This document shows, one piece after another, positions 1 to 46,643 of a stretch of DNA of 46,643 bases (positions are counted from its first letter, which is position 1; every line of letters starts with the position of its first letter). The translations under genes were made by a program, and so were the position numbers. The DNA comes from Acidobacteriota bacterium (GTDB taxonomy: Bacteria; Acidobacteriota; Thermoanaerobaculia; Thermoanaerobaculales; Sulfomarinibacteraceae). Location of the stretch: the NCBI GenBank assembly GCA_024641545.1, contig JAHECW010000020.1:1-46643 (forward strand), written 5' to 3'. Under the pieces are notes generated by a model. That model searched no databases. It saw nothing but the letters and a program-made list of their open reading frames with translations, and was not told the DNA's origin.

Positions 1-870
1 GGCGAGCAGCCACCAGCGCAGCGGGTGAGGACCTCCGTCGGCGCTGCGCAGCAGGCCGAGCCAGGCGCCGGCCGCGAACATGGTCACCACCAGGTCCGAG
101 CCCCCGGAGGCCGCGAGGTGAACCATCGCAGGGGTGGTTGCCATGACGAGCGCCGCCCACCAGCCGCCGCCGTCGGCGACGACCCGGCGGCCCATGGCGC
201 CGCAGATCAGGATGGTGAGTACCCCGCTCCACCAGTGGATCGCCTGTGCGGACCATGCCCCGAGGCCGCCGAGACCGTAGGCGTACATCAGGCTCGAGTT
301 CACCGGCATGTAGGAGTAGAAGTTCCGCGGGATGACGTGGATCGAGCCCTGTCGAAGCCAGAGCCAGGGAAATCCCAAATGCTGGTGCCACTGGTCGTAA
401 AAGGTCGTCACGGTGGCCGCCACCGCCAGGGCGATGAGCCACAGCGCCGCGAGCCAGACCGTCCGACCCTCGAATCGGGGCAGGGCGACGGGACGGCGGT
501 AGAGGCCGATGCTCCCGATAATCGCAGCGATCACGAGTACGCCGAGCAGCGGGCCGGGACGGAACCAACCGGCAAGAGACAGCGCGACCGCGGCGGCCGA
601 GAGAACCGCGGATCCCATGACGCATGCGAGCAGGAGATCTTCGCTGTCCTCCTCGGCGCCGGATCGAACCCACCCGACAAGGGACCGGCCCGCGCCGAGC
701 GTCGCCAGGGTCCACAGCATGACCCAAAGGCCGACGGTGAGGAGGGATCCGACCGGGCCGAAGCCCTTGGTCGATTGCGCGGTCAGAAGGACCACGCCGA
801 GACCCACGACCAGGGCGACGGCCGGGAGCATCGAAGGGTTCTGAGGCTTCGATCCGGTTGTGGTGATCAT
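1..870 (-). CDS. Partial polytopic membrane protein (glycosyltransferase-39/ArnT-like architecture?)
   Basis: An open frame on the minus strand runs off the left edge of the window, so only the N-terminal 290 codons are present. The translation begins MITTTGSKPQNPSM and is a succession of hydrophobic helices (VALVVGLGVVLL, LLTVGLWVMLWTL, VMGSAVLSAAAVALSLAG, LLGVLVIAAIIGSIGL, TVWLAALWLIALAVA). A loop with WHQHLGFPW and NFYSYMPVNSSLMYAYG follows. Loops rich in Tyr, Trp and His between such helices are usual in lipid-linked-sugar glycosyltransferases of the GT-C type, which is my guess only; no catalytic motif is visible. The start at 870 has GGAG 9 nt upstream; an in-frame ATG at 876 is too close to it. 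It is divergent from the gene at 984. Confidence 0.7.
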   Translation of the reverse strand, partial: MITTTGSKPQNPSMLPAVALVVGLGVVLLTAQSTKGFGPVGSLLTVGLWVMLWTLATLGAGRSLVGWVRSGAEEDSEDLLLACVMGSAVLSAAAVALSLAGWFRPGPLLGVLVIAAIIGSIGLYRRPVALPRFEGRTVWLAALWLIALAVAATVTTFYDQWHQHLGFPWLWLRQGSIHVIPRNFYSYMPVNSSLMYAYGLGGLGAWSAQAIHWWSGVLTILICGAMGRRVVADGGGWWAALVMATTPAMVHLAASGGSDLVVTMFAAGAWLGLLRSADGGPHPLRWWLLA

Positions 871-971
871 CAACATCAACTCCGTCGGTGGGTGTCGGCC
901 ATGGGCCCCAGTTTAACCGGTGGTCGGCGACCCGGCGGAGTTTTCCCGGCCGGAGGCGAACCGGAATCGAC

Positions 972-977
972 TACTAT
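972..977 (+). promoter_or_regulatory. Leaderless-type -10 (TACTAT) for the gene at 984
   Basis: TACTAT ends 6 nt before the ATG at 984, and there is no Shine-Dalgarno sequence. The spacing would put the transcription start on or next to the ATG. No convincing -35 is visible. Confidence 0.4.
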
Positions 978-983
978 TCGTCC

Positions 984-2744
984 ATGCCTTCGATTGTCCA
1001 GCGCTGGTTGGTCGGCCCGGTTCCCGTGGTCGCGACCTGTGTTCTTCTTTTCTCCCCAAGCCTCGCACCCGCGGATTCCCTCATCGTCACCGAGGCGATG
1101 AACGCAACCACCGTTATCGAGATCTTCATCGAAGAGAACGCGGTCCGGGTCGAACTCGAGGCGTCGGTACCGGATCTCCGACCGTTCGAAGGCATCTTCC
1201 CGGACGATTTCAGGGTTCGAATGGGTCTCGAGTCCCAACCCGACGAGGTCCGGCTCAAGCGGTTCTTCAGCGACCAGTTCGTCGTCCGCGCCGACGGCGG
1301 TGCGCCCAGGGCGGGCCGGTTGATCTCCTTCGAGACCCGACGCCGGGCGCGGCGCGACGAGATCACCGGCGAACCCCTGACCAGAGCCGAGGACGCCGGC
1401 AAGAAGGTGGTCTTCGTGGTCTTCGGCTATGAACTGGACGGCAGACCCGAGACGCTCACCTTCAAACCACCGACGGACGACGACGGCGGTCCATCGGCCA
1501 CCATTGGTTTTATCACCTACCACCAGGGTCTCCCGGTCATGGATTTCGGTTTCCTCGTCGGCGAAGAGACTCTCGATCTCGACTGGGGCGACCCCTGGTT
1601 TTCCAGGTTCCGTGATCGCGATCTGGGGCGGCAGGACGACTCGCCCCTCAACGTGTTTCTCTATGTCGAGCCGACCGAGGTTCGGGTCGAGGTCATCGCC
1701 CGACCGGTTGACATCCAGACCTGGACCGACCTCGGGATTGGATGTCTGAAGACGATCCCGGCCGAGATCCAGGAGGAGGTCAAACAGCGGGTGGGCGGGT
1801 TTTTCGCCGGGCACCTCGATCTCACTATCGATGGCGAGCCGGTCACGCCGGTGCTCGATCGGGTCAATTTCGTCAATCGAAGATGGCGGACCTCGACGGT
1901 CATCACACCGGCGCGCGAACTCGATGCGAAGGCAGCGACCCTTGCTGTGGTCTTTGTCCAGCCTCGGACGGGCACCCCCCGGGAAACCGCTGTGACCTGG
2001 GAGCTCTTCTCGGACCGGATTGAGAGGATTTTCGGGGCGGCGATCGACGAGACCGGACCGCAGCGATCCTCCCTCGAGCGGGACGACAACGTTCTCCGGT
2101 GGAAGAGCTCCCTCGACGACCCGACTGCGCCGTCGCTGATGGGTGTTCGAGCGCCGCCAACGGCGCTGATGCGACTCATCATGTGGCTCTGCCGAATCGG
2201 TGTGGTCGCGGCGTCGGTGCTGCTGCTCCGCGCAGGCGCGAGGGCTGCGGGCGGTGGTGCGTCCCGGGGCGTGGTCGCAGCCCTGGCGTTGGCGGTGGCG
2301 GGACTGGCCGCGGGTGGATGGATCGCCGCCCGGTCGGCCACCGTCAACCCGGCACGAGCTTCAGATGTTGTCTCCGCCCTCCTCCACAACCTCTACCGGT
2401 CATTTGATTCCCGCGACGAAGGGGTGATTCGCGAGACCCTCGAGCGGAGTGTCGCCGGGGATCAGGCCACCGAGGCGTGCTCCTCGATCCGGCGGGGCCT
2501 CGAGCTCGCCGGCGAGGGACGTGTGAGGGCCAGGGTCGAGCAGGTCGAGGTGACGGATCTCGAGCTGCTGGGTTCTGACGGTGGACTCGCCGTACGCTGC
2601 GCCTGGGTTGTCGAGGCGGCGGTCGGACACTGGGGACACCGCCATCAACGCCGGGATCGCGTCGTTGCCGATCTCCGGATCGAGGTTGTCGATGGCGTCT
2701 GGAAGATCACCGGGTTGGATCTGGTCGACCGGAAGCGACTCTGA
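984..2744 (+). CDS. Exported membrane-anchored protein of unknown function
   Basis: 586 aa. I do not recognise the family. The chosen ATG gives a clean signal peptide (MPSIVQRWLVGPVPVVATCVLLFSPSLAPA). A long beta-rich extracytoplasmic region with no repeats follows, to about residue 390. Two hydrophobic segments come next (about 393-412, LMRLIMWLCRIGVVAASVLL, and about 425-445, an Ala/Gly-rich helix). The C-terminal ~130 residues have the alpha-plus-beta look of an NTF2-like fold (LLHNLYRSFDSRDEGVIRETLE, then strands ending VDGVWKITGLDLVDRKRL). Frames further upstream are open to 888 but would add a non-signal N-terminus and lack any start signal. The gene ends 43 nt before the DAHP synthase gene, which has its own putative promoter. 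Confidence 0.75.
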   Translation: MPSIVQRWLVGPVPVVATCVLLFSPSLAPADSLIVTEAMNATTVIEIFIEENAVRVELEASVPDLRPFEGIFPDDFRVRMGLESQPDEVRLKRFFSDQFVVRADGGAPRAGRLISFETRRRARRDEITGEPLTRAEDAGKKVVFVVFGYELDGRPETLTFKPPTDDDGGPSATIGFITYHQGLPVMDFGFLVGEETLDLDWGDPWFSRFRDRDLGRQDDSPLNVFLYVEPTEVRVEVIARPVDIQTWTDLGIGCLKTIPAEIQEEVKQRVGGFFAGHLDLTIDGEPVTPVLDRVNFVNRRWRTSTVITPARELDAKAATLAVVFVQPRTGTPRETAVTWELFSDRIERIFGAAIDETGPQRSSLERDDNVLRWKSSLDDPTAPSLMGVRAPPTALMRLIMWLCRIGVVAASVLLLRAGARAAGGGASRGVVAALALAVAGLAAGGWIAARSATVNPARASDVVSALLHNLYRSFDSRDEGVIRETLERSVAGDQATEACSSIRRGLELAGEGRVRARVEQVEVTDLELLGSDGGLAVRCAWVVEAAVGHWGHRHQRRDRVVADLRIEVVDGVWKITGLDLVDRKRL

Positions 2745-2773
2745 GATCACCATGATTCCGACAGCTGTTGAGG

Positions 2774-2779
2774 TATGAT
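2774..2779 (+). promoter_or_regulatory. Putative -10 (TATGAT) for the DAHP synthase gene
   Basis: TATGAT lies 8 nt before the ATG at 2788 in the context GAGGTATGATG, which recurs at 10361. No ribosome-binding site precedes the ATG, so a leaderless mRNA is likely. Confidence 0.45.
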
Positions 2780-2787
2780 GCGCGGCT

Positions 2788-4140
2788 ATGAACGAGTGGT
2801 CTCCCTCTTCGTGGCGTCAACGACCGGCCAGGCAACAGCCGACCTATCCCGATCCCGACCGACTGGACCGTGCCATCGGCGAGCTTGCGGACCTGCCGCC
2901 GTTGGTAACTTCGTGGGAGATCGAGCGTCTCAAGTCGCAGCTCGCGGAGGCGGCTGAAGGGCGGCGGTTCCTGCTCCAGGGCGGCGCCTGCGCCGAGCGG
3001 TTCGACCAGTGCTCGGCGGCCGTCATCACCAACAAGCTCAAGGTTCTCCTCCAGATGAGTCTGGTGCTGACCTTCGGCCTCAAGCGCAAGATCATCCGCG
3101 TCGGTCGCTTCGCCGGCCAGTACGCCAAACCGAGGTCCTCGGACACCGAGACCCGCGACGGCGTCAGCCTGCCGTCGTACCGTGGCGACCTCATCAACGG
3201 CCCGGACTTCACCGAGTCCGACCGTATTCCAGACCCGGATCGCCTCATCCGCGGCTACCAGACCTCCTCGTTGACGCTCAACTTCATCCGTTCGCTGGTC
3301 GAGGGCGGTTTTGCCGATCTCCGCCACCCCGAATACTGGGACCTCGACTTTGTCGAGCACTCGCCGCGGGCGAAGGAGTATCAGCGCATGGTGGAGTCGA
3401 TCTCGGACTCCATCCGGTTCATGGAGATTCTCGCCGACTCCAAGGCCGGGGAGATCAGCAGGGTCGACTTCTTCACCAGCCACGAGGGGCTGCACCTGCC
3501 CTACGAGCAGGCCGTCACCCGCCAGGTCCCGCGACGCAAGGGGTGGTACAACCTGGGGACCCATCTGCCCTGGCTGGGGATGCGGACCTGTGAGATCGAC
3601 GGCGCCCACGTCGAGTACTACCGCGGCATTCGCAATCCCATCGGGGTCAAGATCGGTCCCGCCATGACTCCCGAGTGGCTCACCGAGCTCATCGAGGTCC
3701 TCGACCCCGATGACGAGCCGGGCCGGTTGACTTTGATTCACCGCTTCGGTTGCGGCAAGATCGCCGACGGTCTGCCGCCGTTGATCCGGGCGGCGAAAGC
3801 GAGCGGTCGTCGCGTCGTGTGGTGCTGTGACCCCATGCACGGCAACACCGAGACCACCTCCGAGGGGATCAAGACCCGGCGTTTCGACAACATCATCGGT
3901 GAGGTCGAGCAGAGCTTCGACGTCCACCGGGAGATGGGCTCGTATCTCGGCGGCATCCACTTCGAGCTCTCGGGCGACAACGTCACCGAGTGCGTCGGCG
4001 GCGCCCGCGGGCTCGCCGAGGCGGATCTCCGACGCGCCTACGAATCCCGCGTCGATCCCCGCCTCAACTACGAGCAGTCGCTGGAGATGGCGTTGCTGAT
4101 CGCGAGAAAGATGGCGTCGATGAACGGTAGGGCGATTTAG
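2788..4140 (+). CDS. aroG: Class II 3-deoxy-7-phosphoheptulonate synthase
   Basis: 450 aa, the normal length of plant/actinobacterial-type (class II) DAHP synthases. This enzyme condenses phosphoenolpyruvate and erythrose 4-phosphate in the first step of the shikimate pathway. Family hallmarks are all visible: the N-terminal WSPSSWR and ARQQPTYPD, LLQGGACAERF with the metal-binding Cys68, GRFAGQYAKPRS (107-117), LPSYRGDLIN, the metal-site His in CDPMHGNT, the Glu in GGIHFELSGDNVTEC, and the Asp in ESRVDPRLNYEQ. The symbol follows mycobacterial usage; naming of class II enzymes varies. No other aromatic-pathway gene is nearby, and no ACT-type regulatory domain is attached. Confidence 0.96.
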   Translation: MNEWSPSSWRQRPARQQPTYPDPDRLDRAIGELADLPPLVTSWEIERLKSQLAEAAEGRRFLLQGGACAERFDQCSAAVITNKLKVLLQMSLVLTFGLKRKIIRVGRFAGQYAKPRSSDTETRDGVSLPSYRGDLINGPDFTESDRIPDPDRLIRGYQTSSLTLNFIRSLVEGGFADLRHPEYWDLDFVEHSPRAKEYQRMVESISDSIRFMEILADSKAGEISRVDFFTSHEGLHLPYEQAVTRQVPRRKGWYNLGTHLPWLGMRTCEIDGAHVEYYRGIRNPIGVKIGPAMTPEWLTELIEVLDPDDEPGRLTLIHRFGCGKIADGLPPLIRAAKASGRRVVWCCDPMHGNTETTSEGIKTRRFDNIIGEVEQSFDVHREMGSYLGGIHFELSGDNVTECVGGARGLAEADLRRAYESRVDPRLNYEQSLEMALLIARKMASMNGRAI

Positions 4141-4205
4141 CGATTCGGACCCGTGGCGCGGAGACGGACACTCGCCACCAAGGTCGTGCGGTTTGGAGAC
4201 CACGG

Positions 4206-6185
4206 ATGAAACCCGGCAATTTCTTCCTCGCCATGCTGGCGATCGCGTCGATCCCGGTCGTGAGTTGCGGGCGAGCCGATGACGGATCGGTTGGTTTGAG
4301 CCCGGCGTCGAACTACCGCGAGCAGCAACTCGATCGCGCGCTCGCGGGCGTCACCGTTGTCGATGGACTGATCGTGCCCGAGCCGGCGCCGGCGCTGTCC
4401 GAGGCGGCCGTGAGGTCGATGCTCACGGAGGTCGAGGCCCTGCTCGACGAGGGGCGCCGGCCGGATGCGATCGAACGGGCGGTGGCGGCGGTTCGCGGTG
4501 CGCCCGGTTCTCCGATCGCCTTTGCGGCGTTGGGACGCGCACTGCTCACGACGCCGCGCACCGGCATCGCCCTCGCCGCGTTCGCAACCGCGGTGGCTCG
4601 GGGCCCTGACGATGCGGACCTGCACTTCTTTCATGGCCTGACCCTGGACCGGTGCGGACGCCGCGCCGAGGCGGTTGCGGCCTGGCGGTGGGCGATCGAC
4701 CTCGATCCGGGACACGGTTCGGCACACGCGCGACTGGCTGCGGCCGCCTGGTTGACCGGCGATCTCGAAGGCGCGCGGCACCATCTCTCAAAGGCCGTGG
4801 ATCTCGGCGCGCCGGTGCCCGCCCAGCTCGCGGAGATGGTCGCCGCCGGACGAGCGCCTTCGGCGAGGGTCGTCGCCGGTCGTCCAGCGGGCGAGGCCGC
4901 CGGCATGACCGATGCAATCTTCATCGGTCCCCAGGTACGGCTCAACCCGACCCTCGGCTCGGTGCGGGCCAACGAAACCTCGGCGGCGGCGGGTCATCCG
5001 GGGGAAGTGGTGGCGAGCTGGAACGACTACAGTGCCGGCGGGACCATCCGGACGGGAGTCTCGGTGAGCCTCGACGGTGAGACCTGGGCCGACCAGGTCG
5101 TCCGCGCGCCTGCCGCCAACCAGTCGGGTGTCGAGGGCGATCCGATGACCGCGGCCGATCCCCGAACCGGCACCGTCTGGGTCGGCGCCATCTCCTTCGA
5201 CTCCAACGGCGGCGCCTTTGTCGCGCGCAAGCAGCCGGGGACCGCCATCTTTGACGCCCCCGTCCTGACCTTGGCCAGCGGTGTGGCCGACAAGGGTTGG
5301 ATGGCGGCGGGTCCGCGACCCGGGCTGCCCGACACCACCCGTCTGTACCTCGCCTACAACCACGGGCTCCAGTTCTCGGACGATCTCGGCGCGTCATGGT
5401 CGCCGCCGCTCTCGCTCGGCTCCGGGATCGGCTTTCTGCCCCGGGTCGGACCCGACGGCACGGTCTATGTCTCCTATTGGAACTACGGCGACGGCCACAT
5501 CCTTCGGCGGAGCTTCGACGGCGGCCAGAGCATGACCGCGCCGGTGCGGATCACGACGCTCCTGGATTTCTGGGATGTCGGCTTTTCGCCCCAGATTCCC
5601 GGTGAATTCCGGGTGCCCCAGCTGGCGAGCCTCGCAGTCGATCCGGTCGACGGCACCCTCTTCTGCGTCTACTTCGACACCAGCGGCGTCGCGGGGAGCG
5701 ATGCGGACGTCGATCTCTGGCTGACGCGGTCGGATGACGGCGGCGACAGCTGGACGGTTCCGGTGGTCATCAGCGCCGACCCGGACCCGCCCGGCGACCA
5801 GTTCTTCCCGTGGCTCGAGATCGATGCGTCGGGGCGTCTCCACCTGCTCTACTTCGACACCGGACTGACCGCGCAGAACGACAGCGCCGTCAACGCCTGG
5901 ATCGATGCCTTCTACGCCTCCAGCGGCGACCGTGGAGCGACCTGGACCACCCACCGGCTGACCGGTTCGTCGTTCGACTCGGCCCTCACCGATCTCGGCA
6001 ACGGCCAGTTCATCGGCGACTACAACGGGATGGCCGTGGTCGGCGATCGAGTGTGGCCGGTCTATCTTTCGACCGAGTTCGGGGTCCAGGGAGTGTACTC
6101 GCACGAGATCCGTACGGACTCGACGATCTTCAGCGACGATTTCGAGTCGGGTGACACGTCGGCGTGGTCGGCAACGGGTCCCTAG
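4206..6185 (+). CDS. Lipoprotein with TPR and BNR/sialidase-like repeats and C-terminal FESGDTSAWS tag
   Basis: 659 aa. The N-terminus is a lipoprotein signal with Cys21 in the lipobox VVSC. Residues about 75-210 form TPR-like helix pairs (AFAALGRALLTTPRTGIALAAF, LHFFHGLTLDRCGRRAEAVAAW). From about 235 the chain becomes a beta-propeller-like series with Asp-box-like turns (SVSLDGETWADQ, SDDLGASWSPP, SFDGGQSMT, SDDGGDSWT, SGDRGATWT), as in BNR/sialidase-type proteins; no sialidase active-site residues could be assigned. The last residues, IFSDDFESGDTSAWSATGP, match a C-terminal pattern I associate with Acidobacteriota exported proteins. GGAG lies 7 nt before the ATG. The stop is 9 nt from the stop of the convergent DUF4097 gene, with no visible terminator between them. 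Confidence 0.85.
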   Translation: MKPGNFFLAMLAIASIPVVSCGRADDGSVGLSPASNYREQQLDRALAGVTVVDGLIVPEPAPALSEAAVRSMLTEVEALLDEGRRPDAIERAVAAVRGAPGSPIAFAALGRALLTTPRTGIALAAFATAVARGPDDADLHFFHGLTLDRCGRRAEAVAAWRWAIDLDPGHGSAHARLAAAAWLTGDLEGARHHLSKAVDLGAPVPAQLAEMVAAGRAPSARVVAGRPAGEAAGMTDAIFIGPQVRLNPTLGSVRANETSAAAGHPGEVVASWNDYSAGGTIRTGVSVSLDGETWADQVVRAPAANQSGVEGDPMTAADPRTGTVWVGAISFDSNGGAFVARKQPGTAIFDAPVLTLASGVADKGWMAAGPRPGLPDTTRLYLAYNHGLQFSDDLGASWSPPLSLGSGIGFLPRVGPDGTVYVSYWNYGDGHILRRSFDGGQSMTAPVRITTLLDFWDVGFSPQIPGEFRVPQLASLAVDPVDGTLFCVYFDTSGVAGSDADVDLWLTRSDDGGDSWTVPVVISADPDPPGDQFFPWLEIDASGRLHLLYFDTGLTAQNDSAVNAWIDAFYASSGDRGATWTTHRLTGSSFDSALTDLGNGQFIGDYNGMAVVGDRVWPVYLSTEFGVQGVYSHEIRTDSTIFSDDFESGDTSAWSATGP

Positions 6186-6194
6186 GACCCGGGC

Positions 6195-7118
6195 TCAGTT
6201 CTCGAGCACCTTGACGCTCCCCGACGAGGTGCTGACCCAAACCTCCACCGCGCCCGAGCCGCCGCTGAATGTTGCGCTGCGTTTCTCGAAGGTGCCGGGG
6301 AAGTCGCTGCGGATCCCGCCCGAGCCGGTGCTGGCCCTGCCCGAGATCTCGGTGCCGCGCGGCAGCTCGAGGGTGACGCTGCCCGAACTCGCTTCGGCCT
6401 GGATCGATGCGCCGGGGGGGATCGAGTCCCAACGCGCCGTGATGCTGCCGGACGAGGCGTCCAGATCCGCGTCGCCGAGGAGATCGGCGAGGGTGATGCT
6501 GCCCGACGAGGTGTCCACCGAGACCGTGTGGGCCCCGCCGCTGAGCCTGACGCTGCCCGATGAGGCGTCGGCGGTGAAACTCTCGAGCGGGCGGGTCAGT
6601 TCGACCCTGGTCGAGCCGGACGAGGTGTCCACATTCAGGCGCCGCATCGCGCCCCTGACGGTGACCGATCCGGATGAAGCGTCACAGTCGGTCTCGCCAT
6701 CGCCGAGATCGCCGTCGATGAGGATGGAACCCGACGAGCTGTCGACTCTCAGGTCGAGATCGGGCGGCATCGTCACGGTGACGCTGCCCTTGAGCTTGCC
6801 GCCGGACCAGCTCCAGCCGCCCTTGCGGGTGGAACGGATGATGATGGTGTCGCCCTTCTCCTGAAAGACGGGCCTGAGCTCTTCGATGATTCTCTCGGCC
6901 TTGCCGCCGGATCCGCTTGTGGAGAGATCGACCACGGCGTGGACCGTGGCGCCCGGTTGGATGTTGATCTCGACCCGGTGAAACGACACATCGATGGAGA
7001 CCGTCTGGCCCGGGCGGGCGGCAAAAGTGTGTTCCTGGTGAAGCTCGATCTGGGCTTGGGCCACGGCGGCGCTCAGGATGAGGGCGGTCATCAGGATCAG
7101 CGATCGGGTTTTATGCAT
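6195..7118 (-). CDS. DUF4097-family exported beta-strand repeat protein
   Basis: 307 aa with a signal peptide (MHKTRSLILMTALILSAAVAQAQ). The mature protein starts with a beta-sandwich-like region. From about residue 135 to the end it carries at least eight copies of a short repeat whose core is SSGS (VDSSSGSILI, DASSGSVTV, DTSSGSTRVE, DASSGSVRLS, DTSSGSITL, DASSGSITA, EASSGSVTLE, STSSGSVKV), spaced about 18-24 residues apart. This is the right-handed beta-solenoid pattern of DUF4097 proteins, which have no known biochemical activity. GGAGG lies 5 nt before the ATG at 7118; a GTG at 7121 is the only other in-frame start close by. It is divergent from the M1 peptidase gene. Confidence 0.9.
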   Translation of the reverse strand: MHKTRSLILMTALILSAAVAQAQIELHQEHTFAARPGQTVSIDVSFHRVEINIQPGATVHAVVDLSTSGSGGKAERIIEELRPVFQEKGDTIIIRSTRKGGWSWSGGKLKGSVTVTMPPDLDLRVDSSSGSILIDGDLGDGETDCDASSGSVTVRGAMRRLNVDTSSGSTRVELTRPLESFTADASSGSVRLSGGAHTVSVDTSSGSITLADLLGDADLDASSGSITARWDSIPPGASIQAEASSGSVTLELPRGTEISGRASTGSGGIRSDFPGTFEKRSATFSGGSGAVEVWVSTSSGSVKVLEN

Positions 7119-7253
7119 CACTTCCTCCTTCGCTTGGATGCCGGTTGTGCTCCAAGGGTTTGAACGGGAAAACCACCCGTTGTGTTCTCAAGACCGGGGA
7201 CGAGGGCCGGCGGTCGCGAGCATGACTGTGAGGTCGATGTCGGTCGAGGAGTG

Positions 7254-7259
7254 TAGTCT
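7254..7259 (+). promoter_or_regulatory. Putative -10 (TAGTCT) for the M1 peptidase gene
   Basis: TAGTCT ends 9 nt before the ATG at 7269. There is no clear Shine-Dalgarno sequence, only AGGCAG directly upstream. Confidence 0.3.
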
Positions 7260-7268
7260 AGGCAGACA

Positions 7269-10259
7269 ATGACGAGGTTGCCATCGCTGTTGATTTCGAT
7301 CGTGGCGGTGCTCGCCGCGGCGGGGTCGGCTGCCGAGGCCGTCGATCCCGGCACCATCGCCGACGAGGTGCGGCGGGCCGGCGTCGATCTCTCCAGGGCG
7401 GTCCATGTCAGCGGTGCCCGCCTCAGAGCCGGGCTCGCCACGATCACTCTTTCCGACGGGGTCATCGTCCCCTCGACGGCCGTGGCCGGGCGCGCGGTGG
7501 AGTTCGTCTTCCTCGGGCACGGCAGGATCGGGCTCGAGGCGCCCGACGCGATCGAGGCCGGGCAACTCGAGCTCTTCACCGGCGCTGCCGATCTCGATGA
7601 GAGCTTCGAACGGGCGGTCTTCGTCATCGCCCTGGACGCAGCTTCGGCTGCCTTCGGCCGCGGAGGTGGAAGTTCCGACGCCGCCCGGACCGACGAGGCG
7701 AGGACCCTCTTCACCTCCTGGTTCGAGAGCCCCGAGCGCAGGCTCCTCGACGTGGAAGCGAGGATCTACGCCGACGGCGTGGGTGACTCCCTCGCGGCCG
7801 GATTCTTCTGCGGCTACTTCGAAGGCCTCCGCCTGGGTCGTTTCCTGTACGTCGTCGATCCCCTGGCCGACGAGCAGGCGACTCTCGGTCAGTTCGTCCG
7901 GCCCGAGCTTTCCCGTCGCCAGGAAAAGCAGGCGCGGCGGTCCATCGAGGAGGCTCAGCGCAAGGGCAAGCTCATCGGGCTCGAGGTCGACGATCTCGGG
8001 ATCTGGGACACATGGTTGTCATCGACGCTGCCCGGTGCGGACGGGCAGCCGATCCCCGGCAGCCGTGGAATCGAGCCGGAACACTACGAAATCAACGCCG
8101 CACTTCGCGGCAAGGCGCTCGATCTCGAGGCCACCGCCGTCGTGACCTCGAGGGTGCTGGTCGACGGGCTCGCCGCGGTCGCATTCAACATGAACCCGGA
8201 TCTGACCCCGGTCCGCGTCGTCGACCGAGCCGGCGATGAGCTCCGTTGGTATCGCAGCCGCAACGAGCTGGTCGTGGCCCTCGCCGCACCCGTCGCTGCC
8301 GGGCAGGAGCTCGAGATCGGTATCGCCTACACCGGCAGCCCGATTGAAAAGGTCGCCACCGGCGCCTTCATCCAGAGGGACACCACCGGTTGGTACCCCC
8401 ACGCGGGCATCATCGACCGCGCGACCTACACCGTGACGGTGGAGTGGCCGGAGGAGCTCGAGCTCGTGGCGCCCGGCAGTCTCGAGGATGACGGCCGCGG
8501 AGAAACCGGCCACAGGCGGCAGCGGTGGCGGCTCGATCACCCGGCCATTGGTTTTTCCTTCGAGCTCGGAAGGTACGACGTCGCGGTTGGACGGGCGGGA
8601 GACATCGCCGTCAACGTCGCCGTCGATCGGATCGGCAGCCGGGCGGATCACGAGCTCGCCGAGGCGGTCCTCGCCGCCGTCATCGACGTCATGGAGTACT
8701 ACGCCGAGGTCTTCGGTCCTTTCCCCCTCGACAGACTCCAGGTGGTGAGCTCGCCGCGGTCCTTCTCCCAGGGGCTGCTCGGCTTCGTCACGCTGTCGAC
8801 GGCGGCGGTGATCGACTGGGACATGTGGGGGCCCGTTTTCGGGATCGAGGACCGGCGCACCGTCATCGCCCACGAGCTCGCGCACCAGTGGTGGGGGAAT
8901 CTGGTCGGCTGGCGGGGCTACCGCGATCAATGGATCTCGGAGGCCATGGCCAACTACGCGGCCCTGTTGTGGGCTCGAAACCACGCCGCCGACACCCCGG
9001 ATGTGCGGTTGGGCGCCGGCCCGACGGCGGATTGGCAATCAGATCTCCTGCAGACCACCGCGGATGGGCGTCCCATCGAGAGCCTCGGCCCCCTGGTGGT
9101 CGGGGCGCGTCTCAACTCATCCGTCAGCGGCAGCGCCTATCCGGCCATCGTCTACAAGAAGGGCGCGGTCGTCCTCGACATGCTTGCAATGTATTTCGGC
9201 AACGAGAAATTCGAGAAGATTCTCCGCGAAATCGTCGACTTCGCCCGCGACCGGGTCCTCTCCACCGATACTTTCCTGGGCGCGATCGCCAAGCTCGGCG
9301 GCGCCGACCTGACCTGGTTCCGCCGCCAGTACGTCGACGGCACCGGTCTCCCCGAGGTTGGCTATTCCTACACCGTCGAAGCCCTCCGCGACGGCCGCTG
9401 GGCGGTGGTCGGGACCGCCATCCAGCAGGCGCCCTACCGCTACCTCTTTCGGGTCGCGGAGACCGCTCGCCCCGGGCTCGATGTCACCCGCGTCGCCGAG
9501 GTCGGGATCGACATCGCCGACTCGGTGCTCGTCGTACCGTTCCAAATCGGGATCGCGGGCGAGCCCGAGGCGGTCGCGGGTGGACGCCCGCTGCTCGCGG
9601 GCAGAGTGCTCGTGGCGGGCGCGTCGAGTCCCTTTCGGCTCGAAACCGATCACCGGCCGGAGGTCTTCTGGCTCGACCGCGACGAGAGGGTCTTCGGCCG
9701 CTTCTTCGCGACCGATCGGTGGCCGAAGATGGCGGCTTTCTCAACCGGACTCCGCCGGGGGGCGGCAGGCGACCCCGACGGTGCGCGCGAGTCCTACCGG
9801 CAGGCTCTCGGGGCAGCGGTCGCGGTGGTCCCTCCGGGTTGGGAGGACCTCTTCCGAAACAGCGATGTCGCGTCCGAGGGTGACCGCCTCGACGCCCGGA
9901 TTCGGCTCGCCCTCACCCGTCTCGATCTCGATGCCGGCAGGCTCCAGGACGCCGCGAGGGAACTCCGGATCGCCCGTGATCTGATCGCGAGTCGCGACCG
10001 CTGGCTCCTCAATGACGACCTGCTGGCCGTCGAGAGCCGGCTCGATCTGCTCTCGGGGAATGCCGGGCCCGCCTTCAAACGCCTCAAGAAGCGGGTGTTG
10101 GGAACACGAGGCGCCGGCTCTCCCGAGATCTGGGCGCTCTTCGCCATCGCTGCGCACGAGGTCGGCGCAGAGGACGTCCTCGATCAGGCGACCGAGCGAG
10201 CCGAGGAGCTCGGTGTCGATCTCGGGCCGTTGGCGCGGCGCGATTCCGGCGATCGCTGA
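7269..10259 (+). CDS. Exported M1-family zinc metallopeptidase
   Basis: 996 aa with a signal peptide ending near residue 23 (AAAGSAAEA). The zinc motif HELAHQWWGN is at 535-544, with ligands His535 and His539. The third ligand is Glu558 in WISEAMANYAALLW, exactly the HExxH-18-E spacing of M1 gluzincins. An N-terminal domain of about 270 residues precedes the aminopeptidase N-like beta domain (YEINAALRGKALDLEATAVVT). After the catalytic domain (to about 700) come beta strands and a C-terminal TPR-like helical region (about 850-990). The M1 exopeptidase motif GxMEN, expected about 30 residues before HELAH, is not present: the corresponding place reads SQGLLGFVTLS. The protein may therefore be an endopeptidase or act on unusual substrates. 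The substrate is unknown. Confidence 0.93.
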   Translation: MTRLPSLLISIVAVLAAAGSAAEAVDPGTIADEVRRAGVDLSRAVHVSGARLRAGLATITLSDGVIVPSTAVAGRAVEFVFLGHGRIGLEAPDAIEAGQLELFTGAADLDESFERAVFVIALDAASAAFGRGGGSSDAARTDEARTLFTSWFESPERRLLDVEARIYADGVGDSLAAGFFCGYFEGLRLGRFLYVVDPLADEQATLGQFVRPELSRRQEKQARRSIEEAQRKGKLIGLEVDDLGIWDTWLSSTLPGADGQPIPGSRGIEPEHYEINAALRGKALDLEATAVVTSRVLVDGLAAVAFNMNPDLTPVRVVDRAGDELRWYRSRNELVVALAAPVAAGQELEIGIAYTGSPIEKVATGAFIQRDTTGWYPHAGIIDRATYTVTVEWPEELELVAPGSLEDDGRGETGHRRQRWRLDHPAIGFSFELGRYDVAVGRAGDIAVNVAVDRIGSRADHELAEAVLAAVIDVMEYYAEVFGPFPLDRLQVVSSPRSFSQGLLGFVTLSTAAVIDWDMWGPVFGIEDRRTVIAHELAHQWWGNLVGWRGYRDQWISEAMANYAALLWARNHAADTPDVRLGAGPTADWQSDLLQTTADGRPIESLGPLVVGARLNSSVSGSAYPAIVYKKGAVVLDMLAMYFGNEKFEKILREIVDFARDRVLSTDTFLGAIAKLGGADLTWFRRQYVDGTGLPEVGYSYTVEALRDGRWAVVGTAIQQAPYRYLFRVAETARPGLDVTRVAEVGIDIADSVLVVPFQIGIAGEPEAVAGGRPLLAGRVLVAGASSPFRLETDHRPEVFWLDRDERVFGRFFATDRWPKMAAFSTGLRRGAAGDPDGARESYRQALGAAVAVVPPGWEDLFRNSDVASEGDRLDARIRLALTRLDLDAGRLQDAARELRIARDLIASRDRWLLNDDLLAVESRLDLLSGNAGPAFKRLKKRVLGTRGAGSPEIWALFAIAAHEVGAEDVLDQATERAEELGVDLGPLARRDSGDR

Positions 10260-10363
10260 GCGTCGGCGGCTCCCGGTCCCCCGCGGGACGCATCGACCGG
10301 TTCATCGTACTCGCGATCCCGCGATGGGAGCGCGGGCGACGTGCCTGGCGGGAAAAGAAGAGG

Positions 10364-10369
10364 TATGAT
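10364..10369 (+). promoter_or_regulatory. Putative -10 (TATGAT) for the kinase-like gene
   Basis: TATGAT is followed after 11 nt by the ATG at 10381, in the same GAGGTATGATG context as at 2771. No Shine-Dalgarno sequence is seen. Confidence 0.35.
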
Positions 10370-10380
10370 GGCGGCAGATC

Positions 10381-11220
10381 ATGAGAATCAAACTAATTCT
10401 CGTTGCGACGCTGGTCTTGGCGGTCGTGACCGGCGTCGAGGCGGCGGAGGAGAGGACCGCCGAAGCGGCGGTGGTGGGTCTTCCGCTCACCGGGTCGGCG
10501 GCGGTGGAGTTTCTCCGGACAGCCGAGGTCGTCGGCGAGCCCGAGAGCTTCGACACCGTCGCGATCACCGACCCGCTGCGGGTCCGCGTCTCCGACGGCG
10601 AACGGACGCTGCGAGCGGTCTTCAAGGACGAGCACACCCTCTACCCGAACTTCCGCTTTGGTGACGGACGCGAGGTCGAACGGGCCTGGGACTCTTACAA
10701 GCACGAGATCGCGGCGTTCGAGCTCGATCTCCTGATGGGCCTCGGTCTGGTGCCGCCGTGCGTCGAGCGGATGATGTTCTCGCGCACGGGTTCGCTGTGT
10801 CTCTGGGTGGAAGGCGCGAGGACCGAGGCGGAACGCCGGAAGGAGGGTCTCGAACCACCCGATCCGGAGAAGTTCAAGAACGACCTGCGCGAGGCGCGTC
10901 TCTTCCAGCAGTTCATCGCCGATCTGGACTTCTCCAACATCCGCAATCTCATCGTCGACGACGACTTCCGGGTCTACAAGGTCGATTCATCCATGGCCTT
11001 CTACGACGATCCGGGGCTCATCGGCGAGCTCCAACCGAAGACCTACTCGCGCCGCTTCCTGAAGGCTCTCAGAGCGCTCGATCAAGCCACGGTGACCGAG
11101 AAGCTCAAACCGTGGCTTCTCAACCAGCAGATCAAGAAACTGTGGGCCCGCCGCGACAAGATCCTCAAGCGGGCCGACAAGCTCATCGCCAAGCAGGGCG
11201 AGGACAAGATGCTGTACTGA
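10381..11220 (+). CDS. Exported protein with divergent PI3K/HipA/Fam20-like kinase fold
   Basis: 279 aa with a signal peptide (MRIKLILVATLVLAVVTGVEAA). The body follows the order of motifs of the atypical (PI3K/HipA/Fam20-like) kinase fold. A strand with a lysine comes first (LRAVFKDE, Lys82). A helix with a conserved glutamate follows (YKHEIAAFELDLLMGLGLVPP, Glu109; the ELD..LGL.LVPP.VER stretch is typical). Next is an FxxxIADLDFSNIRNLIVDDD loop in which Asp181 or Asp183 and Asn189 would be catalytic and metal-binding. The last motif is VYKVDSSMAF, with Asp202 in the place of the DFG aspartate. The loop departs from the usual N.DR..GN form. Substrate and activity are unknown, and it could be a pseudokinase. 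It is a single gene between the M1 peptidase and the GYD gene. Confidence 0.6.
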   Translation: MRIKLILVATLVLAVVTGVEAAEERTAEAAVVGLPLTGSAAVEFLRTAEVVGEPESFDTVAITDPLRVRVSDGERTLRAVFKDEHTLYPNFRFGDGREVERAWDSYKHEIAAFELDLLMGLGLVPPCVERMMFSRTGSLCLWVEGARTEAERRKEGLEPPDPEKFKNDLREARLFQQFIADLDFSNIRNLIVDDDFRVYKVDSSMAFYDDPGLIGELQPKTYSRRFLKALRALDQATVTEKLKPWLLNQQIKKLWARRDKILKRADKLIAKQGEDKMLY

Positions 11221-11317
11221 CCCACACATTGTCGGTGTGTGAGCTCCGGAACGCCTGGTTGTCAGTCGACTTCACACCGCGCTATGGTGGTCGCAACCAA
11301 CCCCACGGAGGTGAACC

Positions 11318-11620
11318 ATGCCGCGTTTCGTCTTGATGACCCGTCTCGCGCCGGAGAGCCTGCACGATGCCGAGGTGCGCCGCGCCATGGGCCGCGCCTG
11401 GCTCAAGAAGGTCAAGACCGCGTGCCCCGAGGTTGAGTGGATCTCGCACTACGCGATCCTCGGGCCGTACGACTTCATGGACATCTACGACGCGCCCGAT
11501 GTCGAGACCGCGCACAAGGTCTCGGTGATCTCGCGCGCCGAGGGCGCCGTCTCCGCCGAGAGCTGGCAGGCCATGGAATATGACGCGTTTCTCGAACTGC
11601 TGGACGAGGTCCAACCGTAG
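11318..11620 (+). CDS. GYD-domain protein
   Basis: 100 aa, the usual length of the family. The protein has the ferredoxin-like/dimeric alpha-beta-barrel pattern of GYD-domain proteins: strand MPRFVLMTRL, helix, then ISHYAILGPYDFMDIYDAPD, which carries the GxYD signature, then HKVSVISRAEGAVSAESWQAMEYDAFLELL. Its biochemical role is unknown. GGAGGTG lies 5 nt before the ATG. It appears monocistronic. Confidence 0.88.
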   Translation: MPRFVLMTRLAPESLHDAEVRRAMGRAWLKKVKTACPEVEWISHYAILGPYDFMDIYDAPDVETAHKVSVISRAEGAVSAESWQAMEYDAFLELLDEVQP

Positions 11621-11655
11621 ACGAACGCTTGGATCACGATCAGCCTGAGAGGGGC

Positions 11656-11679
11656 GGGGAGGCGGCCACCCACCTCCCC
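11656..11679 (+). terminator. Possible GC-rich terminator hairpin after the GYD gene
   Basis: A 10-bp stem with one mismatch (GGGGAGGCGG / CCACCTCCCC) around a 4-nt loop, 35 nt past the stop. No T-run follows, so intrinsic termination is only a possibility. Confidence 0.3.
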
Positions 11680-12102
11680 AGCCGATGGAGTTTCTGAGGG
11701 ACGGGTGGACGCTGGCGGCGGTGAAATACGCCGCCTGCCCCCAGTCCCGGTGATTCAACCGCTTGGAGGGCCGCCAGGTACGAGTCTGAAACACGAAGAA
11801 CACAAAGATCCACAACGAAACCACAAAGGAAGCAACTGACTCATCGCAATCTCAAAGGAGCGGGCTCGTGCTCGGGTTCGAAAGAGTCCGGGTCAATAGT
11901 GCGATGCTTCGTGAGACCTTGGTGGCTCTTTGTGTTTCAGAACGACGAGTGCTGCGGCGACCGGCAAAGTCGGATCGAAGCAAGCCGATTCAGGACAAAA
12001 AGATAGCGATCGAGCGAACGCATTGTTGGAGCTGTCCAATACGCTTCACTACCAACGTCGCGCGTAGGTTATCCTCGGCCTGAGTGAGAGGAGGAGTGGA
12101 AC
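11680..12102. other. Gene-free interval before asnB containing inverted CACGAAG-type repeat
   Basis: I see no credible gene here. The short open frame at 11868-12083 has repeat-derived sequence and no start signal. The interval is dominated by the inverted element annotated at 11786-11940; the remainder (11941-12102) presumably holds the asnB promoter. GAGGAG precedes the GTG start of asnB. Confidence 0.6.
11786..11940. repeat. Inverted CACGAAG-type intergenic element (copy 1)
   Basis: The left arm begins CTGAAACACGAAGAACACAA and continues to about 11829. The right arm ends at 11940 in CTTTGTGTTTCAG, the reverse complement of the outer left arm, with a TGCTTCGTGAG block inside it. The arms are degenerate runs of 8-10 nt words related to ACCACGAAG / CACAAAG. 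The centre contains a weaker CATCGCA...TGCGATG pairing. Confidence 0.6.
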
Positions 12103-13863
12103 GTGTGCGGGATTGTCGGGATCGTCGGCGGTGGGATCGAGCCGGGGACGGCCGAGCGCATGGTGGCGATGCTCCGTCACCGCGGTCCTGATGATGTCGG
12201 CGTCTGGGAGGATGAAGGCGCGCAGCTCGGTCAGAGCCGGCTGTCGATTGTCGATCTCTCGTCCGCCGGGCATCAGCCCATGGAGCTCGGCGACCTCGTC
12301 CTGGTTTACAACGGCGAGACCTACAACCACGAGGCGCTGCGGACCGAGCTCGGCGGGAGCTACATCTCGACGACAGACACCGAGACGATTCTCCACCTCT
12401 ACCGCGAGCACGGCGACGGCTGTGTTCGGCACCTCACGGGGATGTTCGCCTTCGCCATCTGGGATCGGCGCCGGCGCCGGCTTTTTGTCGCCCGCGACCG
12501 GCTGGGGATCAAACCGCTTCACTACCGGATCGACAACGGCAGGTTGGCGTTCGCATCCGAGCTCAAGGCCCTGGTGGAGCTCGGGCCGCCCGCCATCGAC
12601 CGGACCGCCATCCGCGATCTCTTCACCTACCGCCACATCCCTGCGCCCAAGACGGTTTACTCCGGCATCCGCAAGCTGCCGCCCGCCCACACCCTGGTCT
12701 GGTGCGACGGCCGGCTCGAGATCGAGCGCTATTGGAGACCCGAGGTCACATCACAGATCAGCGATCCGCGCGAGGCCGAGGAGGGTCTCGACGCGGTTTT
12801 GCGAACCGTCATGCCGGAGCACCTGATGTCGGATGTTCCGGTTGGTGTCTTCCTGTCGGGCGGACTCGACTCGGCGGCGGTCACCGCCTATCTCGAAACG
12901 CCCCGGACCTTTACCCTCGGGATCGATGTCAAACACCGCGACGAGGCGCCGGCGGCGCGTCTCGTGGCCGAGATGTACGGCACCGACCACTTCGAGGAGC
13001 GGGTCGGCGGGACCCAGCTCGAACCTGCCCTGGCCCTGATGCCGCGTCTCTTCGACGAACCCTTCGGCGATTCGGCGGCGTGGTCCAACTGGGCGGTGGC
13101 GCGGATGGCCAAGAAACACGTCACCGTGGTGCTCAGCGGCGAGGGCGGCGACGAGCTCTTCCTCGGCTATCAACGGCACCAGAAACAGACCGGTGCGGTG
13201 CTCAACCCGCTGCTGCGGTCAGCCGGCGCCCTTGTCCCGAGGCTGAGCCTCACCGCGCGGTCGCTCCAGAGGAAGATGTTCACCGGTTTCGAGCGCTACG
13301 CGGTTCTCGTCGGGCCGTTCAACCAGGTGCAGCAGCAGGCGCTGCTCCATCCCGAGCTCCTCGACGCATCCGACGAAGACCCGGCGTGGAATCTGAGAGC
13401 CTTCTGGCGCGATGATCTCGATCCACGGAAGTCCATGCAGTGGGTCGACATCAACACCACCCTGCACGACGGGATCCTGACCAAGGTCGACCGCACGAGC
13501 ATGGCGCACAGCCTCGAAGTGCGGCCGCCGCTGCTCGACCACCGGGTGGTGGAGTTCGCCCTCAGGCTCGCCCCGGATCTTCTCCGATCATCCGATGGCG
13601 GTCCCGGCAAGCTCGTGCTGCGCCGGCTTATGGAGCCGAAGCTCCCGCCGGGCCACCTCGATCGGCCGAAGAGCGGTTTCAACCTGCCCATCCGGCGCTG
13701 GATCAAATCGCAGCCCGAGCTTCTCGCCGGCGCCCTCCACCGGCTCGCCGACGCGAGGATCATCCGCCGTCCACGCTTCGCGAAATTCTCCAGCGAGCAG
13801 GTGTGGACGATGTTGGTGTTGGACAGGTGGATGACGGAGAACGGTATCGCCTGGCGCGGCTAG
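12103..13863 (+). CDS. asnB: Asparagine synthase (glutamine-hydrolysing)
   Basis: 586 aa with a GTG start, fixed by the need for Cys2 as N-terminal nucleophile (MCGIVGIVGG) and by GAGGAG upstream. The N-terminal Ntn glutaminase domain shows RHRGPDD, SRLSIVDLS and YNGETYNH. The C-terminal synthetase domain shows the PP-loop SGGLDS (252-257), the GEGGDELFLGY motif and RTSMAHSLEVRPPLLDH. The enzyme transfers glutamine ammonia to beta-aspartyl-AMP. Relatives in exopolysaccharide clusters are close in sequence, so a dedicated biosynthetic role is possible, but no such cluster is seen here. Confidence 0.95.
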   Translation: MCGIVGIVGGGIEPGTAERMVAMLRHRGPDDVGVWEDEGAQLGQSRLSIVDLSSAGHQPMELGDLVLVYNGETYNHEALRTELGGSYISTTDTETILHLYREHGDGCVRHLTGMFAFAIWDRRRRRLFVARDRLGIKPLHYRIDNGRLAFASELKALVELGPPAIDRTAIRDLFTYRHIPAPKTVYSGIRKLPPAHTLVWCDGRLEIERYWRPEVTSQISDPREAEEGLDAVLRTVMPEHLMSDVPVGVFLSGGLDSAAVTAYLETPRTFTLGIDVKHRDEAPAARLVAEMYGTDHFEERVGGTQLEPALALMPRLFDEPFGDSAAWSNWAVARMAKKHVTVVLSGEGGDELFLGYQRHQKQTGAVLNPLLRSAGALVPRLSLTARSLQRKMFTGFERYAVLVGPFNQVQQQALLHPELLDASDEDPAWNLRAFWRDDLDPRKSMQWVDINTTLHDGILTKVDRTSMAHSLEVRPPLLDHRVVEFALRLAPDLLRSSDGGPGKLVLRRLMEPKLPPGHLDRPKSGFNLPIRRWIKSQPELLAGALHRLADARIIRRPRFAKFSSEQVWTMLVLDRWMTENGIAWRG

Positions 13864-13887
13864 GTGACGAAACGTGAGCACACAATA

Positions 13888-14046
13888 AAACCGTAGAGGC
13901 GCGGAGTTCGCGGAGGTCTTGCCGAGCATCGCACGATTGACTCGGACTCACCGGGAACCGGTTGGCTGTGATGTACATCAGATTCTGCGGCGGCTCTTAT
14001 CGAATCTCTGCGCGACTCAGGGTCTCAGCGTCTCCGCGGTTTCATC
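13888..14046. repeat. Inverted ACCGCGGAG-type intergenic element
   Basis: The left arm (13888-13914: ACCGTAGAGGCGCGGAG, GCGGAGG) is matched in inverse orientation by the right arm (about 14010-14046: CTCAGCGTCTCCGCGGTTT). Inside each arm lies a block related to GCATCGCACGATT (13925) and CATCGTGCGATCC (14043). It has the same layout as the CACGAAG-type elements, with a different word (ACCGCRGAGRCGC). It fills the gap between asnB and the convergent parC; no gene is seen in 13864-14168. Confidence 0.55.
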
Positions 14047-14111
14047 GTGCGATCCAGTCAAGGTCGCAGCTGATGAGAGGAGGTTCAGAATCGGGACCGC
14101 TTGGCCGTCTC

Positions 14112-14152
14112 CCTGAGCGAGGGGTTCTTTCGACTCGCTACGCTCTCTCAGG
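14112..14152. terminator. Inverted repeat between convergent asnB and parC
   Basis: CCTGAGCGAG (14112-14121) pairs with CTCTCTCAGG (14143-14152) with one mismatch. Position between two convergent genes suggests a bidirectional transcription-ending role, but no T-run is present. The stretch TTCTTTCGACTCGCTACGCT within it resembles a dispersed repeat word seen in other genomes. Confidence 0.3.
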
Positions 14153-14168
14153 ATGACAGGTGAGGGTG

Positions 14169-16157
14169 CTACTCATCATCCCCGAACAGCCCCGGCTGGT
14201 TGTCGACATCGGGCTCCTCGGACGCGACCGGTTCGGGCAGGGGGGTGTCGCCGCGTTTGTATTTTCGGAGCTTGGCCACGGGTTTCGGGGCGAGGCGACG
14301 ACCGAGGGCGGAAACTCCCTTGAACTCGAGCTCGGCGAGATCGAACTCGGCCTCGCGCACCCGCTGTCTTTTTGCCGGCACGAAATCCATGTGGACGAGG
14401 TCGTCCGATTCACCCTCGATGAGGAGATCGATTCGGCCGCCGACGTCCTTGACGAGCTGGTACTCCCGATCTTTGATGAAGGCCCTGATGTGGATCTTCT
14501 TGCCATAGGTCATCTTGTCCGACATGCGGTAGACGACGGTGAAGTCGCGCCCCTCGTCGGGATCGAGCACTCCCGCCCAGATGACCTTGTCGGGGATGAA
14601 GAGCTTCTCTTCGGGGCTCACCACCCTGTAGCTGCCGTCCCTCGAGATGAGCAGGATCTTGTCGTACTCGGAGACGTTGAGCTGGAATCGGTCGCCCTTG
14701 ACCGCGGTGCCGAAGAACCCGGTGTCGTTCTCGTAGGCGACCTTGAGGTTCTGGCGCGCGACGGCGCGGACGTTGACGGTTTCGAAGCTCGTGATCTCGG
14801 TGCGCCGAGGCCAGCGCTCGCCGTACTTGGCGAGAATCTCCTCGATCCACTTGATGGTGGTCTCGGTGAGCGTGCGCAGCTTGCCGCGGGCCTCTTTGAT
14901 GGCCTTGATCGTGGCGGCGATGTCGATGCGGTTCTTGTCGATGTCGTACTGCGAGATCCGGCGGATGGGAATCTTGAGCAAACGGTCGATGTCGTCATCC
15001 GTGACCTCGCGGTCGAGCTCACCGAGAAATGGCTCGAGACCGACCCTGACTTCGTACACCACCTGCTCGGCGGTCGTGGCCTCCTCGATTCTCTTGTAGA
15101 TCCGGTTCTCGATGAAGATCCGTTCGAGATCGAGCCAGTGCTTTTTGTCCTGGAGCTGACCGAGCTCGAGCTCGAGCTCGGCCCGGATGATCTCCCGGAG
15201 CCGATCGGTGAGGTAGCAGAGAACCTCGGAGACGCCGATCTCCACCGGGCGGTTGTCCTTGATCATCACCATGTTGCAGCTGACCGAGACCTCGCAGTCG
15301 GTGTGGGCGTAGAGTTGGGGGATGACCTCATCGGCATAGACCCCGCGCGGCAGCCCGACCTCGATCTCCACCCGGTCCGTGGTGAAGTCGTCGATGCTGC
15401 CGATCTTGACCTTGCCCTTCTGCGACGCCGATTCCATCGAGGCGATGAGGCCCTCGGTGGTGGTGGTGGGAGGGATTTCGCGGATGACGATGGTCTTCGG
15501 GTCCTTGCTCTCGATCCGCGCCCGGGCCCGCACCTTGCCCCGTCCGTCGTCGTACTCGCCGACGTCCATGAGACCGCCGGTCGCGAAGTCGGGGAAAATC
15601 TCCAGTGGTTCGTTATTTAAGATCTTGATCTGCGCCTCGAGGAGCTCGGTGAAGTTGTGCGGCAGGATGCGGGTGGACATCCCGACGGCGATGCCCTCGG
15701 CGCCGGCGAGCAGCAGGACCGGCAGCTTGGCCGGGAGGACCACGGGCTCTTCGTTGCGGCCGTCGTAGGACGGACGGTATTCGGTGATGGCCTTGTGAAA
15801 GAGGGTCTCGCGGGCGAGATCGGTGAGACGGCACTCGATGTAGCGCGGTGCGGCGGCGGCGTGGCCGGTGATGATGTTGCCGAAGTTGCCCTGGCGTTCG
15901 ATGAAGTACTCTTTGTTGGCCAGGACGACGAGGGCGTCGCCGATGGAGGCGTCGCCGTGCGGGTGGAGTTTCATGGTGTCGCCGATGACGTTGGCGACCT
16001 TGTGGAACTTGCCGTCGTCCATTTTGGCCAGGGTCGCCATGATCCGCCGCTGCACCGGTTTGAACCCGTCGCGCAGATCGGGGATCGCGCGATCCATGAT
16101 CACGTACGAGGCGTACTCGATGAAGTTCTGCCCCATCAAAGAATTGACTTTCGTCAT
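14169..16157 (-). CDS. parC: DNA topoisomerase IV subunit A (GyrA/ParC family)
   Basis: 662 aa. The breakage-reunion domain is complete: [25 protein letters not shown] at the N-terminus, the quinolone-region helix [13 protein letters not shown] (65-77), and catalytic Tyr106 in [11 protein letters not shown]. The C-terminal part (from about 475) is short compared with GyrA and lacks a GyrA-box; it has a few beta-pinwheel-like blades ([32 protein letters not shown]). Absence of the GyrA box and pairing with the ParE gene support topoisomerase IV rather than gyrase. CCAGGAG lies 5 nt before the ATG. The gene follows parE after a 76-bp gap that holds a perfect inverted repeat. Confidence 0.9.
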
Positions 16158-16169
16158 GGCACTCCTGGG

Positions 16170-16222
16170 TTTTATTCGCCTGATTTCTTCGAGCCCCGCT
16201 CGAAGAAATCAGGCGAATAAAA
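16170..16222. repeat. Perfect 25-bp inverted repeat in the parE-parC gap
   Basis: Arms 16170-16194 and 16198-16222 are perfect reverse complements around a 3-nt loop (CCC on the plus strand). On the minus-strand transcript the hairpin forms 12 nt after the parE stop and ends 12 nt before the parC ATG, leaving the parC Shine-Dalgarno free. No U-tract follows on either strand, so it does not look like an intrinsic terminator. A role as mRNA stabiliser, processing site or attenuator is possible. Confidence 0.9.
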
Positions 16223-16233
16223 AGAAAACTCGG

Positions 16234-18051
16234 TCACGCGATGTCCGCGATGAGATGCTCGATGATGAACTCCTTGCGCGCCGGGGTGTTCTTGCCCATG
16301 AAGAAGTCGAGGGCCTGCTTGACATCGCTCATGGAGCCCAGCGTCACCCTGCGCAGGTGGTCGTCGTCGCAGATGAACTGTTTGAACTCTTTCGGGCTGA
16401 TCTCGCCGAGGCCCTTGAAGCGGGTCACCTCGCTGTTCTTGAGCTTGTCCACCGCGGCGTCGCGCTCCGCTTCGGAGTAGCAGTAGATCGTCTCCTTCTT
16501 GTTCCGCACCCGGAAAATCGGCGTGTCCAGGATGAAGACGTGACCCGACGAGACCAGCTCTTCGAAGAACCGGAGAAAGTACGTCAGCAGCAGGTTGCGG
16601 ATGTGCATCCCGTCGACATCGGCGTCGGTGGCGATGACCACCCGGTTGTAGCGCAGGCCTTCGAGGTCGTCCTCGATCCCGAGCGCGCGCATGATGTTGT
16701 AGAGCTCCTCGTTCTTGTAGACCGCCTCGCGGCCGAGGCCGTGGGTGTTGAGTGGTTTGCCCTTGAGCGAGTAGATGGCCTGGGTCTGGACGTCGCGCGC
16801 CTGGATCATGGCGCCGCCGGCCGAGTCGCCCTCGGTGAGGAAGATGGTGCTCTCCTCGCGCCGCCCGCCCTTGGCGTCGGCTAGGTGAACCTTGCAGTCG
16901 ATGAGCTTGGGAATCCGGATGGCGACCTTCTTGGCCCGCTCGCGCGCTTCCTTCTTGATCGCCGAGAGCTCCTTCCGGATCCGTTGGTTGTTCTTGACCT
17001 TTTCGATGAGCTTGTCGGCGTCCTCTTTGTTCTTGTGCAGCCAGAGGACCACCTGTTCCTTGACCGCGTTGACGACCCACGAGCGGATATCGGTCGAGCC
17101 GAGCTTGTTCTTGGTCTGGGATTCGAAGACCGGATCCTGGACCTTGACCGCCACCGCGCCGATGAACCCGTCGCGGACGTCCTCGCCGGCGAAGCCGTTC
17201 CTGGCGAACTCGTTGACCCCCTTGAGCACGCCCTCGCGAAAGGCGCTTTGGTGGGTGCCGCCGTCATTCGTGTACTGACCGTTGACGAAGCTGAAGTAGT
17301 TCTCGCCGTAGGCATGGGTGTGGGTGAAGGAAAACTCGATGCGGTCGAGCTTGCAGTGAATCGGCTCGTAGATCGCCATCTCGTCGCCGAGCTCGTACGC
17401 GAGCAGGTCGGAGAGGCCGTTCTTCGACACGAACTTGGCTCCGTTGTACTCGAGGGTCAGCCCGCTGTTGAGAAAGGCGTAGTAGCGCAGACGATGCTCG
17501 AGGTACTCCTCGCGCCACTCGAACTCGCCGAAGATCTCGGGATCCGGTTCAAAACGGATCAGCGTACCGGGCCGTTCCTTGGCCTCCTTGCCGCCGTTTT
17601 CGCTCGTCTTCTTGCCGCGCTCGAAGGTCGCTCGCTTGAACTTGCCGTCGCGATAGCTCACGACCTCGAATTTCGACGACAGGGCGTTGACCGCCTTGGT
17701 GCCGACACCGTTGAGGCCCACCGAGAACTGGAAGACATCGTCGTTGTACTTGCCGCCGGTGTTGATTTTGGACACGCAGTCGACCACTTTGCCGAGGGGA
17801 ATCCCACGGCCGAAGTCCCGGACCAGGACATCGGGGCCGTCGCGGTTGATCACGATCCGCTTGCCCTGCCCCATGATGAACTCGTCGACACCGTTGTCGA
17901 TGACCTCCTTGAGCATGACGTAGATGCCGTCCGCAGGGTTGGAACCGTCGCCGATGCGGCCGATGTACATCCCGGTGCGCAGGCGGATGTGTTCGAGGGC
18001 ATCGAGGGTCTGGATCGCCTTTTCGTCGTAAGCTACTTTTTCGCCCGCCAT
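16234..18051 (-). CDS. parE: DNA topoisomerase IV subunit B (GyrB/ParE family)
   Basis: 605 aa. The GHKL ATPase domain shows LEHIRLRTGMYIG, the Mg/ATP-binding Asn in EVIDNGVDE, and RDFGRGIPLG. The transducer and Toprim domains follow (LTEGDSAGGAM with the Toprim Glu, and ATDADVDGMHI with the metal Asps). The C-terminal FKGLGEISPKEFKQF is typical. The ATG at 18051 matches the family's N-terminus (MAGEKVAYDEKAIQTLDALE). The frame stays open to 18267, but that extension has no family resemblance. An extended -10 (TGCTATTCT) lies about 33 nt upstream. It is transcribed divergently from the subtilase gene and upstream of parC. Confidence 0.95.
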   Translation of the reverse strand: MAGEKVAYDEKAIQTLDALEHIRLRTGMYIGRIGDGSNPADGIYVMLKEVIDNGVDEFIMGQGKRIVINRDGPDVLVRDFGRGIPLGKVVDCVSKINTGGKYNDDVFQFSVGLNGVGTKAVNALSSKFEVVSYRDGKFKRATFERGKKTSENGGKEAKERPGTLIRFEPDPEIFGEFEWREEYLEHRLRYYAFLNSGLTLEYNGAKFVSKNGLSDLLAYELGDEMAIYEPIHCKLDRIEFSFTHTHAYGENYFSFVNGQYTNDGGTHQSAFREGVLKGVNEFARNGFAGEDVRDGFIGAVAVKVQDPVFESQTKNKLGSTDIRSWVVNAVKEQVVLWLHKNKEDADKLIEKVKNNQRIRKELSAIKKEARERAKKVAIRIPKLIDCKVHLADAKGGRREESTIFLTEGDSAGGAMIQARDVQTQAIYSLKGKPLNTHGLGREAVYKNEELYNIMRALGIEDDLEGLRYNRVVIATDADVDGMHIRNLLLTYFLRFFEELVSSGHVFILDTPIFRVRNKKETIYCYSEAERDAAVDKLKNSEVTRFKGLGEISPKEFKQFICDDDHLRRVTLGSMSDVKQALDFFMGKNTPARKEFIIEHLIADIA

Positions 18052-18178
18052 GATCGCCTTGATTACACCCCTTTCCCGTGGGCTAGAATAGCATTCTTGT
18101 TCGCGGCGTCTTTTCTTTGCCGATGAGAACCGCGGACGATCGTTGAGCGTATGAAGTCTTGAGTGATGGAGGATTCCC

Positions 18179-20125
18179 ATGCAGAGCAGAAGAGTCGAGA
18201 GTGTTGTCGGTGTGTTTTTCCTGATCGCCGTTTTTCTGGCGGCGCCGCCGTCGGTGGTTGATGCCAAGACCCGGATCGAGAACCTCGATGATCTGCCGCG
18301 TTTCAGCTACCCGGTCGAGGGATCGGTTGTCGCGGTCATCACGTCGGACGAAGCGTTCAAAGAGTTTGCAACCAAGGTTCGCGCGGACATCGAAGGCGTT
18401 CTCGCCGAGTACGAGATCGATGATGCGGCCACGCTCCAGGGTTACTACAGCGTCCTCGCCCGTCTCGATCTCATGGAGGGAAACTACCAGCAGGCTCTCA
18501 CTCGCTCGGACCAGATCCGCGACCTCGAATCCAAGGAAGCCGGCAAGCTCATGACCGGTCTCTTCGCCAAGGCGTGGGTCGCGGCTCGCGGTGAAGCCGA
18601 CCCGCAGGCCGATTTCGAGGCCTTTGCCGCCGCCTTCGCGTCTCATCTCGATGCCCTGGTCTCGGCACTGCCGTACGATGTGATCCAGGACAACCTGAAG
18701 GAAGCCAAGGGCCGCGCCGAGATCTTCTCCGAGAACTTCGTCCTCGGCGTCGCCAAGAGCCAGGTCGATCCGGCGGTGGCCGCCAGCGGCGAGGTCAGTT
18801 CGGATCTCGTGTCGACGGTGGTGGGGCTGCGATACGCGCTGACGACGGCAGTCCCGCTCAACCGGGAGGTCATCGATGTCTACGGCCGGTTGATCGACGC
18901 CAACAAGGTCGCCAAGGCCAACATCTGGCTGACCCGCGAGTACATCCTCGGGCGCGACGAGGGTGAGAGGCCGGTCACCATCGGCATCTGGGACTCGGGC
19001 ACCGATGTCTCGGTCTTCCCCGGCCGGCTCTGGGTCAACCCGAGCGAGACCGTCAACGGTGAAGACAGCGACAGCAACGGTTTTGTCGACGACATCAACG
19101 GCATCGCCCACGACAAGGACGGCAACCCGTCGCCGTTCCTCCTGCACCCCAAGGGGGATATGGCAGAGCGGGTCGATGAGGCGCTGAAGTACACCAAGGG
19201 ATTCATGGACCTCACTTCGTCCATCGACAGCGACGAGGCGACCGAGCTCAAGAAACACCTCGGCGCCATCGAGCCCGATCAGGTCAACGACTTCATCGAG
19301 GAACTGAGCTTTGCCGCCCTCTATATGCACGGCACCCATGTCGCCGGAATCGCCGTCGAGGACAACCCCTTCGCCCGCATCATGGTCGCCCGGCTGAGCT
19401 TCGACTACCACAATCCGCCGGCGCCCCTGACCCTGGAAACCGCGAAACGGACAGCGACATCGTTCAATCGCACCGTTCGCTACTTCAGAAAGTACGGCGT
19501 CCGGGTGGTCAACATGAGCTGGGGCTGGTCGCTCAAGGAGATCGAGTCCATGCTCGAGGCCAACGGCGTCGGGGAGACTCCCGAGGAACGGGCGAAGCTG
19601 ACCCGGGAGCTCTTCGACATCCTCTCAGACGCGCTGCTCGACGCCATGCGGGATGCGAAGAACATCCTCTTCGTCACGGCGGCCGGGAACTCGGACAACG
19701 ACGTCGAGTTCGATCAGATGATCCCGTCGAGCTTCGACCTTCCGAATCTCCTGACCGTCGGGGCGGTCGACCAGGCCGGGGACCCGACCGGATTCACCAG
19801 CCAGGGCAAGAACGTCCGCCTCTATGCCAACGGTTTCGAGGTTGAGAGTTACGTTCCGGGGGGCGGTCGCATGGCGGCGTCGGGAACCTCCATGTCGTCC
19901 CCCGCGGTCGTCAATCTCGCGGCGAAGATCCTCGCCGTGGAGCCGTACATGACCCCGCAGGCGGTCATCGAGTTGATCACGGAGGGCGCGACGCCGCGCG
20001 AGGGCGACAAGGACTTCCTGCTGCTCGACCCGAAGAACACCATGACCCTGCTCGAGACCAGGCGGGCCGAGAAGAAGCTCAAGAGAGAGCTCACGCCCGA
20101 CCCGGCGCGGCTCGAGGTCGAATGA
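18179..20125 (+). CDS. Exported subtilisin-family (S8) serine peptidase
   Basis: 648 aa with a signal peptide (to about residue 29, SVVDA). An N-terminal helical region of ~230 residues, probably a prodomain, precedes the catalytic domain. The triad is Asp272 (IGIWDSGTD), His384 (MHGTHVAGI) and Ser571 (SGTSMSSPAV), with the oxyanion Asn504 (TAAGNSDND). Between Asp and His sits an acidic Ca-binding-like stretch (NGEDSDSNGFVDDINGIAHD, 293-312) and an insertion of ~60 residues. GGAGG precedes the ATG by about 6 nt. Substrate unknown. Confidence 0.93.
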   Translation: MQSRRVESVVGVFFLIAVFLAAPPSVVDAKTRIENLDDLPRFSYPVEGSVVAVITSDEAFKEFATKVRADIEGVLAEYEIDDAATLQGYYSVLARLDLMEGNYQQALTRSDQIRDLESKEAGKLMTGLFAKAWVAARGEADPQADFEAFAAAFASHLDALVSALPYDVIQDNLKEAKGRAEIFSENFVLGVAKSQVDPAVAASGEVSSDLVSTVVGLRYALTTAVPLNREVIDVYGRLIDANKVAKANIWLTREYILGRDEGERPVTIGIWDSGTDVSVFPGRLWVNPSETVNGEDSDSNGFVDDINGIAHDKDGNPSPFLLHPKGDMAERVDEALKYTKGFMDLTSSIDSDEATELKKHLGAIEPDQVNDFIEELSFAALYMHGTHVAGIAVEDNPFARIMVARLSFDYHNPPAPLTLETAKRTATSFNRTVRYFRKYGVRVVNMSWGWSLKEIESMLEANGVGETPEERAKLTRELFDILSDALLDAMRDAKNILFVTAAGNSDNDVEFDQMIPSSFDLPNLLTVGAVDQAGDPTGFTSQGKNVRLYANGFEVESYVPGGGRMAASGTSMSSPAVVNLAAKILAVEPYMTPQAVIELITEGATPREGDKDFLLLDPKNTMTLLETRRAEKKLKRELTPDPARLEVE

Positions 20126-20230
20126 GAGTTCTCAATCATGAATTTTGAGTTGTGAATTGCATCGCACAACGCTGGACGCAGGAGCCGGGAGACAGGGTGT
20201 GGGGAGTCGACCTCGCGGTGAACAGTGCTG

Positions 20231-20337
20231 GCTGTGACTTGTAAATGGTGACAGGTGACTTGTAACAGTTGACTTGTACCTTGTGACTTGTGACGAGTTA
20301 CCAGTTACCAGTTACTTGTGACTTGTGACTTGTGACC
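20231..20337. repeat. Degenerate 9-bp tandem repeat (GTGACTTGT)
   Basis: The stretch between the subtilase gene and the end of lepB is made of variants of GTGACTTGT and of the related word AGTTACC (for example CAGTTACCAGTTACTTGTGA). At the 3' end three perfect units are adjacent. The degenerate, spacerless structure excludes a CRISPR. It reaches right up to the lepB stop. Confidence 0.8.
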
Positions 20338-21018
20338 TCACCGCACGAGAGCGAACTGGCGGTCCCAACGGGTCTTGCTCAAGAACTGCAACGGCGTGTA
20401 GAAGAGCCGGCCGAGTCCACGGGCGGATGCTCGCTCGTCGCCGTCGAACGACCAGTAGACGAGCAACGCCCGTCCTCGGACGGTCGATCGCGGCACCGGT
20501 CCGAAAACCCGTGAGTCCTGCGACTCGTCGCGGTTGTCGCCGAGGCAGAAGACGGCGCCGTCCGGGACGACGAACGGGGCGAGGTGGTCACGGGCGCGTC
20601 CGCTCGGTGGAGTCGACGGGTCGTCGGGCCAGATTTGCGGGTCGGTGAAACGGGCCCACGGCTCGTCCACCGGCGCTCTGTTGCGGGCGAACGCCTTTGC
20701 CCTGATCGCAACGGTGTCGCCGGGAAGTGCGGCCACCCGCTTGATGAGATCCCGGCGCGGTCGATCGGGCTGGGCAAAGGTCACCACATCACCGATGGCC
20801 GGGTCGCGGTAGGGCAGCAGACGGTGGAGCGGCGTGTCCAGGTGCGGAGCGAAGACAAAGCGGTTGACGAGAATGTGATCGCCGACGAGGACCGCCGGGA
20901 CCATCGACGGCGTCGGGACGTTGATGTGGGCGACGACAAACGTGCGGACGAAGAGCGTGAAGATCACGACGATCAGCAGCACCTCGAAGAACTCGCGCGT
21001 CCACGGCCGGTTGTGCAC
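20338..21018 (-). CDS. lepB: Signal peptidase I
   Basis: 226 aa, of normal length for the smaller SPase I type. One N-terminal membrane anchor (FFEVLLIVVIFTLFVRTFVV) leads to the catalytic Ser38 in NVPTPSMVPAV and the general-base Lys93 in DLIKRVAALPGD. GDNRDESQDSRVFGPV is the conserved box E. The motif around Ser reads PTPSM instead of the common PSGSM. The start is a GTG at 21018, chosen from the family N-terminus and from TAAGAT 6 nt upstream. The enzyme would process the many exported proteins in this window. Confidence 0.94.
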   Translation of the reverse strand: MHNRPWTREFFEVLLIVVIFTLFVRTFVVAHINVPTPSMVPAVLVGDHILVNRFVFAPHLDTPLHRLLPYRDPAIGDVVTFAQPDRPRRDLIKRVAALPGDTVAIRAKAFARNRAPVDEPWARFTDPQIWPDDPSTPPSGRARDHLAPFVVPDGAVFCLGDNRDESQDSRVFGPVPRSTVRGRALLVYWSFDGDERASARGLGRLFYTPLQFLSKTRWDRQFALVR

Positions 21019-21024
21019 GGGGGG

Positions 21025-21030
21025 ATCTTA
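21025..21030 (-). promoter_or_regulatory. Leaderless-type -10 (TAAGAT) for lepB
   Basis: On the minus strand TAAGAT is followed by six C residues and the GTG start; there is no Shine-Dalgarno sequence. Confidence 0.4.
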
Positions 21031-21174
21031 TCTCAGTCTCCGGTCGGCCTGCGCGCGAGGCCCGCGCGCCACAATCGGCCCGCTCGCTCCCCGCGGTGGC
21101 GATCGCGGCGGTGGTGGTGCGGGCGTCCCTCCCGCCGGGAGTCGATGACGGGAGGTCGGTATGAAGTCCGAAGA

Positions 21175-22281
21175 TCAGAAATCGAAACCCAGGAAGATCA
21201 CCAGCCGAAAGTCGTCCTGCTTCGGAACCACGCCGTCGGCCTCCGGTTGCGGGTTCTGGATCCGGTCCCAAATGAGGCTGATGTCGAAGTCCAGGATGCT
21301 GGTCAGCTCGAGCTCCAACCCGGTGACCAGGTGGTGGGTGTAGGTGCCGCTCTCCCGGCTGACGACGAAAAAGCGATAGTCGAACACGTAGTCCATCCAC
21401 CCGGTCAGCTCGTGGTCGTAGACTGTTCCCACCACCAGAGCGGGGGTGCCGACGCTGTCGTCCTGTCCCTCGGCGACCGATCCGAACCGCGTCATCTGGT
21501 AGGCGAGTCCGCCGTTGAGGTCCCAGGTGATCTTCGGGCTCTTGATGAGCTCGTAGCCGAGGCCCATCCCGATCGACCATCGCCGGGAGATATTGGCAAA
21601 GGGGTCGCGATACCACTCGCCGTAGGCCGGCGACCAGTAGAACCGTTTCGAGATGTAGTGGTTCCAGCCCGACGATACGCGCTGATTGTCGGCCGCGGTG
21701 TCGCCTTCGGTGCGGTTGAAGGTCGAGAGAAAGTCGATGTTGATCCGGTTCTTCGGGGTGCGGCGGATCAGACCGGCCTTGGTGGTCGTCTCGATCTGCT
21801 CGGTGTTGCCCTGACGCATATTCGCACCGAGGCTGGCCGCGATGGACCAGTAATTTCTTTCCTTCGGTTCTCCGGCTGTGATGGAGAGGACATCGGAGCG
21901 CGGGAGCCGTTGATCCTCCCTGCCGATGATCCGGATCGTCTCGTGGTCGACGAAGATCTTCCCGACGGCGATGGTGTCGTTCTCGAAACCAACCTGCATG
22001 ATTCCGGCGGATCGGATCTCCTTGACGTCGTCCCAGTCGATGGTCTGTTTGTCGAACTCTTTGCTGTCGAACTCGAGCTTGTCGTCGTACATGGCGATGA
22101 TCTCGCCCTTGAGCCACTCGAGCGAGGTTGTCTGGATCCAGTCGTGTTTGTCGGGCATCGGGGGGGGCGGCTGCCAGTCGTCATCGGCCGCCAGAACGGG
22201 CCTGATCGACAGAGCGACGACGGCCGTTGCAACCAGGGCAACCCCGAGGGTCGGACATTTTCGAAGTGATCGCTCCCGCAT
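21175..22281 (-). CDS. DUF481-family outer-membrane protein
   Basis: 368 aa. A signal peptide (VALVATAVVALSIRPVLAAD) is followed by the small N-terminal domain usual for this family (SLEWLKGEIIAMYDDKLEFDSKEF...IDWDDVKEIRS). From about residue 145 come amphipathic beta strands of a DUF481 outer-membrane barrel, with alternating aromatic residues (YISKRFYWSPAYGEWYRDPF, MDYVFDYRFFVVS) and a C-terminal Phe (LVIFLGFDF), as outer-membrane insertion signals have. GGAGG lies 5 nt before the ATG at 22281; an upstream ATG at 22329 lacks one. Function unknown. Co-directional with lepB, with a 156-bp gap. Confidence 0.85.
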   Translation of the reverse strand: MRERSLRKCPTLGVALVATAVVALSIRPVLAADDDWQPPPPMPDKHDWIQTTSLEWLKGEIIAMYDDKLEFDSKEFDKQTIDWDDVKEIRSAGIMQVGFENDTIAVGKIFVDHETIRIIGREDQRLPRSDVLSITAGEPKERNYWSIAASLGANMRQGNTEQIETTTKAGLIRRTPKNRINIDFLSTFNRTEGDTAADNQRVSSGWNHYISKRFYWSPAYGEWYRDPFANISRRWSIGMGLGYELIKSPKITWDLNGGLAYQMTRFGSVAEGQDDSVGTPALVVGTVYDHELTGWMDYVFDYRFFVVSRESGTYTHHLVTGLELELTSILDFDISLIWDRIQNPQPEADGVVPKQDDFRLVIFLGFDF

Positions 22282-22366
22282 CGTTCCTCCTCCGCACGCG
22301 TTCTCCGACTGTGATTTTATCGATGTCATCCGGCGCCGTGTTCATTCCCGAGGGCGCGACCGGCCG

Positions 22367-23494
22367 TCAGCAACCGCTCCAACCCCGGAACGGCTTCCAT
22401 TCATCGATCACGTCAGTGCCGCGCACCACGCGGTAGCTCTCGAAGCAGGCTGCGGCGAGACAGCTGTGGTTGGGCAGAATTCGCACGAGGGTTCCGGGGC
22501 GCAGTGCCGCGGTTCCCGCGCCCTCGATGACACCGTGCTCCTGCGACAGCGAGGTGAGGCGGAGACCGGGCAGGGGGTGCTGGTCCTCGACCGCGACCAT
22601 CCGGCCGTACCCGCAGGCGGGATCGACATGGGTCGGCCCGGGGTCTTTGCTGAGGGCGAGGGCGCCGGCATCGATGACCGCTCGCTGGTGTTCGGCGTGG
22701 ACGCTGATGACGGTGGCCAGCACCGAGAAGGCCACATCCGCGAGGACGCAGCTCCCGATGGTTTGCTGGAAGACATCGAAGAAGGCGTAGTTGCCGGGCC
22801 GAACCTCATCGATGCCATCGAGATTCCGGGCGGCTGAGATGGTCGGGGTCGAGCCGATGCTGACCTCCGGAACAGCCACGCCGGCCTCGGCCAAGCGCTC
22901 GACAAAGCTCCGGGTTACCGCACACTCGACCCGGGCCACCGCCCGTGCCTCTTCTCGGCTGGCGACACTGTAGGACTGGCCGGCGTGGGTGAGCACGCCG
23001 CGGAAGTCGATCTGAGGTGAGTTTCGAAGCCGGGTGGCGAGCGCGATCGCGAGTTCGGACTCGGGATCGACCCCGGCGCGGTGAAGACCGCAGTCGATCT
23101 TGAGCCAGACCGGAAGGACGACCGCAAACGGCCGGGCCGTCTCCTCAACGGCGGTGATGGTCGCCATGTGGTCGACCAACACCGCAAGCCGGTCGATCCT
23201 CGAGTTGATCTCGACCACCTCTCTCAGCTTCTGCGGCGCCACCGGGACAGCGTAGGTGATGTCGCGGAAGCCCGCTTCAGCGAACCCACGCGCCTCGGAA
23301 AGCGTCGAGACCGTAATGCCGCCGAAGTGGTCCCGAGTCTGGATCCGTGCCGCCTCGACGCACTTGTGGGTCTTGACGTGGGGTCGCAAGCGGACGCCGA
23401 GGTCGTGCGCCCGGTCGGACATTCGAGTCGCGTTGCGCTCGAACCGGTCGAGATCGACGAGGGCGCAGGGTGTGTCGAGGGCATCGAGGTGCAT
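22367..23494 (-). CDS. D-threonine aldolase / D-serine dehydratase-like PLP enzyme
   Basis: 375 aa. The N-terminal alanine-racemase-type barrel has the PLP-binding Lys41 in RPHVKTHKC. The C-terminal beta domain carries the zinc-type pair His343-x-Cys345 in ILPNHSC, which defines the DSD1/D-threonine aldolase fold-III branch. The reaction would be cleavage of D-beta-hydroxy amino acids or dehydration of D-serine; sequence alone does not decide between them. The ATG at 23494 gives the family N-terminus (LDTPCALVDLDRFERN) and has TATCCT 6 nt upstream. Directly upstream lies a hairpin repeat array. Confidence 0.9.
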   Translation of the reverse strand: MHLDALDTPCALVDLDRFERNATRMSDRAHDLGVRLRPHVKTHKCVEAARIQTRDHFGGITVSTLSEARGFAEAGFRDITYAVPVAPQKLREVVEINSRIDRLAVLVDHMATITAVEETARPFAVVLPVWLKIDCGLHRAGVDPESELAIALATRLRNSPQIDFRGVLTHAGQSYSVASREEARAVARVECAVTRSFVERLAEAGVAVPEVSIGSTPTISAARNLDGIDEVRPGNYAFFDVFQQTIGSCVLADVAFSVLATVISVHAEHQRAVIDAGALALSKDPGPTHVDPACGYGRMVAVEDQHPLPGLRLTSLSQEHGVIEGAGTAALRPGTLVRILPNHSCLAAACFESYRVVRGTDVIDEWKPFRGWSGC

Positions 23495-23500
23495 GGTGCG

Positions 23501-23506
23501 AGGATA
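23501..23506 (-). promoter_or_regulatory. Leaderless-type -10 (TATCCT) for the D-threonine aldolase-like gene
   Basis: On the minus strand TATCCT is followed by CGCACC and the ATG at 23494, a 6-nt gap. No Shine-Dalgarno sequence. Confidence 0.4.
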
Positions 23507-23513
23507 GCGCGGA

Positions 23514-23938
23514 CTTCCTTCCGGGAGCACCGGCCTTCCGGGCCGCCTTTGGTGACCCGGCGTCGCGCATTGCGGTGCGGGCGTCTCGCCCGCAGGGAGG
23601 CGTCGCGGTTCGGCACCATCGCGCGCGGGGAGGGCAGCCGTTTCTTACGGCTCCGGCCTTCTGGTCCGCCTTTGGCGGCCCAGCGTCGCACGGGCAGCCC
23701 GGTCACGAGAGGCGGGAGGAAGAGCGGTGACCGCGCTGCCCGCGCACCGGCGGCCTCGTGTCGACCGGGAGAAATGCACGAGGTCGCTTTCGCCGTGGGT
23801 TGCCCGGCGTCGGCATTGTGCGGAGCTTGTCGAGCTGCCGGAGGCTTGTTCCTGCACAATGCCGCGCCCGGCACGCCCCGGTGGGGAATAGTCTTCGGCT
23901 TCCCGGGGCTCTGGACGCTGCCCCGGTCGCCCGCGCCG
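23514..23938. repeat. Mosaic hairpin-repeat array, locus 1
   Basis: The gap between the D-threonine aldolase-like and acyl-CoA synthetase genes holds no gene and is an array of short palindromic modules shared with the loci at 29.5 and 46 kb. In order they are: a hairpin CCGGGCCGCC...GGTGACCCGG (about 23537), TGCGGGCGTC...CGCCCGCA (about 23577), CTGGTCCGCC-TTT-GGCGGCCCAG (about 23661), a 16-bp stem CGGGCAGCCCGGTCAC (23691-23706) with 23727-23742, and a long stem 23801-23821 with 23854-23873 whose core is GGCATTGTGC / GCACAATGCC. All are followed by the shared tail ACGCCCCGGTGGGG. Confidence 0.85.
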
Positions 23939-25909
23939 TCAGCTCCCGTAACTTGCCCGCAGGGTGCGCCGCATGAGCTTGTTCGATGCGGTGCGGGGGA
24001 GGGACTCGACGACAACGAGGTCGTGAATCTTGAAGAGGGGGTTGAGCTCGGCGGCGATGCGTCGGCGGAGGTCGACGAGGAGTTCTTCCTCATCCGTGCC
24101 GGCTTTCGTGATGGCGAATACCACCAGCTGCTCGGCGCCTTCGCCCCCGGGCTGAACGGCGACGGCGGCCGACTCGATGACCTCCGGGTGGTGGTCCATG
24201 ACGCGCTCGAGCTCGAGCGACGAGACCTTGATGCCGCCGAGATTCATGGTGTCGTCGGCGCGGCCCTGGGCGCGGAAGAAGCCGCCGGGGAGGCGGGCGA
24301 GCTGGTCGCCGTGGCGGCGGAGAACCTCGCCCGCGGGTCCGCTCGGACAGCCGTCGTGGTAGACCTTGTCGTGATCGCGGTTGAGCAGCGCCTGGGACAG
24401 ACCGATGGATGGCGGGACGAGGAAAACCTCTCCTTCATCACCATCGGCCACCGCGTCACCGGCATCGTCGAGCACCACCAGGTCGAGTCCGAGCGCCGGC
24501 GTGGTGAAAGTGGACGGCGAGGCCGGCTGGACCACCGTCCCGGTGACGTAGCCGCCGCCGATCTCGGTGCCGCCGCAGTACTCGATGACCGGAGCCCGGT
24601 ATCCGGTTTGCGCGGTGAGCCACAGGGAGTCGCGTCGGTTGGACGGCTCGCCGGTGGAGCTGAAGACCTCGATCCGTGACCAGTCGGCGTCGTCGCAAGC
24701 GCCCGATTCCCGCCAGGCGCGAACCAGCGACGGCACCACGCCGAGCATGCTGACCCCGGCGCGCCCGACAAAGCGGGCGAAGTCGGGTCCGCTCGGAAGA
24801 CCCTGGTAGAGCGCGATGCAGCCGCGGTTGAGCAGGGTCGCGTAGATCAGCCACGGCCCCATCATCCAGCCGATGTTGGTCGGCCAGCAGACCACGCTGC
24901 CGGGGCGGACGTCCTGGTGGAAGCGGCCGTCCATGGCGCACTTGATGGGGGTGAGGTGGCTCCAGGGGATCGCCTTGGGATCGCCGGTGGTGCCCGAGGA
25001 GAAGAGCACATTGGTCGGATCGTCGGGCCCGCCCGGGTGTGATGGGAAAGCGGTCGCCTCGCCGAGGAAGTCGTTCCAGAAGAGGTCGCCGTCGCGCAGG
25101 AGGGGCAGGGTCGCCTCGCGGTCGGCGATCACGATGGCACGGGGCGCCGCCGCCTCGCGGATCTTGTGGTACAGACCGATGATACGGCCCCCGCGCGAGA
25201 ACTCGTCAACGGTGATGACCCCGTCGGCCGCGGCGATCTCGAGCCGTCGCTCGACCTCCTGCGGGGCAAAGCTGTCGGCGATGGAGACGACCGCGCAGCC
25301 GGCGCGGACGATGCCGAGATAGGCCGCGACGCACTCGATGTTCATCGGCATGTAGAGGGCGATCCGGCTGCCGGGCGCGAAGCCGTGGCGGCGCAGTCCG
25401 TTGCCGACCCGGTTGACGAGGCTCTCGAGTTCGCCATAGGTGACGTAGGTGTCGATCTCCGTTCCTTCGCCTCCCTGAACGATGGCGAGGACGCAGTCCT
25501 CGGATTGCAGGCACGAGTCGGCGATGTTGAACCGTGCGCCCGGGAGCCAGCGCGGGTCGGTGGGGCCGTTCGTTGCGTCGAGAATCCGTTTTGGAGGGTG
25601 GTTGAAGACGATGCCGAGATCGTCGATCACGGCCCGCCAGAAATCGGCGCGGTGCTCGACCGTCCACCGGTGGAAGTCGTCGTAGGAGTCGAAACCGAGC
25701 CCTGCCATGAGCCGGCCGAGGTTCGAGGCTCCGATCCGCTCGTGAGAGGGCATCCATGTCGGCAGAGGGACGAGGGAAGCATCTCGCGAGTTGCTCAGCT
25801 CGAGGAACCGAGCCCACTGTTCGTCAAACCCGACCGCTGGATCCGTTCTCACCCGTTCGACAAACGAAAGCCATTCTGCGGTCTGCTCATCAATCTCTAA
25901 GTTGTTCAT
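23939..25909 (-). CDS. AMP-forming acyl-CoA synthetase (acetyl/acetoacetyl-CoA synthetase-like)
   Basis: 656 aa, the size of the ACS/AACS branch of the ANL superfamily. The N-terminal ACS-type cap is present. The P-loop LFSSGTTGDPKAIPW is at 303-316, then YCGGTEIGGGY, and the C-terminal lysine is Lys644 in RTASNKLMRRTLR. The enzyme makes an acyl-CoA from a carboxylate, ATP and CoA; the substrate is not clear. The mix of features resembles plant-type acyl-activating enzymes 17/18. The ATG at 25909 has TATGAT 9 nt upstream and no Shine-Dalgarno sequence. It is monocistronic, lying between two repeat-rich gaps. Confidence 0.9.
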   Translation of the reverse strand: MNNLEIDEQTAEWLSFVERVRTDPAVGFDEQWARFLELSNSRDASLVPLPTWMPSHERIGASNLGRLMAGLGFDSYDDFHRWTVEHRADFWRAVIDDLGIVFNHPPKRILDATNGPTDPRWLPGARFNIADSCLQSEDCVLAIVQGGEGTEIDTYVTYGELESLVNRVGNGLRRHGFAPGSRIALYMPMNIECVAAYLGIVRAGCAVVSIADSFAPQEVERRLEIAAADGVITVDEFSRGGRIIGLYHKIREAAAPRAIVIADREATLPLLRDGDLFWNDFLGEATAFPSHPGGPDDPTNVLFSSGTTGDPKAIPWSHLTPIKCAMDGRFHQDVRPGSVVCWPTNIGWMMGPWLIYATLLNRGCIALYQGLPSGPDFARFVGRAGVSMLGVVPSLVRAWRESGACDDADWSRIEVFSSTGEPSNRRDSLWLTAQTGYRAPVIEYCGGTEIGGGYVTGTVVQPASPSTFTTPALGLDLVVLDDAGDAVADGDEGEVFLVPPSIGLSQALLNRDHDKVYHDGCPSGPAGEVLRRHGDQLARLPGGFFRAQGRADDTMNLGGIKVSSLELERVMDHHPEVIESAAVAVQPGGEGAEQLVVFAITKAGTDEEELLVDLRRRIAAELNPLFKIHDLVVVESLPRTASNKLMRRTLRASYGS

Positions 25910-25918
25910 GCTGGAGCG

Positions 25919-25924
25919 ATCATA
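25919..25924 (-). promoter_or_regulatory. Putative leaderless -10 (TATGAT) for the acyl-CoA synthetase gene
   Basis: TATGAT on the minus strand ends 9 nt before the ATG at 25909. Confidence 0.4.
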
Positions 25925-26395
25925 ACCGACGATGAGTGACCTTCGAGCGTCGAGGGTTGCATCACGCAGGAACCGAGATACGGAGACCCCAATTCAGCAA
26001 GTGTGGACCTACGAAGTTTCGCTGGTGCCGGCCGCGAGGGCGAGTGAACCACAAAGCACGCCAAGGTCGACGCAATGATCGCCACGCTACCGAGCCATTG
26101 AGCCGGCGGTTCCGAACCAAGGCGAAATCCGACTGACGTGGTCACGGAATTCGGTCCGAAAAGCCCTGAATTCTGGTCGGACCTACTCCGGAAAACGAAT
26201 CAGCATATGCAGTGATGAAAGTCTCGAACTCGCTGAATCGGGCTGAACTCACCTAATAGATGTGATGGACCCGGCGACCCTTGCGAGGGATGGCCGTGGC
26301 GCCCTTCGCGGTTGACTCGCCCATGAGACCGCCGCTGGTCTTGATGTAGAGCGAGACGCCTCGCGGCACCGCGCTTTGTCTCTGAGGTGAGCTCG
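25925..26395. other. Gene-poor interval with single-armed repeat and a short possible gene remnant
   Basis: No full gene is seen. About 26040-26075 carries one arm of the CACGAAG-type repeat (GAACCACAAAGCACGCCAAG). GGTCCGA (26153-26159) pairs with TCGGACC (26177-26183) around a loop with GAATTC. A 38-codon frame at 26253-26369 is described separately. Confidence 0.5.
26253..26369 (-). pseudogene. Short frame reading like a protein end; possible remnant
   Basis: A 38-codon frame with a GTG start reads VPRGVSLYIKTSGG, then LMGESTAKGAT, and ends RRVHHIY. YIKTSGGLMGES recalls the N-terminus of Hcp-type type VI secretion proteins (YLKIDGIKGES), but the rest does not follow that family. It sits 27 nt downstream of the CinA-like gene on the same strand, without a visible start signal. 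It may be a degraded gene end or chance. Confidence 0.2.
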
Positions 26396-27130
26396 CTAAC
26401 CGCGGTCGACTCGGACGATTTCGTCGGTGGGCAGGAGCTCGAGGAGGCGGTCGACGGCTTCGCCGACCTGGTCGGTCGTTGCCGCCTCGACGGTGACCCA
26501 GACCTGGAAATCCTGGTGCGCCTCGTGGCGCGGGTAGGAGCCGATCTTGACCTCGGGGAACGCCGCGTCGACATCGCTGAGGGTGTGGGCGACCGCGCTC
26601 TCGTCCGAGTTGAGATAGAGGCTGGCGCTGGCGTGCTTTTCACCCTTGAGGACCGCTCGCAGGGCGCCGATCTTGGCGTGGAAGAGCCGCGGGATTCCGG
26701 GCAGGAGGTAGACGTTCCGGCACACCATCAGCGGCATGTTGCCGTCGGAGGAGTAGAGCAGTGATCCGCCTTCGGGAATGTCGGCCATCCGCAGGGCGCC
26801 CTCGGTGAAGCGATCGCCCCACCAGGAGCGGATCATGCGTTCGAGATCGGGGCTGCGCTCGGTCCCGACACCGAATGCGCGAGCCACCGCTGCGACCGTT
26901 CGGTCGTCGTGGGTCGGGCCGACGCCGCCCGAGGTGATGACCGCATCGAATCGCTCGGAGCAGAAGCGCACCTCGGCGGCGATCTCCTCCTCGTCGTCGC
27001 CCATGGTGACGATCCGGCGGAGTTCCACGCCGAGATCGCGCATGAGATCGATGATGCATTGGGTGTTGGCGTCGCGGACTTTGCCGGACAGGATCTCGTC
27101 GCCGATGATGAGGGCAGCAGCTGTGGTCAC
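26396..27130 (-). CDS. CinA N-terminal/MoaB-like (molybdopterin-binding fold) protein
   Basis: 244 aa, consisting only of the MoCF_biosynth-type domain plus a short C-terminal part. Characteristic stretches are AALIIGDEILSGKV at the N-terminus, VITSGGVGPTHDDRT, and YLLPGIPRLF. The nicotinamide-nucleotide amidase domain of full CinA is absent. Stand-alone proteins of this type are annotated as competence/damage-inducible protein A; real function unclear (pyrophosphatase-type activity is known in relatives). The start was set to GTG 27130 because TATTCT lies exactly 6 nt upstream and the N-terminus then fits the family. A TTG at 27136, with GGAGG 8 nt before it, is the alternative. Confidence 0.88.
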   Translation of the reverse strand: MTTAAALIIGDEILSGKVRDANTQCIIDLMRDLGVELRRIVTMGDDEEEIAAEVRFCSERFDAVITSGGVGPTHDDRTVAAVARAFGVGTERSPDLERMIRSWWGDRFTEGALRMADIPEGGSLLYSSDGNMPLMVCRNVYLLPGIPRLFHAKIGALRAVLKGEKHASASLYLNSDESAVAHTLSDVDAAFPEVKIGSYPRHEAHQDFQVWVTVEAATTDQVGEAVDRLLELLPTDEIVRVDRG

Positions 27131-27136
27131 CGGCAA

Positions 27137-27142
27137 AGAATA
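27137..27142 (-). promoter_or_regulatory. Leaderless-type -10 (TATTCT) for the CinA-like gene
   Basis: On the minus strand TATTCT is followed by TTGCCG and GTG (6-nt gap). Overlap with an alternative TTG start makes this less certain than other cases. Confidence 0.35.
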
Positions 27143-27213
27143 TGCCTCCCGTCATCCCGGGACAAGCGTTTCTGGGCTGTGAACCCCCGTGATTCCAAGG
27201 GTGCGGAGCCAAC

Positions 27214-27345
27214 GTCGCAACCACCAAGACACCAAGACACGAAGGATGCACCAAGAACGCGTGGAGATGCTCGGCCATTGGCCGGGCATTTCCACGTCCT
27301 TTGTGATTGCCTTTGAGCCGTTGAGCCTTCGTGGTTGTGGCGTGC
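27214..27345. repeat. Inverted CACGAAG-type intergenic element with central hairpin (copy 2)
   Basis: The left arm (about 27215-27258: ACCACCAAGACACCAAGACA, CGAAGGATGCACCAAGAA) and the right arm (27298-27343: CCTTTGTGATTGCC, TTGAGCCTTCGTGGTTGTGG) are inverse to each other. Between them CGTGGAGATGCTCGGCCA (27260-27277) pairs with 27279-27296 over all 18 positions, two of them G-U. The apex reads CGGCCA-T-TGGCCG. Confidence 0.75.
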
Positions 27346-27393
27346 AGTGAATCGTGGCGGGTTGGGCCGATACTGTCGGACCCTGCGGGTCGC

Positions 27394-28071
27394 TCAGAAG
27401 ATGTCGGCGCCGAAGAAGCGGCCGTGGAAGATCACCACGGCGACAAAGACGACGACACCGATGAGGAAGAGCGGGAACGCAATCTCATCGGCGCGAAAGG
27501 CGGTCCGTCCGCGCGCGATGGCGACGAACGGGAAGACCGAGGTCTGGCGGCAGAACTCGGCGAAGCCTTCGCCTCGCTGTTTCTTGAGGCGCGCGTCGAG
27601 GTGGAACGGTCCCGCCGTACCGAGCACGAAAAACGACCCGAAAAAGGCGACATCGCCGACGGCGCCGTTGGCCAACAGATGGGCCAGACCGAAGAGGGCG
27701 AGACCCATGTTCATGGGATGACGGGTGATGCGGAGCACTCCGCGCGGCTCGTTGCTGCCGGGCAGCATGCTCGCCGGGCTCGGGTTGGCCAGCGAAAGCG
27801 CAATGAGCTCGATGGCCGAGAGCATGAGCACCAACGCGATCCCACGTTCGACCCACGGGTTGAGCTGCCACAGCACCGGGCCGAGATGGCGATTCTGCCA
27901 CCACAGGACCGCGGCCGGCCCCAGGGTGAGGAAGGAGATCACCGAGTACAGCCCGCGGAACGGCCACTGGCCGAGCCTGGCGACCAGATTTTCACGAATG
28001 GCGCCGTGCGACATCAACAGGTGAGTCAGCACAAAAAGCGCCGAGAAGACGACGATGAGAATGAGGATCAT
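27394..28071 (-). CDS. NnrU-family membrane protein
   Basis: 225 aa with five to six hydrophobic helices (MILILIVVFSALFVLTHLLMSHG, LYSVISFLTLGPAAVLWW, IALVLMLSAIELIALSLA, MGLALFGLAHLLANG, IAFPLFLIGVVVFVAVVIF). The signature of the NnrU family is visible: HLLMSHGAIRENL near the start and GVLRITRHPMNMGLALFGLAHLLANG in the middle. NnrU is named from nitrite/nitric-oxide reductase clusters and is related to isoprenylcysteine methyltransferase-type membrane proteins; no denitrification gene is present here. TATACT lies 9 nt before the ATG; no Shine-Dalgarno sequence. Confidence 0.88.
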   Translation of the reverse strand: MILILIVVFSALFVLTHLLMSHGAIRENLVARLGQWPFRGLYSVISFLTLGPAAVLWWQNRHLGPVLWQLNPWVERGIALVLMLSAIELIALSLANPSPASMLPGSNEPRGVLRITRHPMNMGLALFGLAHLLANGAVGDVAFFGSFFVLGTAGPFHLDARLKKQRGEGFAEFCRQTSVFPFVAIARGRTAFRADEIAFPLFLIGVVVFVAVVIFHGRFFGADIF

Positions 28072-28080
28072 GGTGGAACG

Positions 28081-28086
28081 AGTATA
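28081..28086 (-). promoter_or_regulatory. Putative leaderless -10 (TATACT) for the NnrU gene
   Basis: TATACT on the minus strand ends 9 nt before the ATG at 28071; it is the closest match to the consensus in the window. Confidence 0.45.
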
Positions 28087-28107
28087 GCGTTGCGTCCCTG
28101 CAGCGTA

Positions 28108-29160
28108 CTAAGTCTTCCAGTTGCGGAAAAAGAGCGCCTGTTTGTGCACCGGCTCGGCTCGTTTTTCGAGCTCGGCGAGCTGCTGCTCGTTCATCGGGTT
28201 GAACGAACGGGCGATCTCGACGTTCTGCTCGAGCTGCGGGATGTCGTCGCAACCGACGATCACCGTACTCACCGGCAGGCTCAGGACATAGCGCATGGCC
28301 TCGGTCATGTTGAGCGTGCCGGGCACCGTCTTGCCGAAACGCGATTCGGGATCGTCGGGCGTCTTCCACGATTCGAGGATCAGCCCGCGGGCGGGGATCT
28401 TCATGCCGATGATTCCCATCTCCTTCTCCACCGCCAACGGCAGGAGCCGCTCCTTGAAGCTGAGGTAGTGGGGGTCGGCGGCGTTGAGCGCAAGGAGAAC
28501 GGTGTCGAAGTCGAAACGCTCGATGGCCGCGATGAGCACATCGGGATCGGCGTGTCCGGAGATCCCGAGATTGCGGACAATCCCCTGATCGCGCGCTTCG
28601 ACGAAGGCCTCGATGGCGCCGCCGGGGGCGAAGGACTCCTCGACCTGTTCCATGTTCGACAGGGCGTGCATCTGCCACAGATCGATGTGGTCTGTCTTGA
28701 GCAGCTCGAGGGATCGTTCGAGCAGCTTCCACGAGCCGTCGCGGGTCCGGTCGTGGCTCTTGGTGGCCAGATAGGCCTCCGAACGGCGGCTCTTCATGAC
28801 CTGCCCGAAGTACTGTTCCGACCAGCGATCCTCGACCCCGCCATAACGGGCCGAGGTATCGACGTAGTTGATCCCGAGGTCGAGTGCGCGTTCGATCAGC
28901 GGCACCGCAACCTCGAAATTGTCGGCCTTTTCGAGGGCCGACTGACCACCGAGGCTGAAAATTCCGACCTGGTACCCGGTCTTGCCGAGGTTGCGGGTCG
29001 GCATCGCCTTCGGGGTGACGGGGTTGTTCGGCAACCCGGGCATCGTCTTCGCCTCGCCGCCCATCACGCCGTTGGCGACGAAGCCGGCCGCGGCGGCGGT
29101 CCCGAGCTTGATCAGATCGCGGCGTTCCATCTTCGAGCCGGTGCTCTTGGTGTCAGTCAT
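28108..29160 (-). CDS. Tat-exported aldo/keto reductase
   Basis: 350 aa. The N-terminus has a twin-arginine-type signal (MERRDLIKLGTAAAAGF) within a 35-residue leader. The AKR barrel follows, with the tetrad Asp101 and Tyr106 (VDTSARYGG), Lys134 (LATKSHDR) and His165 (LWQMHAL). The C-terminal NADP-site region is also typical (YVLSLPVSTVIVGCDDIPQL). An AKR exported by Tat would be folded with cofactor before export; the substrate is unknown. CCAGGAGG lies 5 nt before the ATG. The NnrU gene begins 36 nt after its stop but has its own -10. Confidence 0.9.
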   Translation of the reverse strand: MTDTKSTGSKMERRDLIKLGTAAAAGFVANGVMGGEAKTMPGLPNNPVTPKAMPTRNLGKTGYQVGIFSLGGQSALEKADNFEVAVPLIERALDLGINYVDTSARYGGVEDRWSEQYFGQVMKSRRSEAYLATKSHDRTRDGSWKLLERSLELLKTDHIDLWQMHALSNMEQVEESFAPGGAIEAFVEARDQGIVRNLGISGHADPDVLIAAIERFDFDTVLLALNAADPHYLSFKERLLPLAVEKEMGIIGMKIPARGLILESWKTPDDPESRFGKTVPGTLNMTEAMRYVLSLPVSTVIVGCDDIPQLEQNVEIARSFNPMNEQQLAELEKRAEPVHKQALFFRNWKT

Positions 29161-29213
29161 GGCGCCTCCTGGTTCGATGGTACACGGGTCTTGTTTTCGG
29201 GTCCCGACGACGA

Positions 29214-29429
29214 TTACCGAACTCTCTTGAGATCCTCGAAGCGGCCGTCCTGGCCGTCGAAGTCGTCGATCTCGATGTGACCGCTCGAATCGATGCTGAG
29301 CGCGGCCGCGACGTGCAGCCTGCCTTCATTTTTTCTCGAGCCGCGCTCAGCTCCCAGGATATATCGAAATGCGCTGGTGTGGGAACGAACCGAAGGTCGC
29401 TGGCGACGTGACAGCGAACAGGAGCGGAT
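29214..29429 (-). pseudogene. 3' remnant of an unidentified gene
   Basis: An open minus-strand frame without a usable start codon ends at a TAA (29214-29216). The last ~50 codons look like coding sequence: FRYILGAERGSRKNEGRLHV, then AAALSIDSSGHIEIDDFDG, then DGRFEDLKRVR. It opens after a stop at 29430, close to the mosaic repeat array at 29487. This suggests that the 5' part of a gene was lost. The family is not recognised. Confidence 0.3.
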
Positions 29430-29449
29430 TCAGGTCGCGTTCACGGTTT

Positions 29450-29703
29450 CCCGGAGCCCCGGCCTTCCCGCGTGCCGAGATCCGTTGTGGGGCCGGCGCC
29501 GCCGCCGGCCTGTCCGGCCTTCCGGGCGGCCCAATGTGGTGCGGGCGTCCCGCGAGGGTTGCCCGGCGTCGGCATTGTGCTCGTGGTTTCAGGTTGCCGG
29601 AGGGGTTGTCGTTGTGCACAATGCCGCGCCCGGCACGCCCCGGTGGGGTTTCGTACTTGGCTTCCCGGGGCTTTGGTCGCGGTAGCTGCCCCGGTCGCGG
29701 GGT
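29450..29703. repeat. Mosaic hairpin-repeat array, locus 2 (fused modules)
   Basis: The gap between the remnant and the end of epmA contains no gene. It carries a GC block (TTGTGGGGCCGGCG, CCGGCCTGTCCGGCCTT; 29487-29530) that recurs at 46382, then TGCGGGCGTCCCGCGAGGG, which is half of the TGCGGGCG hairpin joined directly to the next module. That next module is the long stem 29560-29580 with 29616-29635 (core GGCATTGTGC / GCACAATGCC), with the shared tail ACGCCCCGGTGGGG after it. Confidence 0.8.
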
Positions 29704-30762
29704 TCACGCCCGATCGACCGGGAACGCGATCACCTCGTCGATCCGTTCCGCCCGGGCGGCGAGCATGACCAGCCGGTCGACCCCGAGGGCGACGCCGGCG
29801 CAGTCCCCGAGTCCGTGCTCGAGGGCGGCGAGCAGGCGCTCGTCGAGCGGCACCTCGGGCAGGCCGCAACCGCGGCGGGCGGCGAGGTCGGCGTTGAACC
29901 GCCGCCGCTGCTCGGCCGGGTCGCTGAGCTCGTGGTAGCCGTTGGCGAGCTCGACCCCGTCGATCCACGCCTCGAATCGCTCGGCGACCGGGGGCGGGCC
30001 CGGCTGAATCCGGGCGAGAGCCGCCTGCGATGCGGGAAAGTCGTAGATGAAGGTGGGGCCGTCGCGGCCGAGCTCGGGCTCGACGATGTGGCTCAGGAGG
30101 AGCTCGAGCCAACCATCGCGATCGCCGCCGAGATCGGGGATCGCGTCGCCGAGAAGAGCGCGGGCGCGTCCCGCGAGCGCGGCCGCAGTCGATACGTGTG
30201 GATCCAAACCCACCTGGCGTTGAAACGCCTCGGCGTAAGTGATCTTCTCGCCGCTGCCGCTGCCGCTGCCGCTGCCACCTGCCGCTGCCCCCGTCACCGC
30301 CGCGGCTCCTGCCGACGGCCGCTGTCCGTGCTCACCGTCTCCGCCGCTGCCGAGCACCGCCGCGAAGAGCCCCGCGACCTCGTCCATCAGCCGGTGGTGA
30401 TCCCATCCCGGTCGGTACCACTCGAGGATGGTGAACTCGGGGTTGTGGCGGCTGCCCGCCTCGCCGTCGCGAAAGGCCTTCCCGAGCTGGTAGATGGGAC
30501 CGCTGCCGGCGGCGAGCAGCCGTTTCATCGCGAACTCGGGCGAGGTCTGGAGCCAGAGCGTGCGGCCGCCGTCGTGGCCGGGGCCGCGATAGCGGGTACT
30601 CAATGCCGCCAGGTGGAGATCGGTGACCGGCGCCGACCCGAGCACCGGCGTCTCGACCTCGAGCACCTCGCGATCGGCGAAAAACCGTCGGATCTGCTCC
30701 AGAACGCCTGCTCGTAGTCTGAGGTTCTCAAGAGAAGCGGTGGGCCGCCAGTCGGTGGTCAT
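29704..30762 (-). CDS. epmA: Elongation factor P (R)-beta-lysine ligase
   Basis: 352 aa, a class II lysyl-tRNA-synthetase-like catalytic core without the anticodon-binding domain. EpmA adenylates (R)-beta-lysine and attaches it to EF-P. Motif 2 is TSPEFAMKRLLAAGSGPIYQ, then FRDGEAGSRHNPEFTILEWYR. The end reads CAGVALGVDRLVMLAARAERIDEVIAFP (motif 3). Residues about 138-172 are a Gly/Ser/Ala-rich insertion (GSGSGSGSGE) encoded by a hexanucleotide repeat; it falls between conserved blocks. The ATG at 30762 has GATAAT 6 nt upstream. It lies downstream of efp on the same strand, with a repeat element between them. Confidence 0.93.
   Translation of the reverse strand: MTTDWRPTASLENLRLRAGVLEQIRRFFADREVLEVETPVLGSAPVTDLHLAALSTRYRGPGHDGGRTLWLQTSPEFAMKRLLAAGSGPIYQLGKAFRDGEAGSRHNPEFTILEWYRPGWDHHRLMDEVAGLFAAVLGSGGDGEHGQRPSAGAAAVTGAAAGGSGSGSGSGEKITYAEAFQRQVGLDPHVSTAAALAGRARALLGDAIPDLGGDRDGWLELLLSHIVEPELGRDGPTFIYDFPASQAALARIQPGPPPVAERFEAWIDGVELANGYHELSDPAEQRRRFNADLAARRGCGLPEVPLDERLLAALEHGLGDCAGVALGVDRLVMLAARAERIDEVIAFPVDRA
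30249..30276. repeat. epmA: Hexanucleotide microsatellite inside epmA
   Basis: Four to five copies of GCCGCT, encoding Ser-Gly repeats on the minus strand. Gain or loss of units would change linker length without a frameshift. Confidence 0.8.
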
Positions 30763-30768
30763 GAAGCG

Positions 30769-30774
30769 ATTATC
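30769..30774 (-). promoter_or_regulatory. Leaderless-type -10 (GATAAT) for epmA
   Basis: GATAAT on the minus strand is followed by CGCTTC and the ATG at 30762 (6-nt gap). It suggests that epmA has its own promoter, separate from efp. Confidence 0.4.
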
Positions 30775-30825
30775 GCGCACCCCGACAGGCGTTGCCTGAT
30801 AGCCGAAGAGTCATGACCATCGCAG

Positions 30826-30950
30826 AAACCACGAAGACTCGAAGACACAAAGAAATCACCACGTCCGACAGACGGGTCGGCCAAAGGCCGACCCGTCTGT
30901 CGCCTCCTTTGTGATGTCCTTCGTGACTTGGTGTCTTCGTGGTCGCGATG
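30826..30950. repeat. Inverted CACGAAG-type element with perfect 17-bp hairpin (copy 3)
   Basis: The left arm 30826-30852 (AAACCACGAAGACTCGAAGA) and the right arm 30903-30950 (CTCCTTTGTGATGTCC, GACTTGGTGTCTTCGTGG) are inverse. In the centre CGACAGACGGGTCGGCC (30866-30882) is perfectly paired with 30886-30902 around AAA. The hairpin apex again contains GGCC. The element separates efp from epmA. Confidence 0.85.
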
Positions 30951-30976
30951 AGCAGTGCGTACGGAGGCTGCGGAGA

Positions 30977-31540
30977 TCACGCGCGGGAGACGTAATCCCC
31001 GGTCCTGGTGTCGATCTTGATCTTGTCGCCGATCTGGACGAAAAGCGGCACCCGGACAACCGCTCCGGTTTCCATCGTCGCCGGCTTGTTGCCGCCGGAG
31101 GAGGTGTCGCCCTTCAGACCGGGGTCGGTCTCGGCTACCTCGAGGACCACGAAGGTCGGCGGGGCGATGACGATGGGGTTGCCCTCGAAGAGGGTCACGG
31201 TGCAGATATCCTCCTCCTTGAGCCACTGGTTCGCGGTGCCGACGGTCGCAGAGCTGGCGGCGATCTGCTCGAAGGTTTCCTGGTCCATGAAGGTCCACAT
31301 GTCGCCATCGGAGTAGAGGTACTGCATTTCGGTTTCGTGGACATCGGCGGCCTCGACCGAGTCCGACGATTTCATGGTGATTTGGTTCACGCTTCCGGTC
31401 ACGTAGTTCTTGTACCGCACCCGGGTGAAGGCCTGACCCTTGCCGGGCTTGACGACATCGGTGTCGACGACGAGGCAGGGCGCGTTGTCCATCAGTATCT
31501 TGAGCCCGACCCTGACCTGGTTCATGTTGTAGGTAGCCAT
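30977..31540 (-). CDS. efp: Elongation factor P
   Basis: 187 aa, full length. EF-P binds ribosomes stalled at polyproline stretches. The KPGKGQAF loop at 31-38 holds Lys34, the residue beta-lysylated by EpmA/EpmB in gammaproteobacteria. The KOW-like N-domain ([16 protein letters not shown]) and the C-terminal OB domain ([14 protein letters not shown], the EF-P signature) are intact. A minus-strand TATGAT (31570-31575) and GAGAG before the ATG suggest a 29-nt leader. It is divergent from epmB, with 57 bp between the start codons. Confidence 0.97.
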
Positions 31541-31569
31541 GTTGATTGCTCTCTTTCTTGCTTGCGCCG

Positions 31570-31575
31570 ATCATA
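31570..31575 (-). promoter_or_regulatory. Putative -10 (TATGAT) for efp
   Basis: TATGAT lies 29 nt upstream of the efp ATG within the efp/epmB divergent gap; here a leader with GAGAG is available. Confidence 0.35.
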
Positions 31576-31597
31576 CCGAAGCTGCGAGACTGCGCCG

Positions 31598-32620
31598 ATG
31601 AAAATCGCACCTGATCCGTGGCCGGCGGGGGAGTGGCGTCGCCATCTCTCCGGCGGGGTTCGCGATCTTGGCGAGTTGCTCGATCTCGTCGGGCTCGACG
31701 CCGAGGTTTTTGGAATCGGTGCAACCTCACCGGTCGCGCTCCGATTCCCGCTCAGGGTACCACGCGGATTTGTTTCGCGGATGCGTCGGGGCGATCCCGA
31801 TGATCCGCTCTTGCGGCAGGTGCTGCCGACGCCGGCGGAGGACCACGAGGCGCCCGGGTTCAACAGGAACCCGGTGGGGGAGCTGGGTCTGATCCGCGGC
31901 GATGGTGTTCTGAGCAAATACCACGGTCGTGCATTGCTGATTGCAACGGGTGCCTGCGCCATCCACTGCCGCTATTGTTTCCGACGGCACTTCCCCTACG
32001 GTGAGGGGCAACCGGGCGGCAAGGAGTTCTCGGTCGCGCTGGACCGGGTCGCGTCGGATGGATCCATCGACGAAGTCATCCTCTCCGGCGGCGACCCGCT
32101 GATCTTGGCCGATGACCGTCTCGCGGGTTTGGCCGCCGCCATCGCCAGGATTTCGCATGTCCGTCGCTTGAGAATTCACACCCGACTCCCCGTCGTACTC
32201 CCCGAGCGGGTTGACGAAGCGCTCGTCGGTTGGATCGAGGCGTTCTCGCTCCCGGTGGTGGTGGTCATCCACGCGAACCACCCGAACGAGATCGACGATT
32301 CGGTGGTCCGCGCCCTCGGCGCCCTCGCCGCTGCCGGCGCGACGCTGCTCAACCAGGCCGTGCTGCTGCGCGGCGTCAACGATTCGAGCGGGACCCTCGA
32401 AGAACTGTCGAGGCGGCTCTTCGACTGCCGCGTCCTGCCGTACTACCTCCATCTCCTCGACCGGGTCGCCGGCGCCGCCCACTTCGAGGTCGGTGAGGCG
32501 CGAGCGCTGGAGATCATGGAGAGCCTGGAGGCGAGACTCCCCGGCTACCTGGTTCCCAGGCTTGTCCGCGAGATCGAAGGGGCACCGTCGAAGATTGCCG
32601 TCAAATTGCCCGGGCAATAA
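31598..32620 (+). CDS. epmB: EF-P beta-lysylation protein (lysine 2,3-aminomutase-like radical SAM enzyme)
   Basis: 340 aa. The radical-SAM cluster motif CAIHCRYCF (Cys120, Cys124, Cys127) is followed by the SAM-binding glycine-rich motif ILSGGDPL and by HTRLPVVLPER, all typical of the lysine 2,3-aminomutase family. The length is that of EpmB (about 340) rather than of catabolic KamA (over 400). EpmB makes (R)-beta-lysine for EpmA. The ATG at 31598 gives the EpmB-type N-terminus (the open frame extends further upstream across efp but is not coding). Together with efp and epmA it makes a complete modification module. Confidence 0.94.
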   Translation: MKIAPDPWPAGEWRRHLSGGVRDLGELLDLVGLDAEVFGIGATSPVALRFPLRVPRGFVSRMRRGDPDDPLLRQVLPTPAEDHEAPGFNRNPVGELGLIRGDGVLSKYHGRALLIATGACAIHCRYCFRRHFPYGEGQPGGKEFSVALDRVASDGSIDEVILSGGDPLILADDRLAGLAAAIARISHVRRLRIHTRLPVVLPERVDEALVGWIEAFSLPVVVVIHANHPNEIDDSVVRALGALAAAGATLLNQAVLLRGVNDSSGTLEELSRRLFDCRVLPYYLHLLDRVAGAAHFEVGEARALEIMESLEARLPGYLVPRLVREIEGAPSKIAVKLPGQ

Positions 32621-32731
32621 GGGGCTCGCACCCGGCGGTAGTCTTGGCCATTCGGATCATCGACGTGTCGAACTTGGTGTTTCGACCACGGCGTTCTTTT
32701 TGTTCGTTGCGTCCCAGCGGTGAAGACCAGC

Positions 32732-33598
32732 TCAGCCGCGGAGGATCGGTCGGGTGAGGCAGGTGGCGCCGCCTTCGGCCTTGAGCGAGAGCTCACTGCC
32801 TCGGTAGGTCAACACCTCGCACCCGGCGGCTTCGAGGCGCGCCTTGGTTCCGGGGTTTCCCTCGAGCATGAGACACCGCCTCGGCGCGATCGCGAGGACG
32901 TTCGGCGCCATGGTCGGGACCTCGTTCTCGGGAACTTCGACAAGCTCGATGCCCCGAGTCCGCAGCAGTTCGACAAAAGGCACGGGAAGCAGCGGCAGGT
33001 GGACCACCGCGAGATCGTGGTCGATCATGGAGATGAGCGACATGAGGTGGAGGCAGGCGGTGGGTCCGCCGGCGTGGGGAAGCTGGACCTCGATGGTCTT
33101 CGCGCCCAGGGGGCGCAGGGCGGCGGTGAGCTGGCGAAAGCCCTCGGCATTGGTCCGGTAGCCGCGTCCCACCGCCAGCGTGTCGTGGTCGAGCCACAGC
33201 AGATCGCCGCCCTCGGCGGTGGCCTCATCCTCGAGGGTGGTCAGAATCGGCACGCCGAGATCTTCGAGGGTCGTGGCGATGGCCGCCTCCTCGCCGCGTC
33301 GCTGGGGCTTGCCCATGCGCAGGACGATGGCGCCGGAGTCGGTGACGATGACCGGGTCGTGGGTGAAGACGGCGTCGGCGTGGTCGGGCAGCGGAGCGTC
33401 GTGGAAGACCACCTCGCAGCCGCACTGCTGCAGCGTTGCGACCAGGCCATCGTGTTCGGACCGCGCCCCGGCGAGATCGGGTCGTGAGGTGTAATGCCAG
33501 TGGACGGGGTCGGCGGTGCCGAAGGCCTCATCGGGTCGGCGCACCAGGACCCGTTTGAGCTCGTCGACCATGCTTTGGGAACCATAGGTCTTGATCAT
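32732..33598 (-). CDS. DDAH/arginine deiminase-family amidinohydrolase
   Basis: 288 aa, of the pentein (amidinotransferase) fold. The catalytic Cys280 is in GGATCLTRPIL, His184 in GPTACLHLMSL, and the acidic substrate residues are Glu129 and Asp132 (AEGGDLLWLD). The size fits dimethylarginine dimethylaminohydrolase-like enzymes, which hydrolyse guanidino groups; the substrate (dimethylarginine or another guanidino compound) cannot be read from the sequence. The ATG at 33598 overlaps the TGA of the upstream NFACT-R gene (ATGA), so the two are translationally coupled. Confidence 0.9.
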   Translation of the reverse strand: MIKTYGSQSMVDELKRVLVRRPDEAFGTADPVHWHYTSRPDLAGARSEHDGLVATLQQCGCEVVFHDAPLPDHADAVFTHDPVIVTDSGAIVLRMGKPQRRGEEAAIATTLEDLGVPILTTLEDEATAEGGDLLWLDHDTLAVGRGYRTNAEGFRQLTAALRPLGAKTIEVQLPHAGGPTACLHLMSLISMIDHDLAVVHLPLLPVPFVELLRTRGIELVEVPENEVPTMAPNVLAIAPRRCLMLEGNPGTKARLEAAGCEVLTYRGSELSLKAEGGATCLTRPILRG

Positions 33599-34032
33599 TC
33601 TTCGTCCCCTTCGAGTCGTTTCGGGTGGGCGTGCACGGTGGTGAAACGGCGCAGGGTGACCTTGCCGGGCGCCATCCCCCGCTTCTTGCCGACCTCACCG
33701 GCGGTCGCCATGTGAACCGCGGTCCTGCCGCCGCGTCGCGCCTTGGAGTAGCCCGCCGCCAGGGATGCGGCAAACTGTTTGGTCTCGCGCGGCAGGGCGT
33801 CGAGCTTGTCCGGGTTGCGGACCACCACGTGCGAGCCGGACTCACCGGCGACGTGGAACCAGAAGTCGCGGGCCGAAGCCAGTTTGAGCGACAGGACGTC
33901 GTTGTCGGCAGCCGTCCGGCCGACCAGCACGGTCATTCCGTCCGGCGAGGTCGCCACCCGGGCGATCGATCGACCGAGATAGATCCCGTTGTCCGGGTCG
34001 GTCTCTCCGGTCGGTTGCCCGCGACTTCCCAT
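33595..34032 (-). CDS. Stand-alone NFACT-R (RqcH C-terminal domain-like) protein
   Basis: 145 aa. The whole protein corresponds to the NFACT RNA-binding domain that is normally the C-terminal part of RqcH/FbpA. Visible parts are SPDGMTVLVGRTAADNDVLS, then ARDFWFHVAGESGSHVVVR, LAAGYSKAR, and GKKRGMAPGKVTLRRFTTVH. The NFACT-N and coiled-coil parts are missing. The start at 34032 is supported by TATCAT 6 nt upstream. The frame remains open through a hexanucleotide repeat that would add an Asp-Ser run, with a GTG near 34143 as an alternative start. The stop overlaps the start of the DDAH-like gene. A role in ribosome quality control or tRNA binding is only inferred from the domain. Confidence 0.85.
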   Translation of the reverse strand: MGSRGQPTGETDPDNGIYLGRSIARVATSPDGMTVLVGRTAADNDVLSLKLASARDFWFHVAGESGSHVVVRNPDKLDALPRETKQFAASLAAGYSKARRGGRTAVHMATAGEVGKKRGMAPGKVTLRRFTTVHAHPKRLEGDEE

Positions 34033-34038
34033 GGACCC

Positions 34039-34044
34039 ATGATA
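34039..34044 (-). promoter_or_regulatory. Leaderless-type -10 (TATCAT) for the NFACT-R gene
   Basis: TATCAT on the minus strand is followed by GGGTCC and the ATG at 34032 (6-nt gap); this decides the start downstream of the microsatellite. Confidence 0.4.
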
Positions 34045-34050
34045 TCCCGC

Positions 34051-34103
34051 GTCCGAGTCCGAGTCCGAGTCCGAGTCCGAGTCCGTATCCGATCCCGATC
34101 CCG
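34051..34103. repeat. Hexanucleotide microsatellite (CCGAGT)n upstream of the NFACT-R gene
   Basis: About five perfect and several decayed CCGAGT units. On the minus strand the phase that joins the NFACT-R frame reads Asp-Ser repeats. It lies just upstream of the putative -10, so length changes could alter promoter spacing. Confidence 0.8.
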
Positions 34104-34156
34104 TGATGCCCGCAACCGCCCGACCGTGCGCCGCCCCGTGCACGACCCGCGCGAAT

Positions 34157-34963
34157 TCAGCAGCTGCGGTGGAGCACCGCGGGGGGTTGGATCTTGGCGG
34201 CGGCGAAGCCCTCGACGACGCGCTCGGTGACATCGGTTTCGAAGGCCTTCTCGAAGGCCACGTCGAGGACGTAGGCCTTGGCGCGAAGCCGGAGGGCGAA
34301 GTAGTTTTCCTGCACCACCTGCGAGATGGAGACCGACCACGGGCGTGCGGTGGAGACGAATCGCGAGCTCGTGAGGGCTTCGGCGACGATGCTCTTGGCA
34401 ACGGCGAGATCCTGGTCGATGGCGACGTAGAAATCCATCTGGACCATCATCTCGACCGAACCGGCGTTGCCCGAGGCGACCGAGTCGGTCAGGAACCTGT
34501 TGTTCGGGATCGTGACCTGGGTGTCGTCGAGGGTGACAAGCCTCACCGAACGCAGCCCGATGTGGCTGATCTCGCCGTACCAGCCTTCGAAGGTGACCCG
34601 GTCGCCGACCTGGAACGGCCGATCGATGAGGATGATCAGCCCGGCGATGATGGACGAAACCAGGTCCTTGAGGGCGAAGCCCACGGAAACCGCGATGGTG
34701 CCGCCGAGGGCCAACAGCACCTCGGGCGTTACCTCCAAGACCGTGAGCGTAGCGGAGAGACCGCCGATGAGGAAGACGCCGAAGCGGACGAAGGAGCCGG
34801 CCTGGTTGATCACCAGGCGCTTGTCGGTGAATCGTCGTCCGAGACCGTCGAAGAGCTGCCGGGTGAACCGCGCCACGACCAGGGTGATGACGAGGATCAA
34901 CAGGGCGTAGGGAAGATCCCCCGGTTGGAACAGCGAAAACAGGTTGCCGCTCGAGTCCATCAT
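34157..34963 (-). CDS. MscS-family mechanosensitive channel
   Basis: 268 aa, the minimal size of small-conductance mechanosensitive channels. There are three membrane helices: LPYALLILVITLVVARF, VRFGVFLIGGLSATLTVL, and the pore-lining TM3 with a Gly/Ala pattern (LLALGGTIAVSVGFALKDLV). The beta domain signature follows (IDRPFQVGDRVTFEGWYGEI, IGLRSVRLVTLDDTQVTIPN), then the alpha/beta C-terminal domain. GGAGGG lies before the ATG at 34963. The gene begins 13 nt after the stop of the large NTPase gene, so the two are almost surely one transcript. Confidence 0.93.
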   Translation of the reverse strand: MMDSSGNLFSLFQPGDLPYALLILVITLVVARFTRQLFDGLGRRFTDKRLVINQAGSFVRFGVFLIGGLSATLTVLEVTPEVLLALGGTIAVSVGFALKDLVSSIIAGLIILIDRPFQVGDRVTFEGWYGEISHIGLRSVRLVTLDDTQVTIPNNRFLTDSVASGNAGSVEMMVQMDFYVAIDQDLAVAKSIVAEALTSSRFVSTARPWSVSISQVVQENYFALRLRAKAYVLDVAFEKAFETDVTERVVEGFAAAKIQPPAVLHRSC

Positions 34964-34976
34964 TCCCTCCGGATGC

Positions 34977-37493
34977 TCATGCCGGCAAGAGGTTGCGGCG
35001 GCGCAGCAGGCGGACGGCGGCGCGGTGCCAGGTGGTGGAGACCCGATACATCTCGTTGTCGAGGGTGATGGCCCCGACCTCGAGCAGCCGATCGAGATGG
35101 ATGAAGCACTGCGAGCGGTCGAATCGGGTGACCTCGATGAGATCGTCGAGGCTGATGCTCTCGTGGGTGACGATGGCGGCGAGGACGAAGAGGCCGTCCT
35201 GCCCGCCATCCTCGAGAAGAGCGACATCGGGCGCCTTGAAGAGCCGGACCCGAATCCTGCCGCTACGTTCGGGGTCGAGCGAGCGCAGGAAGAAGTGCAG
35301 CGCGGCGCGCGGGTTGCCGTCGGAATAGTCCCACAGCAGCCGGGAGTAGGCATCGGCGGTCTCGATGAGGCTCGAGCTGACCGAGACGCCCTCGAGCCGG
35401 TCGACCACGACATCGGCGTAGTTGAACTGAACCCCGCTCGCCGCGCAGCGGGCGCGGATGAGCTCGGCGATCTGTTCTTCGCTCCAGCCGGTGAGGTGGC
35501 GGCGGCTCCGGAAGACCGTTGCGTCGGGCCGCACCGCCCGCAGGTGGTGCCACGCGTAGGCGCTCATGCTGCACAGCCAGAAGACGTTGTTGCAGGTTCG
35601 GTTGACCAGGGTTGCGAACGCCTTGAATGCTTCGTAGCCGCCGACATCGGTGAGGAAGAGGTGTTGGGCCATGTCGAGCACCACCACCCGCCGCGGTCCG
35701 TTGCAGAGCTCTCGGCCGAGCTCTCGCGGCCCCGTTTCGGGTCCGACGTTGACCTCCAGGAGTTCGGCGAGGCGGCCGCAGAGATCGGTTGGATCGGTGA
35801 CTCGCCTGCCGAGCAGGATTCGCTGGATCTCGAGGTCGTCGCGCCGGATCTGGTTGAGCCAGCTGGTCTTGCCGACGCCGCGTTCGCCTGTCAGCAGGTA
35901 GGACCCCCGGGCGCCGGATTCGCGCCAGGCGGTCAGGATCTCGTGCAGTTCGCTGATTCCGGGGAAGTTGGACACCACGAGCGGTCCGCTCTCTATCGGA
36001 TCCTCCCGGAATGCCTCGATCAGCTCCTTGGGCAATTCGGCGACGTCGCCCTCGGCGTAACCCAGTTTCGCGGCTTGGCGCTCCACCCGTTGCCTGAAGA
36101 CGAAGGCGAGGGCCTTTTGGGTCTGCTCGAATCCGAGGGCGAACTCGCGTGCCACCGTGGCGGCGCCGTGGCCGGCGAGCCAGACAAAGGCGGCCGGTGC
36201 GAGAAGGGCGCCGAACCAGCGAGACTGGCTCGCGCGCAGGGCGTCGGCCAGCCGACCTTTCGGTTGCAGGCGCAGGAAGGTATCCACCATGACACCGCGC
36301 CAGCGGAAGAGCTCGACCAACACCGCCGCCAGGACCACCAGCGACGAGAACTTCACGATCATCGTCGCCATGAAACCCTGACCCAGGGCGCGTGACACGA
36401 GGTGGATCAGCACCAGCATCGTGGCGACCCGGAGGACGAGGCGAATGCTGCGCAGCAACATGGTGCGGCGGTCGTCGGTGGTTTCGAGTCCGTAGTGCAC
36501 GGCGGCGTTGACGAATGCCGTCGCCACGACATCGATGGTGAGCCGGTAGATGCCGAACACCGCCAGCAGTGTCAGCAGTGCGTTGATCTCGCCGGCCTGG
36601 GCGGCCGGTCCGAGGGCCCAGCGCAGCGCCGCGAGGGTGATCAGGAAGAGCGTCCACCCCCCGATGGTTTCGCCCCAGCGGAAGAGCCGCTGCGCCCGTC
36701 GTTTTGAGCCGACGGTCGCGAGCGACCGGAAAGTCGAGTTCCGCAGTTTCTCGAGCCATATGCGCCATCGCCCGCGCACCCACAGGGCACAGGCCAGCAC
36801 CGCCGTGACGAGCAGCAACCGGCTGAGAGCGGCGCCGACCCGGAAGAGATCGCGGGTCATCCGCGGCAGCTCGTCGATCGAGTGCCGGCGTGAAACGAGG
36901 TGGTACCGGGCCAGCAGGATCGCGGTGCGCGCTTCCCGCGCAGCCTGGTGCAGCCCGTCGCGTCCGAGGCTCACGAGGGCGCGCCGGTGCTCCTCGGTGA
37001 ACGCGTCCAACGCCGCCATCCGCAGCTGCATCAGCCGCAAGATCGCGGTTCCGTGCATTTCCACCGCCCGCCACCGGAGATCGGAGTCGCCGGTTCCCGA
37101 CGCCTCTTCGAACCGGGTGAGGGCGTCGCCGAGCCGCGCCTGCTCACGGTCGAGCGCGGTGAGGAGGTCGCGGTCGATCTCGTCGACCTCGGCGGTTCCG
37201 GGGGCCGCGGCAGCGAGCCGGTCGGCGAGGAACTGGATGCGGCGGTCGATGGCCGCCTGCATGATCTCGAGATCGGTCGTTGCCGGAGCGAGTGAGGGGG
37301 CAGCGGTCTCGGCGGCGGGCGCCGTCGCGACGGCCGCCTCGGCGGCGACCGGGGCCGGGGCCGTCGCAACCGCGACGGGTGGCAACGCGGCCTCAGGGAC
37401 CGGAGTGAGCTCATCGCCGAACGCGAGCGGCGCGGTGCCGATCACCGAAACAGCGAGAACGATGGACCGGAAAAGGAGATGGGTCGGTTTCAT
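34977..37493 (-). CDS. Membrane-anchored P-loop NTPase with periplasmic helical domain and C-terminal winged-helix-like region
   Basis: 838 aa; I do not recognise a named family. A signal peptide (to about residue 26) leads to an Ala/Pro-rich linker (30-70) and a periplasmic helical, coiled-coil-like part (72-205). Six hydrophobic segments follow at about 215-240, 272-296, 303-330, 350-370, 374-397 and 427-449. The cytoplasmic half has Walker A GERGVGKTS (536-544) and Walker B VVVLDMAQ (603-610), in an AAA/STAND-like order. The last ~100 residues are helical with a winged-helix look (FVLAAIVTHESISLDDLIEV, CFIHLDRLLEVGAITLDN). The N-terminal half recalls the large MscK-type channel architecture, while the MscS pore is a separate gene 13 nt downstream. 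The function could be an ATP-dependent sensor or regulator of that channel (inference). Confidence 0.8.
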   Translation of the reverse strand: MKPTHLLFRSIVLAVSVIGTAPLAFGDELTPVPEAALPPVAVATAPAPVAAEAAVATAPAAETAAPSLAPATTDLEIMQAAIDRRIQFLADRLAAAAPGTAEVDEIDRDLLTALDREQARLGDALTRFEEASGTGDSDLRWRAVEMHGTAILRLMQLRMAALDAFTEEHRRALVSLGRDGLHQAAREARTAILLARYHLVSRRHSIDELPRMTRDLFRVGAALSRLLLVTAVLACALWVRGRWRIWLEKLRNSTFRSLATVGSKRRAQRLFRWGETIGGWTLFLITLAALRWALGPAAQAGEINALLTLLAVFGIYRLTIDVVATAFVNAAVHYGLETTDDRRTMLLRSIRLVLRVATMLVLIHLVSRALGQGFMATMIVKFSSLVVLAAVLVELFRWRGVMVDTFLRLQPKGRLADALRASQSRWFGALLAPAAFVWLAGHGAATVAREFALGFEQTQKALAFVFRQRVERQAAKLGYAEGDVAELPKELIEAFREDPIESGPLVVSNFPGISELHEILTAWRESGARGSYLLTGERGVGKTSWLNQIRRDDLEIQRILLGRRVTDPTDLCGRLAELLEVNVGPETGPRELGRELCNGPRRVVVLDMAQHLFLTDVGGYEAFKAFATLVNRTCNNVFWLCSMSAYAWHHLRAVRPDATVFRSRRHLTGWSEEQIAELIRARCAASGVQFNYADVVVDRLEGVSVSSSLIETADAYSRLLWDYSDGNPRAALHFFLRSLDPERSGRIRVRLFKAPDVALLEDGGQDGLFVLAAIVTHESISLDDLIEVTRFDRSQCFIHLDRLLEVGAITLDNEMYRVSTTWHRAAVRLLRRRNLLPA

Positions 37494-37588
37494 GGGTCTG
37501 TGTATCTCGACGGGGATGATAGCAGCAGAAGGCCGGATCGAGGCGCCGACGATGGTGAGAGTCCATCGGGAACGGGTGAGGATGCGGT

Positions 37589-39085
37589 CTAAAAGGTGCC
37601 GATGCCGGTAGTCTCCTGCGCCCAGGCGACGAACCGGCGGAGCCGCGAGGTGTCGCGGAAGGCGGCATAGGGGAGGGTGCAGGTGCCGCCGTGGTTGGTC
37701 CAGATCCGATCGAGATAGAGCTTGAGCTCGCGGTCGAGGTCGGCGCCGCGCGGCGCCCGCACCCAGAACGACGCCTCGAGGTTGTAGTCGTCGAGGTTGC
37801 GGCGGGTGAAGTTGGCCGAACCGAGGACCGCGTCGACGCTGCGTTGCCGGCGGACGACGATGAGCTTGCTGTGAAACTGCTCTCCGCGGGTGGCGTACCA
37901 GCGCAGCGCGATCCCGCCGCCGCCGACCCGGGTCAGGTGTTCGGCCGCCTGGCGGTTGGGGATGCCCGATTTTTCGTGGCCGAAGGCGTCGCGATTGGGA
38001 TCGAGGACCGCCCGAATCCAGACCCCGCGTTCGGCAGCGTTGACCAGGGCGCGAACGATCTCGCCGTGCGACAGGTAGAAGAGCGCCAGGTCGATCTCGT
38101 CGCCCGACTCGGTGGCGGTGATGAGCTCGAGGACCCGGTCGCGGACGGCGCTCTCGGTGAGGTAGGCGATTTGGTGGTCGCCGTCCTTCGCCGGCCGGGC
38201 GAGTTCGGGGAGGTCTTCGAGCGGTGGCGCGCCGCCGGAGAGACGGACAACCTCCATCTCGGCGCGGTAGACCTGGCGCGCGAGGTCGGTGCTCGCCACC
38301 CGGAGCGCAACGTTGGAGTGGGCGCTCGATGCGTCGTGCGGGTTGGCCGAGGTCACCAGGCTGACCCAGCGGTCGCCGGCGTCGGCGAGCACGACCTTGC
38401 GGTGGTTGGCTTTGAAGTTGGCCAGGCTCAGGTAGGTCCGCAGGCCCACCTCGCGGCCGCCGGGCTCGAGGGGATTGGGCAACCACCCGGCGGTCTGAGG
38501 GTTGCCCCACCACTGCAGGCCCAGCCGCCAGAGCGCCGAGTAGCCCGGGTTCGAGTCCCTGAGGCGTTCGAGATCGGTGATAACCACCTGCACCCCGGCC
38601 TCACGAAGCGAGCGAAGCTGGTGAGATGGAGCGCCGCCGTAGACATCGTTGATCGGGTCGGTGACCAGGATCACCGGCATTTCGGGCGCCCGTTTCCTGG
38701 CCGAGATCAACGCCGCGACGACCTCGGAGCTGATCGGCCGACACGCCTCACCGTCGGGACCGAGGTGGTCGTTGAGCAGAAAGAAATCGAGCACGAGCAG
38801 GCGGGAGGCGCCGGCGATGAGAGTGAGAACCTCGTCGAAGATCTCCTGGTCGCGGACCGCGATGTCGTCACCGTCACGGTAGGTCAGATCGGCGAGAAAG
38901 CGGAGATCGGTGCCGGCGAGAGCCACCGGATCACCGCGAAAGGCGAGATCGGGTGGGAGCGGTTTGACGGTCTGGTAGCAACCGACGGCGAGCCAGAGAA
39001 CGACCGCGGCAAGGCCGGCGAGAAGGGCCCTGCGGCGCCAGGTGGAAGCCCAGGTGCGAAGCCGGGTGAGCAACGCCGGGATCAC
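37589..39085 (-). CDS. Phospholipase D-like lipoprotein (two HKD motifs, second degenerate)
   Basis: 498 aa. The GTG at 39085 overlaps the TGA of the GDPD gene (GTGA). The N-terminus has a positively charged region and a lipobox AVGC with Cys36, so the protein is probably lipid-anchored on the outer face of the inner membrane or in the outer membrane. HKD motif 1 is His228-Arg-Lys230-VVLA-Asp235. Motif 2 is His405-Ser-Lys407, followed by GSANF (422-426), but the usual Asp at 412 is Arg. The general form is that of cardiolipin synthase/PLD-superfamily enzymes; the substrate is unknown. Confidence 0.9.
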   Translation of the reverse strand: MIPALLTRLRTWASTWRRRALLAGLAAVVLWLAVGCYQTVKPLPPDLAFRGDPVALAGTDLRFLADLTYRDGDDIAVRDQEIFDEVLTLIAGASRLLVLDFFLLNDHLGPDGEACRPISSEVVAALISARKRAPEMPVILVTDPINDVYGGAPSHQLRSLREAGVQVVITDLERLRDSNPGYSALWRLGLQWWGNPQTAGWLPNPLEPGGREVGLRTYLSLANFKANHRKVVLADAGDRWVSLVTSANPHDASSAHSNVALRVASTDLARQVYRAEMEVVRLSGGAPPLEDLPELARPAKDGDHQIAYLTESAVRDRVLELITATESGDEIDLALFYLSHGEIVRALVNAAERGVWIRAVLDPNRDAFGHEKSGIPNRQAAEHLTRVGGGGIALRWYATRGEQFHSKLIVVRRQRSVDAVLGSANFTRRNLDDYNLEASFWVRAPRGADLDRELKLYLDRIWTNHGGTCTLPYAAFRDTSRLRRFVAWAQETTGIGTF

Positions 39086-39813
39086 TCGAACTCGCGGAAA
39101 ACCGGGGCGAGCAGCGCGGGGTTGTCGCTCATGAGCCCGGTGGCGCCGGCGGCGAGGAGGGTGCGTGCCTCTCCGGGATCGTTGACGACCCAGTAGTCGG
39201 CACGGATGTTGAGTTTTTTGCAGCGCTCGAGGAATTCGCGGCGGTCGAGCCGGATCGGCCCGGATTGCACGGGAACCTGCGCCGCGTGGCCGCGGATCAA
39301 CCGCCGCGCCACCGCGAACGGCGCGAGTCTCAGAGCCGCGACCTCGCCCCGGGTCAGGGCGGTTCGGCCCTGCCAGCCGAGCCGGCGAACCTGCCACAAC
39401 AGGCGATCGTGAAAACTGGCGATGGTGACCCGGTTCTCGCCGTTGTGGGCGGAGAGGACCTCGAGCAGGGGCGGGACGGCGGTGGGATCGTTCGGCTTGA
39501 GATCGATGCTGAGAGGGGTGTGCGGGAATGCCGTGAGGAACTCGGGGAGGGTCGGAATGGTCTCGCCACCGGTCGTCCAGCGGCGGATGTCGTTGAGATC
39601 GACTTCGGCGATTCGTTCATTGCACCCCGCGGTCCGGGCGCCGTCGGGATCGTGGGCGACGACGAAGTGGCCGTCGGCGGTTCGGTGGACATCGAGCTCG
39701 AGGGCGTTGGCTCCATCGCTCAGGGCGATTTCGAAGGCCGCGAGGGTGTTCTCGGGCGCTCTCGCCGATGCGCCGCGGTGGGCGTAGAGCCGCAGCCTGA
39801 AGGGCGGTGTCAC
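39082..39813 (-). CDS. Glycerophosphodiester phosphodiesterase
   Basis: 243 aa, normal size for bacterial GDPD. The active-site residues are present: His12 in AHRGASARAPENT, Glu39 and Asp41 in ALELDVHRT, His54 in VVAHD. The barrel end (YWVVNDPGEARTLLAAGATGLMSDNP) is typical. The enzyme hydrolyses glycerophosphodiesters to glycerol 3-phosphate and an alcohol. No signal peptide, so it is cytoplasmic. The GTG start at 39813 overlaps the stop of the upstream gene (GTGA), and its own stop overlaps the PLD gene start in the same way. Confidence 0.95.
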   Translation of the reverse strand: MTPPFRLRLYAHRGASARAPENTLAAFEIALSDGANALELDVHRTADGHFVVAHDPDGARTAGCNERIAEVDLNDIRRWTTGGETIPTLPEFLTAFPHTPLSIDLKPNDPTAVPPLLEVLSAHNGENRVTIASFHDRLLWQVRRLGWQGRTALTRGEVAALRLAPFAVARRLIRGHAAQVPVQSGPIRLDRREFLERCKKLNIRADYWVVNDPGEARTLLAAGATGLMSDNPALLAPVFREFE

Positions 39814-40877
39814 TTGATCGGTCCCAGCGGTTCCTGCGACTCGAGGGCCGGGGGTATCGCCGGCGCGTCGAGAGCGGCGAGATCCTGCCGAACGGTCTCG
39901 ATGTACGGATGGTCCGCGGGCGCGCGCTCGAGAAACGCCTCGAATGCCGCTCTCGTTCCATCGACGTCACCGAGGGCGGCGCAACTCAGACCGAGATTGA
40001 GGTAGGCGTTCACCGGGTCGGGTGAAATCTCGGTCAGCGCCTCGTACATGGCTTTCGCCATGAGGTAGACCTCGTTTTGGAAAAAGGTCAGGGCATGCTC
40101 TTCGATCGAGGCGATGGTGTTCGGATCCGCCTTCGCGAGTCGCCGCGCCGCATCGCCGATGCGGATGTGGTGGCGCATGATCACCATCGAGAAATAGAGC
40201 GTCCGGATGGCATCGATATCGTTGGGATCGATTCGGATCAGATCCTCCGAGTAACGCGAGGCTTCGGCCCAGCTCTGGTTTTTCATCGCGAGCCTGCTGA
40301 GCATGATCAGGGGCTCGGCGAAGGTCGGGTCGAGGGAGGCGGATTGGCGGATCATCATGAGCGCCGCCTTTTTTTCGGCCGGCTCGTTCGCATCCGAGGC
40401 GCTCTTCGCCTTTTCCCACGCCGCCACGCCCTTGTTGTAGAGCTCGATCGCCTTTTTTCGCTGCTCGGGTATCACCAGTGACGGCGGCGGGGTCGGTGTC
40501 GGGTTGACCCGCTGCGATGACGGCGCCACAAAGATGGGATGCATGACGACGCTGATGCTGGCGACCACCAGTTGCTGCGGAGTGATGGGCAGGGTGACGT
40601 CGTTGTAGCCGTCCTTGCGGAAGTGGAGTTCGTAACCCGGTCTGAGACTCTCCATGGGGATGGTGAACCCGCCGTCCTCATCCGTGATCTGTTCGTCGAT
40701 GACCTCGGCGGCATCGGCGGTGCGGAGCACGACCTCGACGTTCTTGATCGGATTGTCCGTCTTGTTGAAGACGGTTCCGCGCAGCGGTTCCGTCTGCGCG
40801 AAGACCGGGCGGCAGACGGCCGCGGACGCGGCCGCCGCAAGGGCGAGGACAAGGACCTGGACACAGCGATTCTTCAT
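39810..40877 (-). CDS. Exported protein with CarboxypepD_reg-like domain and TPR repeats
   Basis: 355 aa with a signal peptide (MKNRCVQVLVLALAAAASAA to about residue 27, VFAQ). Residues about 32-115 form a carboxypeptidase regulatory-like/Cna-B-type beta sandwich (LRGTVFNKTDNPIKNVEVVL, DEDGGFTIPMESLRPGYELH). A Pro/Thr hinge (NPTPTPPPS) leads to TPR-like helices (PAEKKAALMMIRQSASLDPT, AEPLIMLSRLAMKNQSWAEA, NAYLNLGLSCAALGDVDGTRAAFEAFLERAP). GGAGG lies before the ATG. It heads the three-gene chain with GDPD and PLD. Role unknown; possibly a scaffold in the periplasm. Confidence 0.85.
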   Translation of the reverse strand: MKNRCVQVLVLALAAAASAAVCRPVFAQTEPLRGTVFNKTDNPIKNVEVVLRTADAAEVIDEQITDEDGGFTIPMESLRPGYELHFRKDGYNDVTLPITPQQLVVASISVVMHPIFVAPSSQRVNPTPTPPPSLVIPEQRKKAIELYNKGVAAWEKAKSASDANEPAEKKAALMMIRQSASLDPTFAEPLIMLSRLAMKNQSWAEASRYSEDLIRIDPNDIDAIRTLYFSMVIMRHHIRIGDAARRLAKADPNTIASIEEHALTFFQNEVYLMAKAMYEALTEISPDPVNAYLNLGLSCAALGDVDGTRAAFEAFLERAPADHPYIETVRQDLAALDAPAIPPALESQEPLGPIK

Positions 40878-41027
40878 TCGACCTCCGGGGGTGGGATCTC
40901 GAGGAAAACTAGCACCCCGCCAATCGACATACAAGGATATCCCGCCTCGCTCACCGTGAGGCGTCGGCAACCGGGCTGAAGGCCGAATCGAGTATCCTGA
41001 AGCTCGGATCATCATCAGGGAGTGAAC

Positions 41028-42596
41028 ATGTTCGAGACAGCCGAACTCGGCCGAAAGGTGTCGAAGCAAGCGTACGAGACCGCGGTGCCGAGTCTCCGGG
41101 TCGAGCTCCTCGAACTCCAGCAGACCCTGCGGCAGGCGGATTTTCCGGTCATCGTGCTGTTCTCGGGGGTGGACGGGGCAGGCAAAGGCGCCACCGTGAA
41201 CCTCCTCAACGAGTGGATGGATCCTCGATGGATCGAAACCCACGCCTACCTCGAGCCGTCCGACGAAGAACGCGAACGACCGGAGTTCTGGCGTTACTGG
41301 CGTGACCTGCCGAGAAAAGGGCACTTCGGGCTCTTTCTCAGCGCCTGGTACTCGCCTCCCTTCCTCGATCGGGTCCACGACCGGATCAACGATACCGAGC
41401 TCGATCGGCGCCTCGATCGGATCATCGCCTTCGAGCGCGTCCTGGCCGACGACGGCGCGTTGATCCTCAAGTTCTGGATGCACCTCGGCAGGACCGCTCA
41501 GAAACAAAGGCTCAAGACCCTCGAAAAGGACCCGTTGCGTTCCTGGCGGGTGACCAAGACCGACTGGCGGCACTGGGAAATGTACGACCGGTTCGTGAGT
41601 GCGGCGGAGCGCACGATTCAACGGACGAGCTTTGCCCGGTCACCGTGGAAGATCGTTGAGGGAGCGGACTCCCAATACCGCTCGTTGACGGTGGCTACGA
41701 TCATTCGCGACGCCGTCAAGAAACGACTCGACGGCGGCACGACCCAACCGTCCGCGGTCGACATCGAGATTGGCGAGCAACCGGAGCTGATTGCCGGTGA
41801 CGACGCGGCAGCGTCGCTCGCTCCGACGCTCGAACGCACGGTGCTCACCGAACTCGACATGGATCAGACCGTCGCCAAGAAGGACTACCGGCGAGAGCTT
41901 CCCAAGGAGCAGGGGAGGGTCAACGCGCTCTTTCGCCGCGCGCGCGAAAAGGGGACGTCGGTTGTGGCGGTCTTCGAAGGCTGGGACGCCGGCGGCAAGG
42001 GCGGGGCGGTCCGGCGGCTGACCCAATCACTGGATGCCCGGGACTCGCGCGTGATCGCCATCGCGGCCCCGACCGACGAGGAGCGGGCGCAGAACTACCT
42101 GTGGCGATTCTGGCGCCATTTGGGACGCGCGGGGAGGGTGATCATCTTCGACCGGTCGTGGTACGGACGGGTGCTGGTCGAGCGGGTTGAGGGCTTTGCA
42201 TCCGACTTCGAGTGGCGCCGCGCCTACACCGAGATCAACGAGTTCGAGCGCCAGCTCACCGATTTCGGGATCGTCCTGGTCAAGTTCTGGCTCCACATCA
42301 CCCCGGAGGAGCAACTGCGACGCTTCAAACAGCGCGAGATCATCCCGTTCAAGAGGTGGAAGCTCACCGACGAAGATTGGCGGAACCGCGAAAAATGGGA
42401 CAATTACGAGCGCGCGGTCCAGGAGATGGTCGAACGAACATCCACCCACGACTCGCCGTGGACCCTGGTCGAGGGCAACTGCAAGCTGTTTGCCCGGCTC
42501 AAGGTGCTGCGCACCGTGGCTGAAGCTCTCGAAGGGGCGCTCGGACCGGAGCCGAAGAAGACAAAGAAGAAGACAAAGAACGCGGGAAAAAAATAG
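41028..42596 (+). CDS. pap: Two-domain polyphosphate kinase 2 (polyphosphate:AMP phosphotransferase)
   Basis: 522 aa with two fused PPK2 domains, the arrangement of class II enzymes that phosphorylate AMP with polyphosphate. Walker A of the first domain is GVDGAGKG (47-54), of the second GWDAGGKG (318-325). The second domain keeps the lid and Walker B-type motifs (IIFDRSWYGRVLVERVEGF, IPFKRWKLTDEDW). The first is partly changed (FGLFLSAWYSPPF), as is common when the N-terminal copy is regulatory. A Lys-rich tail ends the protein (KKTKKKTKNAGKK). The ATG at 41028 has GGGAG 6 nt upstream; the GTG at 41022 would be too close to it. Confidence 0.94.
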   Translation: MFETAELGRKVSKQAYETAVPSLRVELLELQQTLRQADFPVIVLFSGVDGAGKGATVNLLNEWMDPRWIETHAYLEPSDEERERPEFWRYWRDLPRKGHFGLFLSAWYSPPFLDRVHDRINDTELDRRLDRIIAFERVLADDGALILKFWMHLGRTAQKQRLKTLEKDPLRSWRVTKTDWRHWEMYDRFVSAAERTIQRTSFARSPWKIVEGADSQYRSLTVATIIRDAVKKRLDGGTTQPSAVDIEIGEQPELIAGDDAAASLAPTLERTVLTELDMDQTVAKKDYRRELPKEQGRVNALFRRAREKGTSVVAVFEGWDAGGKGGAVRRLTQSLDARDSRVIAIAAPTDEERAQNYLWRFWRHLGRAGRVIIFDRSWYGRVLVERVEGFASDFEWRRAYTEINEFERQLTDFGIVLVKFWLHITPEEQLRRFKQREIIPFKRWKLTDEDWRNREKWDNYERAVQEMVERTSTHDSPWTLVEGNCKLFARLKVLRTVAEALEGALGPEPKKTKKKTKNAGKK

Positions 42597-42622
42597 CGGC
42601 GCGGTGAGCCCGCGCCGCTTTG
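42595..42622 (+). terminator. Terminator-like hairpin between the PPK2 and cytochrome c genes
   Basis: AGCGGCGCGG (42595-42604) pairs perfectly with CCGCGCCGCT (42610-42619) around TGAGC, followed by a short T-run. It overlaps the PPK2 stop codon and precedes the end of the convergent cytochrome gene, so it may act in both directions. Confidence 0.6.
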
Positions 42623-42642
42623 ATCAGTCCGCAGAAACAGAC

Positions 42643-43053
42643 TCAGTGTTTGCCGGGATCGAGAGCCACCCCCCTGCGTTCATAGGCGATGTAGGCCTCG
42701 AGCGCGATCATCCGCGGATCGTCGAGCTCGAGGGTCTCACCTTCGAGCGGATTCATGATGCACCAGTTGATCATCTCCCGTACCGCAATCACCCGGCCCA
42801 GCTGTTTCTGGAATTTCGGGTAGGTCTCGGGGTGAGTGTTGGCGGCGTTGGGGTGGCACTGGCCGCAGGCGACGCCGTTGGTGCCGAGATCGGGGCTGCC
42901 CCAGAGCGCCCGGCCCTCGGCCACCACGGTCATGTACTCGGCCTGCCAGCGTTCGACGTCGGTGTCGGTGAACTCGTCGGCCTGAAGCGACACGCCGACC
43001 ACCGCCAGCGTCGCGACGACAATGAAAAGGGCCCAGAGATGTTTCTTCGCCAT
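42643..43053 (-). CDS. Exported monoheme c-type cytochrome, SoxA/SoxX-like
   Basis: 136 aa with a signal peptide (MAKKHLWALFIVVATLAVVGVSLQA). One heme-binding motif, Cys63-Gly-Gln-Cys66-His67, in GVACGQCHPNAANTHPETYP. The C-terminal half (IAVREMINWCIMNPLEGETL) resembles the region of SoxA that carries a conserved Cys and Pro-Leu-Glu-Gly, so a place among Sox-type thiosulfate-oxidation cytochromes is possible, though no other sox gene is present. GGAGG lies 5 nt before the ATG. It is the last gene of the four-gene operon. Confidence 0.88.
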   Translation of the reverse strand: MAKKHLWALFIVVATLAVVGVSLQADEFTDTDVERWQAEYMTVVAEGRALWGSPDLGTNGVACGQCHPNAANTHPETYPKFQKQLGRVIAVREMINWCIMNPLEGETLELDDPRMIALEAYIAYERRGVALDPGKH

Positions 43054-43064
43054 GGCGTCCTCCA

Positions 43065-44141
43065 TCAGTAGTGAGTTTGCGGGGGAACACGGTTCCCGAC
43101 ATCCTGGAACCGGGTGTCGACCGGTTTGCCGGCGGCCGGGTCGTACGCCACGGTTCGATTGGTGTTGTTGTAGAGGTGGTAGGTCATGGAGGTCCGGCCG
43201 TTCGCCAGGTCGATGAACTGCCAGCCGGTGGCGTCACGCTCGAAGAACGGATCGGCCCGGTTCATCGGGACGGTGATCTTGGGCATGGTGTGCTCGGCCT
43301 GGGCGTAGGTCCCCGGGTACGGCCAGGGCCACGCCGTGGCCATCACCGCCTGGAAGCTGATGTTGCCGATCTGGTTGTACTGGATCTGGTGGACGTGGCC
43401 GTAGATCACGGTTGCGTCGTTGAACGGCTGCAGCAGCGCCTGCACCTGCTCGGCGTCCTCGGTCCAGAAGTTCCAGCCCTTGTAGAGTTTCTGAATCGGC
43501 GAGTGGGAAAAGACGACCACGGGGGTGTCCTTGCCGACCCCGGAGAGGTCGTCCGCCAACCACGCACGCTGCTTCTCACCGACCATGAAAGGTGAGCCGT
43601 TCGGGTTGTCGAGCCCGGCCATCTCGAGCATCCGCTGCGTGGCGGTGGGCCAGCGCTCGAAGGTCCACTCGTCGTAGGTGAGGATGCTGTTGAGGACGAC
43701 GAAGTGGACGCCCTTGTGATCGAAGCTGTACCAGTGGGGCCCGAAGAGCTCCGACCAGTACTCGCCGAGATCGAGGTAGTAGTCGTGCTCGCCCATGACC
43801 ATGTGCGTCTTGTAGTTCAGCTTGGCGAGCATTTCGGCGCCGTGGTCGAGCTCCGCCTTGGTGCCGAGCTGGGCGAGGTCGCCGCCGAACATGACGAAGT
43901 CGGGTTTGGGCAGGAGCAGATTGGTTTCGGCGACCGCCCGGATGAGCCCACGATCCCAGTTGCGGACGAAGCGATCGCCTGCAATGTGCTGGATGTGGGC
44001 GTCGGAGATGTAGGCGAAGGTGAAGTTCTTCGCCGAGTCGGCAAAGGCGAGCTCCACCGAGGTCAACGGGAGAGTGCTGGCGGCGGCCAGAGCGCCCGCA
44101 CCTTTGAGAAAGTCGCGGCGATTCGGATTTTGCTTCTTCAT
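43065..44141 (-). CDS. Tat-exported metallophosphoesterase
   Basis: 358 aa with a twin-arginine signal (NRRDFLKGAGALAAAS). The calcineurin-type metallophosphoesterase motifs are DAH (Asp47, His49), GGDLAQLG (Asp88), GEHD (117-120), FSHSP and GHVHQ. The canonical GNH motif reads GEH here, with Glu118 in the place of the metal-binding Asn. The C-terminal ~100 residues are beta-rich with Tyr and Asn. The gene starts 9 nt after the stop of the di-heme peroxidase gene and ends 11 nt before the cytochrome gene. The substrate is unknown. Confidence 0.9.
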   Translation of the reverse strand: MKKQNPNRRDFLKGAGALAAASTLPLTSVELAFADSAKNFTFAYISDAHIQHIAGDRFVRNWDRGLIRAVAETNLLLPKPDFVMFGGDLAQLGTKAELDHGAEMLAKLNYKTHMVMGEHDYYLDLGEYWSELFGPHWYSFDHKGVHFVVLNSILTYDEWTFERWPTATQRMLEMAGLDNPNGSPFMVGEKQRAWLADDLSGVGKDTPVVVFSHSPIQKLYKGWNFWTEDAEQVQALLQPFNDATVIYGHVHQIQYNQIGNISFQAVMATAWPWPYPGTYAQAEHTMPKITVPMNRADPFFERDATGWQFIDLANGRTSMTYHLYNNTNRTVAYDPAAGKPVDTRFQDVGNRVPPQTHY

Positions 44142-44150
44142 TTCACACCT

Positions 44151-45299
44151 CTACTCGCCGGCCGATGTCGCGGCCATCTCGGCGAACTCGGGACTGGTGA
44201 GAGCCTCCATGAAGGCCACGAGGTCGTCGATCTGGTCGTCGGTCAGATTCAGGGGCCTGATCCCGCTGGAAAGGAAGTCGTTGACGGGATCGCCCTCGTT
44301 GGTGACGCCGCCGTTGTTGTAGTGGACGACGGCATCGCGAAGCGTCGCAACGCTGCCGTCGTGCATGTAGGGGGCGGTGGCCGCGACATTGCGCAGGGTC
44401 GGCGTCTTGAACGAGCCGAGACCTTCGAACTGATGGTCGACGGCGAACCGGCCGAGCTCGGATGTTCGTTTGTCCGACAGAACTTTCTCGTCGACCTGGG
44501 CGAGCGTCAGATCGGCCTCGAGGAACTCGGCGGCGAGCTCGGGCACGTCGGACTGGATGTTGTTGATCCCGACGCCGATGTTGTGGAAGCGGTTGTCGGT
44601 GAACAACGCCTGGGTCTCCTCGATCACGTGACAGGAGACGCACCGGCCCTGGTTGACGAAGAGCTCGAAACCGCGCTTCTGCTGGTCGTTCATGGCGTCC
44701 GGCTGACCGCCGTACCGATAGCGGTCGAACGCAGAGTTGCCGAATACCTGGGTGCGCTCGAACGCTGCGATCGCCCGGGTCACCTCGACCATGGTGATCC
44801 CGTCGCCGCTCGTGCCGAAGACCTCGTTGAACGCCTCCTTGTACTCCGGGTCCGAGCGCACGATATCGAGAATCGGCTGGTGGCTCGGCAGACCCATCTC
44901 GACCGGGTTGGTCGGCGGATGGAGGGCCTGGTCCTCGAGCGATGGCGATCGCCCGTCCCAGAACTGGGAGGTGAAGTAGGCGGCGTTGATCACCGTCGGT
45001 GCGTTTCGGGTTCCGGTGAGCTTGTTGTTGCCCTCCGAGACCTTGAGCGGGCTGTCGGTGAACGCCTTCTTGCGGTCGTGGCAGGTGGCGCAACTGACAT
45101 CGCCGGTGATGCTGAAGCGGACATCGTGGAAGAGTCGGTCGCCGAGAGCGATCTTCGCCGCGGTTTGCGGGTTGTCGATGGGGATGGGCACCGGCGGCAG
45201 ACCCAGTGAGGGCGAGCTCTCGGTCGCGTCGCCGCCGAAGACGGCGATTGTGCCGAGCAACCCGATTGCGAGGAGCAGGGCGAACAGGGGTTTCCTCAT
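44151..45299 (-). CDS. Di-heme cytochrome c peroxidase (CCP/MauG family)
   Basis: 382 aa with a signal peptide (LFALLLAIGLLGTIAVFGG). Two heme-c motifs are present: Cys70-Ala-Thr-Cys73-His74 and Cys220-Val-Ser-Cys223-His224. Trp114 in SQFWDGRS sits where the inter-heme Trp of CCP lies, and Met in PYMHDGS fits the electron-transfer heme ligand. Reduction of hydrogen peroxide in the periplasm is the usual role; the MauG alternative is less likely with this context. AAGGAG precedes the ATG by 8 nt, and the start overlaps the TGA of the regulator gene. Confidence 0.94.
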   Translation of the reverse strand: MRKPLFALLLAIGLLGTIAVFGGDATESSPSLGLPPVPIPIDNPQTAAKIALGDRLFHDVRFSITGDVSCATCHDRKKAFTDSPLKVSEGNNKLTGTRNAPTVINAAYFTSQFWDGRSPSLEDQALHPPTNPVEMGLPSHQPILDIVRSDPEYKEAFNEVFGTSGDGITMVEVTRAIAAFERTQVFGNSAFDRYRYGGQPDAMNDQQKRGFELFVNQGRCVSCHVIEETQALFTDNRFHNIGVGINNIQSDVPELAAEFLEADLTLAQVDEKVLSDKRTSELGRFAVDHQFEGLGSFKTPTLRNVAATAPYMHDGSVATLRDAVVHYNNGGVTNEGDPVNDFLSSGIRPLNLTDDQIDDLVAFMEALTSPEFAEMAATSAGE

Positions 45300-45757
45300 G
45301 TTGATTTCTCCTTTCGGTCCTTTGTTTGACAGCGGCGGCAGATGCCGCGCAGCTGGACTCTGAAGTCCCGGACCTCGAAGCCGTGATCCGAGGTGTCCGG
45401 AATCCGCAGTGCGTCGAGTCCGGTGTCGGTGATGTCGATGACGGCATCGCAGTGAAGACAGATGAGATGGTGGTGCAGCTCGACCCTCGGGTCGTATCGG
45501 GTCGAGCGCCCGGGGTGGCAGGCCTTGGTGATCACGCCGATCCGGGCGAAGCCCTCGAGGGTGCGGTAGACGGTGGTCCGCGAAATGTCGGGGACAACCC
45601 GGGCGACCGACTCGTAGACCTGGTCGGCGGTGGGATGGTTGTCGAGATCGAGCACGGCCTCGAGGATCGCTCGTTTCTGGACGGTGATTCTCAGCCCCTG
45701 GTCGCGACAGATTCGGCGATACGCGTCCATGCGTTCTGTCTTGGCTGCATCATCCAA
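45296..45757 (-). CDS. Fur-family transcriptional regulator (PerR-like)
   Basis: 153 aa from a TTG at 45757 with GAGAGG 7 nt upstream. An ATG at 45730 (144 aa, no Shine-Dalgarno) and a TTG at 45793 are the alternatives. The N-terminal winged helix is typical (GLRITVQKRAILEAVLDLDN, HPTADQVYESV, ISRTTVYRTLEGFARIGVI). The C-terminal part carries HHHLICLHCDAVIDI and CRRCQ, two CxxC pairs forming the structural zinc site. Translational coupling to a di-heme peroxidase points to a peroxide-sensing PerR-type role (inference). Confidence 0.9.
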   Translation of the reverse strand: MDDAAKTERMDAYRRICRDQGLRITVQKRAILEAVLDLDNHPTADQVYESVARVVPDISRTTVYRTLEGFARIGVITKACHPGRSTRYDPRVELHHHLICLHCDAVIDITDTGLDALRIPDTSDHGFEVRDFRVQLRGICRRCQTKDRKEKST

Positions 45758-45902
45758 TTCGGGACCTCTCGATCGGTGAAAAGCTAATTGCAAATATGTA
45801 GCGTTAAGAACAACTTGTCAATAGACGCTGAAGCAATCTCTGAACCGATGCCGGAATTTTGCCCCGGGAGGGCGCAAGGGACGCAAGGACATCGCGGCAG
45901 CG

Positions 45903-45998
45903 CAGGGTTGAACCGCAACGAACGCCAAGACCATCCACCACAAAGACGTGCCATGACACTGCAGTTGAGGGTGGGCCCAGGCCCACCCACCAAAGAAC
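45903..45998. repeat. CACGAAG-type element, single-armed, with GGCC-apex hairpin
   Basis: One arm (CCGCAACGAACGCCAAGACC, ACCACAAAGACG) is followed by GGGTGGGCC (45969-45977) paired with GGCCCACCC (45980-45988) around CA. No clear inverse arm is seen downstream, where the mosaic array begins. Confidence 0.5.
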
Positions 45999-46007
45999 GG
46001 CCGATCA

Positions 46008-46643
46008 TTGTGGCGCGGGCGTCCCGCCCGCAGGATGCTCTGTGTCCTGGCACCATCATGTACTGGCGCGGGCAGGGCAGCCGCTTCCTTCGACTCCGGC
46101 CTTCTGGTCCGCCTTCGGCGTCCCAGCGTCGCGCGATCAGCGTGGTCGGAGAGCAGGACGGGGAGGACTGCGACCACGCTGATCGCACGCCGGCGGCCTG
46201 TTTCGCTGCCGGGAGAGATGCACCGGGAGGTTGTGCCGCGAGGGTTGCCCGGTATGACAATGTGCGGGAGAGGGCGCAGAGCCGGCAGGCTTCTGGGGCA
46301 CATTGTCAAACCCGGCACGCCCCGGTGGGAGGTTTGCCGCTGACCCGGGCGGTGTCGCGGCCGCACCGGGTGGCCAAGGTCCATTGTGGGGCCGGCGCCC
46401 CCGCCGGCCTGTCCGGCCTTGCGGGGGGGCCATTGTGGTGCGGGCGTCCCGCCCGCAGGATGCTCTGTGTCTTGGCACCATCGGGCACCGGCTCGGGCAG
46501 GGCACGCGGCTTCCCGGGGCTCCGGCCTTCTGGTCCGCCTCCGGCGGCCCAGCGTCGCGCGATCAGCGCGGTCGGAGAGCAGAACGGGAAGGGCTGCGAC
46601 CACGCTGATCGCACGCCGGCGGCCTGTTTCGCGGCCGGGAGAG
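46008..46643. repeat. Mosaic hairpin-repeat array, locus 3
   Basis: Module order, left to right: GCGGGCGTCCCGCCCGC (about 46017), CTGGTCCGCC hairpin (about 46104), 16-bp stem GCGATCAGCGTGGTCG (46133-46148 with 46171-46186, perfect), linker CGGCGGCCTGTTTCGC, long stem 46246-46265 with 46298-46317 (core GACAATGTGC / GCACATTGTC), GC block 46382-46435. The order then restarts: TGCGGGCG hairpin (46440), CTGG hairpin (46529), 16-bp stem (46559-46574 with 46597-46612, one mismatch), and the linker up to the edge. The second half is a close copy of the first. Confidence 0.88.

Follow-up and report, generated by a model that had tools for sequence, protein, structure and literature searches.

A dispersed three-hairpin repeat in one family of Acidobacteriota: conserved pairing, changing sequence and likely exchange of single hairpins

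If the two arms of a repeated hairpin change their sequence together from copy to copy, what is being conserved, and by what means do the copies come to differ? The question arises from a 46,643-nucleotide stretch of Acidobacteriota DNA (the window), corresponding to contig C19 of a Thermoanaerobaculales-type genome of 5.38 Mb in 310 contigs. A hairpin recurs there three times. In copy 1 the inner arm GGCATTGTGC (23812–23821) pairs with GCACAATGCC (23854–23863), and copy 2 has the same arms at 29571–29580 and 29616–29625. In copy 3 they read GACAATGTGC (46256–46265) and GCACATTGTC (46298–46307). Both arms have changed together at two positions, G-C to A-T and T-A to A-T; these changes agree to the base with those given in a preliminary description of the window, as do the arms and their coordinates. 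The flanks TTGCCCGG...CCCGGCACGCCCCGG, also described there as conserved, are identical in all three copies. Set 30–60 nucleotides apart (TTGCCCGG-N30-60-CCCGGCACGCCCCGG), the same pair of flanks was counted 30 times across the genome, as against 0 for a reversed control. Together with the covariance-model scores given below, this places the recurrence of the hairpin beyond chance.

How far does the hairpin extend? The stem continues past the limits originally drawn for it, as TTGCC/GGCA and GGG/CCC pair too, so that the hairpin, here called hp3, spans 23792–23881, 29551–29643 and 46237–46325, in each case on the plus strand. The folded form, CCG-N-GGG-T-TGCC-[C]-GG-inner stem-loop-inner stem-CC-[C]-GGCA-CG-CCC-CGG, is a single long hairpin. 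It contains a C.C mismatch that is constant and, next to a bulged C, a T.G pair. Its feet read CCG(N)GGGTTGCC and GGCACGCCCCGG. Copy 1, a member of the training set of covariance model R1, scores 103 bits against that model (E 3.4e-17); its C.C mismatch lies at 23805/23869 and its loop is about 32 nucleotides long. Copy 2 scores 90.8 bits (E 7.9e-15) and copy 3, with its different inner stem, 80.5 bits (E 7e-13).

A non-coding repeat unit of about 230 nucleotides, ordered hp1-hp2-linker-hp3, comprises three hairpins, and hp3 closes the series. The source genus and a second genus, g7, both arrange it as CCGGCCTTC-hp1-GCGTCG or GCTCGG-hp2-CGGCGGCC-linker-hp3, the linker being about 40 nucleotides long, and 45 composites in the source genome share the architecture, as do other genera. 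Copy 1 of the complete unit occupies 23653–23881 (plus strand). Its hp1 (CTGGTCCGCC TTT GGCGGCCCAG, 23661–23683, plus strand) corresponds to helices 1 and 2 of our alignment A3, on which its pairs were counted. Its hp2 (23687–23746, plus strand) has a stem of about 19 bp (CGGGCAGC.CGGTCA) and a purine-rich loop of about 21 nucleotides. The second complete unit, which contains hp3 copy 3, lies at 46096–46325 (plus strand; hp1 46104–46126, hp2 46130–46189), as placed by the R1 match of its hp3 and by sequence anchors. Direct repeats (D1/D4) and sequence anchors locate the start of a further unit at 46522–46643 (plus strand). This one stands in tandem with the preceding unit, at a period of about 425, and the contig end cuts it off after hp1 and hp2, before hp3. 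hp3 copy 2 lacks hp1 and hp2; as read from the sequence, its left side is joined to a GCGGGCGTCCCGC fragment. The window thus holds two full units, one unit cut by the contig end and one lone hp3. A short imperfect palindrome, GCGGGCGTCNCGCCCGC, is found upstream of the three-hairpin unit (23577–23593, 46015–46031 and 46440–46456), and GGCCGGCGCCNCCGCCGGCC, related to it, at 29491–29510 and 46390–46409.

How widely is the hairpin distributed? The preliminary description had proposed that copies be gathered here and in related genomes and a covariance model built. The covariance-model search found 81 copies in the source genome (5.4 Mb). Ten other genomes from its family had between 1 and 65 each. 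Forty genomes from outside the family gave none. In a wider pattern scan, the closest named records to carry this repeat were metagenome-assembled genomes (MAGs) of Thermoanaerobaculales and Holophagae; exact-pattern matches in Streptomyces and Verrucomicrobia have no comparable hairpin between the flanks and were set aside as chance. Contigs C38, C105, C176, C262, C287, C298 and C302, as well as the right end of the window, break inside or beside units. Since so many contigs end in this way, the true copy number of the source genome is probably above 81.

Is the pairing really maintained while the sequence drifts? In an alignment of 30 diverse hp3 copies (A1), 96.1% of the cells pair and eight pairs are changed on both sides. 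The doubly changed cells number 41, against a shuffled mean of 10.4, and none of 500 shuffles reached as high; one-sided changes are few by comparison. When the partner column was slid by one to three positions, pairing fell to 16–53%. The result extends to the whole unit. In the alignment of the source genus (A3, hp1 to hp3) 15 pairs are doubly changed in 85 cells (shuffled mean 29.5), 8 of the 19 pairs of hp2 (helix 3) among them, and in that of genus g7 19 pairs in 60 cells (shuffled mean 15.5), though the sequences in both are related and the counts are therefore not of independent events. Judged by distinct pair types, we read roughly two dozen double changes in g7 as a lower bound. Across genera the inner stem of hp3 is rewritten (GGCATTGTGC, GACAATGTGC, GGCTTTCATCG, GGCATTCTTCGC, GGCATTCCCC and others). 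Paired changes are seen in the outer stem too (GGGTTGCC/GGCACGCCC, GGATTGCC/GGCACGTCC, GCGTTGCC/GGCACGCGC, GAATTGCC/GGCACGTTC). The stems of hp2 are wholly different between genera (CGATCAGCGTGGTCG or CGGGCAGCGCGGTCA in place of TCATTTCCCGGAGGGG) and are paired in each. The earlier claim of pairing conserved through compensatory changes is strongly supported by many copies and genomes, and it reaches the outer stem, hp1 and hp2; the three copies of the window would have been insufficient for it.

Does conserved pairing mean selection, as was also claimed? At quasi-palindromes, template switching can overwrite one arm with a copy of the other, and it is documented to make compensatory changes in a single step (PMC8794818). 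The covariation could then be largely mutational, arising without selection in repeats that are inert debris, and the rarity of one-sided changes beside the 41 double cells of A1 fits that account. The irregularities of hp3 do not. Almost every copy, across several genera, retains the N.N mismatch (C.C in 24 of the 24 sequences of A3, A.A in some other copies), the T.G pair and the bulged C without correction. Loops, moreover, are almost never inverted (3 of 184 overall, 0 of 96 for hp3), but switching primed from the hairpin would spare the loops. We consider a purely mutational origin improbable. Because the mismatch and the T.G/bulge are kept, selection on the hairpin is likely, with the reservation that arm-copying also fits the compensatory changes themselves.

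Is it DNA or RNA that is selected? Pairing that exceeds shuffled and slid controls is what a structured RNA family would give, and it fits RNA and DNA alike. A multi-copy non-coding RNA, with its three hairpins arranged around a junction closed by GGCC/GGCC, would account for the covariation and for the conserved junction letters (CCGGCCTTC, CGGCGGCC), which resemble a classical RNA motif. RNAalifold predicts that closing helix in g7, and the hp2 loops are purine-rich on the plus strand (purine fraction 0.80 in the source genome, 0.64 and 0.65). An RNA selected on the plus strand would, on the other hand, show more G.T than A.C at positions with a single mismatch. Across the stems of hp1 to hp3 in three sets we counted 25 G.T and 38 A.C (21 and 24 in an earlier count), so that the excess of G.U expected on a transcribed strand is absent, which argues mildly against RNA. 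Rfam gave no match at the gathering score, only chance miRNA matches at E up to 1. Nor is there a bias in orientation to genes: the gaps around 46 copies in the source genome are tandem in 18 cases, convergent in 16 and divergent in 12, with no sense bias, an approximate count from a simple codon-based gene caller. The same lack of bias led us to reject a terminator or 3'-UTR element. Up to 81 copies, present or absent at orthologous sites, would also be unusual for a functional RNA. We regard the RNA explanation as unlikely, though worth keeping in view, and on the sequence evidence favour a role at the level of DNA.

How do the copies relate to one another? The preliminary description had contrasted the conserved stem with simple copying, and this is half right. 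Pairing is conserved, but the stem variants are subtypes that have been spread by copying, nearly identical hairpins being found in unrelated flanks. In g7, pairs of copies whose hp3 are at least 0.96 identical share 0.62 identity in the hp2 region and 0.54 downstream; pairs with unrelated hp3 share 0.66 and 0.53. The similarity falls off at the foot of the hairpin on both sides. Since near-identical hp3 thus lie in flanks no more alike than those of random pairs, the hairpins appear to travel, or to be converted, as modules. The signal of exchange is weaker in the source genome, where the flanks upstream of near-identical hp3 resemble one another somewhat more; even so, among pairs whose hp2 are nearly identical, half have dissimilar hp3. 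The identities of hp1, hp2 and hp3 are nearly uncorrelated in both sets (−0.15 to 0.14). At orthologous g7 sites, where the flanks are 82–87% identical, the unit is present and the hp3 subtype is often different (L109/L127/L130, L118/L247, L240/L258, L265/L274). One 76-nucleotide hp3 core is shared without change by two species at an orthologous site (L127/L130), and one of the two carries it at another site as well (L118). We conclude that compensation arose when the subtypes diverged, and that copying then spread them.

Are the units themselves mobile, and what might move them? The gap in the congener G001 that is orthologous to 23530–23938 of the window lacks the unit, as does the gap in G002 that corresponds to 29.3–29.7 kb. 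The repeat is thus non-coding, multicopy and polymorphic at orthologous sites, as a miniature inverted-repeat element (MITE) is. An attractive idea was that hp3 had inserted and duplicated a 5-bp CCNGG, since this would explain the N.N mismatch; CCNGG does flank hp3 as a direct repeat. The idea gained no support: five genomes yielded no empty hp3 site, so that insertion of hp3 into an existing unit was not seen, and the CCAAG...CATGG subtype, from which CCNGG is absent, does not fit. Clustering of the flanking open reading frames revealed no recurrent neighbour gene or transposase; the clusters inspected were ordinary genes or frames overlapping the repeat.

The closest known system is that of the REPINs of Pseudomonas, doublets of REP sequences that form hairpins. 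Their ends are conserved, the spacer between them folds into a hairpin and commonly carries compensatory changes, and they disperse with no genes of their own (PMC3116915). hp3 likewise has two conserved inverted ends and a hairpin-forming spacer with compensatory change. It is an intergenic hairpin of about 90–100 nucleotides, dispersed in tens of copies and in clusters. Could it then be a genuine REP or REPIN mobilised by a RAYT, a Y1 tyrosine transposase? Y1 genes do occur in most of these genomes, several element-free ones included, yet none was found in G008 or G018, drafts 88% and 79% complete with more than 60 copies each. Of 25 Y1 loci only one (L237) had a hairpin close by, and this was part of a separate unit lying past the Y1 gene. 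In the source genome, the Y1 genes that were read (L076, L077) are flanked by inverted repeats of their own (GTGCCACGTTCAGAATGCACCATTG and GGTGCCACCCTTAGCATTCAT), resembling the RAYTs with unrelated inverted repeats in a survey of tagged REPs, which also reports REPs without a dedicated transposase (PMC3733652). No GTAG or CGTC tag stands at the foot of the hairpin, CGTC occurring only inside some inner stems. These searches led us to reject the RAYT link, and mobilisation by a RAYT seems very improbable. Since the linked RAYT gene flanked by repeats and the tag, both defining for REPINs, are lacking, we do not file the unit as a REPIN, although it works like one; it further differs in its place within a three-hairpin unit, in its conserved N.N stem mismatch and in being exchanged independently of its neighbours.

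Other systems offer partial likenesses. The GTAG/CGTC-tagged REPs and BIMEs (PMC3733652) are also numerous palindromic intergenic repeats and also form convergent pairs of two subtypes, but their units measure 20–40 nucleotides with a tag at the foot, as against some 90 untagged nucleotides in hp3. Convergent hp3 pairs of two subtypes, BIME-like and about 160–190 nucleotides from start to start, are seen at L110, L120, L173, L188 and L192. The attC sites of integrons are recognised as folded strands with extrahelical bases. With their stem sequence otherwise free, such recognition would give the same pattern of covariation, but hp3 lies outside gene cassette arrays and has no R''/R' core (RYYYAAC...GTTRRRY), and attC was rejected on the absence of that motif. 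The bacterial MITEs ERIC, Nezha and RUP (listed in PMC3733652) are comparable in size, in lacking coding capacity and in being folded. The apparent difference of the hp3 unit from them is that no terminal inverted repeats in common with a resident transposase and no target duplication were seen, in draft MAGs in which insertion boundaries and target duplications cannot be read exactly.

On balance we lean, by somewhat more than an even chance, towards a non-autonomous dispersed repeat of REPIN or MITE type, confined to one family of Acidobacteriota, in which conservation and exchange act on the folded DNA. What is recognised would be the folded strand, with its arms, mismatch and bulge, and not the letters of the stem. 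Hairpins would be replaced as cassettes. Either the extruded hairpin would be the target of a trans-acting enzyme, or the DNA would break at the hairpin and be repaired from a second copy by way of the conserved outer arms (GGGTTGCC / GGCACGCCCC). Where both arms have changed, the change would persist because only hairpins able to pair remain substrates. It is a bolder and rather unlikely proposal that the unit represents a new mobile or recombining element, in which a single DNA hairpin, recognised by shape (arms, fixed mismatch, bulge), is swapped between sites, even of sister species, by an enzyme other than a RAYT.

These DNA repeats thus evolve with their structure conserved and their sequence free, in a phylum from which few repeats of the kind have been described. 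With hundreds of copies in some ten genomes, they are a natural data set for weighing shape recognition, break-and-copy repair and template switching as means of keeping palindromes paired. They also carry a warning: covariation among the repeat copies of one genome alone does not prove an RNA, and the copies are not independent observations.

The window contains other repeats. A different palindromic family (CCACCAAGACACCAAGACACGAAGG ... CTTCGTGGT) is present at 27210–27345 and 30825–30960; its central stem differs between the two copies and is self-complementary in each, the pattern of hp3 in an unrelated repeat. Hexanucleotide runs, (GAGTCC)n and (GCTGCC)n, lie at 34050–34092 and 30250–30290, and in other copies of the hairpin unit runs like (GCTGCC)n and (ACGGxC)n are often found just after its right end. 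At 16170–16222, between two minus-strand genes, a perfect 25-bp inverted repeat with a 3-nucleotide loop (TTTTATTCGCCTGATTTCTTCGAGC) is probably a strong terminator.

Follow-up and report, generated by a model that had tools for sequence, protein, structure and literature searches.

What is the ordered array of hairpins that closes this contig, and how did it arise? The window (the whole stretch of 46,643 nucleotides analysed here) corresponds to contig C19 in an assembly of 310 contigs and 5.38 Mb from an Acidobacteriota bacterium (genome G000). At positions 46007–46643 it contains every module that had been named from the letters alone (the original prediction), including the restart within the locus: a 425-bp unit starts over at 46431, head-to-tail and with 91% identity. 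Because the array reaches the contig end (46643), its second unit is truncated and the visible length is a minimum. Our main reading is that the array is probably a REP/BIME-like mosaic of GTGG/GTAG-tagged REPs and a separate structured core of ~243 nt, in which REP+core units were amplified head-to-tail by RAYT-type or recombination processes. Many related arrays likewise stop at contig ends, where assembly breaks mask their true lengths, and this fragmentation of the assembly at the arrays was counted against the main reading. The features of the window are as follows.

45970–45991, − strand: REP H variant, GGTG-GGTGGGCC-TG-GGCCCACC (22 copies in sampled regions; H-like REPs flank the RAYT gene on contig C194)
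46007–46034, + strand: REP A, first copy, ATT-GTGG-c-GCGGGCG-TCC-CGCCCGC-AGG (127 genome copies; an identical palindrome brackets the RAYT gene of genome G041)
46035–46093, + strand: tail of REP A and linker to the core, ending in CTTCCTTCGA (in A-linked copies this stretch is conserved)
46094–46336, + strand: structured core, full copy (B-C-D-E; borders from 56 copies; covariation)
46104–46126, + strand: core hairpin B (CTGG tc CGCC ttc GGCG tc CCAG), followed by CGTC
46133–46186, + strand: core stem C (the predicted 16-bp stem), arms 46133–46148 and 46171–46186 (15-bp helix with covariation; many unrelated stem sequences, all paired)
46187–46244, + strand: core linker D (conserved GGCGGCCT and GGGAGAGATGCACCGG)
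46245–46317, + strand: core long stem E, arms 46245–46265 and 46298–46317 (18 consensus pairs, 96.9% paired)
46337–46382, + strand: linker F, from core to REP G (delimited by sequence)
46383–46409, + strand: REP G (the predicted 'GC block'), ATT-GTGG-GGCCGGCG-CCCC-CGCCGGCC, 5'–3' (32 matches at ≤4 mismatches in sampled regions, many outside arrays)
46410–46431, + strand: leftover 5' end of a core (tgtCCGGCCTTGCGGGGGGGCC), abutting the REP that follows (in 53 of 97 sampled A copies, sequence resembling the 5' part of B lies in front)
46432–46459, + strand: REP A, second copy, ATT-GTGG-TGCGGGCG-TCC-CGCCCGCA-GG
46520–46643, + strand: core, second copy, truncated at the contig end, with B at 46530–46552, C arms at 46559–46574 and 46597–46612
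23568–23596, + strand: REP A, locus 1
23651–23893, + strand: core, locus 1; C arms 23691–23706 and 23727–23742, E arms 23800–23821 and 23854–23877 (absent from the orthologous G001 spacer)
29484–29639, + strand: locus 3, with REP G (29484–29510) and half a REP A (29536–29552) fused to stem E (29559–29580 and 29616–29639), without B, C and D
21114–21136, + strand: lone degenerate REP A

What had been described as four to five hairpin modules is ordered and structured, but it is really one 243-bp element interleaved with REPs: the core, a single ordered unit of ~243 bp, runs from the CTGG hairpin through the 16-bp stem and the linker to the long stem. As predicted, the 16-bp stem GCGATCAGCGTGGTCG (46133–46148/46171–46186) has a different sequence yet is paired at 23691–23706/23727–23742. 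The expectation of one module order throughout fared less well: locus 1 has A-B-C-D-E with no GC block, and the order is broken at locus 3, where G and half of A are joined to stem E. Across loci, order is kept within the core but is not fixed for the whole array. The window also carries two intergenic repeats of other kinds, namely a perfect 25-bp inverted repeat with a 3-nt loop between two genes (16170–16222; TTTTATTCGCCTGATTTCTTCGAGC), AT-rich in a GC-rich genome, and a repeat of the TCCTTTGTGAT...CTTCGTGGT type, not related to the array, whose copies (27215–27349 and 30905–30957) stand in both direct and inverted orientation.

A, G and the upstream H are REPs, by anatomy and neighbours. 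Each combines a GTGG or GTAG tag with a 7–8-bp palindrome, a short loop and a high copy number, as expected of REPs (6–13-bp stem, short loop, high copy number). With GTGG allowed as GTAG-like, the tag stands at the palindrome foot in all three (A, ATTGTGG; G, ATTGTGG/ATTGTAG; H, GTAG). REP A reads ATT-GTGG-TGCGGGCG-TCC-CGCCCGCA, with an arm/loop/arm build of 8/3/8 (8/3/8 and 8/2/8 among the three); REP G reads ATT-GTGG and then GGCCGGCGCCCCCGCCGGCC, with GTAG variants (ATTGTAG) elsewhere; and REP H, located upstream at a distance of 15 bp from the array, follows the genome-wide consensus GTAG-GGTGGGCC-TG-GGCCCACC. Pattern scanning located the 127 genome copies of hairpin A (GTGGTGCGGGCGTCCCGCCCGC) at ≤3 mismatches, versus 0 for a backward control, and the window alone holds 5 copies against 0.02 expected; for all module counts not made by pattern scanning, the analysis drew on sampled stretches totalling about 450 kb. 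Among 97 sampled A copies, B-like sequence flanks 46 on both sides and 22 on a single side, with the other 29 lacking it altogether, and many cores stand without REPs; modules therefore do occur alone, a point that the original prediction had raised for checking. The spacings of same-strand A copies cluster at about 108 and 425–426 bp, giving head-to-tail periods of 108 bp and 425 bp. A copies are also found singly and as inverted pairs, and seven opposite-strand pairs, 53–109 bp apart, were present in the sampled stretches. Several REP types, shared inter-REP segments and head-to-tail amplification give the array the mosaic build of BIMEs; the A and G copies of the window all lie on the + strand, and we describe the array as BIME-like rather than filing it as a BIME because REP orientation does not alternate. 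The literature searched held no description of the A palindrome sequence. The exact 26-base core of REP A (ATTGTGGTGCGGGCGTCCCGCCCGCA) also occurs at four loci (L181, L187 (Oligosphaera ethanolica), L183 and L184) in Lentisphaerota and Planctomycetota genomes, which suggests transfer or convergence of REP A.

Locally, the earlier remark that no transposase lies nearby is correct, but the genome does contain RAYT genes: the suggested search for a REP-associated tyrosine transposase elsewhere uncovered one on contig C194 (183 aa; NF047646, 141.9 bits versus a cut-off of 80). This gene has zero Pfam matches, was missed by PF01797 and was found only by alignment search; it is flanked downstream by REPs of the form GTAG-GGTGGGGC-TGG-CCCCACC and upstream by a degenerate one, all H-like. 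In a class-level relative (G041), the RAYT gene has inverted pairs of GGAG-TGCGGGCG-tcc-CGCCCGCA, a palindrome identical to A, on both sides, and the RAYT genes of G001 and G012 are bracketed by TTGTAG-hairpins built as A is. REPs of the array types thus flank candidate cognate RAYTs in two cases, G041 (A palindrome, GGAG tag) and C194 (H-like REPs); no RAYT gene flanked by A was found in the window's own genome, which weighs against the main reading, the nearest with an identical palindrome being that of G041. The array had been set apart from REP/BIME arrays, a distinction contradicted by its two GC-rich hairpins, which are GTGG-tagged REPs, by the RAYT of G041 with its identical palindrome on either flank, and by the C194 RAYT with its GTAG-tagged REPs. 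Transposases of the 205-aa REP type, with the HUH motif MPNHxH and a conserved tyrosine, have a match in 74 of the 100 genomes of relatives, the weaker of which are probably other HUH types. The PF01797 search of the own genome returned only two TIRYT-type tyrosine transposase genes (one of 331 aa and a shortened one), and the GGTGCCA-type inverted repeats on their flanks have no similarity to the modules. A TIRYT-type gene on contig C149 has G-like REPs on a single flank. Across the order, tyrosine transposases of ~330 aa carry 14–34-bp inverted repeats of TIRYT type that start GGTGCCA(G/C)G or GGTACCA(G/C)G (L050 868–1863 (−), L049 1372–2049 (+) and the RAYT loci L155–L199) and are not related to the REPs. 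Core modules were found beside none of the RAYTs or other transposases identified.

The core is a dispersed element of kept folded shape, separate from the REPs. Pieces matching the 425-bp unit number at least 80 genome-wide, and module B has 127 genome copies by pattern scan versus 4 for the control. The ends of the core are sharp in 56 near-complete copies, with and without REPs, and many cores have no adjoining REP, including the G001 copies examined. Cores lie in or beside degenerate CTGCCG/CTGTCG hexamer tracts (L335 2490–2535; flanks of many G000 cores). In an alignment of 51 copies, 96.5% of cells in the B+C+E structure are paired, falling to 27–39% when partners are slid; double changes affect 13 pairs and 147 cells, versus 54 in shuffles (0/500), although cells count sequences rather than events and relatedness inflates their number. 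Stem C is wholly different across genera (GATCAGCGTGGTCG, CCATCGGCGTGGTCG, CGCCGGCACGGTCGC, CATTTCCGCGGGGCCG, CATTTTCCGGAGGGGC and others), with pairing retained and the frame motifs constant, and stem E in G003 copies has likewise been replaced in sequence and is still paired. The frame conserved across genera consists of the unpaired motifs CCGGCCTTCTGG, CCAGCGTCG, GCGGCGGCCT and GGCACGCCCCGG, and CGTC directly follows B in nearly all copies.

Strong covariation together with conserved unpaired frame motifs across genera is what would be expected if the core were primarily a functional structured RNA family, transcribed from many loci, with REPs inserted beside it later. The + strand agrees with this in its 135 G-U pairs versus 24 A-C mispairs, but three columns supply most of this excess, and without them the counts are 37 and 23. 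Compared with shuffled sequences, each strand folds better (z −4.3 and −6.8), and folding energy does not clearly favour either. There are tens of copies per genome, and their orientation to neighbouring genes is inconsistent (+/+ 15, +/− 15, −/− 12, −/+ 8, with genes called by a rough GC3 heuristic), lacking the clear bias of a 3'UTR element or terminator; the core is, moreover, present or absent at an orthologous spacer. We therefore regard a primary RNA function as unlikely. The Rfam 15 search gave no match in the window at gathering score and none to the core up to E = 1 in related loci, and the literature searched contained no description of the core, in keeping with the original statement that no named element has this build. 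Absent from the catalogues searched, the core is the surprising part of the array.

We searched 100 genomes with a covariance model of the B-C part. Copies occur in nine of them (G000 counted), all within one family: at least 39 in G000, 37 in G001, 32 in G002, 30 in G003, 21 in G018, 19 in G008, 8 in G013, 7 in G016 and 1 in G012; the model found no copy in the other 91. In the G002 spacer orthologous to locus 3 of the window (L336 1410–1590), two isolated B-like hairpins occur without stems C and E. Units in G003, G008, G016 and G018 are often inverted pairs, convergent or divergent, and other genera have elements of ~590–625 bp made of two facing core units with inverted CCCCGGCCTTCTGG-like ends (L301 1026–1615; L308 1501–2124; L313 1016–1620).

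Such convergent pairs raise the possibility that the core is a conventional MITE, mobilized by a DDE transposase via TIRs, with the pairs of G003, G018 and G016 (about 590–625 bp, CCCCGGCCTTCTGG ends) as full elements and single cores as halves. The 14–19-bp inverted ends at L301 and L313, and a shorter pair at L228, speak for it; divergent pairs, however, are equally common, and single, sharp-bordered cores predominate in G000 and G001, with no terminal inverted repeats at their borders. Target-site duplications were not seen at cores, as judged by eye, and pairing of the stems is under selection, something a DDE MITE would not require. A MITE origin thus appears improbable.

Orthologous spacers bear on the mobility of the core. 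In G000, the spacer that separates the alanine-racemase-like gene from the AMP-binding gene carries REP A and a core (23568–23893), and the orthologous spacer of G001, from the same genus, has only (GGCAGC)n and no REP or core; both flanking orthologues are 76–78% identical. The difference fits a gain in one lineage, and loss is also possible. The (GGCAGC)n tract, the degenerate CTGCCG-like tracts that flank cores and the 425-bp unit doubled head-to-tail at 91% identity would all suit an ordinary tandem duplication of a neutral intergenic segment, with nothing mobile today. Local duplication, however, accounts neither for dispersal to many unrelated intergenic sites nor for compensated stems, and we consider it very improbable as the explanation of the array.

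For the REP/BIME-like mosaic that we favour, a plausible course of events is the following. A, G and H would be non-autonomous targets of RAYTs (REP-associated tyrosine (HUH) transposases), which may nick a single strand at GTRG beside hairpins. REP A adjoins the 5' palindrome of the core in most copies. Head-to-tail multiplication of REP+core units could then have come about through RAYT-type strand transfer at the foot of the hairpin (GTGG) or through plain unequal recombination; in the former case the repeated units may have grown by rolling replication linked to the RAYT, as a model in PMC2817692 proposes. The core has been gained or lost between genes, being present or absent at an orthologous site, and might move as a folded strand, either RNA or single-stranded DNA; its mobilization by RAYTs is conceivable. 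We tentatively suggest that the core could represent a new class of structure-maintained dispersed element in one Thermoanaerobaculia family, with a conserved frame and replaceable, always-paired stems, spreading in folded single-stranded form, as RNA or ssDNA, whether or not the REP transposase system takes part. Because its stems change wholesale while pairing stays, this family-restricted 243-nt element, which has strong covariation and is absent from the RNA library searched (Rfam), provides a natural experiment on why a dispersed repeat stays folded—single-strand transposition or RNA function.

Among known systems, the REPs here most directly recall the GTAG-tagged REPs (Di Nocera et al. 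2013, PMC3733652), which have a foot tag, a 6–13-bp hairpin and a short loop, reach high copy numbers as singles, inverted dimers and clusters, and include RAYT genes with flanking REPs; the likeness extends to tag, hairpin, copy number, arrangement (singles, inverted dimers and clusters) and RAYT flanks. Most GTAG-20 elements of Opitutus terrae are GTGG-tagged, and GTAG-23 REPs of T. roseum are recorded inside small GC-rich palindromes (PMC3733652), much as A sits here beside CCGGCCTTCCGGGCCG. By contrast, the present array is mostly head-to-tail and coupled to a 243-nt structured element. GTAG repeats are listed for Proteobacteria, Cyanobacteria, Chloroflexi and PVC and not for Acidobacteria (PMC3733652); our analysis shows that REP/RAYT mosaics are present in Acidobacteriota, among them a RAYT with the identical palindrome on both sides. 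CGTC-tagged REPs (Di Nocera et al. 2013), palindromes that end in an unpaired CGTC and are dispersed on their own, may be a parallel to hairpin B, which CGTC directly follows and which has isolated look-alikes in the G002 spacer; B itself belongs to a larger conserved fold. The Acidobacteria TIRYT elements of the same study have counterparts in the tyrosine transposases of this genome, with their GGTGCCA-type inverted repeats, but those TIRs match no array module. BIMEs are mosaics of REP types with inter-REP segments and basic modules joined head-to-tail, and hybrid BIMEs combine REPs of more than one RAYT, with complementary mutations preserving the palindromes (Nunvar et al. 2010, PMC2817692). 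The array shares with these RAYT-linked modular BIMEs its mosaic of REP types, its inter-REP segments and its head-to-tail modules; it differs in that REPs of BIMEs alternate in orientation, whereas A and G in the window all point the same way, and in that the inter-REP segment is here a conserved, covarying element that is also found without REPs.
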